64,000 nucleotides of DNA from Armatimonas rosea (lineage in GTDB: Bacteria; Armatimonadota; Armatimonadia; Armatimonadales; Armatimonadaceae), in assembly GCF_014202505.1 (NCBI RefSeq), contig NZ_JACHGW010000002.1:1302001-1366000 (forward strand), given 5' to 3'. A model generated the notes under the pieces. The model was not told where the DNA came from. It was given only the letters and a program-made list of their open reading frames with translations, and searched no databases. This document shows, one piece after another, positions 1 through 64,000 of the stretch (positions within the stretch are counted from its first letter, which is position 1; each line of letters begins with the position of its first letter). The position numbers and the translations under genes were made by a program.

Positions 1-30
1 CAATCTCAAGAAAGGCTACGTCTGCGACTT

Positions 31-1527
31 GTGCAAGCACTCTTATTTCTTCTCCTGATCGGGGCCGCTCAGGCAAAAAACACGCCCCCACAAAAGAATA
101 TCCCGCCGCCGCCGCCAACACTTCCTGCGGTGCCAAAGCTCCCCGCCAAGATTGCGTTTTCGAGTGAGCTGGCAGGCCGACGCGCCTATCTCGCCGCACG
201 GGACACGGCCCACGCGACCAGCTTTCAGTGTGAGCTGAGCTCTATCGTGGACAGCCGAGGACGCGTCTCTGCGGGGCTGAGTGCGACAGAGACACTCTAC
301 TCCGCTCCAGGAAACAAGCTGGCCCTCACCTATGAGTACGGCATCCCAGGCCGGCGCTCGGTCCGAAAGGCGATCTCCGACGGTGAGTCTCTCCTGGCCG
401 TGACCCTCGATGAGCGCAACAAGCAGACCACACGTGAGTTCTCCCGCCTCTACTTTGCCGAGGTGAAACCCATCAGCCGGACACTTCAGTACGCACGGCT
501 CGACGCGCTGGGGACGAGCTGCGGGGCGCAGCTGGCCATTGAGCCCGAGCGGGCGATGCTGAGCCGCATCTGGCAAGACAGCGACGGGAGCGTGCTGGAG
601 ACGGATAGCCTGATTCCCCGCCCCGGTCGGCCCCAGCGGATCCGGCGCTATCGGTTCACGTCGAGCCACACGCTCGCCGCCGCCGAGGAGTGGGAGCTGC
701 GCGAGGGGAGAACCACCTACCGCAAGGAGACCTACAAGCCCGCGCCCAAGAACGTCGCGCCCTTTGACCAGGCACTTCCGTCCAACTATATCGAGAAGGC
801 CATCAAGGTCCAGGAGCGCCCACAGGAGCCGCCTCCCGTGCAGTCCGATCCCCAGGCCCTCGCCCTGCTTGAGAAGTGGGAGCGTGCCCACCAGCGCTTC
901 TTTACCCTCCATGCGGCCGCGACTGTCACGACCCAGCTTGTCAAGCGCAGTGAGCTCTCCCGCGATCCCGGTCGCGGCGGTGGCTACAACGGCACCTACG
1001 ACCTCTGGCTCCAGCGGCCCGGGAGCGCGTTGGTTACCGTGAAGGGGAAGGACGCCTTCCCGGTGAGCCAGATCCTCCGCGCCGACGGCACGCAGATTAT
1101 CGTCGAGGACACCGACGGTAAGAAGCGCCCTTCGCCCCTGCGGGAGGGAGCCCGCCTGGAGACCAGCCTGCGCCAGGCCGCGCTCCGCAGTGCTCTGGAG
1201 CCGCTCCAGTGGCTCCTGGAAGGTCCCCCCGCGCTCACCGGCTACGAGGCCGTGCGCCTCCTGAGCCCCGTGACCCTCCCCGATGGCACCCAGGCCGATG
1301 TGATCGAGCTGGTACGCACCGTCCGCGGCACGGGGGGACGGGCTGACCGCCCGATGGTCTCCGCGACCTCGGAGCGTGTCTGGCTCAATAGAAACGGGAT
1401 TCCGGTTGGCTTTGAGACCACCCGAAGGTCCGATATCGAGGGAGCCTTCGAGCGCGATCAGCCCCCGACCACGATCGTCAGTATCGTCCTGCGAGGAGTC
1501 TCCACCGACCGCGAGCCGCCGTTTTAG
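31..1527 (+). CDS. Secreted protein of unknown function, two LolA-like-looking halves
   Basis: The 498-residue product begins at a GTG with a short hydrophobic signal peptide (MQALLFLLLIGAAQA), followed by a proline-rich linker at about residues 18-40, so it is probably exported. The rest looks like two beta-rich halves, about 45-250 and 275-498, joined by a second proline-rich stretch. The second half has the look of proteins distantly related to the lipoprotein-carrier fold (LolA, DUF2092), but I see no diagnostic motif, so this is only a suggestion. No membrane helix follows the signal. The start lies 30 bases inside the window, so an upstream start or operon partner cannot be excluded. 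Function unknown. Confidence 0.6.
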   Translation: MQALLFLLLIGAAQAKNTPPQKNIPPPPPTLPAVPKLPAKIAFSSELAGRRAYLAARDTAHATSFQCELSSIVDSRGRVSAGLSATETLYSAPGNKLALTYEYGIPGRRSVRKAISDGESLLAVTLDERNKQTTREFSRLYFAEVKPISRTLQYARLDALGTSCGAQLAIEPERAMLSRIWQDSDGSVLETDSLIPRPGRPQRIRRYRFTSSHTLAAAEEWELREGRTTYRKETYKPAPKNVAPFDQALPSNYIEKAIKVQERPQEPPPVQSDPQALALLEKWERAHQRFFTLHAAATVTTQLVKRSELSRDPGRGGGYNGTYDLWLQRPGSALVTVKGKDAFPVSQILRADGTQIIVEDTDGKKRPSPLREGARLETSLRQAALRSALEPLQWLLEGPPALTGYEAVRLLSPVTLPDGTQADVIELVRTVRGTGGRADRPMVSATSERVWLNRNGIPVGFETTRRSDIEGAFERDQPPTTIVSIVLRGVSTDREPPF

Positions 1528-1603
1528 CGCGCTGCTCAGGGAGGAAATCGCGGCGTGTCTCTGGAACTAGAGAGCATTCCAATTGGAGAAACGAACCTAA
1601 CTC

Positions 1604-1957
1604 ATGCCCAAACTAACCGTTGAAGGCCACGGGACATTCGATGTTCCCGAAGGCAAGAAGCTTGTCCTTGCGATCGAAGACGCAGGAATCCCGATCCTGC
1701 ACCGCTGTGGGGGAGTCCCCGCCTGCACCACCTGCCGCGTCCGAATCCTGGAGGGCGAGGTGTCCCCCATGTCCGACGAGGAAGAGTCCACCCTGGAAGA
1801 CCCGGAGCTGATCGCGACCCACCGGCTCTCCTGCCAGATCCGTGTCCAGAACGACCTGACGGTCGCGGTCTGGGGCGAGGTGGGCAAGGAGGCACGCGGC
1901 GCGTTCTTCACCGACGGCAAGGTCTTCGACAGCGCCGGCGAGCGCCCCGCCGACTGA
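1604..1957 (+). CDS. 2Fe-2S ferredoxin
   Basis: A 117-residue soluble plant/adrenodoxin-type [2Fe-2S] ferredoxin-like protein. The cluster ligands are visible as Cys35, Cys41, Cys44 and Cys77 (C-X5-C-X2-C-X32-C) within the motif HRCGGVPACTTCRVRILEGE. It would carry single electrons to an unidentified partner. It stands alone, 76 bases after the secreted protein and ahead of a long palindrome that can also end transcription. The last 25 residues after the cluster domain are poorly conserved and rich in small and acidic residues. The fold assignment is secure, but the electron-transfer partner cannot be read from this context. Confidence 0.9.
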   Translation: MPKLTVEGHGTFDVPEGKKLVLAIEDAGIPILHRCGGVPACTTCRVRILEGEVSPMSDEEESTLEDPELIATHRLSCQIRVQNDLTVAVWGEVGKEARGAFFTDGKVFDSAGERPAD

Positions 1958-1965
1958 GCCGCTCG

Positions 1966-2150
1966 GAATCGCCCCGTTTAGACCGCCCCGGTTAGAGCGG
2001 GGCGTCTTGCTGTCCTCGTTCCTCGGACACAAAGGCCTTCGGCCATAATCCCGAGTTCACTCGGGATGGGCGGAGCCCTTCGTGTCGGAGCTTGCGACGA
2101 CAGCAAGACGCCCCCCTCCAACGGGGGCGGTCTAAACCGGGGCGATTTTT
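1966..2150. repeat. Long imperfect palindrome (element A), ends in a T-run
   Basis: Almost the whole gap between the ferredoxin and MFS genes folds on itself. The outer arm beginning ATCGCCCCGTTTAGACCGCC (from 1968) is mirrored by 2098-2147, with GACAGCAAGACGCCCC on the right arm. The inner part (CCGAGTTCACTCGG and TCGGACACAAAGG with its mirror CCTTCGTGTCGGAG) is also palindromic. A run of seven T follows at 2145-2152, so the structure can also act as a terminator for the ferredoxin gene. It resembles the other double-hairpin repeats in this window in architecture. Confidence 0.8.
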
Positions 2151-2158
2151 TTATTGTG

Positions 2159-2164
2159 TATACT
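2159..2164 (+). promoter_or_regulatory. -10 box for the MFS-HEAT gene (leaderless pattern)
   Basis: TATACT ends 8 bases before the ATG at 2173, so transcription should begin at or next to the start codon. No clear -35 hexamer is visible. Confidence 0.5.
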
Positions 2165-2172
2165 GAGCAGGT

Positions 2173-4512
2173 ATGGCCGACGAACCTGAACCGATCTCGC
2201 GCATGGAAGCGCTCCGAGGTCTACGCATCTCCACACAAGAGGGGCTCTGGGCGACGGTCTTTGTGGTGCTCACGGGCGGCGCGTTCCAGATCGGGTTTGC
2301 ACGCCACCTCGGGGCCAACGACTTTGTTTTAGGGCTGCTCGCTGGGCTCCCCGCCGCCGTAGGGCTCTTGCAGGTGCCGGCCTCTCTCTACATCGAGAAA
2401 CGCGGCGAGCGGCGGCGCTTTGTGGCGTTCTCCGCGGGTGCCGGGCGGCTGGCGCTGGCGGCTCTCGCCCTGGTCGCACTGTTTCTCCCCGATCCGCTCC
2501 GGCTCGCGGCGTTTCTGCTCCTGCTGATTCTCTCCTCGGCGCTCCTGACGATCACCGTCCCGGCGTGGACCAGCTGGATGAGCGACCTCGTCCCCAACGA
2601 TGCCCGTGGGCGCTACTTTGCGGGCCGCAACCGCCTCGCGAGTATCGTCGCGATGCTGGCGCCTCTACCCGCCGCGTGGCTCCTCGACAAGCTCAAGCCT
2701 GAGGCGGGGTTTCCGGTTCTCTTCGGTCTCGCCGCGATTCCGGCCGCCGTGTGTTTTCTGCTGATCCTGCGCCAGCCCGAGCCCCCGATGGTGCGCCAGC
2801 TCGAGAAGACCAACCCGTTCACGTCGCTCAAGGCTCCCTTCGCCGACCCGAGCTTCCGGCAGTTTCTGGCCTTTGCGGGGACGGTGGTCGTGGGGCAGGC
2901 GCTGGCGGGGCAGTTTTTCATGGCCTGGCAGGTCGATAAGGCGGGGCTGGAGCTGCCCTATCTCTCGGTGCAGGTTCTGGGCGCGGTGGCGTCGGGGGCG
3001 AGCCTGGCGACCATGCCGCTCTGGGGCTACCTTGCCGATAAGTACGGGGGGCGCCCGGTGCTGATGATCGGGAGCTGGCTGGTGCTGGTGGCACCGCTGC
3101 TCTGGTGCTTCACGAGCCACGGGGCAAACTGGCTCAACTACCCGCTGATTGTCGTGCTGAACGTGACCTCGGGGGCGGGCTGGGCCGCGGTGGGGCTGAC
3201 CCAGTTCAATCTTTTGCTCTCGATGACCCCCGACGATAAACGCGGCACCTATGTGGCGGTCTACTCGGCGTTTACGGGAGTGGTGGGGGGGATCTCGCCC
3301 ATTATCGGGGGGGCGCTGATGACCGCGCTCTCGCATCTGCCCCTGCCCGCGGGCCTCAATAACTACAAGGTGATGTTCCTGCTCACCGATATCGTCCGCG
3401 TGGCCGCGCTGATCTTGCTTCGCCAGCTTAAGATCGAGGACAGTAAGACGACCCGCTTCGTGCTGGGGCAGCTGGTCGGGACGGGGACCATGGGGGGCTT
3501 TCGACGCGCCCAGCGCCTCGCTCGCACCACGGATGCCGAGGCGCGCGAGGAGACCGTGCGGGAGCTTGGGGAGCGGAAGTCGTCGCTGGCGGTGGAGGAG
3601 CTGGTGGAGGCGCTGGGCGATGTCTCCCACGCGGTCCGTGCCACGGCGGCGCGGGCGCTGGGGGAGATCGGGGACACGCGTGCGGTTCCTGCGCTGGCCG
3701 CAAAGCTCCTTGACCCCGCCGCCGCGATTGGCGAGGAGGCCGCACACGCGCTGGGATTTCTGGGCGACCGCGCCGCTACCCCCGCGCTGGAGGCGGCGTC
3801 CCGTGGCCCCAATGCAACTGTCCGCGTGGCCGCCCTGCGCGCTCTGGGCCGCCTCGCCGACCCGGCCTCGGCCCCGACCCTGCTCGCCGCCCTCAACCCG
3901 GATCGCCCGACCCGCTGCGAGGCGGCCTGCGCGGCCTTAGCGGCGATTGGGGAGAACCTGCGCCCGGAAGACCGTACCGAGGCCGAGGAGCGCCTGCTCG
4001 CCCTGCTCGTCCCCGAGGTCGATCAGGGAATGCGCCTCGCCGCCGCCCGTGCGATTGAGAAGCTCGCCCCCGCCGTCCCGGAGCTGCTCTGGCTGCTAAC
4101 CGTGAAGCTCACCGACGAAGCAGACCCGGCGGTGTTAGCGCGACTCTCCGTGGCGCTCTCGCGGCTGGTGCGCGCCCATGCGCCCAAGCCGGAGAGTCAC
4201 TTTCCGTTTCTGCTAAAGATGGCGCGGCGCCTGGAGGGCAAGGGCCTCTCGTACTTGCAGGCACTCTATGCCGCCGCGGACACGATCCTGCCGCCGGGGA
4301 CCCTCTACCCGCTGCTCTCGCTCAAGGGGATGGCACGCGACGAAGCCCTGCACAAGCTGGTCTCCGACCGTGCCCTGCTGGAAGTCTTTAGCCAAGGGGA
4401 CTACCTGGGCCTGACCCAGCGCCTCCCCGAGCTCGCCCGCCACGACAACGATCCCCCCGCCGAGGAGGCACTCCTCGCCCTGCTAATGCTCGCTAAAGCG
4501 CCGCCTCAATAG
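2173..4512 (+). CDS. MFS transporter fused to C-terminal HEAT repeats
   Basis: A 779-residue protein. Residues about 20-425 are a major facilitator superfamily transporter with about 12 hydrophobic segments; a motif-A-like loop GYLADKYGGRP lies near residue 285. Residues about 445-775 are soluble and helical. The first part of this region holds clear PBS-lyase/HEAT repeats (VRATAARALGEIGDTRAVPA, then VRVAALRALGRLADPASAP), and the remainder is more degenerate helical repeat. The substrate is unknown. HEAT repeats usually bind partner proteins, so a cytoplasmic docking or regulatory platform on the transporter is likely (inference). The ATG at 2173 follows a -10 box closely. Its 3' end overlaps the convergent peroxidase gene by 20 bases. 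Confidence 0.85.
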   Translation: MADEPEPISRMEALRGLRISTQEGLWATVFVVLTGGAFQIGFARHLGANDFVLGLLAGLPAAVGLLQVPASLYIEKRGERRRFVAFSAGAGRLALAALALVALFLPDPLRLAAFLLLLILSSALLTITVPAWTSWMSDLVPNDARGRYFAGRNRLASIVAMLAPLPAAWLLDKLKPEAGFPVLFGLAAIPAAVCFLLILRQPEPPMVRQLEKTNPFTSLKAPFADPSFRQFLAFAGTVVVGQALAGQFFMAWQVDKAGLELPYLSVQVLGAVASGASLATMPLWGYLADKYGGRPVLMIGSWLVLVAPLLWCFTSHGANWLNYPLIVVLNVTSGAGWAAVGLTQFNLLLSMTPDDKRGTYVAVYSAFTGVVGGISPIIGGALMTALSHLPLPAGLNNYKVMFLLTDIVRVAALILLRQLKIEDSKTTRFVLGQLVGTGTMGGFRRAQRLARTTDAEAREETVRELGERKSSLAVEELVEALGDVSHAVRATAARALGEIGDTRAVPALAAKLLDPAAAIGEEAAHALGFLGDRAATPALEAASRGPNATVRVAALRALGRLADPASAPTLLAALNPDRPTRCEAACAALAAIGENLRPEDRTEAEERLLALLVPEVDQGMRLAAARAIEKLAPAVPELLWLLTVKLTDEADPAVLARLSVALSRLVRAHAPKPESHFPFLLKMARRLEGKGLSYLQALYAAADTILPPGTLYPLLSLKGMARDEALHKLVSDRALLEVFSQGDYLGLTQRLPELARHDNDPPAEEALLALLMLAKAPPQ

Positions 4513-4972
4513 CCGCGACCACCGTGGGATCGTCGGGCTTGGTCTTGGCCGAGAAGCGGGCGATAACCTTGCCGTCCTTGCCGACCAAGAACTTGCCGAA
4601 GTTCCACTCGATCTCGCCGCCGAGGGGAGCGGGCAGGCCGGTGAGGTAGGCGTAGAGCGGGTGGATGTCCTCGCCCTTGACACTGATCTTGCTGAACATG
4701 TCAAAGGTGACCCCGTAGGTGAGGGAGCAGAATTCTTTGATCTGGGCCTCGGTACCGGGCTCCTGCGCGCCGAAGTTGTTGGCGGGGAAGCCCAGAATCC
4801 GCAGCCCCTTGTCCTTGTACTGCTGGTGAAGCGCCTCAAGCTGGGCGTACTGGGGCGTCAGGCCGCACTTGCTGGCGACATTGACGATCAAGAGCACGTG
4901 CCCCGTGTAACTCTGGAGCGCGGTCTCGGTGCCGTCGATATTGGGAAGGGTGAAGTCGTAGAGAGAAGCCAT
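4493..4972 (-). CDS. Glutathione peroxidase family (thiol peroxidase)
   Basis: The 159-residue protein has the full glutathione peroxidase fold: NVASKCGLTPQY with the peroxidatic Cys36, FPANNFGAQEPG with the active-site Gln, and EWNFGKFLV with the Trp. The catalytic residue is Cys, not selenocysteine. Bacterial Cys forms commonly use thioredoxin rather than glutathione to reduce lipid and hydrogen peroxides; this is family knowledge. A second Cys in EFCSLTYG (about residue 82) might be the resolving thiol, which is uncertain. The start is the ATG at 4972 because the family fold begins there (MASLYDFTLP). The reading frame stays open far upstream, but only by running antisense to the methyltransferase gene. 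Confidence 0.92.
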   Translation of the reverse strand: MASLYDFTLPNIDGTETALQSYTGHVLLIVNVASKCGLTPQYAQLEALHQQYKDKGLRILGFPANNFGAQEPGTEAQIKEFCSLTYGVTFDMFSKISVKGEDIHPLYAYLTGLPAPLGGEIEWNFGKFLVGKDGKVIARFSAKTKPDDPTVVAAIEAAL

Positions 4973-5017
4973 GTTGATCCTTGTTGTATCCTTACGCCAA
5001 AGATACGACTCTTGCGC

Positions 5018-5023
5018 TACAAT
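5018..5023 (+). promoter_or_regulatory. -10 box for the methyltransferase gene (leaderless pattern)
   Basis: TACAAT ends 6 bases before the ATG at 5030, which predicts a leaderless message. Confidence 0.5.
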
Positions 5024-5029
5024 GGTTCC

Positions 5030-5503
5030 ATGATCTACGCAGAGACCTTCGAGACCCGCTTTGGCGTCATGACCGTGGCCGTGGACGACGATGGGGCGGT
5101 GGTGTCGCTGGATTTTAGCGAGAGCGCGCCGGAGGGGAGCACCCTCGACCCTCTCAAGACCCGCCAGGCCAAGCGCCAGATTCAGGAGTTCTGCGACGGT
5201 GAGCGGACGGTCTTTGAGCTCCCGCTCGCCCCCGAGGGGACGGAGTTCCAGAAGCTGGTCTGGGCCGAGGTCGCCAAGATTCCCTACGGCCAGACCCGCA
5301 CCTACGGCCAGATCGCCGCTGCCGTGGGCAACAAAGACGCCGCCCGCGCGGTCGGGGCCGCCAGCGGTGCCAACCCCATCCCCCTGATCGTCCCCTGCCA
5401 CCGCGTGATTGCCGCCGACGGCGGCCTGGGCGGCTTCGCCTACGGCACGGGAGTCAAGTCCCGCCTCCTCGCCTTCGAGAGCGAACAGCCCAGCCTGTTC
5501 TAG
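5030..5503 (+). CDS. ogt: Methylated-DNA-[protein]-cysteine S-methyltransferase
   Basis: A 157-residue suicide repair protein that takes methyl groups from O6-methylguanine (and O4-methylthymine) in DNA onto its own cysteine. The acceptor motif PCHRVIAADGGLGGFAYG is intact, preceded by the helix-turn-helix region with IPYGQTRTYGQIAAAVGN. An N-terminal RNase-H-like subdomain of about 75 residues is present, which gives the standard Ogt length; there is no Ada regulatory domain. The ATG at 5030 sits 6 bases after a TACAAT box. The gene is divergent from the peroxidase gene, so the two stress genes share a 57-base promoter region. A longer upstream frame exists but has no family similarity. Confidence 0.93.
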   Translation: MIYAETFETRFGVMTVAVDDDGAVVSLDFSESAPEGSTLDPLKTRQAKRQIQEFCDGERTVFELPLAPEGTEFQKLVWAEVAKIPYGQTRTYGQIAAAVGNKDAARAVGAASGANPIPLIVPCHRVIAADGGLGGFAYGTGVKSRLLAFESEQPSLF

Positions 5504-5509
5504 ACCACC

Positions 5510-5887
5510 ATGCTCTACCGCTGCCGCAAGTGTGAACAGGTCGAGGCATTTGGCTGTCTGCCTGCCGTCTCCTGTGGCATGTATCTCATGGTGCTTCTGG
5601 GAATCTCCGTGGGATCCTTCTCTGTCGCGCTTCAGGTTGTCGCCCATGCCGCACGCCGCGTTGCCCATGCCGCACGCCGCGTTGCCCATAGCGCCACACC
5701 TCCGCACCTACCCTGGTGGGTAATGCCAGTCGGGTTTGTTATCGGGATTCCCCTTGTTGTGCTGGGAGCCTATCTCTGGGGACGGTTTTTAGAGCTGATG
5801 GAGTACCTATTCGTCGCCTTGCACCGTTGCCCAAACTGCAAAGCTCGCCGCTGGTCCTGGGGCTTTACCAGCGGATTTGGGCTCTAA
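5510..5887 (+). CDS. Small membrane protein with terminal CxxC pairs
   Basis: This 125-residue protein starts 6 bases after the methyltransferase stop and is probably co-transcribed with it. It opens with CRKC (residues about 5-8) and closes with CPNC (about 108-111), as if a zinc ribbon had been split by two membrane segments (about 21-43 and 68-93). Between the helices lies a tandem heptapeptide, AHAARRV, encoded by a perfect 21-base duplication. I do not recognise the family. The two CxxC pairs would both face the cytoplasm if the two helices form a hairpin, allowing one metal site to form (inference). Confidence 0.6.
   Translation: MLYRCRKCEQVEAFGCLPAVSCGMYLMVLLGISVGSFSVALQVVAHAARRVAHAARRVAHSATPPHLPWWVMPVGFVIGIPLVVLGAYLWGRFLELMEYLFVALHRCPNCKARRWSWGFTSGFGL
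5642..5683 (+). repeat. Tandem 21-bp direct repeat inside the small membrane protein gene
   Basis: Two identical copies of GCCCATGCCGCACGCCGCGT+T, followed by a degenerate third start (GCCCATAGCGCCAC). The unit length is a multiple of three, so the reading frame is kept and the protein carries a repeated heptapeptide. Confidence 0.85.
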
Positions 5888-5916
5888 AAACAAAACGCCC
5901 CGTGGCATCCCTTTTG

Positions 5917-6073
5917 ACATCCCTCCCCCGGCCCCTCCCTTCGCTCTGTTTCCCGCTTCGCGGGGACGAAGGGAGGGGAGTCAGAGGGGTGGGTTGAGCT
6001 AGTCCCCCCCTCCCTTCCCCCCGACGAAGTCGGGTCTCAGGGGAAGGGAGGGGGCAGGGGGGAGGGATGCCGG
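5917..6073. repeat. Double-hairpin palindromic repeat (element B)
   Basis: This 190-base gap between the small membrane protein and hppA holds two adjacent hairpins. The first has arms CCCCTCCCTTCG / CGAAGGGAGGGG around TCCCGCTTCGCGGGGA. The second has arms CCCTCCCTTCCCC / GGGGAAGGGAGGG around CCGACGAAGTCGG. Both are bracketed by GGCATCCC-like and GGGATGCC-like ends. The architecture matches elements C and D in this window. Confidence 0.75.
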
Positions 6074-6077
6074 AGTT

Positions 6078-8141
6078 CTACCGGTTGGCGATAAGCGGCG
6101 CGATCAGCAGGCTGACGACGCTCATGACCTTGATAAGAATCGAGACGCCCGGGCCGGAGGTGTCTTTGAAGGGGTCGCCGACCGTGTCGCCCACGACGGC
6201 GGCTTTGTGGGCATCGCCGCCTTTAGCGTGGCCTTCCATATCGCCCTTCTCAATGTGCTTCTTGGCGTTGTCCCACGCGCCGCCCGAGTTTGCCATGAAG
6301 AGGCTGAGGGTGGAGCCGACCGCTAGCGCACCAGCGAGCATGCCGGCGAGGGCGGTGGGGCCAAGGAAGAAGCCCGTGAGGATGGGGGCGAGGATGGCGA
6401 CCAGACCCGGCTGGATCATCTCGATCAGCGCGGCCTTGGTGGCGATATCGACAATATGAGCGGGCTCCGGGTCGGCCTTACCTTCGAGGAGACCAGGAAT
6501 CTCCTTGAACTGCCGGGCGATCTCCACGACAATCTTCCCGGCGGCGCGTCCCACCGCGAGCATGGTCGAGGCACCCACCCAGAAGGGGAGGATCGCGCCC
6601 AGAAGCACGCCGATCAGGACGGTCGCATCGGTGAGCTCAATGTGGAACGGCTTCCCACGGGCGTGGCTGATCTCCATCGAGTAGGCGGAGAAGAGTGCGA
6701 CTACGGTGAGGGTGGCGGAGCCGATGGCAAAGCCCTTCCCAATCGCCGCGGTGGTGTTACCCACGGAGTCCAGCTCGTCGGTGATGTCGCGGACCTCTTT
6801 ACCGAGGCCGCTCATCTCGCTGATGCCGCCCGCGTTATCGGAGATCGGGCCGTAGGCATCGACTGTCATTACGATCGCGGTGCCCGCCAGCATTCCTACG
6901 GCCGCCAGCGCGACTCCGTAGAGCCCCAGCTGGGCATTGGAGAGCCAGGCCACGGCGCAGAGGATCGCCATGGGGACGATCACCGACTCTTTACCGACCG
7001 CGAGGCCCTGGATGATATTGGTGGCCGCGCCGGTCTGCGACGACTCCGCGACACGGCGGATCGGCTTATGGGCGGTGTAGTACTCCGTCACCAGCCCGAT
7101 CGCCGCGCCTCCAATCGCACCCGCCGCGAGACAGATGGTCACGGCCTGGGTCGCGCCTAAGAGGGGCATGAGGATCGCTGAGACAACGGTGAGCGCGATC
7201 GGGGGGATGATCAGACAGTTGCGCAGGACACTGGCGGGCTTGCTGTTGCGGAGCGCACGTGCCAAGAAGATTCCGAGCAGCGAGATCGCCAGCCCGACTC
7301 CGGAGAGGATCAGCGGGAGAGCACCACCCAGAGCGCGCTCAGCCTCTTCGGAGAGAGTGGGGGCGAGGCTCTTGAGGTGGCCCATGTCAGCGGTGGTGAG
7401 CGCAATGGCCACGGCCGAGACAATCGCAGCGACCATGGACTCGTAGATATCTGCGCCCATGCCGGCCACATCCCCCACGTTATCCCCAACATTATCGGCG
7501 ACCACGCCCGGGTTGCGGGGATCGTCCTCGGGGATTCCCTCGATCACCTTGCCGGCGATATCGGCTCCCACATCCGCGGCCTTAGTGTAGATACCGCCAC
7601 CGATACGGGCAAAGAGGGCGATACTACTGGCACCCACCGCGAAGGCATGGAGTGTCCCGTTCATCTGGTCGGTGCCATGGAGGAACCAATAGATCCCTGT
7701 CAGGCCGACCAGCCCGAGACCCGCGACCGCGAGGCCCATCACCGCACCGCCATCGAGCGCGATCAGGAGGGCATTGGGCTTGCTACCGCGGCGGGCCGCC
7801 TCGGCCGTGCGTACATTGGCGAGGGTGGCTGCTTGCATGCCGCAGTAGCCCGCCAGGAGGGAGAGAAACGCGCCCAAGACAAAGGCACCGCCCGCAAGCC
7901 AGCCGAGCGTGAACCCTAAGGCAAGAAAGACGACCGTGGTGTAGACCGCGAGGACCGTGTACTCACGCTTGAGAAACGCCATGGCACCCTCGCGAATGTA
8001 CTTCGCGATGGTATTCATGGTCTCCGTGCCGCCTATGGGCTGGCGACGGACATTCCCATAGAAAAAAATTGCAAAAGCAAGCCCGATAGACCCAATCACA
8101 AGGGGGGATAGTATCCAGGGCGCGCTCAGTTGTCCTGCCAA
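6078..8141 (-). CDS. hppA: Membrane-bound ion-pumping pyrophosphatase, K+-dependent type
   Basis: A 687-residue polytopic protein that couples pyrophosphate hydrolysis to H+ and/or Na+ pumping. The substrate loop is intact: [16 protein letters not shown] (187-202), then [20 protein letters not shown] and [15 protein letters not shown] second site, [12 protein letters not shown], is also present (429-439). At the cation-selectivity position the sequence reads [10 protein letters not shown] (461-470), with Ala where K+-independent enzymes have Lys, so it belongs to the K+-stimulated group, which includes Na+ pumps. The start is a TTG at 8141, chosen because AGGAGG lies about 8 bases upstream and the first transmembrane segment follows directly. 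The leader is about 110 bases. Confidence 0.93.
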
Positions 8142-8260
8142 AGGGCAGACCTCCTCTTCCGATTATCAAGGCTTAGATTGCTGCAAGTCTTGCGCCCGCG
8201 AACCCAGAAAAGCTCAGGGCGTCGAAAGGGGCACGGCAGCAAACGTCGGTGCCGAGAGAG

Positions 8261-8266
8261 AGTATA
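8261..8266 (-). promoter_or_regulatory. Possible -10 box for hppA
   Basis: The minus strand reads TATACT here, giving a leader of roughly 110 bases before the TTG start, unlike the leaderless pattern of many neighbours. There is no convincing -35 box. Confidence 0.35.
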
Positions 8267-8288
8267 CCCGACTTTGTGAAAAATTTCC

Positions 8289-8618
8289 CTAATTCGCCTG
8301 TGTGTTTTTCCATGCCACGATCGCGGCCTGGGTATCGAGGAGACGAACCATGAGCGCGCCGCTGTCCTGGGCGAGGAGGGACGCCAAAGACTCAGGCTGG
8401 TAGAGGCTCTCAAACTCTTTCTGGAGCACGCCCGAGAACACCTCCGCGATACGGGGGAACTCATCGTGCATCCAGGCCTTGAGGAGCGTGTACTGCGCCT
8501 CCATGAACGGCTTGGGATGGCCAAGCTGAGCCGCATCGCAGATCAGCTCGACCAAGTCACTAAAGCGTGCCTCGAAGGCATCGGGGGTAAGCGCAGTGGC
8601 CTCCCGGGTTAAGGTCAT
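8289..8618 (-). CDS. Hypothetical helical protein
   Basis: A 109-residue, soluble, mostly alpha-helical protein with no motif I recognise. It has no signal peptide and no membrane helix. Its start overlaps the stop of the upstream DUF1844 gene by 4 bases (ATGA-type coupling), which indicates one operon and suggests a linked role. It ends about 150 bases before hppA. The codon usage resembles its neighbours, so it is likely a real gene. Function unknown. Confidence 0.6.
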   Translation of the reverse strand: MTLTREATALTPDAFEARFSDLVELICDAAQLGHPKPFMEAQYTLLKAWMHDEFPRIAEVFSGVLQKEFESLYQPESLASLLAQDSGALMVRLLDTQAAIVAWKNTQAN

Positions 8619-9052
8619 GGACGCTTGCTCTGCTCCACGAAGTTAAGACGAAGATCGCTCACCATGGCCTTGAGCGGCAGGCGCTCCTCGGGGGCGACAT
8701 GGGGCTCTAGCTGCTCGGCGAGGAAGCCGACCGTGTTGATCGCCATCTGGGCCTGGGCGAGATCGCGCTCGATCTGGCCGGTCATCGGGTTGGCGACAAG
8801 CCCCATGCGGAGCCACGCAAGGTTGCGTAGCTCGCCCATGAAGAGGGCCAAGACCGAGCGGACATCGGGGAGCTCTGTGCTCTCTTCTTCGTCGCCCTCA
8901 CCCTCGTCGTAGCCCAGAGGGGCCTCTTCAATCTCGGGTTCTGGAGCGGGTGCAGGGGCAGCGGGTGCGGGGGGCGGGGCGGGGGCGGTCTCCTCGGTGG
9001 TCAGACGTCGGCGGTCGCGGAAGGTGAATCCTTCTTCCTCTTCTTCGGGCAT
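8615..9052 (-). CDS. DUF1844 family protein
   Basis: A 145-residue protein with an N-terminal low-complexity stretch rich in Glu, Pro and Ala (about residues 1-65). The DUF1844 domain follows at about 66-145, with PDVRSVLALFMGELRNLAWL, LVANPMTGQIERDLAQAQMA and FLAEQLEPH. The family has no established function; it is widespread and often encoded near other cell-envelope or metabolic genes. I place the start at 9052 (MPEEEEEGF) because a TACAAT box ends 5 bases before it. An upstream ATG in frame at 9097 would lie before that promoter. It is divergent from mlaE. Confidence 0.85.
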   Translation of the reverse strand: MPEEEEEGFTFRDRRRLTTEETAPAPPPAPAAPAPAPEPEIEEAPLGYDEGEGDEEESTELPDVRSVLALFMGELRNLAWLRMGLVANPMTGQIERDLAQAQMAINTVGFLAEQLEPHVAPEERLPLKAMVSDLRLNFVEQSKRP

Positions 9053-9057
9053 GGGGG

Positions 9058-9087
9058 ATTGTAGCACGCGCGGCTCCCTCTCTGCAA
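9058..9087 (-). promoter_or_regulatory. Promoter of the DUF1844 gene (-35 and -10)
   Basis: On the minus strand, TTGCAG (9087-9082) and TACAAT (9063-9058) are 18 bases apart. The -10 ends 5 bases before the chosen ATG at 9052. This decides the start codon and predicts a leaderless message. Confidence 0.6.
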
Positions 9088-9092
9088 TGGGG

Positions 9093-9098
9093 TACACT
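9093..9098 (+). promoter_or_regulatory. Probable -10 box of the mla operon
   Basis: TACACT ends 10 bases before the mlaE ATG at 9109. The -35 is not evident. The divergent DUF1844 promoter lies only about 30 bases away, so the two may influence each other. Confidence 0.4.
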
Positions 9099-9108
9099 GG
9101 ACATCAGG

Positions 9109-9933
9109 ATGAAGGCAGACGCAGCAGAGGTTTTTGAAGAGGTCGGGGAGACTACCACCAAGCTCCTCCAGCGGGTCTTCTACCGGTCTTTCGAGTACCA
9201 GGGCGAGCTCTTGACTCTCTTGGGACGAGCGGTTAAGGCGATCTGGAAAGAGGGAGTCCACCTCGGTGACTTTACGCGCCAGCTCACGAGCGTGGGCACG
9301 GAGTCGGTGCCGATTGTCTTGCTCACCGTGGGGTTCTCCGGGGCGGTTCTGGCGCTCTACACGGTCGGCTCCCTCACCAACCTCGGGATCGGGAACCTCC
9401 TGGGAGGCATTGTCGCGCTCTCCATTGTGCGTGAGACCGGCCCGCTGATCACCGCCGTGACCCTCATCGCCCGCGTGGGCTCCGGGATCACGGCCGAGAT
9501 CGGGGCGATGAAGACCAGCGAGCAGGTCGATGCGCTCCGGGCCATGGGAATCTCCCCGGTTGCCTACTTAGTTGTCCCTCGCCTGCTGGCCTGCCTCATC
9601 ATGGGGCCGGTGACCACGCTCTTTGGGGATGCGGCTGGGGTCTTTGGGGGCGGGGTGATCGCGGTAAACCAGGGCCAGACCGCCCGCCAGTACACCGACT
9701 CCTTCCGTCAGCTGCTCGAACCCAATGGCTCCGATATCTTCGAGGGGCTCCTCAAGGCGCTGGTCTTTGGGGCCATTATCGCCCTGATCGCCTGCCGTGA
9801 GGGGCTGGAGACCAAGGGGGGGGCCGCGGGTGTCGGGCGCTCGACCAACCGCGCCGTGGTCTTTACCATTATTCTTGTCTTCGCAGCCGACTTTGTGCTG
9901 ACCTGGTTCTTCAAGGCAAAGTCGGTGATCTAA
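9109..9933 (+). CDS. mlaE: MlaE-type ABC transporter permease
   Basis: The 274-residue permease belongs to the MlaE/YrbE family and would form the inner-membrane channel of a phospholipid transporter together with MlaF and MlaD proteins. It has an amphipathic N-terminal segment and about five hydrophobic helices. The family core is recognisable in GIVALSIVRETGPLITAVTL and ARVGSGITAEIGAMKTSEQV. It is the first gene of a tight four-gene cluster: one base separates it from the ATPase gene. No periplasmic MlaC or lipoprotein MlaA gene is present in this cluster, so this is a minimal Mla system. Confidence 0.93.
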   Translation: MKADAAEVFEEVGETTTKLLQRVFYRSFEYQGELLTLLGRAVKAIWKEGVHLGDFTRQLTSVGTESVPIVLLTVGFSGAVLALYTVGSLTNLGIGNLLGGIVALSIVRETGPLITAVTLIARVGSGITAEIGAMKTSEQVDALRAMGISPVAYLVVPRLLACLIMGPVTTLFGDAAGVFGGGVIAVNQGQTARQYTDSFRQLLEPNGSDIFEGLLKALVFGAIIALIACREGLETKGGAAGVGRSTNRAVVFTIILVFAADFVLTWFFKAKSVI

Positions 9934-9934
9934 G

Positions 9935-10723
9935 ATGGAGACAACCCCTGCCCCCCCTCGTATTCGGCTGAAGGACCTGTGCTACACGGTCGATGACCGG
10001 GAGATTCTCTCGGGGATCACGCTGGATATCGCGCCGGGGGAGATTCTCTGCGTCATGGGCCTCTCCGGAGCGGGCAAGTCCACGATCCTACGCTGCATCG
10101 CGGGGCTGGTCCCGGCAACGAGCGGCGAGCTACTTATAGATGGAGTCGATCTTGTCGGAAAGCAGGAGCGGGAGCTGCTTCCCATACGCGCCAAGATGGG
10201 GGTGGTCTTCCAGTACGCCGCTCTCTTCGACTCCATGAATGTCTACGCCAATATCGCCTTCGGGCTCCTGCGGGGACCGCGCTGTAGGGAGTTCAAGAAG
10301 ACGCCGCGGGCGGAGATCACGCGCCGGGTCCAGGAGCTCCTCAAGGAAGTCGGGCTGCCGGGGATCGAGAAGCGCATGCCGCCAGAGCTCTCGGGAGGGA
10401 TGCGCCGCCGTGTGGGGCTGGCGCGCGCCCTCGCTACCGAGCCGGAGATCGTCCTCTACGACGAGCCAACCAGCGGCCTTGACCCCGTGACCGCGGCGGC
10501 GATCGACGATCTGATCGTGCGGACGCGTAACACAAAAGGAGTCACGAGTGTCGTGGTCTCCCATGACATGCAGAGTATCTTCCGAATCGCGGATAAAATA
10601 GTGATGCTCTATGAAGGGAAGGCGCAGATCTACGGCACTCCCGACGATGTACGAAACAGCGACGATCCCATTGTCCAGCAGTTTATTCGTGGCGAGATCG
10701 ACGGCCCGATAGAGATTGGATAG
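9935..10723 (+). CDS. mlaF: MlaF-type ABC transporter ATPase
   Basis: A 262-residue ABC ATPase that powers the MlaE permease. The Walker A (GLSGAGKST), signature (LSGGMRRRVGLARAL), Walker B (IVLYDEPTSGLDP) and switch His (VVVSHDMQS) motifs are all intact. The C-terminal 20 residues (VQQFIRGEIDGPI) match the usual MlaF/Ttg2A tail. It starts 2 bases after the mlaE stop and is followed within 4 bases by the first MCE gene. Confidence 0.94.
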   Translation: METTPAPPRIRLKDLCYTVDDREILSGITLDIAPGEILCVMGLSGAGKSTILRCIAGLVPATSGELLIDGVDLVGKQERELLPIRAKMGVVFQYAALFDSMNVYANIAFGLLRGPRCREFKKTPRAEITRRVQELLKEVGLPGIEKRMPPELSGGMRRRVGLARALATEPEIVLYDEPTSGLDPVTAAAIDDLIVRTRNTKGVTSVVVSHDMQSIFRIADKIVMLYEGKAQIYGTPDDVRNSDDPIVQQFIRGEIDGPIEIG

Positions 10724-10726
10724 GTC

Positions 10727-11131
10727 ATGAATCACAGGAATCAAAAAAATTATTTTCTCACGGGAGCTATCGTAGCCACCGTCGCTGTGGGAGGCTCGCT
10801 CGCCAAGAGCTGGCTCAACCGTATGCAAGTGGCTCGGAACTCCTACCCCGTGACCCTTGTCTTGAAGGATGCGCGAGGGCTTCGGGGAAGTGAGCCTATC
10901 GAGATAGCCGGTGTTCCCGTGGGACATGTCACACGAGTGCACCTCGCCTCCGACCTGCGCCGTGTGCTGGTGGAGGCGCGACTCTCCCGGGAGCTGAAGC
11001 TGAGCCAGGACTCGTCGGCGTGGGTGGAGGTTCCGCTTCTGGGGGGGAGCTCCACTGTGCACCTCGAGCCGGGGCACGCCACCGCGCTTCTTGCGCCGGG
11101 GGCACAGATCCAAGAGAGAGTCTATGAGTAG
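10727..11131 (+). CDS. mlaD: MlaD family protein, short (single MCE domain)
   Basis: This 134-residue protein has one N-terminal membrane helix (about 10-24; FLTGAIVATVAVGG) and one MCE domain with the family pattern LKDARGLRGSEPIEIAGVPV followed by GHVTRVHL. MCE proteins form hexameric rings that bind or conduct lipids on the periplasmic face. It is much shorter than the following MCE protein and stops right after the domain, so it may be a second ring or a mixed-ring subunit (inference). Its last codons overlap the start of the next gene by 8 bases. Confidence 0.88.
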   Translation: MNHRNQKNYFLTGAIVATVAVGGSLAKSWLNRMQVARNSYPVTLVLKDARGLRGSEPIEIAGVPVGHVTRVHLASDLRRVLVEARLSRELKLSQDSSAWVEVPLLGGSSTVHLEPGHATALLAPGAQIQERVYE

Positions 11132-12719
11132 AGGCAATTTTGTCACGGGGGTTGTTGTCACCACAGGAATTGGGGGGCTGGTGTTCTGCTGGACCTGGCT
11201 CAACCGAACCTTCCAGGAGCGCAACACGGTCGACTTCCGTGTGGCCTTTGACGATGTCAAGGGGCTCAAGGGGATGGAGGAGGTGCGGGTCGCCGGCTTT
11301 CAAGTCGGGTCCGTCAAGAGCGTCCAGCTCGCCCCCGATGGCCGTAAGGCGATCACGCTGCTACGGATCAACCGCGATGTGAAGATTCCCGTGGACTCCA
11401 AGATCAGTGTCTCGTCTGGTCTGCTGGGCGGCGGTGCCGTGGTGACCATTGTCCCTGGCAACAAGAGCGACCTGATCACCGAGGAGACGACCAAACAGAG
11501 CCCTCTGGCCGGCGAGCCCGCCGCGGGTCTGGACTCGGCGCTGGCGGGGGTGAGCAAGTTCACCAACGACGATGCCCTCCGCGCTGATCTCATGGCGACC
11601 GCACACAACCTCCGGCTAATGAGCGAGAAGATCAATAAACTGGGGGCGATCGGGGCGCTCGACGATCCCAAGGGCGATCTGCAGGGGACGCTCCGTAACC
11701 TCCAGGCGACCTCGGCGCTGCTGCCGGGAACCATGAAACGCGTGGATACGGTGCTGGCCAACGCCGCCGATGTCGCGGCCTCGGCTAAGAGCATTGTTCC
11801 CTTGCTCGAAAAACAAGTGGTGGTTCTCTCCCGCGAGACCCAGACTCTGGTAAAGGACCTCGATACCGTGATGAAGTCCGGCGGACGGATCGCCGCCGAG
11901 ACCGAGGGGCTGGCGCGTGAGGCCAAGCTGACGGTCGCCGATAGCCGGGAGAGCATCAAGGCACTGCTCCGCTCCGCCAACGATGCCGCCTCCGGTGCCG
12001 CCGGCCTCGCCGAGCAGCTGGCAGGACTGGTGGGGGATAAGAACCTCAAGGGAAATATCATCGCGGCGACTGGCAACCTCACCAAGGTCTCGGACAATTT
12101 GGTGGCGATCTCCCAGAAACTCGATGCCACCGCAGGCACGCTCTCCCAGACCGCCACCGACCCGGAGCTCTTGGGCAATATCAAGCTGACGGTCGCCAAT
12201 GTGAAGGATGCTAGCGGCTCGATTAAAAATTTAATGGCCCGTGTGGAGACCTTGCGCCTGCCGGGTGAGAAAAAAATTAGTACCTCGCCCGCGCCAAATC
12301 GCCCTGTGGAGAGGGGCAAACAGCCAACCTGGTACGAGCCGGGCTTGACCGGAGACTTTCTGTACGATACAAAGGCGGAGCGTTTTCAGCTCGATACCAA
12401 CTACGCACAGGTCTCAGGCGGTCAGCTCTTCCGAGTAGGAGTGGCCGATGCGACTGAGCGTAATCGGGTCAATGTGCAGCTCGGGCAGAAAAGCGGAGAG
12501 CTCTGGACGCGCTACGGCCTCTTTGGCAGCAAGCTGGGAGTTGGCTTCGACACGCAGGCAGGACCGCTACAATGGCGGCTCGACCTGCTCGATCCCAACC
12601 ACTTTACTGCCAATACACGGCTCCGAGCGCGTCTAAATAACAACACTGCGCTGGTCTTTGGGCTAGATTCCGTCGGCAATGGGAATCGTCCATCGGTCGG
12701 CCTTCAGATAAGGAAGTAA
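11124..12719 (+). CDS. mlaD: MlaD family protein with long helical stalk and beta-barrel-like C-terminus
   Basis: The 531-residue protein has four parts. A membrane anchor (about 5-23) is followed by an MCE domain (about 28-105) with FDDVKGLKGMEEVRVAGFQV. A long helical, coiled-coil-like region follows (about 130-385), full of Ala, Thr and Asn and lacking Pro. The C-terminal 110 residues (about 420-531) alternate polar and hydrophobic residues and end in VGLQIRK, as expected of beta-strands. MlaD proteins with a stalk and an outer-membrane barrel, forming a trans-envelope bridge, are known from diderm Firmicutes such as Veillonella; this looks the same (inference). I chose the ATG at 11124, which overlaps the previous gene by 8 bases, over an upstream in-frame ATG at 11091. 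Confidence 0.87.
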   Translation: MSRGNFVTGVVVTTGIGGLVFCWTWLNRTFQERNTVDFRVAFDDVKGLKGMEEVRVAGFQVGSVKSVQLAPDGRKAITLLRINRDVKIPVDSKISVSSGLLGGGAVVTIVPGNKSDLITEETTKQSPLAGEPAAGLDSALAGVSKFTNDDALRADLMATAHNLRLMSEKINKLGAIGALDDPKGDLQGTLRNLQATSALLPGTMKRVDTVLANAADVAASAKSIVPLLEKQVVVLSRETQTLVKDLDTVMKSGGRIAAETEGLAREAKLTVADSRESIKALLRSANDAASGAAGLAEQLAGLVGDKNLKGNIIAATGNLTKVSDNLVAISQKLDATAGTLSQTATDPELLGNIKLTVANVKDASGSIKNLMARVETLRLPGEKKISTSPAPNRPVERGKQPTWYEPGLTGDFLYDTKAERFQLDTNYAQVSGGQLFRVGVADATERNRVNVQLGQKSGELWTRYGLFGSKLGVGFDTQAGPLQWRLDLLDPNHFTANTRLRARLNNNTALVFGLDSVGNGNRPSVGLQIRK

Positions 12720-12723
12720 AACT

Positions 12724-13170
12724 ATGAACGTCATTTTACAAAAGGATGTGGTCAAGGTCGGGAAAGAGGGCGAGGTTGTCGCTGTCTCCGATGGCTACGC
12801 CCGCAACTACCTGTTCCCCCGTGGCCTTGCTGTCTCCGCTTCGGGTGGAGCGCTCAAGAACCTGGAGGCTCGCCATGCCGCTGAGGAGCGCAAGAGCGAG
12901 GCACAGCTGGCGCAGGCTCAGCAGGACCAGGCCGCACTTGAGGGCAAGACCGTCAAGATCGTGACCAAGGCCGGGGCCGGGGATCGTCTCTACGGCTCGA
13001 TCACCTCGGGCGATATCGCCGCCGCGCTCAAGAGCGACCTTGGCGTCACCGTGGACAAGCGCCGCGTGCTCCTGCTGGACCCGATCCGCGCCGTGGGCAC
13101 CTTCCATGTCGATGTCAAGCTCCACAAGGACATCACGGTTCCCGTTACCGTGGCGGTCGAAAAGGCGTAG
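12724..13170 (+). CDS. rplI: Ribosomal protein bL9
   Basis: A 148-residue large-subunit protein that bridges domains of 23S rRNA. The N-terminal RNA-binding domain carries the signature GKEGEVVAVSDGYARNYLFP; it is joined by a long helix (about 45-78) to the C-terminal domain (about 80-148). Length is normal. It follows the mla operon by 4 bases and ends at a strong terminator, so it may be co-transcribed with the mla genes. The usual neighbours rpsF, ssb and rpsR are absent, but dnaB follows as in many bacteria. Confidence 0.96.
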   Translation: MNVILQKDVVKVGKEGEVVAVSDGYARNYLFPRGLAVSASGGALKNLEARHAAEERKSEAQLAQAQQDQAALEGKTVKIVTKAGAGDRLYGSITSGDIAAALKSDLGVTVDKRRVLLLDPIRAVGTFHVDVKLHKDITVPVTVAVEKA

Positions 13171-13192
13171 CCGAGGCCGCGCAGACAAGCCA

Positions 13193-13219
13193 GGGCGCGG
13201 CACTAAGCCGCGCCCTTTT
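13193..13219 (+). terminator. Rho-independent terminator after rplI
   Basis: A perfect 9-bp stem, GGGCGCGGC / GCCGCGCCC, with loop ACTAA, followed by TTTT. Confidence 0.8.
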
Positions 13220-13242
13220 GTGTTTTATGTGCCATCTCCCCC

Positions 13243-13406
13243 GAGCCATCTCCCCGCGCCTTAGAGCGCGACCCTCTTCCCCCGTTGCTCCTTCGTCGCG
13301 GGAAGAGGGACAAGCCTACCAGGATAGGTCAGCCTCTCTTCCCAGCGAGGAACGAGCTATCAGGGGAAGAGAGGTGCCTGAGCCGTGCGAAGGCGGAGAG
13401 ATGGCT
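13243..13406. repeat. Double-hairpin palindromic repeat (element C)
   Basis: Outer arms AGCCATCTCCCCGC and its mirror ending AGAGATGGCT enclose two hairpins. The first, at 13272-13309, has arms CCCTCTTCCC / GGGAAGAGGG. The second, at 13333-13374, has arms CCTCTCTTCCC / GGGGAAGAGAGG. The stretch TTGCTCCTTCGTCGCGGGAA recurs exactly in element D at 42960. The element fills the gap between rplI and dnaB. Confidence 0.85.
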
Positions 13407-13423
13407 CTCCCTGGAAGTTTCTT

Positions 13424-16060
13424 ATGACCGGACGCGTCCCCCCCCAAAACATTGAAGCCGAGATGGCGGTCCTAGGCTCCATGCTCCTGGGCGACCGCAA
13501 TGCCATCGAGCGGGTCACCGAGTTCCTGGACAAGCAAGACTTCTACCGGGAGGCACACGGGCGCATCTTCGAGGCCATGCTCTCGCTGGTCGATAAAGAC
13601 GAGCCGGTGGATATCGTCACGCTCAAGGACGAGCTCACACGCCGAGGGACTCTGGAGCAGACCGGGGGCTACCTCTACCTGATGCAGCTCGCCGAGTACG
13701 TCCCCACCCCCGCCAATATCGTCTACTACGCCAAGATCGTCTCCGAGAAAGCCGTCCTGCGCCGCCTGATCGAGACCGCCTCCGAGATCGCGGGGATGGC
13801 CTACGGCGAGACCGACGAAGTAGACACACTCGTAGACCAGGCGGAGCGCGCGATCTTCAATGTCGCCCGCAAGCGCAAGACCGAGGGCTTCACCCCCCTG
13901 CGCCCCCTTCTGAGCGAGGTCTTCGAGCAGATCGATGTCGCCTACCACGATAAAGGCGTCGTTAGTGGCACCGACACCGGCTTCTACGACCTCAACTACA
14001 TCACCAGCGGCCTCAAACGCGGAGATTTAATCATCGTCGCCGCGCGCCCCTCGATGGGGAAGTGTCTCACTGCACGAACCCTGGTTGATGATCCGCTAAC
14101 CGGCGAGCGCCTCACCATTGAGGAAGCCGTTCGCCGAAAGATGCCGCGCATCGCAGGGGTCTCGGAGTGCGGGCGTATCCGGCCCACCGCCATCTCGGAT
14201 TGGATTGACAGCGGAATCAAACCCGCCTTCCGTGTCACCACAAAAACGGGGCGCTTTGTCGAAGTCACAGGGCACCATCCGTTTCTGACTGTCAAGGGCT
14301 GGCAACCTCTTCATGATCTGGTGGTGGGAGATAGTATTGCTGTACCTCGACACCTGCCTGTCTTTGGTAGGGACAACAACCTTTCTTCGGATCGAATTCG
14401 TCTTCTCGCTTACTTGATTGCTGAAGGGGGATTGACCGATTCTTGCCCCGAATGGACGAATACTGATCCTGAGCTGATTGCAGATTTCAAAAAAATTATT
14501 GCCTCGGAGTTTTCAGAGTTAAGTGTGCGACAGGAGAAGATCACTTACATAGTCTCGCGATCCTTTGTTCCTGGAACACGGAAGAATCAACCGAATCCCT
14601 TAACTGATTGGCTCAGGGAACTGGGGCTCTGGGGGAAACTTGCTGAGGAGAAAAAATTTCCTGATTGCATCTGGGAACTCTCCAAGGAATCACTCGCCGA
14701 TTTTCTGCGTGTATTGATGAGCTGTGATGGCACTATCTATCCCATGAGCGGTTTTGCTCGAATCGAGTTTGCGGTTGCCTCGGAGCCACTTGCTCGGGAT
14801 GTACAGCATGCTCTTGTGCGCTTTGGTATCGTGGCAAAACTCTGGCAAAAAAATAAGCGTTGCTGGCGTGTCGAAGTGACTGATCCAGAATCCGTTGCTC
14901 GCTACCAAGCAGAGATTGGTTGGCTTGGAGAGAAGGCACAGCGTCAGTTCCGCTTGGAACGTGATACCGCTCGCCGTGGAAATCTGGGGCACCCCCCCAA
15001 GGAAGTCTGGGATTTTGTGCGTGTCGCGGCTCAACAGCAAAATCTCTCATTGACCGAACTTGCCCTGAGTACTGGGGAAATTACTGGGCGGGCGGGCTAC
15101 AATCCTCATACCAATCGTGGCTTGCCTCGTCATCGGCTTTCTGCTTATGCCGAGATTCTTGATAATGATAACTTGCGTGCGATCGCAAGTCCCGAGCTTT
15201 ATTGGGATGAAATTATCTCCATTGAATCGCTTGGTGAGCAGCAGGTTTATGATCTGACAGTGCCTGATGGGGCGAATTTTATCGCTCAAGACATTATTGT
15301 TCATAACACGGCTCTGACGATGAATATTGGGCAGAATGCGGCGGGCAAGGGAAGTGTGGTGGCGACCTTCTCGCTTGAGATGAGCAAGGAGTCGCTGGTG
15401 CAGCGCATGATGTGCTCCGAGGCAAAAGTCAATGCCCACAAGCTGCGTACGGGGTTTCTCCAGGACGAAGAGTGGTCGCGGCTCTCGGAGGCGGTGAATA
15501 GGCTCTGGGACGCGCCGATGTTTATCGACGACACCACGGACATGAGCTCGCTGGAGATGCGCGCGCGGTGCCGTCGCCTGAAGGCCGAGCAGGGCTCGCT
15601 GGACTTGGTGATTGTCGACTACCTCCAGCTCATGCGCGGCTCCAGCAAGAACTCCGAGAACCGCAACCAGGAGATCACCGAGATCGCCCGCGGCCTCAAG
15701 AGCCTCGCCCGCGAGCTAGATGTCCCCGTGATCGCGCTCTCCCAGCTCTCCCGCTCCGTGGAGCGCCGTGAGGACAAACGCCCCATGCTCTCTGACCTCA
15801 GGGAGAGCGGCGCCATCGAGGCGGAGGCCGATCTGGTTGCGTTTATCTACCGTCCCGCGTACTATGCGCGCAAGGATGCGGTCTCGCAGGAGGCGGAGGA
15901 GAAGGCGGAGCAAGAGGGCGGCGAGTACGAGGGAGAAGAGGCGGAGGTGATTATCGCCAAGCAGAGAAACGGCCCCACGGGGACCGTCAAGCTGGCGTTC
16001 TTGCCCAAGTTTGCCTGTTTTGCCAACCTGGCCCACAATACGGAAGGGCCAGATTTTTAG
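13424..16060 (+). CDS. dnaB: Replicative DNA helicase DnaB, intein-containing precursor
   Basis: The 878-residue precursor contains a 415-residue intein; removing it leaves a 463-residue DnaB of normal size. The N-terminal primase-interacting domain starts with VPPQNIEAEMAVLGSMLLGD. The RecA-like ATPase has its Walker A split by the intein (ARPSMGK before it, TALTMNIGQNAA after it), then VDYLQLM (Walker B) and ALSQLSRSVE. The acidic stretch EEKAEQEGGEYEGEEAE near the C-terminus is a lineage-specific insert before the final VIIAKQRNGPTGTVKL. I use the ATG at 13424, where the family sequence begins, rather than an upstream one at 13385. The gene follows repeat element C directly. Confidence 0.95.
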   Translation: MTGRVPPQNIEAEMAVLGSMLLGDRNAIERVTEFLDKQDFYREAHGRIFEAMLSLVDKDEPVDIVTLKDELTRRGTLEQTGGYLYLMQLAEYVPTPANIVYYAKIVSEKAVLRRLIETASEIAGMAYGETDEVDTLVDQAERAIFNVARKRKTEGFTPLRPLLSEVFEQIDVAYHDKGVVSGTDTGFYDLNYITSGLKRGDLIIVAARPSMGKCLTARTLVDDPLTGERLTIEEAVRRKMPRIAGVSECGRIRPTAISDWIDSGIKPAFRVTTKTGRFVEVTGHHPFLTVKGWQPLHDLVVGDSIAVPRHLPVFGRDNNLSSDRIRLLAYLIAEGGLTDSCPEWTNTDPELIADFKKIIASEFSELSVRQEKITYIVSRSFVPGTRKNQPNPLTDWLRELGLWGKLAEEKKFPDCIWELSKESLADFLRVLMSCDGTIYPMSGFARIEFAVASEPLARDVQHALVRFGIVAKLWQKNKRCWRVEVTDPESVARYQAEIGWLGEKAQRQFRLERDTARRGNLGHPPKEVWDFVRVAAQQQNLSLTELALSTGEITGRAGYNPHTNRGLPRHRLSAYAEILDNDNLRAIASPELYWDEIISIESLGEQQVYDLTVPDGANFIAQDIIVHNTALTMNIGQNAAGKGSVVATFSLEMSKESLVQRMMCSEAKVNAHKLRTGFLQDEEWSRLSEAVNRLWDAPMFIDDTTDMSSLEMRARCRRLKAEQGSLDLVIVDYLQLMRGSSKNSENRNQEITEIARGLKSLARELDVPVIALSQLSRSVERREDKRPMLSDLRESGAIEAEADLVAFIYRPAYYARKDAVSQEAEEKAEQEGGEYEGEEAEVIIAKQRNGPTGTVKLAFLPKFACFANLAHNTEGPDF
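14063..15307 (+). mobile_element. Intein with LAGLIDADG homing endonuclease in dnaB
   Basis: A self-splicing protein element of 415 residues inserted after the Lys of the Walker A motif. Splicing residues look complete: Cys1 (CLTARTLVDDP), block B with VTGHHPFLT, block F VYDLTVPDGANFIAQD, and the terminal VHN followed by Thr as the +1 residue. Two LAGLIDADG-like helices, LLAYLIAEGG and FLRVLMSCDGT, indicate a full-length homing endonuclease. The endonuclease region is visibly less GC-rich (about half G+C in lines I counted) than the flanking helicase, consistent with later acquisition. Whether the endonuclease is still active cannot be told. Confidence 0.93.
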
Positions 16061-16071
16061 GGGGACGGAAT

Positions 16072-17337
16072 TTGAAAATCTTAGTGATTGGTAGCGGTGG
16101 ACGTGAGCACGCGATCTGCTGGAAGCTGGCGCAGAGCCCACAAGTGCGCAAGATCTACTGTGCGCCGGGCAATGCGGGGACCGCAGAGGTCGCGGAGAAT
16201 GTCGCTATCGACGTGATGGACATCGAGGCGCTGCGTGTCTTTGTGGAGCACCAGAAGATCGACCTGACCATCGTCGGGCCGGAGAAGCCGCTGATCGCTG
16301 GGATTGTCGATGTCTTTGAGGCACGGGGCTTGCGTATCTTTGGTCCAAGCAAGGAGCCCGCGCAGCTAGAGGGGAGCAAGGTCTTCTCCAAGCGGCTGAT
16401 GAAGGATGCCGGGGTGCCGACGGCGGACTTTGAGGTCTTTGACGATCCCCAGAGGGCGCGGGAGTACCTGGCGCAGGCGCGCTTCCCGATCGTCGTCAAG
16501 GCCGATGGCGAGGCGGCGGGCAAGGGGGTCGTCGTGGCTCAGGACTACGCCGAGGCCGAGACCGCGGTGCGTCAGATGATGGAGGAGCGTGTCTTTGGGG
16601 CGAGCGGGGAGCGTATCGTGATCGAGGAGTGCCTCTCCGGTCCTGAGGCCAGCGTGCTTGCCTTTGTCGATGGGGAGACCGTGCGCCCAATGATCGCCAT
16701 CCAGGACCATAAGCGCATTGGGGAGGGCGACACGGGACCCAATACGGGGGGAATGGGAGCCTACGCGCCCGTGCGAGTCGCCCCGCAGAGTGTCGTAGAC
16801 GAGGTCACCCGGCGCATTATCGAGCCGACCGTCGCCGCGATCCGGGCGACGGGGATTCCCTACCGAGGAGTACTCTACGCCGGGGTGATGCTCACCGAGA
16901 AGGGGCCGTACTGCATCGAGTTCAACTGCCGCTTTGGCGACCCCGAGGCGCAAGTGGCTCTGATGCTCCTGGAGAGCGATCTGGCGAGTATCTGCCAGGC
17001 GGTGGTGGATGTCGAGCTGGACAAGGTGCCGGTGGTCTTTAGCCAGCGTGCGGCGGTGACGGTTGTGATGGCCTCGGGAGGCTACCCAGGGCCGTACGAG
17101 ACGGGCGTGCCGATGACGGGACTGGAGGCGGCACAGAAGCTGGACGCGCTGGCGATCTTCCACGCGGGCACCAAGCGCGACGAAGACGGCCAGCTGGTGA
17201 CCAACGGCGGAAGGGTCCTTGCGGTCACGGCGACCGGGGAGACCTTTGCCGAGGCGAAAGAGCGAGCCTATGCGGGGGTGGGGCTCGTCCGTTTCGATGG
17301 TGCCTACTTCCGCCGGGATATCGGCTGGCAGGCGTAG
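16072..17337 (+). CDS. purD: Phosphoribosylamine-glycine ligase (GARS)
   Basis: A 421-residue ATP-grasp enzyme that joins glycine to phosphoribosylamine in the second step of purine synthesis. It starts with a TTG codon (MKILVIGSGGREHAICWKL) and shows the ATP-grasp signatures FPIVVKADGEAAGKGVVVA, DHKRIGEGDTGPNTGGMGAY and FNCRFGDPEAQ. Length is typical. It lies 11 bases after dnaB. No other purine genes are nearby. It is followed by the tuf promoter without an obvious terminator. Confidence 0.95.
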   Translation: MKILVIGSGGREHAICWKLAQSPQVRKIYCAPGNAGTAEVAENVAIDVMDIEALRVFVEHQKIDLTIVGPEKPLIAGIVDVFEARGLRIFGPSKEPAQLEGSKVFSKRLMKDAGVPTADFEVFDDPQRAREYLAQARFPIVVKADGEAAGKGVVVAQDYAEAETAVRQMMEERVFGASGERIVIEECLSGPEASVLAFVDGETVRPMIAIQDHKRIGEGDTGPNTGGMGAYAPVRVAPQSVVDEVTRRIIEPTVAAIRATGIPYRGVLYAGVMLTEKGPYCIEFNCRFGDPEAQVALMLLESDLASICQAVVDVELDKVPVVFSQRAAVTVVMASGGYPGPYETGVPMTGLEAAQKLDALAIFHAGTKRDEDGQLVTNGGRVLAVTATGETFAEAKERAYAGVGLVRFDGAYFRRDIGWQA

Positions 17338-17354
17338 TGGCACAAAAAATGTTC

Positions 17355-17384
17355 TTGCAGGTTTATTGCGAGGCATGATAAACT
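17355..17384 (+). promoter_or_regulatory. Promoter of tuf
   Basis: TTGCAG (17355-17360) and TAAACT (17379-17384) are 18 bases apart. This gives a leader of about 155 bases before the tuf start, long compared with the leaderless genes nearby. The leader is GC-rich and probably folded (a GCCTCTTAAGGGAGGC hairpin near 17455-17470 can be drawn), which suggests growth-linked control. Confidence 0.55.
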
Positions 17385-17547
17385 GTCCGGGCGCTTTCCC
17401 TAGGAGAGTGCTCGAAATTCTTCTGATTGGTTTGCCGTGACGGTCTGAGCGTTTGCCTCTTAAGGGAGGCCCTGCTCCCAGCGTCCTCCGGCCACCTTCA
17501 CAATAAAATACGCTGCGTGCGGCTTGTGCACGACTTGAGGAAGTAGC

Positions 17548-18738
<1,191 letters not shown>

Positions 18739-18746
18739 TAGGTTTG

Positions 18747-18779
18747 AGCGGGAGGGAGTGTACTCTCTCCCGCTTTTTG
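18747..18779 (+). terminator. Terminator between tuf and rpsJ
   Basis: The stem AGCGGGAG(GGAG) / (CTCT)CTCCCGCT with loop TGTA is followed by TTTTT. It is expected to end or attenuate tuf transcripts before the S10 cluster. Confidence 0.8.
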
Positions 18780-18800
18780 TGTGTCTGAGAAATTAACTTT

Positions 18801-19109
18801 ATGCGAAACGACAAGGTACGAATCCGCCTCCGAGCATTCGATCACCGTGTTCTCGATCAGTCTGCGGAAAAAATCGTAGACACCGCGCGCCGGACCGGTG
18901 CACGGATCGCGGGCCCGGTTCTTCTGCCGACGGAGAAGCGGATCTTTACGGTGCAGCGTAATGCCACCATCGACAAAGAGTCGATGGAGCACTTCGAGAT
19001 GCGAACCCATAAGCGTCTCATCGACATTCTCAATCCTGGTCCGAAGACGATCGATGCGCTGATGCGCTTGGATCTGCCCTCGGGTGTGGATATCGAGATC
19101 AAACTCTAA
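18801..19109 (+). CDS. rpsJ: Ribosomal protein uS10
   Basis: A 102-residue small-subunit protein (also the transcription factor NusE). Recognised from [33 protein letters not shown] and the [10 protein letters not shown] segment. Length is normal. There is no strong Shine-Dalgarno sequence before the ATG; the 22 bases between the tuf terminator and the start leave little room for a separate leader. It heads the S10 ribosomal cluster. Confidence 0.97.
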
Positions 19110-19140
19110 AAAACTAAGCCGCGTCACGTAGCCTCAAAAA

Positions 19141-19172
19141 GTTTCCCCGCTTGCGGGGACGGAAGGGGTGGG
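19141..19172. repeat. Short hairpin related to element B, upstream of rplC
   Basis: The stretch has the hairpin TCCCCGCTTGCGGGGA and then GGAAGGGGTGGG. It closely resembles a stretch of element B at 5948-5991 (TCCCGCTTCGCGGGGA then GAAGGGAGGGG). It may be a fragment of that repeat family, or a leader structure for rplC. Confidence 0.5.
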
Positions 19173-19190
19173 TGCGCCGTGGAGGAAACT

Positions 19191-19871
19191 ATGTCAGTGA
19201 AGGGCATTCTTGGCCGCAAGGTCGGGATGACACAGATTTTTGATGACGAGGGCAAGGTGGTGCCGGTGACGGTGATCGCTGTGGAGCCTAGTGTCATTTC
19301 TCAGGTGAAGACCGTTGACAACGATGGCTACAGCGCGGCTCAGATCGCGTTTGAAGAGTGTAATGTCAACCGTCTGAACCGCCCCGAGCAGGGCCACTTG
19401 GCCAGTGCCGGGGTGCAGCCGCGCCGCTACCTGAAGGAGTATGGAATTCAGGACGGTGCCAGCGTCGCGGTGGGAGACACCGTGAGCGCCGATACCCTCT
19501 TTACCGTCGGCGAGAAGGTCGTCGTGGTTGGTGTCAGCAAGGGTAAGGGATTTGCGGGCGTCGTGAAGCGCTTCCACTTCCATGGTGCTGATATGACCCA
19601 CGGCTCGATGATCCACCGTAAGCCCCAGTCGGGTGGTGCGACAGACGCCGCGCGTACATTCAAGGGAACCCGCAAGCCGGGCCGCATGGGCAACGAGCAA
19701 GTGAGCCAGCAGGGCCTGCGCGTGGTTCGTATTGATGCAGAGAAGAACATCATTCTCGTGAAGGGTGCCGTCCCTGGTGCCAACGGTGGGCTGCTTTCCA
19801 TTGAGAAGGCTCGCCGTGCAGAGAAGGTTCGCGTTCGCCAGGAGACACAGCGCTCCAGCAAGAAGAAGTAA
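19191..19871 (+). CDS. rplC: Ribosomal protein uL3
   Basis: A 226-residue large-subunit assembly protein near the peptidyl-transferase centre. Signature segments are VKGILGRKVGMTQIF, GVSKGKGFAGVVKRFHF and the loop GTRKPGRMGNEQVSQQ. The start at 19191 is chosen because GGAGGAAACT lies just before it; a GTG 12 bases upstream would overlap that ribosome-binding site. A short basic tail (QETQRSSKKK) ends the protein. It is separated from rpsJ by about 80 bases holding a hairpin. Confidence 0.97.
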   Translation: MSVKGILGRKVGMTQIFDDEGKVVPVTVIAVEPSVISQVKTVDNDGYSAAQIAFEECNVNRLNRPEQGHLASAGVQPRRYLKEYGIQDGASVAVGDTVSADTLFTVGEKVVVVGVSKGKGFAGVVKRFHFHGADMTHGSMIHRKPQSGGATDAARTFKGTRKPGRMGNEQVSQQGLRVVRIDAEKNIILVKGAVPGANGGLLSIEKARRAEKVRVRQETQRSSKKK

Positions 19872-19883
19872 CGGAGAGTAATT

Positions 19884-20525
19884 ATGCCTACGTTGGCGAT
19901 AAAAACGAAAAACGGGAAGACGGCAGGAGATATCTCTCTCTCCGACCGCGTCTTTGGAGCGGAGCGCAATATCGCGCTGATGCACCAAGCCGTGGTTGCA
20001 GAGCTAGAGAACTGGCGTCAGGACACCCGCAATGCCCCCGGGCGGGGCGACATGCTGGGCGGTGGACGCAAGCCGTTCAAGCAAAAAGGAACCGGACGTG
20101 CGCGTCAGGGCTCTATCATCGCTCCGCACTGGACCGGTGGTGGCGCTGCGCATGGTCCGCACCCGCGTGACCTTGGCAACAAGATCAACAAGAAGATGAA
20201 GCGTGCCGCGATCTGGTCTGCGCTCTCTGCCAAGCTGGCCGATAGCGAGCTCGTGGTGGTGGATGGCTTTGGGCTCGACGGTAAAGTCAGCACCAAGACC
20301 GCTGCGTCCTTCCTGAAAGAAGTGACCGGTGGCGCGACCAAGTCCCTTGTTGTAATCGACGAGGCCGATGCGGTTACGGTCAAGAGCCTGCGTAATATCG
20401 AGGGCGTGACCATCCGTGTGGGCAAGCGCATCTCGACCCGCGACGTTGTCGACGGTGGTGTGGTGGTGATCACCAAGACCGCCGCCGAGCTGCTGAGTGG
20501 CTGGGCCGAGGAGAAGGAGGCGTAA
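19884..20525 (+). CDS. rplD: Ribosomal protein uL4
   Basis: A 213-residue protein lining the exit tunnel. The extended loop is conserved (GGGRKPFKQKGTGRARQGSI and HPRDLGNKINKKMKRAA). In many bacteria uL4 also represses the S10 operon by binding its leader; whether that holds here is unknown. It lies 12 bases after rplC and its stop is 1 base before the rplW start. Confidence 0.97.
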   Translation: MPTLAIKTKNGKTAGDISLSDRVFGAERNIALMHQAVVAELENWRQDTRNAPGRGDMLGGGRKPFKQKGTGRARQGSIIAPHWTGGGAAHGPHPRDLGNKINKKMKRAAIWSALSAKLADSELVVVDGFGLDGKVSTKTAASFLKEVTGGATKSLVVIDEADAVTVKSLRNIEGVTIRVGKRISTRDVVDGGVVVITKTAAELLSGWAEEKEA

Positions 20526-20526
20526 G

Positions 20527-20847
20527 ATGCCAGGAATCTATGAGATAATCGAGCGCCCGATCATCACAGAGAAGTCTCTGACGATGAACGGTGAGCGCAA
20601 GTACGCCTTCGCGGTGCATCCGGATGCCAACAAGTTCCAGATTCGCCAGGCGGTGGAGACGCTCTTCACCGACGGCGATGGCGACGGCAAGCTGACCGTC
20701 ACCGCGGTCAATACCATGATTGTCAAGGGGAAGATCAAGCGCTACCGTGTCTTTGGACGCTCCAGCGTGAGCAAGACCCCGGGTTACAAGAAGGCGGTTG
20801 TGACGCTAGCCGAAGGGCAGAGCATCCAGCTGTTCGAGGGAGTGTAA
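20527..20847 (+). CDS. rplW: Ribosomal protein uL23
   Basis: A 106-residue protein at the tunnel exit, where signal recognition particle and trigger factor dock. Recognised from IIERPIITEKSL and YAFAVHPDANKFQIRQAVET. The start at 20527 follows the rplD stop by one base and an AAGGAGG ribosome-binding site inside the rplD end. A small Asp/Gly insert (TDGDGDGKL) near residue 60 replaces the usual loop. Confidence 0.95.
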   Translation: MPGIYEIIERPIITEKSLTMNGERKYAFAVHPDANKFQIRQAVETLFTDGDGDGKLTVTAVNTMIVKGKIKRYRVFGRSSVSKTPGYKKAVVTLAEGQSIQLFEGV

Positions 20848-20850
20848 ACG

Positions 20851-21681
20851 ATGGCAATTCGACGTTTTAAACCGATTACCCCTGGCCGTCGTTTCATGGC
20901 GATCTCCGACTACAGTGAGATCACCAAGAGCAAGCCGGAGAAGAGCCTGGTCGAGCCGCTGAAGAAGAAGGCGGGTCGCAACAACACGGGTAAGATGACG
21001 ATCCGCAACCACGGTGGTGGTAACAAGCGGATGTACCGTATCATCGACTTCAAGCGCAACAAAGACGGTGTCGCCGCGACCGTTGCTGCGATCGAGTACG
21101 ACCCGAACCGCACATCGCGTATTGCACTTCTGCAGTACGAAGATGGCACCAAGACCTACATCCTGGCTCCGGTCGGGATCACGGTGGGGGACGCTATCGC
21201 GAGCGGACCGACTGCGGACATCAAGCCCGGCAACGCGCTTCCGATCAGCAACATCCCCGTGGGTACCCTGATCCACAATATCGAGCTGCACCCCGGTAAG
21301 GGTGGCCAGATGGCCCGCTCTGCTGGTGCCTATGCGCAGCTGATGGCAAAAGAGGGCAAGTACGCTACCCTCCGCCTGCCCTCCAGCGAGATGCGTCGCG
21401 TGCTCCTGACCTGCCGTGCCACCATTGGCCAGGTAGGCAACCTCGAGCATGAGAACGAGTCGCTTGGTAAGGCCGGTAAGAACCGCTGGAAGGGCCGCAA
21501 GCCGCACGTTCGTGGTGTGACCATGAACCCGCGCGAGCACCCGCACGGTGGTGGTGAGGGCAAGAGCCCTGTTGGCCGCAAGAAGGGCCCTGTCTCCGCG
21601 ACGGGCGTCCCGGCGATCGGTTTCAAGACCCGCCGCAACAAGTCGACGAACAAGTTTATCGTCAAGCGACGCACGAAATAG
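20851..21681 (+). CDS. rplB: Ribosomal protein uL2
   Basis: A 276-residue protein needed for subunit joining and peptidyl transfer. The C-terminal signature [18 protein letters not shown] is intact, including the essential His. The N-terminal RNA-binding region has [19 protein letters not shown]. Length is normal. It starts 4 bases after rplW and is followed by a 105-base gap, which is unusual inside this operon. Confidence 0.98.
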
Positions 21682-21683
21682 TA

Positions 21684-21772
21684 GCCGGGGGTTTTAACCC
21701 CTGGAGTGCGTCCGTGTTGGCCGGGGCGAAGCTCCGGCCACGCACCCGACAGGTGAGAGCCTGTGCCTGGGG
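21684..21772 (+). promoter_or_regulatory. Structured gap between rplB and rpsS
   Basis: Three hairpins can be drawn. The first is CCGGGGGTTTTAACCCCTGG at 21684-21703. The second has arms GTGCGT / ACGCAC around GGCCGGGGCGAAGCTCCGGCC (21706-21745). The third is ACAGGTGAGAGCCTGT (21750-21765). There is no T-run, so this is more likely a processing or regulatory structure than a terminator. Confidence 0.45.
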
Positions 21773-21786
21773 CAGGAGTTTATTTT

Positions 21787-22074
21787 ATGGGACGATCTTT
21801 GAAGAAGGGGCCCTTTGCGGACCCGAAACTTCTGGCAAAGGTAGACGCCTTAAACGATAGCGGAAAGAAGACCATCATCAAGACCTGGTCACGTCGCTCG
21901 ACGATCTTTCCTTCGTTTATCGGCCATACCCTAGCCGTACACGATGGGCGCAAGCACGTGCCTGTCTTTATCACTGAGAACATGGTCGGGCACAAGCTCG
22001 GCGAGTTCGCGCACACCCGGCCTTTCAAGGGCCACGCGGGCGGTACGGGCCAGTCCAGCCGCATGAGAAAGTAA
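21787..22074 (+). CDS. rpsS: Ribosomal protein uS19
   Basis: A 95-residue small-subunit head protein. The family motifs [29 protein letters not shown] and [11 protein letters not shown] are clear. The start at 21787 is where the family begins; an in-frame GTG 24 bases upstream would lie inside the preceding hairpin region. It leads the second half of the cluster, with rplV 13 bases downstream. Confidence 0.97.
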
Positions 22075-22087
22075 GGGAGGAAGCAAG

Positions 22088-22570
22088 ATGGAATCACAAG
22101 CTACCGCCCGATTCGTGCGGATGGCACCTCGCAAGGTGCGCCTCGTGCTGGACTCTGTGCGTGGAAAGTACGCTCAGGAAGCACTCGATCAGCTCAAGTT
22201 TACGCCCAACCATGCGGCGGCAGAGATCGCCAAAGTGGTGACCTCGGCCTGCGCCAACGCGGTCAACAACTTTGAGATGAACCCGGACTATCTGAAGATT
22301 GTCCGCTGCTATGTCGACGTGGGACCGACCATGAAGCGGGTTAAGCCCCGTGCTCAGGGCCGCGCCTACCGGATCCTCAAGCGCACCAGCCACATCACCG
22401 TGGTGGTTGCTGAGGGTGAGGCTCCGCCACGCAAGACCGGTCGCAAGACCGAGAAGAAGCCGCCCCTGCGCGCCGCTCTGCCTACGCCTGTTGAGGCGGT
22501 CAAGGCCGAAGAGGTTGTTGCGCCGGTTGAGGCGACTGAGACTACCGAGACCACCGAGGCAGGGGAGTAA
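22088..22570 (+). CDS. rplV: Ribosomal protein uL22 with acidic C-terminal tail
   Basis: A 160-residue protein, against about 110 for most bacteria. Residues 1-113 form the usual exit-tunnel protein (RFVRMAPRKVRLVLDSVRGK, KRVKPRAQGRAYRILKRTSH). The last 45 or so residues are an added tail rich in Ala, Glu, Thr and Pro, ending TETTETTEAGE. The tail would project from the ribosome surface near the tunnel exit. It starts after GGAGG and overlaps nothing; rpsC follows 3 bases later. Confidence 0.95.
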   Translation: MESQATARFVRMAPRKVRLVLDSVRGKYAQEALDQLKFTPNHAAAEIAKVVTSACANAVNNFEMNPDYLKIVRCYVDVGPTMKRVKPRAQGRAYRILKRTSHITVVVAEGEAPPRKTGRKTEKKPPLRAALPTPVEAVKAEEVVAPVEATETTETTEAGE

Positions 22571-22573
22571 ACC

Positions 22574-23446
22574 ATGGGACAGAAAGTTAACCCGATTGGG
22601 TTCCGCATCGGTGTCATTCGGGATGCAGATTCCAAGTGGTACGCCGACAAGCAGTACGCCCAGTTCCTCAAAGAGGACTATGTTATTCGTAAGATGGTCA
22701 AGAAGCGCAAGGGCTTTGAGAACGCTGCAATCTCCAAGATCGAGATCGAGCGCCAGGCCAACCAGCTTCGTGTGACCCTGCACACCGCCAAGCCCGGTAT
22801 CATTATCGGCCGTGGTGGTTCCGGTATCGACCTGCTCAAGGGCGATCTGGAGCAGATGACCGGCAAGACCGTGCATGTCAATGTCGCCGAGATTCGCCAT
22901 CTTGAGACCAACGCGCAGCTAGTGGCCGAGTCCATCGCGCAGCAGATCGAGAAGCGTATCGGCTACAAGCGTGCCATGCGTCAGGCCGTGACCCGCGCCA
23001 TGAAGCTTGGCGTTCTGGGAATCCGCGCTCAGGTCTCTGGGCGTCTGGGTGGTGCTGAGATGGCCCGCCGTGAGAAGGATCGCCAGGGCAAGGTGCCGCT
23101 TCATACCCTGCGTGCCGATATCGACTATGGCTTTGCCGAGGCGGTGACGGCCTACTCCACCATTGGGGTGAAGGTCTGGATCTATAAGGGAGATATCCTC
23201 CCGGGCGCACGTCGCCCTGTAGAGAACCCGACCGCGCCGCGTGGCGAGCGTGGACGTGATCGCGACGACGATCGCCGTGGTGGCCGTGGCGGCCGCGGTG
23301 GCCGTGGTGGCCGTGGCGGTGAGCGTGGCGGCGGTGGTGACCGTGGCCCGCGTGGTGGCGGCGGTGGCCGTGGCCCGCGTGGTGGTAACGAGAGTGGCGG
23401 CAGCTACACGGGTGGCGGTAGCTACTCGACGGCGACGGAGGAATAG
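22574..23446 (+). CDS. rpsC: Ribosomal protein uS3 with RGG-rich tail
   Basis: A 290-residue protein, roughly 70 residues longer than usual. The KH domain ([15 protein letters not shown]) and C-terminal domain ([29 protein letters not shown]) are standard through about residue 215. The remainder is an Arg-Gly-rich tail ([20 protein letters not shown]) ending in a Ser/Gly/Tyr segment. RGG tails typically bind RNA. The tail sits at the mRNA entry side of the small subunit, so an mRNA or helicase-related role is possible (inference). Confidence 0.95.
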
Positions 23447-23454
23447 ACAAAACA

Positions 23455-23916
23455 ATGTTAATGCCCAAGCGCGTCAAGTACCGACGCATGCACCGCGGCC
23501 ATCGCCGTGGTAAAGCCAAGGGTGGCACGGAAGTGAGCTTTGGTGAGTTCGGTCTTCAGGCTCTGGAGTCCTGCTGGATGACAGCCAACCAGATCGAGGC
23601 CGCTCGCCGTGCGATGACCCGTAAGATCCGTCGTGGTGGTAAGATCTGGATTCGTATCTTCCCGGACAAGTCCTACACCAAGAAGCCCGCCGAGACCCGT
23701 ATGGGATCTGGTAAGGGTGCGGTTGAGGGCTGGGTCTGTGTGGTGAAGCCAGGTCGTATGCTCTTTGAGATGGCCGGTGTGAGCGAGGAGCTCGCTCGTG
23801 AGGCCATGCGTCTGGCACAGTACAAGCTCCCGATCTCGACCCGCTTTGTGGTTCGTGAGAAGACGGCGAGCGCCGAGGGTGCTGAGGACGCGGAGGTAAA
23901 CGAAGATGGCGAATAA
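23455..23916 (+). CDS. rplP: Ribosomal protein uL16
   Basis: A 153-residue protein that helps position A-site tRNA. Recognised from [40 protein letters not shown] and the [10 protein letters not shown] segment. A short acidic extension ([15 protein letters not shown]) makes it about 13 residues longer than usual; the extension is encoded partly in the 11-base overlap with rpmC. Confidence 0.96.
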
Positions 23917-24121
23917 TCGTCAGGCTAAGCAGGAGCGCGAGGAGCTCTCCGGTCTGGATGCCGCAGGTCTGCGGGAGCAGCTGGATGCAGCCAAGAAGCA
24001 GCTCTGGGAGCTGCGCTTCACCAACGGGAAGCGCCAGCTGGAGAAGACGGCGGATCTGGGGAAGACCCGCAAGCGCATTGCCCGGATCAATATGTATCTG
24101 GCGCAGAAGGAGTCGAACTGA
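23906..24121 (+). CDS. rpmC: Ribosomal protein uL29
   Basis: A 71-residue helical-hairpin protein at the tunnel exit. The family core [20 protein letters not shown] and the [12 protein letters not shown] end are clear. It overlaps rplP by 11 bases and rpsQ by 1 base (TGATGG), so translation is probably coupled. Confidence 0.95.
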
Positions 24122-24402
24122 TGGCCGAAGAGACAGTAACAGAAGCGACTAAGCGCGGCTATCGGAAGACCCGTCAGGGTGTGGTGACCAGCGATGCGAT
24201 GGACAAGACCATTGTCGTGACCATCACCACCCTCAAGCCGCACCCGCTCTACGGACGAACGCTGCGCCGCTCGCGTGCGTTCAAGGCACATGATGAGACC
24301 AACGATGCCCACACGGGTGACACGGTCGAGATCATGGAGTGCCGTCCGATCTCGAAGGAGAAGTGCTGGCGTCTGGTTCGCGTTATCGAGCGCGCCAAGT
24401 AA
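24121..24402 (+). CDS. rpsQ: Ribosomal protein uS17
   Basis: A 93-residue primary 16S rRNA binder. The OB-fold motifs GVVTSDAMDKTIVVTI and HDETNDAHTGDTVEIMECRP, ending with SKEKCWRLV, are typical. A 15-residue N-terminal extension ([15 protein letters not shown]) precedes the fold. It is followed by a 92-base gap containing a hairpin. Confidence 0.96.
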   Translation: MAEETVTEATKRGYRKTRQGVVTSDAMDKTIVVTITTLKPHPLYGRTLRRSRAFKAHDETNDAHTGDTVEIMECRPISKEKCWRLVRVIERAK

Positions 24403-24437
24403 GCACATTTCACGTCGCATACCGCGATAAGCGTCTG

Positions 24438-24472
24438 GATAGGGCGGAGAGTCCATGAGTCTCGGCCCTATC
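24438..24472 (+). promoter_or_regulatory. Hairpin between rpsQ and rplN
   Basis: The stem GATAGGGC...GAGA pairs with GTCTC...GCCCTATC around an 8-base loop. There is no T-run. It splits the usual rpsQ-rplN coupling and may be an attenuator, processing site or r-protein binding site. Confidence 0.4.
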
Positions 24473-24494
24473 GCTACGCTAAGGAGAGTTTGAT

Positions 24495-24872
24495 ATGATT
24501 CAGCAGTACACCCGCCTGAAGGCTGCGGACAACTCGGGGGCGCGCACGCTTCTGTGTATCCGTGTTCTGAAAGGCTCGACCACCAAGGTCGGACATGTTG
24601 GGGACGTGATTGTCGCGGCCGTGAAGTCCGCCACCCCCAACTCCAACGTCAAGAAGGGCGATGTGGTCAAGGCGGTTATCGTCCGCACCAAGCAGCCCAT
24701 CAAGCGCAACGATGGCTCGACCATCCGCTTCGATGAGAACGCAGCCGTCGTGCTCAACAACAACCTCGAGCCCCGCGGCACCCGTGTCTTTGGGCCGGTT
24801 GCTCGTGAGATGCGCGAGTCCAATATCTCTGGCGGGATGAAGATCGTCTCGCTGGCGCCGGAGGTGCTGTAA
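24495..24872 (+). CDS. rplN: Ribosomal protein uL14
   Basis: A 125-residue subunit-interface protein. Signatures are [20 protein letters not shown] and [20 protein letters not shown]. Length is normal. AAGGAGAG lies upstream of the ATG. The stop overlaps the rplX start by 1 base (TAATG). Confidence 0.97.
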
Positions 24873-25219
24873 TGCCAGGGAAAAAGAAAGCCTTTGAAGG
24901 CAAGCTCTTCATCAAGAAGGGCGATACCGTGATCGTGATCGCGGGCAAAGACAAGGGCCGCACCGGTGAGGTGACCCGTGCCTACCCCAAGACCGGTAAG
25001 GTCGTCGTGTCGGGCATCAATATCGTCACCAAGCACGAGAAGGCCCAGCCCACCGCGGCCAACCCCAATCCCCAGGGCGGCCGTATCGAGGTCGAGGCTC
25101 CGATCCTTGCCTGTAAAGTGGCGCTGATCAACAAAGAGGGCAAGCCGACCCGTATCCGTATCGAGGAGCGCGACGGCAAGAAGGTCCGTGTCGCGGTCAA
25201 GGGCGGCGACGTTATCTAA
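24872..25219 (+). CDS. rplX: Ribosomal protein uL24
   Basis: A 115-residue assembly-initiator protein with a KOW motif ([20 protein letters not shown]) and the segment [13 protein letters not shown]. Coupled to rplN by a 1-base overlap. It is followed by an 84-base gap with three hairpins before rplE. Confidence 0.96.
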
Positions 25220-25224
25220 CACTA

Positions 25225-25289
25225 CCGGGGCGTGCTCGCCCCGGACAACCCCCCGGCGCTTGCCGGGAGCTGACTCGGTTGGAACCGAG
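25225..25289 (+). promoter_or_regulatory. Three consecutive hairpins between rplX and rplE
   Basis: CCGGGGCG/CGCCCCGG (25225-25244), CCCGGC/GCCGGG (25252-25267) and CTCGGTT/AACCGAG (25274-25289). The last ends about 14 bases before the rplE start. No T-run follows, so a regulatory or processing role is more likely than termination. Confidence 0.5.
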
Positions 25290-25303
25290 AAAGGAAAACA
25301 ACA

Positions 25304-25906
25304 ATGGCTGGTTACAAGGCTCGTCTGCAAGAGCGCTACGAGAAAGAAATCATCACGGCCCTGATGAAGCAGTTCGGCTACAAGAACATCATGGAAGTGC
25401 CGCGCCTCGAGAAGATCGTCCTGAACATGGGCGTCGGTGAGGCCGGACGCACCGGTGGCGACCCGAAGCTGCTAGAGAACGCGATCAAGGACCTCTCTGC
25501 CATCACCGGACAGAAGCCTGCGATCTGCGTGGCCAAGAAGTCCGTCGCTAACTTCCGTCTGCGTGAAGGTGCCAAGATCGGCTGCAAGGTCACCCTGCGC
25601 GGTGCCCGCATGTGGGAGTTCCTCGACAAGCTTGTCAATGTCACCCTCCCCCGTGTCCGTGACTTTCAGGGTGTGAACCCCAACTCGTTCGATGGCCGTG
25701 GCAACTTCGCCATGGGCATGAAAGAGCAGCTGACCTTCCCGGAAATTAGCTACGATCAGATCGATAAGATTCGCGGTATGGACATCATCATGGTGACCAC
25801 TGCGAAGAAGGATGAGGAGGCTCGTTACCTCCTTCACCAGCTGGGAATGCCATTCCGTTCTTCGGCGAACGCAGGACCAGGTGGTGCCACCAAGCTAGAG
25901 CTGTAG
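25304..25906 (+). CDS. rplE: Ribosomal protein uL5
   Basis: A 200-residue protein that binds 5S rRNA. Signatures are [35 protein letters not shown] and [17 protein letters not shown]. It is about 15-20 residues longer than usual because of a C-terminal tail ([15 protein letters not shown]). It is the last ribosomal gene here: the expected rpsN, rpsH, rplF, rplR, rpsE and secY genes do not follow. Confidence 0.97.
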
Positions 25907-25933
25907 AGTGCTCTAGCTTCTCTAACCTACCTC

Positions 25934-25968
25934 GCCCCTCTGGACAGCCAGAGGGGCATTTCTTTTTT
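25934..25968 (+). terminator. Terminator of the ribosomal cluster
   Basis: The stem GCCCCTCTGG / CCAGAGGGGC with loop ACAG is followed by ATTTCTTTTTT. This marks a true end of the cluster after rplE. Confidence 0.85.
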
Positions 25969-25974
25969 AGGACG

Positions 25975-26394
25975 CTAGCCCCGGAACGGCTTGTTGCTCT
26001 CTAGACGAAAGGTCGCGCGGGTGGCGAAGTGGTCAGTGTCCCCAACGGGGAAGACCACATCGGCGGCGCGCTCGATACGTCGGCGGCCTTCTTTGATCGT
26101 TTCAAGCTGGGTGAGTCCCTGCTGACGGCGCTGGCTGGCGGCCTCTTGCGCGGCGGCTTGTGTGGCGTTGTGTGCCTTCCAGCTCTCGAACGTGCTCGTC
26201 AGCTCCGCGACCCGTGCGGGGGAGATGCCGGGGAGGGTGTCGGTCTCTAGCTTTTGGAGAATCCCGGCGCTGTAGGTGGCAAGGCTGGCCCGGCTGAGGG
26301 TGATGCGCTCCCCGATGTAGTAGTGCCCCAAGTGGTTGTCAGCGCTGGGGGCATTACAGTCCGGCGTACTTGAGGCGCGCGGCGGTCTGAACAC
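25975..26394 (-). CDS. Helical protein, C-terminal part of a probably frameshifted gene
   Basis: The frame from 26394 gives 139 residues; only the part from about GHYYIGERITLSRASLATYS onward looks like natural protein. It is helical and Gln/Ala-rich, ending FRLESNKPFRG. A TTG codon just before GHYYIG could serve as an alternative start. It overlaps the upstream frame by 41 bases, and together the two would make one helical protein of about 235 residues if a +1 shift occurred near KYAG. No function recognised. Confidence 0.45.
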   Translation of the reverse strand: MFRPPRASSTPDCNAPSADNHLGHYYIGERITLSRASLATYSAGILQKLETDTLPGISPARVAELTSTFESWKAHNATQAAAQEAASQRRQQGLTQLETIKEGRRRIERAADVVFPVGDTDHFATRATFRLESNKPFRG

Positions 26395-26695
26395 CCCGGA
26401 TCAGGCGTCGGAGCTTGGACTCGGTGGCGCTCTCTTCACTCGTCGTAGTTTTCTTTTGCACCTTCTCGTCCACGGCGCCGGTGAAGAGCACCCGGCAGCT
26501 CGCAATGGTCTCGGCGAGGCGCTGTAGCTCCGCAGTCGTGATGCCGCCCTCGGCGAGTGCGGCGTTGTGCTGTGGGGCTTGGGCCGCTTGCAGTAGCTCC
26601 TCCGCAAGTTGCAACTCGGCGAGGAAGCGCTTGTCGATAGCACCGTAGGGCGTGGTCGTTTTCTTCTTCGTCGTGGTCTCTGTTGTCGTTTCCAT
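26354..26695 (-). CDS. Helical protein, N-terminal part of a probably frameshifted gene
   Basis: This 113-residue frame starts at an ATG with a Thr/Lys-rich head (METTTETTTKKKTTT), then GAIDKRFLAELQLAEELLQA, and ends at IRGVQTAARLKYAGL with a TAA. The sequence is strongly helical and stops in the middle of what looks like a continuing helix. The downstream frame picks up with a matching helical pattern, so a single-base change or a programmed shift is suspected. Composition matches the host chromosome. Function unknown. Confidence 0.5.
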   Translation of the reverse strand: METTTETTTKKKTTTPYGAIDKRFLAELQLAEELLQAAQAPQHNAALAEGGITTAELQRLAETIASCRVLFTGAVDEKVQKKTTTSEESATESKLRRLIRGVQTAARLKYAGL

Positions 26696-26710
26696 AGGGT
26701 CTCCAGGGGG

Positions 26711-26989
26711 TTAACAATAGGTTGGTTCAGAGGGTTGCAAGCTCAGGTCGGTGATACAAATCTTCACGTCACTAGTACAAATCGCTACATCAGTCCTGTA
26801 TTTATCCACGTCACTGGTACGAGTGGCGACATTACCTCCTTGCACATCGGTGTCAGCTCTCTGCTCCTTCAGGTTACTGTGTTGCATAGCTAGGTGAGCC
26901 CCACATTCCTTTGTGTCGTCACTTCCCTGTTCCAACCGTCTGCTTACTTGCTCTTCTCTAAGTATATCGTTAGTGTCTCCATACCGCAA
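26711..26989 (-). CDS. Small heptad-repeat protein, uncertain
   Basis: A 92-residue frame beginning at a TTG. Its second half is a run of heptads: SDVDKYR, TDVAICT, SDVKICI, TDLSLQP. This pattern resembles short coiled-coil proteins built from TDVxxLK-type heptads. On the DNA level this is a degenerate 21-base tandem repeat. There is no obvious promoter or ribosome-binding site and the start is weak, so it could be a gene remnant. Confidence 0.3.
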   Translation of the reverse strand: MRYGDTNDILREEQVSRRLEQGSDDTKECGAHLAMQHSNLKEQRADTDVQGGNVATRTSDVDKYRTDVAICTSDVKICITDLSLQPSEPTYC

Positions 26990-27123
26990 TATCTGGCTGG
27001 GAGATACGGCCCGACTACGCTTGATTCCCCTTTCTACCTATTTTCTTGATCTCAATCCCTCCAAGTGCTTGATCTGCTTCTGCCTTTTGCCTTGAAATAA
27101 TGTCGAATATCAATAATAAACAG

Positions 27124-27158
27124 TAAGTATTAGTTATGTCATTTTTATGACATACTTA
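27124..27158. promoter_or_regulatory. Nested inverted repeat, possible operator
   Basis: A perfect 8-bp stem TATGTCAT / ATGACATA with a TTTT loop (27135-27154) is overlapped by an outer pair TAAGTAT (27124-27130) / ATACTTA (27152-27158). It could be a repressor site or a weak terminator for transcripts entering from the left. Confidence 0.4.
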
Positions 27159-27202
27159 GTGCTATCTCTCAAGTGAAGAAGTGGCATTAATCACATGTCT
27201 AT

Positions 27203-27245
27203 TGTGATACGCATCACACTAGGTAAAAGTACATCGTGTTATACT
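27203..27245 (+). promoter_or_regulatory. CRP/FNR-type site plus -10 box (class II geometry)
   Basis: TGTGATACGCATCACA (27203-27218) matches TGTGA-N6-TCACA perfectly. TATACT lies at 27240-27245. If transcription starts about 7 bases after the -10, the palindrome is centred near -41.5, the standard position for a class II CRP-dependent promoter. No -35 hexamer is present, as expected for an activator-dependent promoter. Confidence 0.55.
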
Positions 27246-27275
27246 CTCGTTAAGAAGAACTAGGTGAGATGATTT

Positions 27276-27354
27276 GAGTCTCGCTCATTATCAATTGTTG
27301 ACACATCGATCTCCTTACCATCGATCAGTCAATAACTATGAATGGACGAGATTC
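27276..27354 (+). promoter_or_regulatory. Long stem-loop in the leader, possible RNA switch
   Basis: The left arm (GAGTCTCGCTCATT, then TTGAC and ATCGAT) is mirrored by the right arm (ATCGAT, GTCAA, then AATGGACGAGATTC). The 9-base loop CTCCTTACC is complementary over CTCCT to the ribosome-binding site AGGAG just upstream of the start at 27394. A loop-to-SD contact could control translation (inference). Confidence 0.5.
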
Positions 27355-27393
27355 TAGTGCTGATTGTCAGTAGGGATGACAGGAGGAACTTAG

Positions 27394-28260
27394 ATGGAAA
27401 CAAATTTGGATCATTGCTTTAACAAAGAAATTGAAAAACGTGCTTATATTATGTATGTTAAGTCTGGTTTTAAGCAGGGAAACAGTGAGTATAACTGGGA
27501 AAGTGCGAAGCTAGAACTGGAAAAGGAAATAGAAATAGAAGCGTATCGGCTTTGGGAATATGAAGGCCGAAAGTCAGGTGGTGATGAATATTATTACAAT
27601 ATAGCATTGAGAAATATTTGTATTCCTGAATGCAAAAATGGTCAAGGTGATATTGAGAATATCGAGATTATTTTGCCGGTTAAGGCAAGTCTCGTTCCTG
27701 TGCGGGGAAACATTACGCAAGACGTACCTGAGGTCTCTTCGACTGAAGCAATGAATGGTTTTTCTAAATTATTGAGCGTATGGATTAAGCCTAAATATCA
27801 TGAAATTGTACTGACTGCTGCAGGAAGTATGGGGCTCTTTAATCTTGCGAATCTGTTTCCAATCGTAGACGCAATCTCTGTTGGCGGTATATGGACAACA
27901 ATGCTTTTTGCTATTTTTAAAAAATCTGGGCATAAAGTTGATTCGGCGGCGGTGACTAAACTTATTGCTATTTCACTTGCTGGCTGGGGGGCTTACTCAC
28001 TAGGTAGTAAGATATTTACACTTGCGGCAGTGCCACTTCTGGCAGGTGCTGTACCTATGTTTGCAACCGTGTCCTTTTTGAATATAGTATTGAATGTTAT
28101 ATTCACTATACGTCTTGCAAGTTATATGATTGATCAATTGGAAAATAAAAATAATGAGATTGGGAAAATAGTTCTTGAGTCTGCGGTTCAACTGATTCCG
28201 GCCGTATTTAAGATGCCTAGTATTGAAGAAATTAAAGCTGTTATAGATTGTTTTAAATGA
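27394..28260 (+). CDS. Accessory protein: two DUF2934-like units plus DUF697-like membrane domain
   Basis: A 288-residue protein. Residues about 10-42 and 43-75 are two copies of a short helical unit resembling DUF2934 (KEIEKRAYIMYVKSGFKQGN and KEIEIEAYRLWEYEGRKSGG). After a linker, residues about 125-260 are hydrophobic and resemble the DUF697 domain found at the C-terminus of some Era-like GTPases (FPIVDAISVGGIWTTMLFAI, KLIAISLAGWGAYSLGSKIF). No GTPase domain is present. The gene is strikingly AT-rich: two 60-base lines I counted gave 30% and 42% G+C. The start follows a good AGGAGG. Probably horizontally acquired; function unknown, possibly a membrane stress or defence factor. Confidence 0.7.
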   Translation: METNLDHCFNKEIEKRAYIMYVKSGFKQGNSEYNWESAKLELEKEIEIEAYRLWEYEGRKSGGDEYYYNIALRNICIPECKNGQGDIENIEIILPVKASLVPVRGNITQDVPEVSSTEAMNGFSKLLSVWIKPKYHEIVLTAAGSMGLFNLANLFPIVDAISVGGIWTTMLFAIFKKSGHKVDSAAVTKLIAISLAGWGAYSLGSKIFTLAAVPLLAGAVPMFATVSFLNIVLNVIFTIRLASYMIDQLENKNNEIGKIVLESAVQLIPAVFKMPSIEEIKAVIDCFK

Positions 28261-28282
28261 TTAGAATGGGATAAATGGGAGC

Positions 28283-28320
28283 GGGGAGAGGTAAGCAAGG
28301 CTTCCCTCTCCCTTCTTTTG
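28283..28320. terminator. Terminator shared by the accessory gene and gdhA
   Basis: The stem GGGAGAGG / CCTCTCCC is followed by TTCTTTTG on the plus strand. The genes on either side are convergent. Confidence 0.6.
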
Positions 28321-28324
28321 TGTG

Positions 28325-29575
28325 TTAGGGGAAGATACCCAGCGCGGTGATCGCCTCGGCGACTCGGCCTACCCCGACGATGTAGGCGGCGGTGCGGAAG
28401 TCGCAGTTGTGCTTCTTGGCGGCGGCGTTGACCTGGCCGAAGGCGCGCACCATGATCTGCTCCAGCTTGGCATTGACCTCGCTCTCGCTCCAGAAGAACG
28501 ACTGGAGGCCCTGCACCCACTCGAAGTAGCTCACGGTGACCCCGCCCGCGTTGGCGAGGACATCGGGGACCACCACCACGCCCTTGTCGTTGAGGATCTT
28601 GTCGGCCTCGGGGGTTGTCGGGCCGTTGGCACCCTCGATAATGTAGCGCGCCTTGACCTTGTGGGCATTTTCCCCCGTGAGCTGGTTCTGGAGCGCGGCG
28701 GGGATGAGCAGGTCCACGGGGAGGTAGAGCAGCTCCTCTGGGGCGAGCGGCTCGGACTCGGGGAAGCCGACCACGGTGCCGGTCTTCTTTACCCAGTCCT
28801 CTAAGTTGAGGATATCCAGGCCGTTTTGGTTGAAGATCGCGCCTTGCACATCGGAGACCGCCTGGATCTTACAGCCGGAGCGGTAGAAGAGCTTGGCGGC
28901 GGCGGCCCCGACATTGCCAAAGCCCTGCACCGCGACTGTCGAATCGGGGAGCTGGTTACCACGGGAGAGCAGGGTCTCACGGGCGATGGTCACGACCCCG
29001 CGCCCCGTTGCCTCGATACGCCCCTCGGAGCCGCCGATGGCGATCGGCTTTCCCGTGACCACGGCGGGGACTGTCGTGCCCTTGAGCATGGAGTAGGTGT
29101 CCATGATCCAGGCCATGGTCTGTCCATTGGTGCCCATGTCCGGGGCGGGGATGTCCTTATCCGGCCCGAGGAGAATCGCGATCTCGGTGGTGTAGCGGCG
29201 GGTCAGGTCCTCAAGCTCGGCCAGATTCAGCTGGCGGGGATCGCAGGCGACACCGCCTTTTGCTCCGCCAAAGGGCAGGTTGACCACGGCGCACTTGATG
29301 GTCATCCAGAACGCCAGGGCCTTTACCTCGCTGATATCGGTCTCGGGGTGAAAGCGAATCCCGCCCTTGGCCGGGCCGCGGGTGAGGTTGTGGTGGACAC
29401 GGTAGCCCGTGAACATCTTAATCGAGCCATCGCGCATCGAGACCGGGAAATGAACCGTCAGCTCACGCTTGGGAGATTTTAAAACTTCGTGGACATTGGG
29501 ATCGAGGTTGATCCTCTCGGCGACTGCGGCAAGCTGCTGCTGCGCCATTGCAAAGCTATCTAGGTGTTCGCTCAT
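28325..29575 (-). CDS. gdhA: Glu/Leu/Phe/Val dehydrogenase (glutamate dehydrogenase)
   Basis: A 416-residue NAD(P)-dependent amino-acid dehydrogenase, most likely glutamate dehydrogenase, linking 2-oxoglutarate and ammonia to glutamate. The catalytic Lys lies in NLPFGGAKGGV, substrate residues in KGGIRFHPETDISEVKALAF, and the Rossmann motif is VAVQGFGNVGAAAAKL. Length and order are typical of the hexameric short form. A CATAAT box ends 8 bases before the ATG. Cofactor choice cannot be decided by eye. Confidence 0.94.
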   Translation of the reverse strand: MSEHLDSFAMAQQQLAAVAERINLDPNVHEVLKSPKRELTVHFPVSMRDGSIKMFTGYRVHHNLTRGPAKGGIRFHPETDISEVKALAFWMTIKCAVVNLPFGGAKGGVACDPRQLNLAELEDLTRRYTTEIAILLGPDKDIPAPDMGTNGQTMAWIMDTYSMLKGTTVPAVVTGKPIAIGGSEGRIEATGRGVVTIARETLLSRGNQLPDSTVAVQGFGNVGAAAAKLFYRSGCKIQAVSDVQGAIFNQNGLDILNLEDWVKKTGTVVGFPESEPLAPEELLYLPVDLLIPAALQNQLTGENAHKVKARYIIEGANGPTTPEADKILNDKGVVVVPDVLANAGGVTVSYFEWVQGLQSFFWSESEVNAKLEQIMVRAFGQVNAAAKKHNCDFRTAAYIVGVGRVAEAITALGIFP

Positions 29576-29583
29576 AGGGTTTT

Positions 29584-29589
29584 ATTATG
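29584..29589 (-). promoter_or_regulatory. -10 box for gdhA (leaderless pattern)
   Basis: The minus strand reads CATAAT, ending 8 bases before the ATG at 29575. Confidence 0.4.
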
Positions 29590-29593
29590 GCAC

Positions 29594-29634
29594 AAAAAAC
29601 GCCCCCACCGATGCGCCATGGGTGGGGGCATTTA
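29594..29634 (-). terminator. Terminator of the prepilin gene
   Basis: On the minus strand, GCCCCCACC / GGTGGGGGC around an 11-base loop is followed by GTTTTTT. Confidence 0.8.
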
Positions 29635-29643
29635 TGAGCGAGG

Positions 29644-30462
29644 CTACTTCCAGAGCTTCCAGATCTCAGGCTGGAGCGCTGCGGTGGTCGCGATCGTGCT
29701 ACAGCCCGTCCCGCTTCCCGGTGCCCCACAGACCGACTCCTGAACGGGGTAGACCTTGGTGAAGGGGAGCGCCTTCGCATGGCCATCGCAGAAGCTGACC
29801 GTCACCATCCCGTTGTGGCGTCCGTGCGGGCGCTCGTGGTTGGCGGGGACTAGGACCGCGCTGGAGCCGTACTCGGTCAGCGCAAATGGGGTCGTGGCGT
29901 GGTTGTAGTAGCCGCCAAAGGAGTTGTAGATCGAGAGGCCATTGGCACCATCGGGGACGACATCCATGAGCAGGGCGTGCTCCGCCGGGGCCTCCATCGA
30001 CGCGAGCATGCTACCGGTCGCGAGAGCGCCGAGGTTCTCCCCGGGGGGTGGATAGGCCATGCCATAGCCCACGCGCCCCTCGAGCCAGAGCCGGAGCGCG
30101 GTTCCGGCGGCCTTGTTGTTCTGCTTGGCCTCCGGGCACTGGGAGTAGAGGTTGCTCTTGGAGTAGGGCTGGAGCAGCGCAAGATACCCGAGGGTGACAT
30201 TGGTATTGGCCGTGCACGCCCCCTGCGCCGCCCAGGTGCTGGGGCACAGCCCGACTGTCTGGTAGGGCTGGAACTGCTCGTCGTAGTCCTGGACATACAT
30301 CATCGACGAGAGCGCGATCTGCTTGACATTGCTGATACAGGTCGCCTGGCGTGCCTTGGCGCGTGCTTGGGCAAAGACCGGGAAGAGAATCGCAGCGAGG
30401 ATCGCGATAATGGCAATGACGACAAGAAGCTCGATGAGGGTGAAGGCGTTTTTTTGTTTCAT
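29644..30462 (-). CDS. Prepilin-type protein with H-X9-DG motif
   Basis: A 272-residue type II secretion/pilin-like protein. The N-terminus [20 protein letters not shown] is a class III prepilin signal, cleaved before F in the AFTLIE context, followed by the common [20 protein letters not shown] linker. The C-terminal [12 protein letters not shown] fits the H-X9-DG motif seen in large families of such proteins in Armatimonadota and Planctomycetota. These proteins are exported to the envelope, but their role is not established. The gene ends at a strong terminator and lies just after the regulator gene in the same direction. Confidence 0.9.
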
Positions 30463-30470
30463 TTTGTTTT

Positions 30471-31535
30471 CTAGTTCCGAGTGGGAGGTGCTGCGGAGCC
30501 ACGTGGGATGAGAGAGACAGAGAGAAGCTCTACATAGTGATCTTCGGCGCTATCTGCATTTCTCAAGAGGCGCTGGGCAGCCCGCTCTCCCATCTGAAAG
30601 AGTGGCTGACGAAGCGTGGTTAGAGGGGGGTAGACAAGCGCCGCGGAGACCGGATCGTCAAACCCAACGACCGAGACATCGGCGGGGACGCTATAGCCGG
30701 CCTCGCGTAGGGTGTTGAGGACATTGAGCGAGAGGTAGTAGCCTGCCGCAAAGATCGCCGTGGTCCCCTCACGGACTGAGGCTAGCAGGCCCGCTTTTTC
30801 ATCGCAGGTCAGCTCCCAAGACGCCTGCGCCTCGTGCTGGGTGAGAGTGAGGCCGCGGCGCTTCGCTTCCTGGCTAAAACCCGCGACTCGGTCGCGGACA
30901 TTGGCGGTCTCTGGCTCGGAGTAGAGCAGCGCGAGGCGCTCGTGCCCCAGCTCCGCGAGATAGGCGCAGGCTTGCTCCGCGGCGGCCTTGTTGTCGGAGT
31001 CGACCGTCGGCAGGGAGAGAGTGGGCCAGTGCGCTCCGATCAGTACGGTAGGAACCCCGCTCGCGAGCAGTGCCTCTAGCCCCGGCTGTGCCTCGGCGCG
31101 GGGGGCGATCACAAGGACACCATCGGCGTGGGGCAGAGGGCTTGTGCCAAAGGCCTCGGGGCTCAGGATCAGCTCGACCTGGGGGCCTAGCCCGGCGATA
31201 ATACCACGGTAGAGGCTACCGTAGTAGTCCGAGCCCAGGACATTGGCGGCGCTGGCCCCAAAGCTCAAGACCACGCGCCGCAGGGGCGGTGCCGCTACAG
31301 GGGCAGTAACATAGGTCCCACGCCCCACGCTCCGTGTCACCCAGCCGTCGCGTGCCAGGGTCTGCACCGCGCGGTGGATGGTCAGCTTGGCGACCCCAAG
31401 ATCCGCGGCAAGCTCCAGCTCTGAGGGAATCTTCTCGCCTACTTGCCAGTGCCCCGCGCGAATCTGCTCAAGGAGGCGATTATAGGCCTGCTGATGCCGT
31501 GGAGTGGGATCGTGGGGATCAATCGGGGATAGCAT
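30471..31535 (-). CDS. GntR/LacI hybrid transcriptional regulator
   Basis: A 354-residue regulator. Residues about 10-78 are a GntR winged helix ([20 protein letters not shown], then [20 protein letters not shown]). Residues about 85-345 are a LacI-type sugar-binding domain ([40 protein letters not shown]). This matches the AraR-type architecture, which usually senses a sugar and represses carbohydrate genes. No carbohydrate genes are adjacent; the prepilin gene 8 bases downstream is probably in the same transcript. A minus-strand TATACT lies 13 bases before the ATG. Confidence 0.92.
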
Positions 31536-31548
31536 AGAGTTCGTGAGC

Positions 31549-31554
31549 AGTATA
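31549..31554 (-). promoter_or_regulatory. -10 box for the GntR/LacI gene
   Basis: The minus strand reads TATACT, ending 13 bases before the ATG at 31535. It lies within about 60 bases of the divergent pcrA promoter. Confidence 0.4.
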
Positions 31555-31615
31555 TACCAATGTGGCGTGAAGTGCTAGAAGCAAACAAGAGTATTCCTGG
31601 GGGGCCACTTTGGCG

Positions 31616-31621
31616 TATAAT
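31616..31621 (+). promoter_or_regulatory. -10 box for pcrA (decides a GTG start)
   Basis: A perfect TATAAT ends 7 bases before the GTG at 31629. The longer frame from an ATG at 31560 would start upstream of this box, so the GTG is the more likely start. Confidence 0.55.
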
Positions 31622-31628
31622 AAGCGCC

Positions 31629-33878
<2,250 letters not shown>

Positions 33879-33900
33879 CCTGCCTGAGGTGTGAGGGGGC

Positions 33901-35556
33901 CTACTGCCCGGCGGGAGCAGCGGGCTTGCGCGGGAGCTTGTCGTCGCGCATGGCGGCGTTGTAGAGGAAGGCAGCAAGAACCGTCGCGGCCTGCTTCATG
34001 TCCTCGATCTGGACCCGATCAAAGGTATCCATGTTGGAGTGGTGGGTCCGGGCATCGTACTCGATCGTGTCCTGGATGAACTGGAAGCCGGGGAGCCCCG
34101 CGGAGTTGAACGAGAGGTGGTCGGTTCCGCCAGTGTTGCGTGCGGTCACCGTGGTCGCTCCGAGATCCGCAAAGGGCGTGAGCCACTGGGCGAAGAGCGG
34201 CATGATTGCGGTGTTGCCCTGGCAGTAGACCCCGCGAATCTTACCGGTGCCATTATCGAGGTTGAAGTAGCCGGAGAACTTGGCGTGCTCTGCGCCGGGA
34301 GCGGTGGCGGTGCCAAAGTGTGCCTTCACGTAGGCGGCGGAGCCAAAGATGCCCTGCTCCTCGCCGCTCCAGCAGCCCACCCGGATCGTCCGGCGCGGCT
34401 TGACCCCGATTGCCTTTAGGATGCGCACCGCCTCCATCGCCACGCTCACCCCACAGGCATTGTCGGTCGCGCCCGTGCCGGTGTGCCAGGAGTCGAGGTG
34501 GCCGCCGGCCATGACAATCTCATCGGCCTTGTCGGTGCCCTTCCACTCGCCGATCGTGTTGTAGGCCATGCTCTTGTCATCGCCGTTGAAGTGGACCTTG
34601 AGATCGAGCGCCACGCTGACGCTCTCACCGGCCTGTACCATCCGCACGATCCGGTTGTAGTGCTCCGCCCCGACCGCGATCTGGGGGATCATCAGCTTCT
34701 CTGCCGCCACCTGGTAGGCGTTCAGGCGTGGGGCGCGGGGAGCACCGGGCTGGCGTACCTCCTCGCGCTCACGGGCGGTGGGCACCTGGGGCACAGTCGC
34801 CTGCTCGACAAAGATCGTTCCGCCATCGCCCGAGCGTGCCTGGGAGAGAGTCGCCACCGCGCCCTCGGCCTTGCAGAAGGCCAGGATCTGCCCGACCATC
34901 TGTGCCTGGCGCATGCGTGCCTGGAAAGCGGCCCGCTGCTCGTCGGTCATGTCCGCACCAAGCCCGCCGCCACCACCGCCACCTTGTCGGGGACGTCCAC
35001 TACCGGCCAGAGCTCCCGATGCCATCGCCGCGAGCTGCTCGTCGGTGTAGCGTGAGCCCTGCGGTGTGAAGTGTGCGGGAAGCTCCTTGATCGGGCTGAC
35101 CAGGGCGATCTTGCCCTTGAGCTTGCCCTTGAACTTGGCGAGCGCCTCGGGGCTATCGGCATCGACAAAGACCACATCGGCGGTCCCTGACCAGCCCGTG
35201 GACCAGGCGCGCGGGGCGGCGATTAGGTTGAAGGCGGTCGGCCCCACGACACTGGCGGTGAACTTATCGCAGGTCCAGCCACGGCCAAAGGGGCCCCAAG
35301 GCTCCAGGCGGGCATCGAGACCCCACTCGATCATCTTATTCTTAGTCCACTCATTGGCGCGTAGTAGGCCGGGCGAGCCGGTCAGGCGGGGGCCAATCAC
35401 ATCGGTGAGATACGCGAGGTGCTGGGGAAGCTGGGAGCGCTTGAGGCCCTCCTCGCGAATCTTGGCCATGACAGCGGGATCGGGCGTGTCGGCCTGAAAG
35501 CGGGGCGCGGGTGCGACCAGAGCGGCAAGCGGAAGGAGAAGTAGTGAAAGAGGCAT
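33901..35556 (-). CDS. Secreted M28-family zinc peptidase with PA domain
   Basis: A 551-residue exported metallopeptidase of the carboxypeptidase Q/aminopeptidase type. A signal peptide (MPLSLLLLPLAALVAPAPRF) sets the start at 35556. A protease-associated domain occupies about 120-330 and contains a Gly-rich insert (GGGGGGG near 190). The catalytic domain carries the two-zinc ligand set: MAGGHLDSWHTGTGATDNA, WSGEEQGIFGS and GGTDHLSF. It would release amino acids or dipeptides outside the inner membrane. Convergent with pcrA; divergent from the HAD gene. Confidence 0.9.
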   Translation of the reverse strand: MPLSLLLLPLAALVAPAPRFQADTPDPAVMAKIREEGLKRSQLPQHLAYLTDVIGPRLTGSPGLLRANEWTKNKMIEWGLDARLEPWGPFGRGWTCDKFTASVVGPTAFNLIAAPRAWSTGWSGTADVVFVDADSPEALAKFKGKLKGKIALVSPIKELPAHFTPQGSRYTDEQLAAMASGALAGSGRPRQGGGGGGGLGADMTDEQRAAFQARMRQAQMVGQILAFCKAEGAVATLSQARSGDGGTIFVEQATVPQVPTAREREEVRQPGAPRAPRLNAYQVAAEKLMIPQIAVGAEHYNRIVRMVQAGESVSVALDLKVHFNGDDKSMAYNTIGEWKGTDKADEIVMAGGHLDSWHTGTGATDNACGVSVAMEAVRILKAIGVKPRRTIRVGCWSGEEQGIFGSAAYVKAHFGTATAPGAEHAKFSGYFNLDNGTGKIRGVYCQGNTAIMPLFAQWLTPFADLGATTVTARNTGGTDHLSFNSAGLPGFQFIQDTIEYDARTHHSNMDTFDRVQIEDMKQAATVLAAFLYNAAMRDDKLPRKPAAPAGQ

Positions 35557-35617
35557 TGCTGTTTCCTTGAAAAGGGAGGGAGAAGATGGAGAAAATATAC
35601 CAAAATCTGACACGCGG

Positions 35618-35623
35618 TACAAT
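35618..35623 (+). promoter_or_regulatory. -10 box for the HAD gene (leaderless pattern)
   Basis: TACAAT ends 5 bases before the GTG start at 35629. Confidence 0.5.
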
Positions 35624-35628
35624 GCCCT

Positions 35629-36414
35629 GTGCCTTCTATCTATGTTTTTGATCTGGACGGTGTCCTCTGGCGCGGCGAGAGTGTCGTGCCCGGAGCACCG
35701 GAAGCCATCGCCCGGCTACGTGCCGCCGGTAAGCGTCTCTACTTTCTCACCAACAACTCCAGTCAGCCACGGCGGGTCTATGTCGAGAAGCTCACGCGCC
35801 TAGGGATGCCTGCCCAGGAGAGTGAGATCGCCACCAGCGCCTCGATCACCGCGGCCTATCTCCAGCAGCAGGGGGCGGCGGGAAAGTCGGTCTTTGCGGT
35901 GGGGGGACCGGGAATCCACGACGAGCTCGGGCGGGTTGGGATCGAGGTCGTGAGTGTCGCCGACCCGGAGGAGCGTGACCTGGCGTGTTCTTATGTCGTG
36001 GTGGGGCTGGACAAGGACTTCCGCTACGAGACCCTGCGCCGTGCCCAGCAGTGCCTCTTGCGTGGCGCGACCTTTATCGCCACCAACCGCGATGGCCAGT
36101 ACCCGGTCGAGCAGGGGGTGATCCCCGGTGGGGGGAGCATTGTCGCCGCCATCGCCACAGCGGCGGAGCGCGAGCCGCTCACCATGGGCAAGCCCGAGCC
36201 GCTGGGGCTTCAGCTTCTCTTGCAGCTCGCCGGAGTCTCTCCCGACGATGCCGTGATGGTGGGGGACCGCCTCGACACCGATATTCTCTGTGGCAACCGC
36301 TGTGGGGTTCCTACGGCTCTGGTGCTGACGGGAGTGGGAACACGGGAGCAGGCTGCAGCCGCGCCTCCTGGGCTGGCTCCGACACGGGTAATCGCGACCC
36401 TTGCCGAGCTCTAG
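35629..36414 (+). CDS. HAD-IIA family phosphatase (NagD-like)
   Basis: A 261-residue HAD hydrolase. Motif I is VFDLDGVLWRG with the nucleophile and acid Asp pair, motif II lies in FLTNNSSQPR, the Lys motif is GKPEPLGLQL, and motif IV is MVGDRLDTDILCGNRCG. The type IIA cap lies between motifs II and III. Related proteins dephosphorylate 4-nitrophenyl phosphate, glycolate phosphate or nucleotides; the substrate here is unknown. It starts at a GTG. The gene stands alone. Confidence 0.92.
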   Translation: MPSIYVFDLDGVLWRGESVVPGAPEAIARLRAAGKRLYFLTNNSSQPRRVYVEKLTRLGMPAQESEIATSASITAAYLQQQGAAGKSVFAVGGPGIHDELGRVGIEVVSVADPEERDLACSYVVVGLDKDFRYETLRRAQQCLLRGATFIATNRDGQYPVEQGVIPGGGSIVAAIATAAEREPLTMGKPEPLGLQLLLQLAGVSPDDAVMVGDRLDTDILCGNRCGVPTALVLTGVGTREQAAAAPPGLAPTRVIATLAEL

Positions 36415-36487
36415 CCGGCTCCGAGGGGAGTGCCAGGAGTTGCTGGAGTTGCTCTAGCGCCCAGCGGCGTAGCTCTGTCTCGCTCAT
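36311..36487 (-). CDS. Possible small protein antisense to the HAD 3' end
   Basis: A 58-residue frame, starting MSETELRRWALEQLQQLLAL, which looks like a natural helical start. A minus-strand TACTCT (36499-36494) ends 6 bases before its ATG, the same leaderless spacing seen elsewhere in the window. The last two thirds run antisense to the HAD gene and are Pro/Ala-rich, as expected from a shadow frame. Doubtful. Confidence 0.25.
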   Translation of the reverse strand: MSETELRRWALEQLQQLLALPSEPARARQGSRLPVSEPAQEARLQPAPVFPLPSAPEP

Positions 36488-36619
36488 GACGCTAGAGTAG
36501 CCCGAGCCCGTTACGCCAGCGTTACAGCTATCTCGAGTTTGGGGCCGCTGAGCGGCGCTTTGGTGCAGCTGAGCAAATCTTAGGAGCATATTGACCCAGA
36601 CACGAGTAAGAAGTACGTG

Positions 36620-38128
36620 ATGGACTCTCAACAAACGGCGCGGCGCTCCTACTTTCATGCTGCCGATCTTCCTGCGTCCCTGGTGGTATTCCTGGTGGCG
36701 GTGCCCTTGGCGCTGGGTATTGCCAATGCCTCGGGGGCACCGATCGCCTCCGGACTCATCGGCTGCATCGTCGGAGGGATCGTCGCGGGCCTCGTGGGCG
36801 GCGCTCCTCTCCAGGTCAGCGGTCCTGCGGCGGGCCTGACGGTCTTGGTCTTTGGGCTGGTGCAGAAGTTCGGCTGGACCCAGATGTGCGCGATCTCGCT
36901 GGCAGCCGGGGTGATCCAGCTCTGCTTTGGGGCCCTACGGATCGCCCGTGCGTGCCTGCTGATCTCGCCCGCAGTGGTGCACGGGATGCTCGCCGGGATC
37001 GGGGTGACCATCGCACTGGCGCAGTTTCATGTCATGCTGGGAGGCAAGCCCCGACCTGCAGCGCTTCTGAACCTAAAAGCGATCCCCTACGAGGTGGGCC
37101 AGTTGCTCGCTCACCCTACAACTGCCGAAGTGCACGCCGCAGTTCTCGGGGTGGTGACCATTGCGATCTTGATTGTCTGGGGCTACCTGCCCGCAAGAGT
37201 CCGGCTGATCCCCGGTGCGCTGGTCTCCGTGCTGGTGGCGACCGTCCTGGGGAATCTCTTCTTCACGCAAGCCCCCCGCGTCGCCATCAAAGATGGCTCC
37301 CTCTTCCAGCTCCAGGTGCCACAGCTTCCGGCCGATCTGGGGGGATTCTTTGTGGCGGCTCTGACCATCGCGGTGGTCGCCAGTGTGGAGTCCCTGCTCT
37401 GTGCGGTGGCGACCGACAAGCTCCACAGTGGCCCCCGCGCCAATCTGGACCGGGAGCTGATCGGTCAGGGAGCGGCCAATGCACTCTCGGGACTACTGGG
37501 CGGGCTCCCCGTCACGGGCGTGATCGTGCGGAGCGCTGCCAATGTCACGGCGGGGGCAAAGACACAGGGCTCTGCGGTCCTGCACGGTCTCTGGATTGTT
37601 CTCTTCGTGCTGGTGGCGACCCCGCAGCTCAATAAGATCCCCCTTGCAGCGCTGGCGGGCCTGCTGATCCATGTGGGAGTGCGGCTGGTCAACCTCCACC
37701 ATATCAAGGAGCTCCATCTCCACCGCGAGGTCGTTGTCTACCTGGTGACTGCTCTGGGGGTGGCGTTTGTCAACCTCCTGGCCGGAGTCGGGCTAGGAAT
37801 GGGGCTGGCCCTCTTGCTCCTGTTGCGCCGCCTCGCCTACCTAAAGATCCAGGTAGAGAGCCGGAGCACGAGCTGGCATGTCGCGATTCAGGGGGCACTC
37901 AACTTCCTCTCCATGCCCCAGCTGACCGCGGAGCTCGCGAAGATCCCTAGTGGTGCCCGTGTGGATGTCGATCTCCAGGTGGAGTTTATGGACCATGCGG
38001 CCTTTGAGGCGCTACACAGCTGGCGACATACCCACGAGAAGAGCGGCGGGGTCGTGGATATCGACGAGAGACATGAGGCTTGGTATGGTGCTGCTAAGAG
38101 CGGCCAGCCCCGCGTGAAGCGCGATTAA
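36620..38128 (+). CDS. SulP family anion transporter, probable bicarbonate uptake
   Basis: A 502-residue transporter with about 11-12 hydrophobic segments (ASLVVFLVAVPLALGIANAS; GLVGGAPLQVSGPAAGLTVL) and a short C-terminal STAS-like domain (about 410-485, VDVDLQVEFMDHAAFEAL). SulP proteins move sulfate, bicarbonate or dicarboxylates. The carbonic anhydrase gene 28 bases downstream suggests bicarbonate as substrate (inference from context). An in-frame GTG lies one codon before the ATG used here. The gap upstream (36415-36619) shows no clear promoter. Confidence 0.88.
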   Translation: MDSQQTARRSYFHAADLPASLVVFLVAVPLALGIANASGAPIASGLIGCIVGGIVAGLVGGAPLQVSGPAAGLTVLVFGLVQKFGWTQMCAISLAAGVIQLCFGALRIARACLLISPAVVHGMLAGIGVTIALAQFHVMLGGKPRPAALLNLKAIPYEVGQLLAHPTTAEVHAAVLGVVTIAILIVWGYLPARVRLIPGALVSVLVATVLGNLFFTQAPRVAIKDGSLFQLQVPQLPADLGGFFVAALTIAVVASVESLLCAVATDKLHSGPRANLDRELIGQGAANALSGLLGGLPVTGVIVRSAANVTAGAKTQGSAVLHGLWIVLFVLVATPQLNKIPLAALAGLLIHVGVRLVNLHHIKELHLHREVVVYLVTALGVAFVNLLAGVGLGMGLALLLLLRRLAYLKIQVESRSTSWHVAIQGALNFLSMPQLTAELAKIPSGARVDVDLQVEFMDHAAFEALHSWRHTHEKSGGVVDIDERHEAWYGAAKSGQPRVKRD

Positions 38129-38156
38129 CGGAACGAAGGATATTCAGGGAGACAGA

Positions 38157-38795
38157 ATGCAAAAGCTAATTGAGGGTGTCCACTACTTTCAGAATATTGG
38201 GTTTCGGCAGCAGAAAGAGCTCTTCGAGCGCCTCGCGGCGGGCCAGAGCCCTGAGGCGTGCTTTATCACCTGCTCCGACTCCCGTATCGACCCCACCTTG
38301 ATCACCAATGCCAAGCCCGGACAGCTCTTTATCGTCCGCAATGCAGGCAATGTGATTCCTTGCTATGGCACGCAGAACAATGGGGAGCTTGCGGCCGTAG
38401 AGTTTGCGGTGGGGGTGCTGGGAGTCAAGGACATCATTGTCTGCGGCCACACGCACTGCGGTGCGATGAAGGGCGTGCTCCACCCCGAGTCTCTGAGTGC
38501 GCTGCCGACACTCAAGAGCTGGCTGAGCCACTGTGATGCCACCGCAGAGATCATCCGGGACCACTACGGCCATCTCTCAGGCGAGGAGCTCTACACCGCC
38601 ACGGCGGAGGAGAATGTCCTGGTTCAGATGGAGCACCTGCGAACCCTGCCGGTGATCGCCAGTCGGGCATCGCGGGGGCTGATCAACCTGCACGGCTGGA
38701 TGTACAAGTTCGAGACCGGTGAGGTCTTTGTCTATGACAGTGCGATTGGCCAGTTTGAGAAGATCGGCGAGGACAACGGTTTGGGGATAAAGTAG
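38157..38795 (+). CDS. Beta-class carbonic anhydrase
   Basis: A 212-residue zinc enzyme that interconverts CO2 and bicarbonate. The zinc ligands are Cys39 (in CSDSRIDP), His98 and Cys101 (in CGHTHCGAMKG), and the Asp41-Arg43 dyad is present. Length is normal and no signal peptide is seen, so it acts in the cytoplasm. Pairing with the SulP transporter suggests a bicarbonate uptake and retention module. It is followed within 5 bases by the histidine kinase gene, so the four genes probably form an operon. Confidence 0.95.
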   Translation: MQKLIEGVHYFQNIGFRQQKELFERLAAGQSPEACFITCSDSRIDPTLITNAKPGQLFIVRNAGNVIPCYGTQNNGELAAVEFAVGVLGVKDIIVCGHTHCGAMKGVLHPESLSALPTLKSWLSHCDATAEIIRDHYGHLSGEELYTATAEENVLVQMEHLRTLPVIASRASRGLINLHGWMYKFETGEVFVYDSAIGQFEKIGEDNGLGIK

Positions 38796-38799
38796 TGCT

Positions 38800-40035
38800 G
38801 TGAACCCCGAGACACTGGACGATTTTCTAAAGAGCACCTGTGTCATCGTGGTCTTTGCCTATCTCTTGACACGGCAGCGGCTTGAGGCAATCGGCTGGCT
38901 CGGTGCGATCTTTGGTGCGGTGGGGCTGGTAGAGCTCTGGCTCTCCCGCGAGCGCTCGCCCTACGATACCTACACGCTGATCATCACCTTTGCCGCCCTG
39001 CGTTTTGGGGTGCGGGTGGGGGCGATTGCAGCGCTGATCGTCGGGGTGGGGGCACCACTCTTTCTTCATGAGCAGGCGCTGATGCGCACCTGGCTGGCGC
39101 TGGGAATGAGCCTGGGGGCGGGGCTAGTGGTGCGGCGTACTCTCCCCGAGCGCCGCACGAGCCTCGCGTGCTTTCTCGCCATCACCCTGGCGGAGACGGG
39201 GGCGATTCTGGCGCGAAGCCTGCTCCACCGCCAGAGTGAGATCTTGTTTTCACCGTCGCTGGCCTTCTTAAAGATTGGTGCCAATGGCTTGGGGGCCTTA
39301 CTCCTCCAGATGGTCTTTAGCGATGCCCAGGCCCGTCAGCGGGCGGAGGAGCTTCGTGTCGAGGTGGAACGCGGACGAACCCGCTTGGCGGAGGCGCAGC
39401 TGGCCGCACTCCAGGCACGGGTGCACCCGCACTTTCTCTTCAATGCCCTCACGTCGATTGCCGCGCTCTGTCGGCTGGCACCGTCCCAGGCGGAGAAGGC
39501 CATTATTCTTCTGGGGCAGCTCATGCGCCGTGCCCTAGAGAGCTCACCACGCAACCTCGTCCCCCTCGGCGAAGAGCTGGAGGCGGTCTCGGGCTACTTA
39601 GAGCTGGAGGCGCTCCGACTGGGCACCCGTCTGAGCATCGTCCGTACCCTCGACCCAAGCTGTCTGGGGGTGCTGGTTCCTCCGTTTGCGGTGCAGACAC
39701 TGGTCGAGAACGCAATCTTGCATGGGATCAGCCCCGATGTCGAGCCTGCCGTACTCACGCTTGTCGTCCGGGCACAAAAAAAACGCGTGCTGGTCTCGAT
39801 TGGGGATACCGGAGTGGGGATGGAGCCCGAGGTCCTCCTGCGGGCACGGAGCAGGGGACAGGCGAAGGAGAACGAGCACCCACATGGGATCCCTCTGGCC
39901 AGTGAGCGTCTTGTTCTGCTCTGGGGACGGGGAGCGCGCCTGCGGGTCTTTTCCCGGGCGGGACAGGGGACCTGGGTTGTCTTTGGAGTCCCCCGAGGAG
40001 AGAGGCAGGGAGAGAAGGGGGAAGTGAGGCAATGA
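38800..40035 (+). CDS. LytS-type sensor histidine kinase
   Basis: A 411-residue membrane kinase starting at GTG. Residues about 10-175 are hydrophobic with a 5TM-Lyt-like sensor character. A short coiled coil (about 178-205) follows. The kinase core has the phospho-acceptor His in ARVHPHFLFNALTSI and the ATP-binding N and G boxes in LVENAILHGI and GDTGVGME. The last 10 residues are a charged tail that overlaps the response regulator start by 4 bases. The signal sensed is unknown; genetic linkage suggests CO2/bicarbonate or the envelope (inference). Confidence 0.92.
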   Translation: MNPETLDDFLKSTCVIVVFAYLLTRQRLEAIGWLGAIFGAVGLVELWLSRERSPYDTYTLIITFAALRFGVRVGAIAALIVGVGAPLFLHEQALMRTWLALGMSLGAGLVVRRTLPERRTSLACFLAITLAETGAILARSLLHRQSEILFSPSLAFLKIGANGLGALLLQMVFSDAQARQRAEELRVEVERGRTRLAEAQLAALQARVHPHFLFNALTSIAALCRLAPSQAEKAIILLGQLMRRALESSPRNLVPLGEELEAVSGYLELEALRLGTRLSIVRTLDPSCLGVLVPPFAVQTLVENAILHGISPDVEPAVLTLVVRAQKKRVLVSIGDTGVGMEPEVLLRARSRGQAKENEHPHGIPLASERLVLLWGRGARLRVFSRAGQGTWVVFGVPRGERQGEKGEVRQ

Positions 40036-40781
40036 GAGCACTCGTTGTCGATGACGAGCCGCTGGCACGTGCCTACCTCCGGCAGCTCCTGGAAGAGCAG
40101 GGGGTGACAGTCGTTGCGGAGGCCGAGAGCGCGACCCAGGCTCTCTTGCTCAACGAGGACCTCCAGCCCGAGCTTCTCTTCTTGGACATTCAGATGCCGG
40201 GCCTCACCGGGCTCCAGCTCGCCGCAGCGTTACGCCAGACCTCCCCAGGTGTCTTGCTGGTCTTTGTCACGGGCTACTCGGAGCACGCGGTGACCGCTTT
40301 TGAGCACGCTGCTCTGGACTACCTGGTCAAGCCCGTTGCTGCGGCGCGGCTCGCCCAGACCCTCGCCCGTGCCCAGGAGCAGCTCAGCCACGTCGGTCAC
40401 CTAGAACGAGAGGATCCCCCGGAGGCGGAGCTTCCGCTGACACCCCTCAAGCGGCTCCCGATCCGTCAGGACTACTCGGTTCTCTTGCCCCGTGTGGAAG
40501 ACATTCGCTATGCACTGGCCCAGGAGAAGCGTGTGGTGGTCCAGACGGCGGAGGGAGAGTACCGCACCTACTACACACTCAGTCAGCTAGAGCGTCTGCT
40601 CCCCGCTGAGCTATTTCTCCGTATCCATGATTCCTGTCTCGTGAACCTGGAGCGTGTCGAGGAGCTCCTCTACCTGGGGAACCATGCCTACGGGGTGCGG
40701 CTGACGGGGGGGCAGCAGCTCCCGGTTAGCCGCACGCGCTTCTCCCTACTCCAGAAGCGCCTAGGAATCACGCCACGCTAA
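40032..40781 (+). CDS. LytTR-family response regulator
   Basis: A 249-residue regulator. The receiver domain (1-120) has the acidic pair VVDDEP and phospho-acceptor Asp52 in LFLDIQMPG, with Lys in LVKPV. The LytTR DNA-binding domain (about 145-245) has IRYALAQEKRVVVQT and FLRIHDSCLVNLERVEEL. It is the partner of the kinase with a 4-base overlap. LytTR proteins commonly bind direct repeats upstream of envelope or transport genes. Its end overlaps the convergent BTAD gene by 14 bases. Confidence 0.94.
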   Translation: MRALVVDDEPLARAYLRQLLEEQGVTVVAEAESATQALLLNEDLQPELLFLDIQMPGLTGLQLAAALRQTSPGVLLVFVTGYSEHAVTAFEHAALDYLVKPVAAARLAQTLARAQEQLSHVGHLEREDPPEAELPLTPLKRLPIRQDYSVLLPRVEDIRYALAQEKRVVVQTAEGEYRTYYTLSQLERLLPAELFLRIHDSCLVNLERVEELLYLGNHAYGVRLTGGQQLPVSRTRFSLLQKRLGITPR

Positions 40782-43530
40782 GAGGCTGCAGGGTTGCTGT
40801 GAGTAGGGCAAAGAACTCCGCTCGCGTGAGTGCCTTCCCCGCTTCCCCGAGCTGCAGGAGGCGTGCAGGAGCAAGACACGCTTCTAGCTGCTGGCGGACC
40901 TTCTCACGATCCCGATGGGCAGCCTCGAAGAGATGGATCTGGTGCTGGTCGATAAGCTGCTGTGCGAAACTAAGGAGGGGGACGGCCTCCTCGGGCTGGT
41001 TGTTGCGGAGAAGAAGGCGCGCGGCTTCGTCCCCAAGCCGGCGGTCCATATCGTGGGCGTGGCAGGGCAAGAGCACCTCGGCCGCCTCCAAGAGAAACCG
41101 GGCCGCCTCCGCAATCGCACCGGACTCCATGCAGCAGGTCGCCACAAGGCTGAGGCTATCGCCGAGCATGAGGGGCTCACCTGTCTGCTGGCTCAAGGCG
41201 AGTGCCTGTCGGTGGCAGCGCTCCGACTCGGCACGCTCCCCCAGCTCGGTTGCGACCGCGCCGAGCCCATGCCAGCTATTGACGGCCCAGCGCACCTCCG
41301 GGAGGCCCTCACTGGCTGCCACTCCCGCAGTAAAGTGCTCTCGTGCCTCCAGGAGCTCTCCCAGGGCGTAGTGGGTGATCCCTAGGTTGGTGCGAAGCAG
41401 AACCTCGATCAGAGGGGGACGGGGAGGCACGAGGCTCTGGAGCGCCCCTCCGAGTGCTGTCTTTGCGGCGGCATAGTCCCCCTCCGCGACAGCGAGTGTC
41501 CCCAGGTTGCGCTGCGCCTCCCCCAGCGCGGCCTGGTCTCCCAGTAACTCGGCGACGGCGGCGCAGCGCTCGAAGTAGTGGCGCGCCTGGGGCATGTGGC
41601 CTTTATAGAAGTAGAGCGATGCCAGGCCGGAGAGAGCGAGCCGCATCGAGAGAGAGGGGGGATCGCCCGGGAAGTGCGTCAGTACCCGCTCCAGAAGGAC
41701 GATCCCTGAGTCGAGCAGGCCTGCATGGAACCAGCGCCGGACACTCTGTGCCACCAAGCGCAGGGCATCGTCGGGGCTCTCTTCTTCGAGAAAGGCTAGG
41801 GCTGCCTCGCTATTCTCGCGCTCGGCGAGGGTCTCGGCGGTACTCTCTTGCTCGATCCCTAGGAGCCAATCGGCGTGGCGGCGACGAAGCCGTGGGGTGC
41901 TCTCGCCCAGGCACTCGGCGGCGAACTCACGGACACTCTCCAGCATCGAGAAACGGGGGACCTCGCCGGTAAGGTCCGCAAGGAGCAGGGAGTGCTCCCG
42001 CAGGCGACCGAGGGCAAAGCTGGTCACCGCCGCCTCGCAGACAAGCTCCGCAGCGGGGAGCGTAAATCCTCCTCGAAAGACCGAGAGCTCGGCAAAGAGG
42101 GCCGCGAGCTCATTGGGGAGAAGCTCCAGGCTCCAGCGAAGGGCGGCGCGCACCGAGAGGTGGCGTGCCTCGCGGTCGAGGCGGCGGCCCTCCAGCGCCA
42201 GCGCCGCCGTGAAGCGCTCCTGCATCTGCCGCGGCGTGAGCTGTCCCGCCCAGCTCGCCGCCAGCTCCAGGGCAAGAGGAACTCCTTCCAGCTGGCGGCA
42301 GAGGGTAGCCAGCGCCGAGGCATTGCGAGCGGTCAGCCCAAACTCCGGGAGTGCGGCGCGGGCACGGTCACAGAAGAGGGCAAGGGCTGCATTGCTCGCC
42401 AGCTGCTCCAGTGCCGCGGTGGGCGGGGGGAGCGGGAGGGCGGCGATGGGGAAGACATGCTCACCAGGCAGTCCCAGGCGAATGCGGGAGGTTACCAGAA
42501 ACCGGGCAAAGGGGAGCTGTGCTAGGAGCACGGGAAGCTCCAAGGCGGCGTCATCGACCAGCTGCTCCAGGTTGTCCAGGATCACAAGTGTCGGCTGCGC
42601 CCCGAGCCGCTCTTGGATAGCATCGAGTGCGGCCCCCGTGCGGGGAAGCTCCAAGGCATCGCGCAGGCCCTCGCGTAGCCGCCCCGCATCCCGTGTCTCC
42701 GCCAGGGGGACAAACCAGACCCCCCCGACAAAGCGCTCCTGAAGGCTGCGCCCCGTCTCGATCGCAAGGCGTGTCTTGCCGGTCCCGCCCGGGCCGGTGA
42801 GGGTAACCACACGCAAGGTCGGGTCGGTGAGGAGCGTGGTCAGGCGCTCCCGCTCTCCCTCGCGCCCAAAGAACCGGGTAAGGGTAAGCGGAAGGTTGGT
42901 CGGGGGCAGGTTCCTGTCGGCCATCTCCCTGCCGCTGAGACGGCTTCCCTCTTCCCCTATTGCTCCTTCGTCGCGGGAAGAGGGACTGTCTGGAATGCCC
43001 CTCTTCCTAGCGAGGGACGAGCGATCCAGGGAAGAGGGGGAGCGCTCTAAGGCGCGGGGAGATGGCCCGGGAGAGATGGCACTCAAGGCCGCCTCCAGCC
43101 GCGCCTGCTCCTCTAATATCCACTCGTCGTAGTAGCCCGGGAGAAACGGGCCGGTGTAGAGGCGCTGCGCCTCGGGGAGGTCCTTGCGCTTGAGGGCGGC
43201 CTCGACAGCGGCGACATCGGTGGTGAGGGCCTCGGGGCGGAGCTTGATGTGGGTGCGGGTGGTGATGAGCACCGTGTCGGCGGGGGTGGGCGGCGGCTCT
43301 AGGGCCTTGCGGAGGGCGTTCAGCGCGACCCGCAGGCTGGCGCGGCCCTGCTCTAGCTCGCTCTCGGGCCAGAAGCGCTCGATCAGCTCCTCACGCCCGT
43401 GTTCGCGGTGGGGATGTAGCGCGAGCCAGGCCAGAAGCGCGACTGTCTTTTGCGTGCGGAGCCGTGTGATGGTCTCGCCGGGGCGCTCCAGTCGAAAGCC
43501 ACCGAGCAGGAATAGTCGCCACATTGCCAT
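40768..43530 (-). CDS. Large BTAD/NB-ARC/TPR transcriptional regulator (AfsR-like)
   Basis: A 920-residue protein. Residues 1-90 form an OmpR-like winged helix (MWRLFLLGGFRLERPGETIT, TVALLAWLALHPHREHGREE). Residues 91-150 are the BTAD region (VAAVEAALKRKDLPEAQRLY). A low-complexity linker at about 155-204 is encoded by repeat element D. The NB-ARC ATPase follows at about 220-560, with Walker A LTGPGGTGKTRLA and Walker B TLVILDNLEQL. The C-terminus is TPR repeats. Such STAND regulators act as signal-gated switches. The target genes are unknown. A TATAAT box lies 9 bases before the ATG. Confidence 0.9.
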   Translation of the reverse strand: MAMWRLFLLGGFRLERPGETITRLRTQKTVALLAWLALHPHREHGREELIERFWPESELEQGRASLRVALNALRKALEPPPTPADTVLITTRTHIKLRPEALTTDVAAVEAALKRKDLPEAQRLYTGPFLPGYYDEWILEEQARLEAALSAISPGPSPRALERSPSSLDRSSLARKRGIPDSPSSRDEGAIGEEGSRLSGREMADRNLPPTNLPLTLTRFFGREGERERLTTLLTDPTLRVVTLTGPGGTGKTRLAIETGRSLQERFVGGVWFVPLAETRDAGRLREGLRDALELPRTGAALDAIQERLGAQPTLVILDNLEQLVDDAALELPVLLAQLPFARFLVTSRIRLGLPGEHVFPIAALPLPPPTAALEQLASNAALALFCDRARAALPEFGLTARNASALATLCRQLEGVPLALELAASWAGQLTPRQMQERFTAALALEGRRLDREARHLSVRAALRWSLELLPNELAALFAELSVFRGGFTLPAAELVCEAAVTSFALGRLREHSLLLADLTGEVPRFSMLESVREFAAECLGESTPRLRRRHADWLLGIEQESTAETLAERENSEAALAFLEEESPDDALRLVAQSVRRWFHAGLLDSGIVLLERVLTHFPGDPPSLSMRLALSGLASLYFYKGHMPQARHYFERCAAVAELLGDQAALGEAQRNLGTLAVAEGDYAAAKTALGGALQSLVPPRPPLIEVLLRTNLGITHYALGELLEAREHFTAGVAASEGLPEVRWAVNSWHGLGAVATELGERAESERCHRQALALSQQTGEPLMLGDSLSLVATCCMESGAIAEAARFLLEAAEVLLPCHAHDMDRRLGDEAARLLLRNNQPEEAVPLLSFAQQLIDQHQIHLFEAAHRDREKVRQQLEACLAPARLLQLGEAGKALTRAEFFALLTATLQPLSVA
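42919..43067. repeat. Double-hairpin palindromic repeat inside the BTAD gene (element D)
   Basis: Hairpin 1 at 42947-42984 has arms CCCTCTTCCC / GGGAAGAGGG. Hairpin 2 at 42998-43039 has arms CCCCTCTTCC / GGGAAGAGGGG. The outer arms are GGCCATCTCC and GGAGATGGCC. TTGCTCCTTCGTCGCGGGAA is shared exactly with element C, and the right outer arm is the exact reverse complement of the left outer arm of C over about 24 bases. It is read in frame as a Ser/Arg/Glu-rich linker. Confidence 0.85.
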
Positions 43531-43539
43531 TGAAAAGGG

Positions 43540-43545
43540 ATTATA
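43540..43545 (-). promoter_or_regulatory. -10 box for the BTAD regulator (leaderless pattern)
   Basis: The minus strand reads TATAAT, ending 9 bases before the ATG at 43530. Confidence 0.5.
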
Positions 43546-43569
43546 TCGGATAGCGGCGAATCAGACTCC

Positions 43570-45021
43570 ATGAACCTGGCCCGTGCGAGCTTGCTTGGCA
43601 CCCTCTTGCTCTACTTTTTTCTCTCCTGGACCTACCTTGCTGGCACGCCCGTCCAAGAGTTCTACCTCCCCGACTCGGTGCCCCAGATGCAGCGGAGCGC
43701 TCCCGTGCTGGCGGGAATCGGCCCTGATGAAAAAGAGTACTTGATCTATGTCCGCTCGCTAGCAGAGCGCGGGGTCGCGCCGCGCCCCACCCTGGAGCAG
43801 CGCAAGAGCCCCGATGAGTTTGTCTGCTACCAGGCCCAGCACCCATCGCTGTTTTTCCTGCTCTCCGTTCCGCTCTGGAAGCTCTTTGCGGGACAAGGAG
43901 TGCTCTTCTGGACCCTCTGGCGGGGGCTCTGCGCGCTGCTTGGGGCAACTGCCATCGCGCTGGCGGCAAAGGCGGCTCGCCTTCTCTTCCCCGAGAGCAA
44001 GCTGGTCGCGCTGTGTGCCGCGCCGCTGATGGCCTTTGTGCCGATCTTTGGGCATCTTGTGGGCCATGTCTCCAACGAGCCGCTGGCGCTGGCGCTGGGG
44101 GCGTGGGCGTGGCTTCTCGCGGTGCGCTACTGCCGCGAGGCGCGGCTCCCCAGTGCTCAGCAGGCGCTCTACTTGGGCTTCTTGCTCGGCTCGGCGCTCC
44201 AGACCCGGCTGACCGCGGTGATCTGGTGTTTTGCGCTCGTGGTGCTGCTGGGAATGGTCTTCAAGAAAAGGGCACTCCGGCCTCTTGTTTTTGCGCTGGG
44301 CCTGGCGCTGGTGATGCAGGTTCCCTGGCTCGCCACCAACATGGGCAACTACGGCAAGCCGCTTGTCCGGCCCTTTGACAACCCGCTTCTAGCCAATGGC
44401 GCGACACTGGGCGAGTTCTTCGGGGCGGGGATTCGCCCCCCCGGCTCCCCGACCCAGTTCACACCCCTCATCACCGTGCTCTTCTGGGCCGCGACCGGCT
44501 GGACCCCGTTCTGGCTGATCGGGGGGCTGCTTCCGGGGAGCTTTGATGGCATGGTGCTCAACGCGGCGTACTTGCTTCTGTGCGATCTGGTGGTCGGGCT
44601 GACCCTTTTCTGGAACGCTTCCCAGGTGCGCCGCAAGCTCGCCCCGAGCGACCCCGTGGTGCGGGCAGCGCTCTGGGCGGCAGGGGGAGCGCTACTCTTT
44701 CTGATCGCCGTGGTCTTTCAGCAGATGCTCTTTGTGGACTGGAACGTCTTGCAGTCGGCGGGGCGCTACTTCACCGCCGCCGCGCCGCTCTTGGTACTCT
44801 TCCTTCTGACGGCGCTGGAGGCAATCACCCGAAAGCTGCCGGCAAGCGCCAAGCTGGCTGTCGGGGGAGTCGCCGCACTGGCGCTCTTTCTGGCGAGCCT
44901 GCACACGACTAGCCTCGTGCGCCAGTTCTACGCAGGCAACCCGACCCAGAAGAAGTGGCAGAAGATCGCCCCCGCTGGCTCCGGCCGCGCCTATATCGTC
45001 TCCGACACCGACGAAGGCTGA
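43570..45021 (+). CDS. Polytopic membrane protein, probable GT-C-type glycosyltransferase
   Basis: A 483-residue protein with about 11 membrane helices. The first helix is followed by a periplasmic loop with acidic residues (GPDEKEYLIYVRSLAERGV) and then the AQHPSLFFLL segment. This layout is typical of GT-C enzymes of the ArnT/PMT kind, which take sugars from polyprenyl carriers, but I see no decisive motif. The nearby acyltransferase fits a role in modifying a surface polysaccharide or lipid (context only). Its 3' end overlaps the convergent acyltransferase by 31 bases. Confidence 0.65.
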   Translation: MNLARASLLGTLLLYFFLSWTYLAGTPVQEFYLPDSVPQMQRSAPVLAGIGPDEKEYLIYVRSLAERGVAPRPTLEQRKSPDEFVCYQAQHPSLFFLLSVPLWKLFAGQGVLFWTLWRGLCALLGATAIALAAKAARLLFPESKLVALCAAPLMAFVPIFGHLVGHVSNEPLALALGAWAWLLAVRYCREARLPSAQQALYLGFLLGSALQTRLTAVIWCFALVVLLGMVFKKRALRPLVFALGLALVMQVPWLATNMGNYGKPLVRPFDNPLLANGATLGEFFGAGIRPPGSPTQFTPLITVLFWAATGWTPFWLIGGLLPGSFDGMVLNAAYLLLCDLVVGLTLFWNASQVRRKLAPSDPVVRAALWAAGGALLFLIAVVFQQMLFVDWNVLQSAGRYFTAAAPLLVLFLLTALEAITRKLPASAKLAVGGVAALALFLASLHTTSLVRQFYAGNPTQKKWQKIAPAGSGRAYIVSDTDEG

Positions 45022-46070
45022 CGCTTGCCAAGAAACGGCCGCTCCAGGAGCCGCCACGAGACCCAAGCCGCTCCGAGAACCAACGGTAGGCCCAGCCCGA
45101 CAAGGGCAAGCGCTTGGAGCTCCTGCGACGCGGCAGGCAGGAGCGGCTTGACCACTTTCTTGGCGAGCATCTCCAGAACCGGGAAGTGGATCAGATAGAC
45201 CGAGTAGGCGATCGTCCCACAGAACACCACCGGGCGCAGGGTCAGCAGTTTAGGCGGCTTGTGGTGCCAGAGCGCCAGACACGCCGCGGTCAAGGCACCC
45301 ATCACGGGGTCGATTATCGGAAAGGCGCGGGCGAGATCGGCCTCCGCGTGCTCCATCGGGAAGATAAAGAGTAGACCCACTAGGAAGACCCCGGAGAGCA
45401 GCGCGAGCACCACGACCATAAGCCGCTTGTTTTCACCGTCCCAGCGCGAGGTGAGCCAGCCCGCGCAGACTCCCATCCCAAAGAGAAGGACATACCAGGG
45501 GCAGGTGTGCTCCAGCTCCGCGAGGCTCTTCCCCGAGAGCATCAAGGCACGTGTCAGGCCGTAGCCAATAACCGTGGTGGCGACCAGCACCAGCGCCGTG
45601 GCACGTGGCTTGTCAAGGAGCCAGAGAAGCACAGGAAAGAGAAAGTAGATCTTCCACTCCACCGCGACGCTCCAGAGCGGCTGGTTGAAGGCGACAATGG
45701 TCTCGGGGAAGACATCTTGCAGGAGCAGCCCATGGAGCACGAGCGCGCGCAGATCCAGCGGCCCTCCGTTCCAGAAGAGCGTGTGCGCCACCGACGCCAC
45801 CAAGACGGCAAAGTAGGCGGGGAGGATGCGCTTGGCACGCTTGAGATAGAACTCACGGGCGGGACGGGCTTTTTCCGGGAGCGCCAGGCAGAACCCCGAG
45901 AGTACGATAAAGACATCGACCGCCAGATGCCCGTAGAGTAGGCTATCGGTCAGGTTGTTCTTAGCACGGATAGGGAAGGTCTGCGCGCACAGGAGAAAGG
46001 CGTGGTGCAGCACGACATAGAGTGCGGCGAGCCCGCGCAGGCCATCGAGGTGGGGAAAGTAAGCTCTCAC
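44991..46070 (-). CDS. Acyltransferase family 3 membrane protein
   Basis: A 359-residue member of the acyltransferase 3 family (OafA-like), which O-acetylates surface sugars. The N-terminus FPHLDGLRGLAALYVVLHHA with its conserved His-pair helix, the FFLVLSGFCLA-type segment (VFIVLSGFCLALPEKARP) and the YLKRAKRILPAYF motif are typical. About ten membrane helices. The start is a GTG at 46070; a minus-strand TATACT ends 10 bases before it. The substrate is unknown. Confidence 0.9.
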   Translation of the reverse strand: MRAYFPHLDGLRGLAALYVVLHHAFLLCAQTFPIRAKNNLTDSLLYGHLAVDVFIVLSGFCLALPEKARPAREFYLKRAKRILPAYFAVLVASVAHTLFWNGGPLDLRALVLHGLLLQDVFPETIVAFNQPLWSVAVEWKIYFLFPVLLWLLDKPRATALVLVATTVIGYGLTRALMLSGKSLAELEHTCPWYVLLFGMGVCAGWLTSRWDGENKRLMVVVLALLSGVFLVGLLFIFPMEHAEADLARAFPIIDPVMGALTAACLALWHHKPPKLLTLRPVVFCGTIAYSVYLIHFPVLEMLAKKVVKPLLPAASQELQALALVGLGLPLVLGAAWVSWRLLERPFLGKRQPSSVSETI

Positions 46071-46080
46071 AATTCTCTCA

Positions 46081-46086
46081 AGTATA
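46081..46086 (-). promoter_or_regulatory. -10 box for the acyltransferase gene
   Basis: The minus strand reads TATACT, ending 10 bases before the GTG at 46070. Confidence 0.45.
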
Positions 46087-46098
46087 CGCGAAAAGTCC

Positions 46099-46127
46099 TT
46101 GCGGGGGTTAGGGAAGCGTGATAATAT
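46099..46127 (+). promoter_or_regulatory. Promoter of the tRNA-Thr/tRNA-Tyr unit
   Basis: TTGCGG (46099-46104) and TAATAT (46122-46127) are 17 bases apart, giving a transcript that starts about 30 bases before tRNA-Thr. Confidence 0.5.
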
Positions 46128-46162
46128 TCAACCCGCGTCGCCGTCTTGGCGGGGGCGAGCTT

Positions 46163-46234
46163 GCCGATGTAGCTCAGTGGTAGAGCGGCTGTTTTGTAAA
46201 CAGCGGGTCGCGGGTTCGAGTCCTGTCGTCGGCT
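46163..46234 (+). tRNA. tRNA-Thr (anticodon TGT)
   Basis: The cloverleaf closes: acceptor GCCGATG pairs with CGTCGGC (one G-U), D-arm AGCTCAGTGGTAGAGC, anticodon arm GCTGT-TTTGTAA-ACAGC with TGT, and T-arm with GGTTCGAGTCC. No CCA is encoded. Confidence 0.95.
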
Positions 46235-46256
46235 TCGGTTTGGGAATGGACAGCGT

Positions 46257-46337
46257 GGGTCGATGTCCGAGTGGTTAAAGGAGGCGGTCTGTAAAATCGT
46301 CGCGTGAGCTACGCAGGTTCGAATCCTGCTCGGCCCA
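46257..46337 (+). tRNA. tRNA-Tyr (anticodon GTA)
   Basis: The acceptor GGGTCGA pairs with TCGGCCC (one G-U). The anticodon loop CTGTAAA gives GTA. A long variable arm (CGCGTGAGCTACGC region) fits bacterial tRNA-Tyr, and the T-loop is GGTTCGAATCC. It lies 22 bases after tRNA-Thr. No CCA is encoded. Confidence 0.93.
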
Positions 46338-46339
46338 TC

Positions 46340-46385
46340 TAAAAAAATAAGGGCGCTGCACTATGCAGTGCCCTTATTTTTTTTG
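46340..46385 (+). terminator. Terminator after the tRNA pair
   Basis: AAATAAGGGCGCTGCAC / GCAGTGCCCTTATTT with loop TAT, followed by a long T-run. A-rich on the left side too, so it may work in both directions. Confidence 0.9.
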
Positions 46386-46413
46386 TGATTTCCTGCCAGA
46401 ATGTAGAAAAGCT

Positions 46414-47223
46414 ATGTTTCAGAAAATTGCTATTGTCGGAGTAGGGCTGCTCGGCGGCTCGATTGGGCTGGCGGCGCGGGAGCGCAAGCTAGCCAAAGAG
46501 GTTGTAGGGGTCGAGACCAACCCCCACACACGTGCGGAAGCGACGACGCGCCGGGCGGTGGAGAAGTGCACCGACATGTTGGGAATCGGGATCGCGGGGG
46601 CGGACTTGATTGTCTTGGCCTGCCCGGTCAATGCCATCCTCACCGAGCTGGCGCGCCTGGCTCCCTCTCTCTCCGAGAAGGCAGTCGTGACCGATGTGGG
46701 CTCCGTGAAAGGGGCGATCACCACCGCGGGGCGGGTTCTGAACGGCGCGTTTGTCCCGGGGCACCCGATGGCGGGTGGAGAGCGTGGCGGGATGGAGTTT
46801 GCCCGCGCCGATCTCTTTGAGGGGGCGAGCTGGGCACTGACCCCGGACTCCTCCACACGGCCCGAGGCGGTGGAGCGGGTCAAGAAGCTCGTGGAGGGCT
46901 TGGGGGCCAAGGCGGTGACGATGACCCCTGAGGAGCACGACACGACTGTCGCGGCCACGAGTCACCTGCCGCACCTCATCGCCTACGCGCTCTCGGCGAC
47001 CGTGGGGGAGAGCCCCAAGCTGGAGGGAGCATCGCTCAAAGACGCGCTCCGAGTGGCCAGCAGCGACCCCGAGCTCTGGCGGGAGATCTGCCTGATGAAC
47101 CGCAAGCCCCTGGGGGATGCGCTGGACCGCTGTATCGGCGAGCTAGATGCGATGCTGAAGGCGCTGGATGCGGGCGATGCGGCGGCGCTGGAGGCTCTGC
47201 TGCGCAAGGGCTGGCGTAGCTAG
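46414..47223 (+). CDS. tyrA: Prephenate dehydrogenase
   Basis: A 269-residue enzyme that converts prephenate to 4-hydroxyphenylpyruvate in tyrosine synthesis. The Rossmann motif IAIVGVGLLGGSIGLA opens the protein; VTDVGSVKG and PGHPMAGGERGG with the catalytic His follow, then the HDTTVAATSHLPHLIAYAL helix. There is no fused chorismate mutase or ACT domain. The start at 46414 is where the Rossmann strand begins; an upstream in-frame ATG lies inside the tRNA terminator. It sits next to tRNA-Tyr, probably by chance. Confidence 0.93.
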   Translation: MFQKIAIVGVGLLGGSIGLAARERKLAKEVVGVETNPHTRAEATTRRAVEKCTDMLGIGIAGADLIVLACPVNAILTELARLAPSLSEKAVVTDVGSVKGAITTAGRVLNGAFVPGHPMAGGERGGMEFARADLFEGASWALTPDSSTRPEAVERVKKLVEGLGAKAVTMTPEEHDTTVAATSHLPHLIAYALSATVGESPKLEGASLKDALRVASSDPELWREICLMNRKPLGDALDRCIGELDAMLKALDAGDAAALEALLRKGWRS

Positions 47224-47323
47224 ATTTTAGTTATAAGTGTTTCTGATTTATAAGCCCGGAAAAATTCGTGATTTTTTTCACGAACTCGGCTCTGTCAAAA
47301 GGGGGATGGCCCAAACCATGCGG

Positions 47324-47329
47324 TATTAT
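47324..47329 (+). promoter_or_regulatory. -10 box for ctaAB
   Basis: TATTAT ends 13 bases before the ATG at 47343. The longer frame from 47268 begins before it. Confidence 0.4.
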
Positions 47330-47342
47330 ATTCTTCGAAAGA

Positions 47343-49217
47343 ATGGATACCAACCTAAGCCAGCCCCGAAAAAATGCTCCCTACGCGACGTATGCGTGGG
47401 GGGTTTTGCTGTTTAACCTCCTGGTTATCCTTGTGGGGACGGTTGTCCGGGCGACCGGGTCTGGGGCGGGCTGTGGTCAGCACTGGCCGACCTGTCAGGG
47501 GGTGGTGATTCCCGTTGCGCCCACCCTGCACACCATCATTGAGTACACCCACCGCGCGGTCTCCGGGCTCGATGGTTTCTTGGTGCTGGGGTTGCTGATC
47601 GGGGCGTTTCGGCTCTATCCCAAGGGGCACAGTGTGCGGCGTGCTGCTCCGGTAGCCGCCCTCTTGACCATCGCGGAGGCCTTGCTCGGGGCGGTCCTGG
47701 TCAAGCGGGGGTATGTCGCCAACGATGCATCGGTGGGGCGTGCCGTGGCGATGTCGGTCCATCTCTGCACGACATTTTTCTTACTGGCAGCGCTGGCCCT
47801 CACGGCTTGGTATGCTGCGGGCCGTGGGCGGGTTCGGCTCTTGTCCCAAGGCTCGGTGAGCGGGGCGCTGGCGCTGGCGTTTCTGGCGATGCTGGTACTG
47901 GGAATCTCGGGGGCGATCACGGCTCTGGGGGATACCCTCTTTCCGGCGAAGAGCCACGAGGACGTGATGCGGCTGGCGGAGCAGGCCAACGCGCCATTCT
48001 TGCTGAAGCTACGTATCTGGCACCCGTATATCGCCGGCTCGGTGGGGCTGTATCTGCTCCTGATCGCCGGGCTGGTCGCGCACCTGCGGCCGTCGTCGGA
48101 CTCCCGGCGCTGGGGTGGGATGCTGGGCTGGCTCTTCCTGGCCGAGATCCTGATCGGCCTGACCAATGTCTGGCTCCGTGCCCCGGTTGCGATGCAGGTG
48201 ATCCACCTGATGTTTGCCGACTTTGTCTGGGTGGCGCTGGTGCTGCTTGCCTACTCGGCCAGTGTGGATGGTGCCGTGCGGGTCGAGGACATCATCTTCT
48301 CTCCGGGCAAAGATGCTCCCGAGACGACGGTTGCTGCACGGGTGGACAACGCTCACCCGACCTGGCGTGACTACCGCGACCTTACCAAGCCCCGGGTGAT
48401 CTCCCTGCTCCTCTTTACCACCCTGACTGCGGCCTTTGTCGCGGCGCACGGCTGGCCGGGCCTGAGCCTATTTGTCGTGCTCTTTGTGGGAGGGTACTGC
48501 TCCGCGGGGGCTGCCAATGCCTTCAACATGGTGATCGACCGGGATATCGATGCCAAGATGACCCGCACGGCCAAGCGCCCGACGGTCACCGCGACCATTC
48601 CGGCAGGCAAGGCGCTTGGCTTTGCACTCATCATGGCCTTTGTCTCCTTCACCACCCTCTGGTTGGGGGCGAACCTGCTGGCCGCGATGCTGAGCCTCTG
48701 CGGCCTCGTGTTCTATGTCGTGGTCTACACGCTCCTGCTCAAGCGCCGCACGGTGCAAAATATCGTCATTGGGGGCGCTGCGGGCTGCTTCCCGCCCCTC
48801 GTGGGCTGGGCCGCGGTAACAGGGGACCTGAAGGGCTCCCTGGCCTGGTACCTCTTTGCGATCATCTTTGTCTGGACCCCGGCGCACTTCTGGGCGCTCG
48901 CACTCTTGATCAAGGACCAGTACGCCGCGGTCGGGGTGCCCATGCTCCCCGCGGTCGTGGGGGATAAGAAGACAGTCACCCAGATCATCCTCTATGCGGT
49001 GATCACGGTGGGGGTCTCGCTCCTTCCTGTTGTCCAAGGCCTTGCGGGAGCGCTCTACGCGATTCCTGCCGTGGCTCTGGGCGCGATGCTGGTGCAGCAG
49101 AGCTGGAAGCTTCGTCGTGGGACGGACCGGCTCTCTGCCCTCAAGGCATATAAGTATTCTATGCTCTACCTCGCTCTGCTCTTCCTGGCGCTGGCGGTAG
49201 ATGCCCGCTTTGGATGA
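47343..49217 (+). CDS. ctaAB: Fused heme A synthase (CtaA) and heme O synthase (CtaB)
   Basis: A 624-residue membrane protein doing both steps from heme B to heme A. Residues about 15-310 are CtaA/COX15 ([33 protein letters not shown] with a heme-ligand His; [12 protein letters not shown]). Residues about 335-624 are CtaB/COX10, the farnesyl transferase ([19 protein letters not shown] and [20 protein letters not shown]). The order, CtaA first, is opposite to the reaction order. It heads the respiratory operon that ends with an aa3-type oxidase, which needs heme A. Confidence 0.95.
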
Positions 49218-49253
49218 GGTTAAGAAACGTAAAACTAATGGCTCGAAATGGTC

Positions 49254-49282
49254 TTGCTGAAATTCGTGAAATAGTGTACAAA
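49254..49282 (+). promoter_or_regulatory. Promoter of the act-cta operon
   Basis: TTGCTG (49254-49259) and TACAAA (49277-49282) are 17 bases apart, about 65 bases before actA. Confidence 0.5.
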
Positions 49283-49345
49283 GTGGCGGGCTTTTTATGC
49301 CTCGCAGTTATGCCGGCGACTCTGGCCGGTCGGGACTGAGTATCC

Positions 49346-50101
49346 ATGCCAAATATCTTCGGACCTAGCAGCAATGTGATCGGTAAGACGGCCATCATGG
49401 GCCTTGCAGCGTCTCCGCTGGTCATCATGATCACCATATCGCAATTTACCCGCTCCGCCTACGTCACCAAGGTGGGGATCCCCTACGAGCAGCCGGTGCC
49501 CTTCTCGCACGAGCACCACGTCACCGAGCTCGGACTGGACTGTCGCTACTGTCACACGTCGGTGGAGAAATCCGCCAAGGCTGGCTACCCCGCCACCCAC
49601 ACCTGTATGTCTTGCCACTCACAGGTCTGGTCCAACAGCCCCCTGCTGGAGCCCGTGCGTGAGAGCTACGACAAGAACGTCCCGCTCAAGTGGATCACCC
49701 TCAACAAGGTGCCGGAGTTTGTCTACTTCAACCACTCGATCCATGTCAAGCGTGGGGTCAACTGTAACAACTGTCACGGCCCCGTGCAGGCAATGCAGAT
49801 GGCCTACAAGAGCCGTCCTTTCCAGATGACCTGGTGTCTTGACTGCCACCGTCACCCGGAGAAGTATGTCAACAAGCCCGAGTTTGTCTTTGGCCTCTAC
49901 GAGAAGATCCGCAAGACCAAGACCGGCACCAAGGGCGAGGGACATGAGACCATTGCAGGGCTGACGGAAGAAGAGCAGTCGTTGATGGTCGGGGACCAGT
50001 ATGTACGCACGGGCAAGGAGCTTGAAGAAGGCAAGAAGCTCGTCAAGGAATACAACATTAAGGTGGAGCAGCTCTCGGACTGCGCCGTCTGCCATCACTA
50101 A
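49346..50101 (+). CDS. actA: Alternative complex III subunit ActA, pentaheme cytochrome c
   Basis: A 251-residue protein with one N-terminal membrane helix (about 15-32) and five CxxCH heme sites: CRYCH (66-70), CMSCH (87-91), CNNCH (140-144), CLDCH (164-168) and CAVCH (246-250, at the very end). ActA passes electrons from the iron-sulfur subunit ActB to the monoheme ActE. Gene order actABCDEF is complete after it. The arrangement of hemes matches the ActA family. Confidence 0.95.
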   Translation: MPNIFGPSSNVIGKTAIMGLAASPLVIMITISQFTRSAYVTKVGIPYEQPVPFSHEHHVTELGLDCRYCHTSVEKSAKAGYPATHTCMSCHSQVWSNSPLLEPVRESYDKNVPLKWITLNKVPEFVYFNHSIHVKRGVNCNNCHGPVQAMQMAYKSRPFQMTWCLDCHRHPEKYVNKPEFVFGLYEKIRKTKTGTKGEGHETIAGLTEEEQSLMVGDQYVRTGKELEEGKKLVKEYNIKVEQLSDCAVCHH

Positions 50102-50109
50102 AGAACACT

Positions 50110-53100
50110 ATGAAGACCAAACAGTGGAAATCCTACGCCGAACTGGCGGAGACGCAAGAGTATGCGCAGTGGGTTGACGATGAGTTTCCCGGCCGCGCGA
50201 CGCTGCTGGATCTGGATCGGCGCGACTTTCTAAAGCTCACCGGAGCGGGAATGGCGCTGGCAGGCCTCTCGGGCTGCCGCATCATGCCCCACGTGAAGTC
50301 GGTGCCCTATGTCCGCGCTCCCGAGCAGCAGGTTCCGGGCCAGTCGGTCTACTACGCCACCACCCTGGAGAGCCGCGGGCTCGGAATCGGGGTGCTGGTG
50401 CGCTCCTACGAAGGGCGGCCCGTCAAGATCGAGGGCAACCCCGAGCACCCATCCAGCCTAGGTGCAACCGATGCCTGGACCCAGTCCGAGCTCCTCAGCC
50501 TCTACGACCCGGAGCGGGCGCAGTCGGTTGTCGAGCGGGGCGAGATCCGCAACTGGGACCAGTTCTTCGCGACCGCGCGGCCTCTGCTCAAGAAAGAGGC
50601 TGGTAGCGGGGGGGCAGGGATTCGCCTGGTTACCTCGACCATCGTCAGCCCCACCTACGCGGCCCAGATCGGGAAGTTCCTCAGCAAGTACCCCAGCGCC
50701 AAGTGGATTCAGTGGGAGCCGCTCTCCCAGAGCAATGTCCGCCAAGGGACCCAGCTGGTCTTCGGTAAGCCCCTCAGCCCTGTCTACCACCTTGAGGCCG
50801 CCAAGACCGTCCTCTCTGTGGATGCAGACTTCCTGCTGACCCTGCCCGGTGCCGTGCGCTACGCCCGTGAGTTTGCCAACGGACGCCGTGTCCGTGAGGG
50901 CAGCACGGAGATGAACCGCCTCTACACGATCGAGAGCAGCTACTCCATCACCGGGGCATCGTCGGACCACCGTCTGGCACTCAAGCCCACCGATATCGAG
51001 CGCTTCGTGCGTGCCCTCTACGCCAAGGTCACCGGCGCGGGAGCTGCACCGCTTCCCGCAGGTGTCGATGAGGCCTTTATCAGCGCCCTTGCCGACGATC
51101 TCAAGGCAGGCGGTGTGGTGATTCCGGGCGATGAGCAGACCCCCGGGGTTCATGCGATCGCGCACGCTCTGAACGCAGCCATTGGGGCAATCGGTAAGGG
51201 AGTGACCTACCATGCGCCTATCGAGGCCAAGGTTCAGGACTCGCTTGTTGAGCTCAAGCAGCTCGCGAGCGATCTGGCTGAGGGCAAGGTGACCTTCCTA
51301 CTGACCCTCGGTGGCAACCCTGTCTACGATGCGCCGGCGGAGCTGAAGCTGCGCGAGCTCTACCTCTCGGAGAAGTGTCCGCTTCGGGCGCACCTAGGGC
51401 GCTACGCCGACGAGACCGCGGAGGTCTCGCACTGGTTCCTCCCCGAGTCGCATGGCCTAGAGTCTTGGGGCGATCTGAAGGCGCACGATGGCACGATTGG
51501 CCTACAGCAGCCGCTGGTGGAGCCGCTCTACGAGACCAAGACTGCCTCCGAGGTCCTGACGCTTCTGGTAGACCAGCCCTTTGGGGGGATGGAGCTCCTG
51601 CGCCAGCACTATGCGTCGCTGAGTGAGAATGTCTGGCGTAAGGCGGTCCACGATGGGGTCATTGCCAACTCGGCGAGCCCTGCGGTGGCCGTGACCGCTG
51701 CCGCCAACCTGTTGGCAACCCTGCCCGAGCCGCCCGCCTCCGCAGAGCTTGAGGTCAACTTCCGCCCGGATCCGACGATCTGGGACGGGCGCTATGCAAC
51801 CAATACCTGGCTCCAGGAGCTGCCCAAGCCCCTGACCACGATTGTCTGGGACAACGCCGCGCTGATCTCGCCCAAGACCGCCAAGAAGCTGGGGCTGATC
51901 TCCGACGAGCACCAGAACGATGCGGTCAATATCGCGCAGTACTCGGGCAAGAAGCTGATCGAGGTCTCCCTGGGCGAGGCGAAGATCAAGGTCGCGGCCT
52001 GGGTTCAGCCCGGCCAGCCCGACGATACCATCACGCTCTACCTGGGCTACGGCCGCACGCAGGGTGGGCCGATCTGCGAGAAGCAGGGCTTCAATGTCTA
52101 CCCGCTTCGCACCAGCGCCAGCCTGAACCACGCCACGGGGGTTACGGTGAAGGCGACCAACGAGGACTACTCGCTGGCCTACACCCAACCGCACCACCTG
52201 ATGCGCTCTGAGGTGGACAATGCCGCCGCCGAGGCTCTTCATATCAATGAGCACGAGAACCGCGATATTGTCCGCTCGGGAAGCCTGAAGCGCTTTATCG
52301 ACACCAAGGGGCGCATGCACGAGGAGCACCACCCGGAGCCAGAGCGCGCCGGTGAGGCACCACATGAGGAGCATGGGGAGGAGCATACCGTTGACGCGGC
52401 GAGCCTACCGACCATCCCTGCCGATGATGCCTTTGGTCTTGGGCGAAACCACTGGAAGTACGTCGCCGAAGAGCCGACCGTCAAGACAGAGGTCAATAAA
52501 GAGGGGCTAATCTCCCTCTACCCGGAGTACTCACGTGCAGGCTTCAATGCCTGGGCGATGAGTATCGACCTGACCACCTGTATCGGCTGTAACGCCTGTA
52601 CGATCGCTTGCCAGGCGGAGAACAACATCCCGGTAGTGGGCAAAGACCAGGTAGCGGCAGGGCGCGAGATGCACTGGATCCGTATCGACCACTACTTTGA
52701 GTCGCCGGACCTGGTCAATGTCGAGAGCCACTTCATGCCGATCCCGTGTATGCAGTGTGAGAAGGCGCCTTGTGAGCCGGTCTGTCCGGTCGCCGCGACC
52801 GTGCACAGCCATGAGGGCCTCAACCAGATGGTCTACAACCGCTGTGTGGGAACCCGCTACTGCTCCAACAACTGCCCTTACAAGGTGCGACGCTTCAACT
52901 TCCTGAAGTGGACCCAGGGTGCGGGAGGACCGACCACGCTGAACTTCTTTGAGAAGCCCGTGCTCAAGATGCTCCCCAACCCGGATGTGACGCTGCGCGG
53001 TCGTGGTGTGATGGAGAAGTGTACCTACTGTGTCCAGCGCATCAACGAGGTCCGAATCGAGGCCAAGAAAGAGAGCCGCGAGATTCAGGATGGCGAGATC

Positions 53101-53322
53101 ATAACCGCCTGCCAGCAGGTCTGTCCGACCCAGGCGATTGTCTTTGGTGATATCAACAACCCCAAGAGCAAGGTAAGCCTGCTCAAGAAACAGCCGCACG
53201 ACTACTCGCTCCTGGCCGAGCTCAATACCCGGCCCCGGACGACGTACCTGGCTAAGATCAAGAACCCCAACCCCGCGCTGGTGAAGCCGGGTGCTGAGAG
53301 CGCGGCGGAGGGAGGGCACTAG
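50110..53322 (+). CDS. actB: Alternative complex III subunit ActB (iron-sulfur, molybdopterin-enzyme-like)
   Basis: A 1070-residue exported protein with a twin-arginine-like motif (RRDFLK, Arg37-Arg38) and a lipobox (LSGC, Cys56), so probably folded, Tat-exported and lipidated. Residues about 70-700 are a molybdopterin-oxidoreductase-like domain that in this family holds no molybdenum. After a His/Glu-rich segment (about 735-765), the C-terminal ferredoxin domain has four cysteine clusters: CIGCNACTIAC, CMQCEKAPCEPVC, CVGTRYCSNNC and CTYCVQ...CQQVC. It takes electrons from the quinol site and passes them to ActA. Confidence 0.95.
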   Translation: MKTKQWKSYAELAETQEYAQWVDDEFPGRATLLDLDRRDFLKLTGAGMALAGLSGCRIMPHVKSVPYVRAPEQQVPGQSVYYATTLESRGLGIGVLVRSYEGRPVKIEGNPEHPSSLGATDAWTQSELLSLYDPERAQSVVERGEIRNWDQFFATARPLLKKEAGSGGAGIRLVTSTIVSPTYAAQIGKFLSKYPSAKWIQWEPLSQSNVRQGTQLVFGKPLSPVYHLEAAKTVLSVDADFLLTLPGAVRYAREFANGRRVREGSTEMNRLYTIESSYSITGASSDHRLALKPTDIERFVRALYAKVTGAGAAPLPAGVDEAFISALADDLKAGGVVIPGDEQTPGVHAIAHALNAAIGAIGKGVTYHAPIEAKVQDSLVELKQLASDLAEGKVTFLLTLGGNPVYDAPAELKLRELYLSEKCPLRAHLGRYADETAEVSHWFLPESHGLESWGDLKAHDGTIGLQQPLVEPLYETKTASEVLTLLVDQPFGGMELLRQHYASLSENVWRKAVHDGVIANSASPAVAVTAAANLLATLPEPPASAELEVNFRPDPTIWDGRYATNTWLQELPKPLTTIVWDNAALISPKTAKKLGLISDEHQNDAVNIAQYSGKKLIEVSLGEAKIKVAAWVQPGQPDDTITLYLGYGRTQGGPICEKQGFNVYPLRTSASLNHATGVTVKATNEDYSLAYTQPHHLMRSEVDNAAAEALHINEHENRDIVRSGSLKRFIDTKGRMHEEHHPEPERAGEAPHEEHGEEHTVDAASLPTIPADDAFGLGRNHWKYVAEEPTVKTEVNKEGLISLYPEYSRAGFNAWAMSIDLTTCIGCNACTIACQAENNIPVVGKDQVAAGREMHWIRIDHYFESPDLVNVESHFMPIPCMQCEKAPCEPVCPVAATVHSHEGLNQMVYNRCVGTRYCSNNCPYKVRRFNFLKWTQGAGGPTTLNFFEKPVLKMLPNPDVTLRGRGVMEKCTYCVQRINEVRIEAKKESREIQDGEIITACQQVCPTQAIVFGDINNPKSKVSLLKKQPHDYSLLAELNTRPRTTYLAKIKNPNPALVKPGAESAAEGGH

Positions 53323-54750
53323 ATGGCAACGGAACCGATGGGCGGCAAGCGCACGCAGCTCATCCCCGAAAACTTTATCGACAACGAGCACGACTACGAG
53401 TCTATTACAGACATCATCGCGCGAGTTGTACTGAACCCGCGGCCGCCGCTGATCTGGTTCATCATGACGGCAGGTGGCTTTGTGGGCCTCAATGTCATGC
53501 TGATGGCGGTCACCTGGCTGATCCTGCGGGGAACGGGTATCTGGGGAAACAACCAGCCGACCGGCTGGGCATGGGACATTATCAACTTTGTCTGGTGGAT
53601 TGGTATCGGCCACGCCGGAACACTGATCTCCGCGATTCTGCTCCTGATGCGCCAGTCTTGGCGTAACTCGATCAACCGCTTTGCGGAGGCCATGACGATC
53701 TTCGCGGTGATGTGTGCGGGTCTCTATCCGCTGCTGCACACCGGTCGTCCTTGGTGTGACTACTGGCTCTTCCCGTATCCCAATGTCCTAGGGATGTGGC
53801 CACAGACCCGCTCACCCTTGGAGTGGGACGTCTTTGCCGTCTCTACCTACTTCACTATCTCGGTTCTCTTCTGGTTCCTGGGGCTCGTGCCCGACATTGC
53901 GACCCTGCGTGATCGCTCTCGGAGCACTTGGGCCAAGGTCCTCTACGGGGCGGCTGCGCTGGGCTGGCGGGGAAGTGCCAAGCACTGGTTCCGCTACGAG
54001 CAGGCGACTAATATCCTCGCAGGAATCTCCGCGCCGCTCGTTCTCTCGGTTCACACGATCGTCTCCTTCGACTTCGCCGTGGGGATTGTCCCGGGCTGGC
54101 ACACGACCATCTTCCCGCCCTACTTTGTTGCGGGAGCTGTCTTTGCCGGATTTGCGATGGTGCTGACCTTTGGTCTGCCGCTACGCGCCCTGTATGGCCT
54201 CAAGGACTTTATCACCGAGAAGCACCTGGACTGGATGGCCAAGATCACCCTCGCGACCGGCCTAATTGTCTTCTACGGCTATGTCTTGGAGATGTTCTAC
54301 GGCTGGTACTCGGGCAATGTCTACGAGCTCTCGCTGGTCAACCACCGAATCGCAGGGCCGTACGCGCCGTTCTACTGGGCGCTGATCTTCTGCAACGGGA
54401 TCTGGCCGCAGGCGCTCTGGAGCCATAAGCTGCGCAAGAACGTTCCCTTCCTCTTTGTGACGAGCATCGTGATTGGAATCGGGATGTGGCTGGAGCGCTT
54501 CGTCATTATCCCCATGTCGCTCACCCGTGACTTCATCACAAGCTCCTGGGGCTACTACTCGCCGACCCTCTGGGACTGGCTACTCTTCCTGGGGACGATG
54601 GGCTTCTTTACCTTCTTGCTCTTTATGTTCATTAAGGTACTGCCCTTCATCAATATCTTTGAGATGCGTGATCTGTTGCATAAAAATCACCACACCTTCG
54701 GCCACACGGCTCATGAGCATGACGCAGCGCATGCGGAGGAGGCCCACTAA
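53323..54750 (+). CDS. actC: Alternative complex III subunit ActC (NrfD-like membrane subunit)
   Basis: A 475-residue integral membrane protein with ten helices, related to NrfD/PsrC; it holds the quinol-oxidation site facing ActB. Recognisable segments are NFVWWIGIGHAGTLISAILL, RPWCDYWLFPYPN and VHTIVSFDFAVGIVPGWHTT. A His-rich C-terminal tail (HKNHHTFGHTAHEHDAAHAE) faces the cytoplasm. It starts right after actB and its stop overlaps actD by 1 base. Confidence 0.95.
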   Translation: MATEPMGGKRTQLIPENFIDNEHDYESITDIIARVVLNPRPPLIWFIMTAGGFVGLNVMLMAVTWLILRGTGIWGNNQPTGWAWDIINFVWWIGIGHAGTLISAILLLMRQSWRNSINRFAEAMTIFAVMCAGLYPLLHTGRPWCDYWLFPYPNVLGMWPQTRSPLEWDVFAVSTYFTISVLFWFLGLVPDIATLRDRSRSTWAKVLYGAAALGWRGSAKHWFRYEQATNILAGISAPLVLSVHTIVSFDFAVGIVPGWHTTIFPPYFVAGAVFAGFAMVLTFGLPLRALYGLKDFITEKHLDWMAKITLATGLIVFYGYVLEMFYGWYSGNVYELSLVNHRIAGPYAPFYWALIFCNGIWPQALWSHKLRKNVPFLFVTSIVIGIGMWLERFVIIPMSLTRDFITSSWGYYSPTLWDWLLFLGTMGFFTFLLFMFIKVLPFINIFEMRDLLHKNHHTFGHTAHEHDAAHAEEAH

Positions 54751-55325
54751 TGGCAGGACACGGTCACGGCCACGATCATGGGCCGGTAGAGAACCCTATC
54801 TTTGGGATGGTGGCGGAGTTCGACTCGCCCGATGACCTGCTGGCAGCAGTCAAGCGGGCCACGGCAGCGGGCTACTCCAAGACCGATGCCTACGCCCCCT
54901 TTCCGATCCACGGACTGGCAGAGGCACTCCCCAACGGCACCGACGACCGCCTCCCTTGGCTGGCGTTCTTTGGGGGACTGACGGGCTGTATGCTTGGGTT
55001 TGGGCTGCAGTACTTCATCAATGTCATCGACTACCCGATGAACGTCGGGGGAAAGCCGCTCAACACCTGGCCTCAGTTCCTCCCGGTCACCTTTGAGTGC
55101 ACGGTTCTCTGCACGGGCTTGACGACTTTTATCTCGCAGTGGGCGCTCAATGGCCTGCCGCGGTACCACCACCCTATCTTCAATGCGCCCAACTTTGACC
55201 GGGCAACTCAGGACCGGTTCTTCCTGTGCATTGAGACCAAAGATCCGAAGTACGAACCCAATGAGACGGCAGCGTTCCTGAATGGGCTGGGAGCCCTGAA
55301 TGTTGCGGAGGTTGCGCGCCAGTGA
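54750..55325 (+). CDS. actD: Alternative complex III subunit ActD (DUF3341)
   Basis: A 191-residue protein with two membrane helices (about 72-92 and 113-135). The DUF3341 core has NPIFGMVAEFDSPDDLLAAV, YSKTDAYAPFPIHGL and PRYHHPIFNAPNFDRAT. The N-terminus is His-rich (MAGHGHGHDHGP). ActD packs against ActC/ActF on the cytoplasmic side. It overlaps actC by 1 base and actE by 4 bases. Confidence 0.93.
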   Translation: MAGHGHGHDHGPVENPIFGMVAEFDSPDDLLAAVKRATAAGYSKTDAYAPFPIHGLAEALPNGTDDRLPWLAFFGGLTGCMLGFGLQYFINVIDYPMNVGGKPLNTWPQFLPVTFECTVLCTGLTTFISQWALNGLPRYHHPIFNAPNFDRATQDRFFLCIETKDPKYEPNETAAFLNGLGALNVAEVARQ

Positions 55326-56356
55326 GAACAACCATGCGATACGCGCTGGGCTTGACAGTCTTGGGGGGGAGCGCTCTGCTCTCCGGTTGCCACATCGATA
55401 TGTGGGAGCAGCCCAAGATGAAGGCCTACTACGAGAGCGATTTCTACACCGACCGACAGGCCAGTCGCGCCGTGCCGGAGGGGACGATCGCTCGGGGACG
55501 GCTCCGCACCGACGATGCCTTTACGACGGGTAAAGAGGGGACGAAGTTTATCGCCCAGCTTCCCGCCGAGGCTGTCCAGAGCTTTGGTGGTCCCAAGGCG
55601 ATGCTGGACCGGGGGCAAGAGCGCTACACGATCTACTGCTCGCCCTGCCACGGCACCACGGGCAATGGCAATGGCTTTATCGCCCAGCGTGGCCTTGGCT
55701 TCTGGCAGAAGCTTCCCGCGACCCTGCTCCAGCCCCGCCTGCAAAAAGTGGAGGATGGCTATCTCTACGATGTCCTGACCCACGGGAAGGGCGCGATGTA
55801 CGGTTATGCCTCGCGGATTCAGGACTACAACGACCGCTGGGCCGTGGTTGCCTACGTTCGTGCCCTGCAGCTTGCCGGTGGGGGAGCCCTTCCTGAGGCC
55901 GTGGCTGAGGCACCTGCCAAGCCCGCTGAGAAAGCCCCTGCGACTCCTGCGCCGAAGGCTCCTACCGAGGAAGCGCTGATGCAGGAGCAGGCCGACCTTG
56001 ACTCCGCAATGAGCAAGCTCTCGGGGGATGTTCTCTTTGACACCGCGAAAGCGACCCTAAAGCCTGAGGCCCAGACCTTCCTGGTCGCGGTCGCCGAGAT
56101 TCTCAAGAAGAATGCGGGATCCAAGGTCGAGGTGGGCGGACACACCGACTCCAAGGGGAACGAGGCCAGCAATCAGGCCCTCTCCGAGCAGCGTGCCCGT
56201 GCGGTGCGTGATTTCCTGACAAGCAAGGGAGTGGCGGTGGGGATGCTCACGGCCAAGGGCTATGGCTCCAGCAAGCCGGTCGGGGACAACAACACCGACG
56301 AAGGCCGGGCAAAGAACCGACGCATTACCCTGGTGGTACAGGGAGGCGCAAAATAA
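55322..56356 (+). CDS. actE: Alternative complex III subunit ActE fused to an OmpA-like domain
   Basis: A 344-residue lipoprotein (lipobox LLSGC, Cys23). Residues about 25-195 are the ActE monoheme cytochrome c (CSPCH at 106-110; GAMYGYASRI supplies a likely Met ligand). A Pro/Ala linker (about 197-225) leads to an OmpA/MotB-type domain (about 228-344: VLFDTAKATLKPEAQ, VGGHTDSKGNEASNQALSEQ and GRAKNRRITLVV), which keeps the Asp and Arg used to bind peptidoglycan diaminopimelate. Start is a GTG at 55322 or an ATG at 55334. ActE is usually a small cytochrome, so the OmpA part is an unusual addition. Confidence 0.93.
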   Translation: MRTTMRYALGLTVLGGSALLSGCHIDMWEQPKMKAYYESDFYTDRQASRAVPEGTIARGRLRTDDAFTTGKEGTKFIAQLPAEAVQSFGGPKAMLDRGQERYTIYCSPCHGTTGNGNGFIAQRGLGFWQKLPATLLQPRLQKVEDGYLYDVLTHGKGAMYGYASRIQDYNDRWAVVAYVRALQLAGGGALPEAVAEAPAKPAEKAPATPAPKAPTEEALMQEQADLDSAMSKLSGDVLFDTAKATLKPEAQTFLVAVAEILKKNAGSKVEVGGHTDSKGNEASNQALSEQRARAVRDFLTSKGVAVGMLTAKGYGSSKPVGDNNTDEGRAKNRRITLVVQGGAK

Positions 56357-57570
56357 TGAGTGATCATCAAACAACAGAAGCCCCCTCGGCGCTTCCTACG
56401 CTCACACGGCTAAGCAATATTGCGGTCGGCCTTGCCGTGGCCGGGGCAGTTGGCCTTGGCATAGGGATGGCGACCGATGGCAGTGCAGGGCACAAGATCT
56501 TCTGGGGAGCCTACCACTACGGCTTCATCTTCTGGCTCACGCTGACCCTGGGCTGTGCGACTCTGACCTACCTGCACCACACGATCCGCTCCCAGTGGAG
56601 CCTCTCGATCCTCAAGGTGCTTGAGGCGGGCAACAAAAACCTTCCGCTCATCGGGGTGTTCTTTATCCCGATCGCGGTAGCGACCGTCGGGAGCCATGCG
56701 ATCTTCCCCTGGGCAGATCCTGCGTTTCTGGCCAAGCTCCCCATTCAGAAGCAGCAGTGGCTCAACCCTATCGCTTGGGTGATCCGGGCCGTGATCTACT
56801 TTGTCTTCTGGATCTGGACCACCAGCCGCCTGAATGCTTCGTCGAAGGCACAGGATGTCAGCCGTGACGAGAGCCTGGCGGAGGCACGCCGAAGCTTTGC
56901 ACCCCCGATGGGTGTCATCCATGTGATCTTGCTCACCTTTGCCTTCACCGACTGGCTGATGTCGCTCAACCCCATGTTCTTCTCCACTCTCTATGGGGCG
57001 TGGCACATGGCGACCGGAATCCTGATGGCGATCGCCTTTGGAACCTTCCTGACGCTGTTGATGCGCAAGAATCGGCCCTACGCGGCTGCGATAAACCCGG
57101 CGCTTACCAAAGACTTGGGCAACATGATGCTGGGCTTTACGATGGTCTTTGGGTACTTCACCCTGAGCCAGTTCCTGATCATCTGGTCGGGGAACCTGCC
57201 CGAGGAGATTATCTTCTTTGTCCAGCGCTTCGAGGGACCTCTGGTCTGGGTGGGCGCTGCCATCGTTGTCTTCCAGTTCTTCGGTCCGTTTCTGGCGCTG
57301 CTCTCGGGCAAGGCCAAGCGCACCCCTGAGCTTCTGATCAAGGTTGCGGGCTGGATCTTCTGCTTCCGAATGTTGGACGTCTGGTGGCAGGTGGTTCCCT
57401 TCTTCAAGGGGCCCTCACAGCTCTCCACGGTCTGGATCGATATTGCGGCCCTGCTGTTTGTGGGAGGTGTCTGGCTCTATTTCTTCTTCCGAACCCTGAA
57501 GCAGAACGAGCTCCTGCCACTCCATGACACACGTCTGCAGGATACCAAGCTTGCTCTGGAGGCACACTAA
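56356..57570 (+). CDS. actF: Alternative complex III subunit ActF (second NrfD-like subunit)
   Basis: A 404-residue integral membrane protein with ten helices, a paralogue of ActC. Segments such as GAYHYGFIFWLTLTLGCATL, IPIAVATVGSHAIFPWAD and TLYGAWHMATGILMAIAFG support the call. ActF contributes a possible proton path. The start overlaps the actE stop by 1 base. It has no His-rich tail. Confidence 0.92.
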   Translation: MSDHQTTEAPSALPTLTRLSNIAVGLAVAGAVGLGIGMATDGSAGHKIFWGAYHYGFIFWLTLTLGCATLTYLHHTIRSQWSLSILKVLEAGNKNLPLIGVFFIPIAVATVGSHAIFPWADPAFLAKLPIQKQQWLNPIAWVIRAVIYFVFWIWTTSRLNASSKAQDVSRDESLAEARRSFAPPMGVIHVILLTFAFTDWLMSLNPMFFSTLYGAWHMATGILMAIAFGTFLTLLMRKNRPYAAAINPALTKDLGNMMLGFTMVFGYFTLSQFLIIWSGNLPEEIIFFVQRFEGPLVWVGAAIVVFQFFGPFLALLSGKAKRTPELLIKVAGWIFCFRMLDVWWQVVPFFKGPSQLSTVWIDIAALLFVGGVWLYFFFRTLKQNELLPLHDTRLQDTKLALEAH

Positions 57571-57572
57571 CC

Positions 57573-58052
57573 ATGCATGGCTCAAATGATATCAATGACG
57601 GAACCATCCCGGAGCTCGGCTACGATCACCGCGATGTTAACCTGAAGGCGATTGTCTTCTGGATGTCGATCTTCTCCGCCTTTGTCGTGGTCTCCATCCT
57701 GACGATTCAGTTCTTTGCCTATCCGTTCTTTACCCCGGACTGGAAGAAGCTGGAGAAGCAGGTTCCTGCCTTCGTGACGGCACCGCGCACGCCACCTTTC
57801 CCCCAGGTTCAGGCCGATCCTAAGCTCGATATGGAGGTCTTTAAGGCCTCTGAGGAGCGACAGCACGAGGCGATGAACAAGGCTAAAGAGGCACTTGCTG
57901 CGCGTGGTCTCGCCGGGATTACCACCAATACGGAGCATGCCGAAGGGAAGTCCTTCCCGGGCAGCGGCGACTATGCGGGGGTAGACCACAAGGCCAAGCC
58001 TACCGAGGCCGAGGGTGAGCACGAGGCAGAGCATGCCGGAGGCGAACACTAA
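57573..58052 (+). CDS. Small membrane protein of the respiratory operon
   Basis: A 159-residue protein with one helix (about 27-50, AIVFWMSIFSAFVVVSILTI) and a soluble region containing PPFPQVQADPKLDMEVFKAS. The PP-P-x-LQ-x-DP-like pattern followed by Glu-rich helix is seen in single-helix proteins encoded beside ACIII and oxidase genes. A His/Glu-rich tail (EGEHEAEHAGGEH) ends it. It may be an ActG-like or linker subunit. It overlaps the SCO gene by 1 base. Confidence 0.6.
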   Translation: MHGSNDINDGTIPELGYDHRDVNLKAIVFWMSIFSAFVVVSILTIQFFAYPFFTPDWKKLEKQVPAFVTAPRTPPFPQVQADPKLDMEVFKASEERQHEAMNKAKEALAARGLAGITTNTEHAEGKSFPGSGDYAGVDHKAKPTEAEGEHEAEHAGGEH

Positions 58053-58954
58053 TGTTTCGTCGTGGTCTGCTCGCTCTGGTGATGGCACTGGGGGTGCTGG
58101 CACCCTCTGCCTTTGCACAGGGCCAGTCCCAGCAAGCACCGGCGGGCTCCCGTCCACGTTTTGACACGGGCATCAATGCTGCCCGAGATGTCGCCATCAA
58201 CCAGAACCTGGATGCCGAGCTTCCGCTGGAGGCACAGTTTCACGACGAGCTGGGGCGGACGGTGGCACTCAAGGAGTACTTTGGTAAGAAGCCTGTCTGG
58301 ATGGTCTTGCCGTTCTTTAAGTGTACCGGTACCTGTCCGATGATGGTGGATGGGATGATCTCGGTGATGCACGAGCCGAGCCTGGGCTACCAGATTGGCC
58401 GTGATTTTGAGATTGTGGTGATCTCGATCAACCCCCGAGAGACCCCCGAGATCGCGGCGGCCAAGAAGCAAGAGTACTTGAGTAAGCTAGGGCTAGCCGG
58501 GGCCGAGAAGTCGTTTCACTTTCTGACCGGTGACGAGAAAGACATCCGGGCGGTTGCCGATGCGCTAGGCTACAAGTATGTCTACGATGCGCGCACTGAC
58601 CAGTATGCCCATGCTAGTGCGACCTTTGTTGCGACTCCCAAGGGCAAGATCTCGCGCTATCACTTTGGCGTGAGCTACTCACCGAAGGACGTGCGACTCT
58701 CGCTGACAGAAGCGGGTCAGGGACGGATTGGGAGTCTGGCGGAGAAGGTTTTGCTGTTTTGCTACCACTACGATCCGCAGCGCAATACCTACGGGCTCGC
58801 TGCGTTTCGCTTGACCCAGGTACTGGGCGTGGTGACAATTCTGGCACTTGGCTCGTTTATGATCATTAACTTCCGGCGCGAGGCCCGGGAACAACAGTTA
58901 ACCCGAACTTCGGGAGGAGACGTCGTGAACAAGACGTCTGACAGAGAGGCTTGA
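58052..58954 (+). CDS. SCO1/SenC copper chaperone with C-terminal membrane anchor
   Basis: A 300-residue protein that delivers copper to the CuA site of the oxidase. A signal peptide (MFRRGLLALVMALGVLAPSA) is followed by the thioredoxin-like SCO domain with the CxxxC pair Cys91/Cys95 (KCTGTCPMM) and the third ligand His in YAHASATFVATP. Unusually, a membrane helix lies near the C-terminus (about 252-270, LTQVLGVVTILALGSFMIIN). It lies directly before coxB as expected. Confidence 0.9.
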   Translation: MFRRGLLALVMALGVLAPSAFAQGQSQQAPAGSRPRFDTGINAARDVAINQNLDAELPLEAQFHDELGRTVALKEYFGKKPVWMVLPFFKCTGTCPMMVDGMISVMHEPSLGYQIGRDFEIVVISINPRETPEIAAAKKQEYLSKLGLAGAEKSFHFLTGDEKDIRAVADALGYKYVYDARTDQYAHASATFVATPKGKISRYHFGVSYSPKDVRLSLTEAGQGRIGSLAEKVLLFCYHYDPQRNTYGLAAFRLTQVLGVVTILALGSFMIINFRREAREQQLTRTSGGDVVNKTSDREA

Positions 58955-58960
58955 TTACCA

Positions 58961-60034
58961 ATGGGTGAAATGCCTATGCGGGCTCCGGCAGCATCGGAGT
59001 TCGCAAATAATGTGGATGCGCTCTATTTTGCGCTTGTCGCGCTGACCGTCGTCTCGACAGTCCTCGTGCTGGCGTTGCTGATCTTCTTAGTAGCGCGGTA
59101 CCAACGTGGAAACAATGTAGACCGCTCCAATCCTGTGGACCACCACACGGGCCTTGAGATGGCTTGGACCCTCCCTGCGCTCGTTCTGGGACTGGGGATC
59201 TTTGTCTGGTCCGCGAAGCTCTTTGGTGAGGTCTACCAGCCGCCAAAGAATGCCAAGGAGATCTTCATCATTGGCAAGCAGTGGATGTGGCACATGCAGC
59301 ACGCCAATGGGATTCGGGAGAACAACGAGCTCCATATCCCGGTGGACGAGCCGGTCAAGTTCACCATGATCTCCCAGGATGTCATTCACGCCTTCTATGT
59401 CCCAGAGTTTCGCATGCAGCGCCAGGTGCAGCCCGGGGAGTACACCCAGATGTGGGTCAAGCCGACCCGTGTGGGCAAGTACCATATCTACTGCAACATG
59501 TACTGTGGCACGCAGCACTCCGAGATGGGGGGCTGGGTCTATGTCATGAGCCGCCCTGACTACGATAAGTGGGTTGCCAGTGGGGGAGTACGTGCGGTGA
59601 GCCCAGGGGGGATCGAGGCCAAGCGTGGGGCACTCTCCCTTGCACAGCAGGGCAAGGCTCTCTACGAGAAGTACCAGTGTGTTGGCTGTCATGGTGGCTC
59701 TAACTCAGACGCGACCCGCCGTGGTCCCTCCCTTGCGGGGATCTTTGGCAAGAGCCGCCAGCTTGTGGGAGGGAAGGTGGTTACCGCCGACGATGCCTAC
59801 CTGCGAAATGCCATTCTCTACCCGAATGAGTTTGCGCTGGCAGGCTGGCCCCAGGGGATGCCTCCTTACAAGGGGGTTCTATCTGAAGCGGATGTCCTCG
59901 CGGTCAATGCCTATATTAAGACAATTGGAACGAAGGACGAGCCCGATGCGGGCCATCCGGCGCAGGAATCGATTCCTGCGGACACGGATAACCAGCAGTT
60001 CCGTTACATGTACGGAGGAGAACAGTACAAATGA
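58961..60034 (+). CDS. ctaC: Cytochrome c oxidase subunit II with fused cytochrome c (caa3 type)
   Basis: A 357-residue protein with two membrane helices (about 20-46 and 68-90), a CuA domain with ligands His143, Cys178, Cys182, His186 and Met189 ([15 protein letters not shown]), and a C-terminal cytochrome c (CVGCH, 240-244; [20 protein letters not shown]). The fused heme makes this a caa3-type oxidase that can take electrons directly from ActE. It has no signal peptide beyond the first helix. Overlaps subunit I by 4 bases. Confidence 0.96.
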
Positions 60035-61782
60035 GCGTGAGTACTTTGGATAGTCACGATGTCCCTGTGGCATCACACGGTCATGCCCGCGCCGCTCACG
60101 GAGAGAGTCCCTACGGAGTTGATAACGAAAACTACATCAACACCGACCACTCGATCAAGTCCTGGTTGCTGACAGTTGACCACAAGCGCATCGCGCTCTT
60201 GTATCTCTTCTCCGTCTCCGCCTTCTTCCTTCTGGGAGGGCTTGCAGCGGGCCTAGTGCGCTTTGAGCTCACCGCGCCCAAGGGACAGATCCTCTCCAGT
60301 GAGGCCTACAACCGAGTGTTCTCGGCCCACGGCATCATCATGGTGTTCCTGTTCCTGATCCCGGCGATCCCGGCGATCTTGGGGAACTTTGCGCTCCCGC
60401 TGATGATTGGTGCCCGTGACCTTGCCTTTCCGCGGCTAAACCTTATCTCCTGGTATGTCTACATGACCGGAGGGACGTTTATCCTGATCTCCCTTTTCTC
60501 TGGAGGAGTCGATACCGGGTGGACCTTCTACACGCCTTACTCTAGTATCTACGCGAATGGAAATGTCGCGCTGTGTCTGCTAGGCGTCTTCTTTGGAGGG
60601 TTCTCGTCGATCTTCACCGGGCTGAACTTTATCGTCACGGTCCACAAGATGCGCGCCGCGGGCATGACCTGGTTCCGTCTGCCGCTGTTTGTCTGGGCGA
60701 TGTATGCAACGTCGGTGATCATCATGCTGGGGACGCCGGTTGTGGCGGTGACCCTTCTGATGGTTCTGGTGGAGCGCACCCTCGGGTTTGGCCTCTTCTC
60801 CCCGGAGCTGGGCGGCGACCCGGTGCTCTTCCAGCACATGTTCTGGTTCTACTCGCACCCCGCGGTCTACATCATGATGCTTCCCGCGCTGGGAATCACC
60901 AATGAGATCATCGCGGCCAACTGTAAGAAGCGCATCTTTGGCTACGAGTTTGTGGCGATGTCTTCCCTTGCGATTGCCGCCTTTGGCTTCGTGGTCTGGG
61001 GCCACCACATGTTCGCGACCGCTCAGTCGATGTACTCGAGCATGGTGTTCTCGATTATCTCGTTCCTCGTGGCGGTGCCCTCGGCGATCAAGGTCTTTAA
61101 CTGGATCGCGACCATCTTCAAGGGGAGTGTCGAGCTCTCCAGCCACATGCTCTTTGCGCTGGGCTTTATCGGTCTCTTCGTGGTGGGTGGACTCACGGGC
61201 CTGTTCCTGTCGTCCCTTGCCACGGACGTCCACCTCACGGCAACGTACTTTGTGGTGGCACACTTCCACTATGTCATGGTGGGAGGAGCCCTGATGGGCT
61301 TCATGGGAGGGCTACACTACTGGTGGCCCAAGATCACGGGGCGCCTCTACCCCGAGTTCCCCGCAAAGCTCTCGGCGATTATCACCTTTGTTGGCTTCAA
61401 CATGACCTTCTTCCCGCAGTTTATTGTGGGCTACCTGGGCATGCCCCGCCGCTATCACTTCTACGCTCCTGAGTATCAGATCTGGCACATTGCCTCGACA
61501 GCAGGCTCTACGGTGCTTGGTGTTGGGTTTGCCCTCCCTGTCTGCTACTTGCTGTGGTCGTGGTTCAAGGGCCCCAAGGCACTCGCGAACCCCTGGGGAG
61601 CTGTCGGGTTGGAGTGGACTATTCCCTCACCGCCTGTGACCCACAACTTCCTGGTAGCGCCCGTCGTCACCTGGGAGGCGTATGAGTACACGGGTGAGCA
61701 TCCTGCACACGACGTTCTGGATCATGCTCATGACCACGATCACGAGACGGTCGCACCCGTTCGAGAGGAAACCCACGTATGA
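60031..61782 (+). CDS. ctaD: Cytochrome c oxidase subunit I, A2 type
   Basis: A 583-residue core subunit with 12-13 helices carrying heme a, heme a3 and CuB. The low-spin heme His is in [19 protein letters not shown]; CuB and the cross-linked His-Tyr lie in [31 protein letters not shown] and [13 protein letters not shown] are intact. YSHPAVY replaces the HPEVY Glu of the D-channel, the hallmark of the A2 subfamily known from Rhodothermus marinus. Both ends are His-rich (N-terminal [14 protein letters not shown]-terminal [14 protein letters not shown]). Confidence 0.97.
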
Positions 61783-62738
61783 GTCTCCACGCTCTAGAGC
61801 CCGGCGCGGGTGCTGAGCACGCCCACGGTGCTGGTCAGCGCGTCTCGATGCAGTACGAGAACATCGACCAGCAAAACGAGAGCTACCTGGTTGGGATGTG
61901 GTCATTCCTGGTCACGGAGATCATGTTCTTTGGGGGGCTGTTCCTTGCCTACGCGCTCTACCGGGTGATGTACTTCAACACCTACCTGGAGGCGCATCAG
62001 TTCCTGCTCCAGTACGGCTGGTTCGGGATGCACAATGGCTTCCCTTGGCTGGGGACGATCAACACCACGGTCCTGCTGACCAGCTCACTCTTTATGGTGC
62101 TCGCGGTCTACAATGCTCAGATCGGGCAGCGGATCAAGACTATCCTTTGGCTGTTGACGGTGGTAGGTTGTGCATTTGGCTTTATGGTGGTCAAGTACTT
62201 CGAGTACACCAATAAGCTCCATGAAGGCCTCTATCCGGACCGGAACTTCAACTACGCACGCGCTCTCTACATCCTCAAGACCGAACATGCTGCCGGGCAC
62301 GAGGGCCATGAGAATCCTCGGGCAAACGAGGCCTGGACAGCGATGAAGGCGGCGGAGAAGGCGGGGGCAAAGCTAACCGAAGAGGGGCTCGAGATCCCAG
62401 CGACTCAGACGGCGCAGGTCGCGGGGGGGATCAACCAGAGCCTCACCGAGGTTCCAAAGGACACAATCGCCTTCTCGGTCCCGGATGCTTCCTACAGTAA
62501 GTACCTCTCTGAGGCGAACCATGCTCGCCTGTTCATGAGTATCTACTTCTCCATGACCGGGCTACACGGAATCCACGTCTCCCTGGGAATCTTAATGATG
62601 GGCCTCTTGATTCTCTTCTATGGAATCAAGCATCCCTGTGTCGATGACTACATGCCGCTGGAAATGATTGGCTTGTACTGGCACTTTGTTGACATCGTGT
62701 GGATCTTCCTGTTCCCGCTGATGTACCTGATCTCGTAA
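61779..62738 (+). CDS. ctaE: Cytochrome c oxidase subunit III with internal insert
   Basis: A 319-residue subunit with seven predicted helices. Typical segments are [40 protein letters not shown] and [21 protein letters not shown] soluble insert of about 80 residues (about 165-245, starting [14 protein letters not shown]) separates helices and is not usual for the family. The N-terminus has AEHAHGAGQ. It overlaps subunit I by 4 bases. Confidence 0.95.
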
Positions 62739-62748
62739 AGGAAAGACG

Positions 62749-63144
62749 ATGGCAGATATAACACACGGACACGATAGCCACGGTCATGGGCGGGTACACC
62801 CGGCGGTCGAGGTTATCGATCACCCAAAGCCGCTTCTCTACTGGCAGACCTATGCAGGACTCTTTGTGCTGCTCATTGTGACGGTCTTGCTCTACTACAT
62901 CGACCTGAGCGCGGCGATGAAGTGGGTAGGGTGGAACTTTGTCGTGGCCATGATTGTGGCGAGCATCAAGGCCTACCTGGTCGTGCGCAACTTCATGAAC
63001 GTCAAGGGAAGCACCAAGCTGACCTTCCTTTGGGCAGTGCTTGGCTTTGTCTGGCTGATGCTCATGGCGGGAATCTTTATCGACTACCGGAGCCGTCCCG
63101 TACAAGGTGGCTGGGAGCCCCAGTTCGCCGGTCGAATGCGCTAA
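62749..63144 (+). CDS. ctaF: Cytochrome c oxidase subunit IV
   Basis: A 131-residue protein with three membrane helices (about 25-110) in the prokaryotic subunit IV pattern (ASIKAYLVVRNFMNVKGSTK). It opens with a His-rich stretch (THGHDSHGHGRVHP). It is the last gene of the operon and is followed at once by a terminator. Confidence 0.88.
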   Translation: MADITHGHDSHGHGRVHPAVEVIDHPKPLLYWQTYAGLFVLLIVTVLLYYIDLSAAMKWVGWNFVVAMIVASIKAYLVVRNFMNVKGSTKLTFLWAVLGFVWLMLMAGIFIDYRSRPVQGGWEPQFAGRMR

Positions 63145-63149
63145 CTTGG

Positions 63150-63186
63150 TTTTGGAGCCCGGCACGAAGGTGCCGGGCTTTTTGTT
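63150..63186 (+). terminator. Terminator of the respiratory operon
   Basis: AGCCCGGCAC / GTGCCGGGCT with loop GAAG (within GGAGCCCGGCACGAAGGTGC), followed by TTTTTGTTTT. Confidence 0.88.
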
Positions 63187-63201
63187 TTGGAGAGAACGAC
63201 A

Positions 63202-63954
63202 ATGATTGTAACGGTTTGGGGGGAGAACCTCCACGAGCAACAGCATGAGGCGGTGCAAAAGGTCTATCCTAACGGTATGCACAACGCCATCGCCGAGGGG
63301 CTACGAGAGCTCCTTGGGGAAGCCGCTACGGTGCGTACCGCGACCCTGGATCAGCCGGAGCATGGCCTGACCGATGAGATCTTGGCTAGCACCGATGTCC
63401 TGACCTGGTGGGGGCACATGGGCCATGACAAGGTAGACGATGCCGTTGTCACTAAGGTCCACCAGCGCGTGCTGGAGGGGATGGGGCTGATTGTCCTGCA
63501 CTCGGGGCACTTCTCCAAGATCTTCCGCAAGCTCATGGGAACTACCTGCGGGCTGATCTGGCGTGACGACGATGTTGAGCGTGTCTGGACCGTGCGTCCG
63601 GGGCACCCGATCACCGAGGGTCTTCCTCCCGTCTTCACGGTCCCGGATACCGAGATGTACGGCGAGTTCTTTGATATTCCCCAGCCCGACGAGCTAATCT
63701 TTATCTCCAGCTACGGCGGCGGCGAGGTCTTTCGCTCGGGGTGCTGCTGGAGTCGAGGGCGCGGCAAGGTCTTCTACTTCTCGCCTGGCCACGAGACCTA
63801 CCCGATCTACTACCAGCCAGAGATTCGGCGCGTGATCGCCAATGCTTGTAAGTGGGCCGCACCGACCACCGAGCTGGGAATCCGTGTCTGTCCCCACGCC
63901 CCCAAGGGCTGGTTTGAGACCAACCCCAATCTCGGCTGGGAGAAAAAGTCGTGA
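63202..63954 (+). CDS. ThuA-like (trehalose utilization family) protein
   Basis: A 250-residue protein of the glutamine-amidotransferase-like ThuA family ([47 protein letters not shown]-type end). The family is linked to sugar catabolism, but its reaction is not established. It overlaps the following dehydrogenase by 4 bases, a common pairing with GFO/IDH/MocA enzymes. The start at 63202 (MIVTVWGEN) is chosen over an upstream ATG of the same frame that lies 15 bases earlier, close to the terminator. Confidence 0.9.
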
Positions 63955-64000
63955 GAAAGGCGCTCTTGGTCGGGGCGGGCGGGATGGGGCAGGCGTGGGC
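63951..64000 (+). CDS. GFO/IDH/MocA-type dehydrogenase, N-terminal fragment (cut by window end)
   Basis: Only about 16 codons are visible, from a [19 protein letters not shown]. This is a Rossmann glycine motif (GAGGMG). Together with the ThuA gene it overlaps by 4 bases, a GFO/IDH/MocA sugar dehydrogenase is the best guess. Confidence 0.6.

Follow-up and report, generated by a model that had tools for sequence, protein, structure and literature searches.

The 64,000-nucleotide stretch of DNA analysed here (the window) carries, between the ribosomal-protein gene rplE and gdhA, a gene of foreign composition whose 288-aa product joins two DUF2934 units to a hydrophobic DUF697-like domain, and sequence comparison supports its acquisition by horizontal transfer. 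The frame is a real gene: by our own estimate, the odds of a random 288-codon open reading frame at this G+C content are about 1 in 10^8-10^9. Judged by its encoded proteins, the source would be an Armatimonas-like member of the phylum Armatimonadota. Coordinates of the gene, its domains and the surrounding elements are collected in Table 1.

With 37.5% G+C and a GC3 of 30%, against 61.4% G+C for the window and a GC3 of 84% for gdhA, the gene confirms in both overall and third-position composition the AT-rich gene in a GC-rich chromosome described in the initial annotation, at the coordinates given there. The AT-rich part of the locus runs from about 26950 to 28280, and its start was thus previously placed too early, at 26700. 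The gene comes close to the window's minimum for stretches of 867 nt (z -5.1) and lies below the minimum for that length (40.6% G+C) in a 400-kb sample from this genome, where stretches under 45% G+C make up 0.26% of positions. This composition is exceptional, although the genome has other AT-rich single-gene islands. One further AT-rich island in the same genome (L061:12401-13717, 42% G+C) carries a 151-aa gene.

The operon gene rplE ends at 25906 and the minus-strand gdhA has its stop at 28325, leaving a gap of 2418 bp that holds a broken minus-strand gene (25975-26695) and the plus-strand gene under study (27394-28260). In the sister genome G001, which is the sole other member of the genus in the comparison set, the same two genes are convergent neighbours only 73 bp apart, so that the stretch was either inserted here or lost in G001. 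Insertion is favoured because of the foreign composition and because searches of the phylum's other 290 genomes, one of them with a profile of two sequences, found no homologue of the 288-aa protein. The horizontal origin proposed earlier is thereby supported, and no AT-rich close homologue is conserved in G001, which lacks the island. No transposon-type direct or inverted repeats flank the island, inspection showed neither an integrase nor ends like attC (integron attC core sites, sought by eye near the gene and the island ends, were absent), Rfam gave no match on the island, and the 704-bp intergenic region has no second copy in this genome or in 12 related genomes.

Table 1. Features of the rplE-gdhA gap (positions in the window)
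Feature	Positions	Strand	Basis or remarks
Intrinsic terminator stem 3' of rplE, left border of the island	25934..25957	+	Follows the ribosomal-protein operon
Accessory island, rplE terminator to gdhA	25966..28324	.	Missing in sister genome G001; edges approximate
Frameshifted member of genus-restricted family X	25975..26695	-	Two overlapping frames; relatives elsewhere in the genome and in G001
Perfect inverted repeat TATGTCAT-TTTT-ATGACATA, possible operator	27135..27154	.	0.03 expected in the window
CRP-type palindrome TGTGATACGCATCACA, exact TGTGA-N6-TCACA	27203..27218	.	Single occurrence in the window (0.03 expected); none in the 400-kb sample
Putative extended -10 TGTTATACT	27237..27245	+	Read from the sequence
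Long leader hairpin	27276..27354	+	35-nt arms, 71% complementary
Ribosome-binding site AGGAGG	27381..27386	+	Read from the sequence
Gene, 288 aa, DUF2934 x2 + DUF697-like	27394..28260	+	ORF list, Pfam, composition, profile comparison
DUF2934 unit 1, residues 11-43	27424..27522	+	Pfam, 22.5 bits alone
DUF2934 unit 2	27514..27594	+	20.8 bits alone, slightly below cut-off; shares central helix with unit 1 in model
DUF697-like hydrophobic domain, residues 118-287	27745..28254	+	Stanieria homologue (E 9e-8), profile comparison, hydropathy peaks

Two DUF2934 units and a DUF697-like domain

Pfam DUF2934 (PF11154) matched two stretches of the protein, which as a whole scored above threshold (E 1.7e-8, 34.4 bits against a cut-off of 22), bearing out the two units recognised initially. 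An AlphaFold2 model of residues 1-82 contains three helices (pLDDT 74), and a Foldseek search of this model against solved structures returned nothing significant (best E 1.4). The protein holds the only DUF2934 matches of its genome, and few genomes of the phylum carry the domain at all (5 of 291 above cut-off). Two proteins of one genome of the same order join it to glycine-zipper-like hydrophobic segments, while in another genome of the phylum it forms the C-terminal, possibly regulatory, tail of an apparent P-type ATPase (L068:1477-3090, minus strand). Given these fusions, DUF2934 joined to a membrane segment is a recurring theme. A single search gave DUF2934 matches on 560 plasmid records; most of the plasmid proteins examined are short and standalone, whereas the window protein carries the domain as an N-terminal tandem on a hydrophobic protein. 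Elsewhere, a DUF2934 segment (L073:1461-1905, minus strand) weakly matched DUF7067 of plant alpha-glucan water dikinases (E 0.061), on the same helical unit and probably by chance.

Residues 118-287 are hydrophobic, with moderate hydropathy peaks, and sequence comparison makes them DUF697-like through remote homology and not a family member by the Pfam threshold. Pfam DUF697 (PF05128) gave no match to the protein at E values up to 10. The likeness runs through the sole homologue found, Stanieria cyanosphaera WP_150109204.1, encoded on plasmid pSTA7437.02, which is 30.7% identical over the C-terminal 164 aa (E 9e-8), is devoid of DUF2934 and itself matches DUF697 below the Pfam threshold (E 0.013, 15.7 bits against a cut-off of 27.7). 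When a profile built from only these two sequences was compared with that of 14 DUF697 domains of the phylum, a moderate match was obtained (Prob 74%, score 37.5), colinear over about 150 positions, against a maximum of 14.9 for 20 column shuffles. The DUF697-like domain of the initial annotation hence stands as a remote resemblance that direct Pfam comparison does not detect, and profile searches recovered both proposed similarities, DUF2934 above cut-off and DUF697 at a distance. A full-length single-sequence AlphaFold2 model (pLDDT 39) was unusable for a fold comparison with DUF697, and sequence searches of the PDB gave no relevant match. Peptide-pattern scans found no close homologue in 84,980 species genomes, although these scans are insensitive (the second missed the Stanieria protein itself), and none was found in viral contigs and phages.

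The protein does lack a GTPase domain, as had been noted, but this is not unusual, and we rejected the absence as a remarkable trait: GTPase-free DUF697 proteins are ordinary in the family, being carried by 11 of 12 genomes, namely its own and 10 of the other 11 (frames of 259-337 codons, no GTPase by eye). The one in its own genome (L035, G000:C1:997306) joins DUF697 to a SHOCT-like tail, likewise without a GTPase domain, but its gene is host-like, common across the bacterial family, and its domain scores above the Pfam cut-off. No second case of two DUF2934 units combined with a DUF697-like domain turned up in the collections searched, which cover part of NCBI. At the level of sequence, the architecture joins modules that are known but uncharacterised in a new way.

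Putative control elements upstream of the gene

From the position of the extended -10, and with the start site inferred from it, the CRP-type palindrome would be centred near -41.5. In E. coli, class II CRP sites have their centre at -41.5, and we infer that a CRP-type activator may control the gene. Downstream, the fold of the leader is not significantly better than that of shuffled sequences (z -1.8), which leaves the hairpin as a mere lead. The CUCCU of its loop CUCCUUACC (27311-27319) is complementary to AGGAGG, the ribosome-binding site, and the 27276-27386 region could possibly act as a translation switch.

A candidate role in stress or defence at the membrane

We tentatively read the gene product as a protein of foreign origin that sits at the membrane, carries a helical adaptor at its N-terminus and acts in stress or defence, an interpretation that we hold to be plausible while falling short of probable. 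We infer its membrane location, adaptor function and stress or defence role as follows. The gene would be horizontally acquired accessory cargo of an island of about 2.3 kb, and its product would probably be a cytoplasmic-membrane protein, with the C-terminal DUF697-like helices in or on the membrane. The paired DUF2934 units would serve on the cytosolic side as a small adaptor made of helices, either to bind a partner or to sense a state. The most likely role would be that of a membrane-acting stress or phage-defence accessory, either an effector or a membrane guard, during infection or envelope stress.

The circumstantial evidence hints weakly at the stress or defence role inferred in the initial annotation. 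Two thin leads suggest a part in conflict, namely a related family X island that carries a Septu system (see below) and the Stanieria homologue, which is divergent from the gene for an EAD4-NB-ARC NTPase (EAD4 match, E 8.8e-22) and lies between it and a gene for a dynamin-family GTPase (L003:2384-9886). A predicted function of EADs is the coupling of effectors with NTPases (Kaur et al. 2020, PMC7159879). The same EAD on the effector, expected of such systems, is missing here, as Pfam EAD models matched neither the window protein nor the Stanieria DUF697-like protein, and the window island has no NTPase gene. No PADLOC family matched the window protein at E values up to 1. Further points against defence are that the Stanieria pair represents one divergent neighbourhood and that the window island offers no partner gene.

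A serious, if doubtful, alternative is a YcjF-like envelope-maintenance protein that plays no part in phage conflict but binds the inner membrane and helps the cell to handle its nutrient state or envelope stress of a general kind. The profile comparison shows a colinear resemblance to DUF697/YcjF, hydrophobic helices included, and phiX174 infection of E. coli induces ycjF and ycjX along with membrane damage (PMC8125068). Stress genes also lie near several plasmid DUF2934 genes (see also PMC9100948), and the putative CRP-type site at class II spacing fits this alternative, as a CRP-type promoter would link the gene to energy or carbon status. The protein nevertheless falls below the Pfam threshold and, unlike the ycjX-ycjF pair, its gene has no adjoining YcjX-like GTPase partner, its neighbours being the broken X gene, rplE and gdhA. 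An isolated gene on an acquired island would moreover be unusual for a housekeeping function, and the genome already has a DUF697 protein of its own.

The gene could also be passenger DNA, in the form of an orphan that is intact yet under no selection and sits in an insertion-tolerant gap beside an X gene that was already broken. The frameshift in X, the recurrence of AT-rich orphan genes in this genome and the absence of relatives in the phylum all agree with such an origin, which we nonetheless judge unlikely: the 288-codon frame is intact with both domains recognisable, and it is preceded by a good ribosome-binding site and a well-spaced promoter-like region.

A bolder version of the defence reading, that of a new membrane immune effector in which a DUF697-like domain disrupts the membrane and the tandem DUF2934 is its adaptor, much like a death domain, on an undescribed, genus-specific type of X-marked island that also ferries Septu, appears quite improbable. 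Contamination or an assembly error that brought foreign DNA into the contig could produce so extreme a composition but is barely credible, with the island inside a 1.54-Mb contig, a contamination estimate of 0.43% for the genome (6.33 Mb, estimated completeness 98.2%) and several comparable AT-rich islands in it.

The stress or defence reading remains the one we prefer. If defence proved correct, DUF2934, a domain of unknown function, would receive its first function, DUF697-type membrane domains would be linked to bacterial immunity, and X-marked islands would become a place to seek defence genes in this genus; otherwise, the locus is another horizontally acquired orphan gene.

Family X and its other loci

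Family X consists of helical-looking proteins of about 240 aa that, among 291 genomes of the phylum, occur only in the 2 that belong to this genus and have no convincing relative in Pfam or the PDB. Four X loci occur in this genome (the window, L089, L090 and L091) and six in G001 (L092-L097), some copies being broken. At L089 (G000:C1), X lies about 15 bp from a PtuA gene (36% G+C, E 6e-130), which is followed by PtuB (E 2e-71); by sequence, this pair (L089:4279-6462) is a Septu anti-phage pair. In G001, only about 185 bp separate pgk, which flanks the site, from the next conserved gene (by eye, IMP-dehydrogenase-like), so that the Septu operon too was either inserted here or lost in G001. 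Behind X at L090 (G000:C7) lies a 141-aa orphan gene of 27% G+C (L090:4718-5143) with a weak PADLOC match to a 2TM effector model (E 0.0018). The fourth locus (G000:C3) is without AT-rich cargo, and a broken X copy occupies the matching place in G001.

Three of the four X loci in this genome are thus near AT-rich DNA, compared with 2.3% of sampled positions. A search for sequence common to the AT-rich regions of the X-linked islands, such as the ends of a mobile element, gave only short, chance-level matches. X may mark islands of this kind or, since the six loci of G001 carry no AT-rich cargo, merely gaps that tolerate insertion. Upstream of X in the window, a short minus-strand ORF (26711-26989) contains degenerate 21-nt repeats, encoding TSDV/TDVAI-like heptads, that occur nowhere else in the window.
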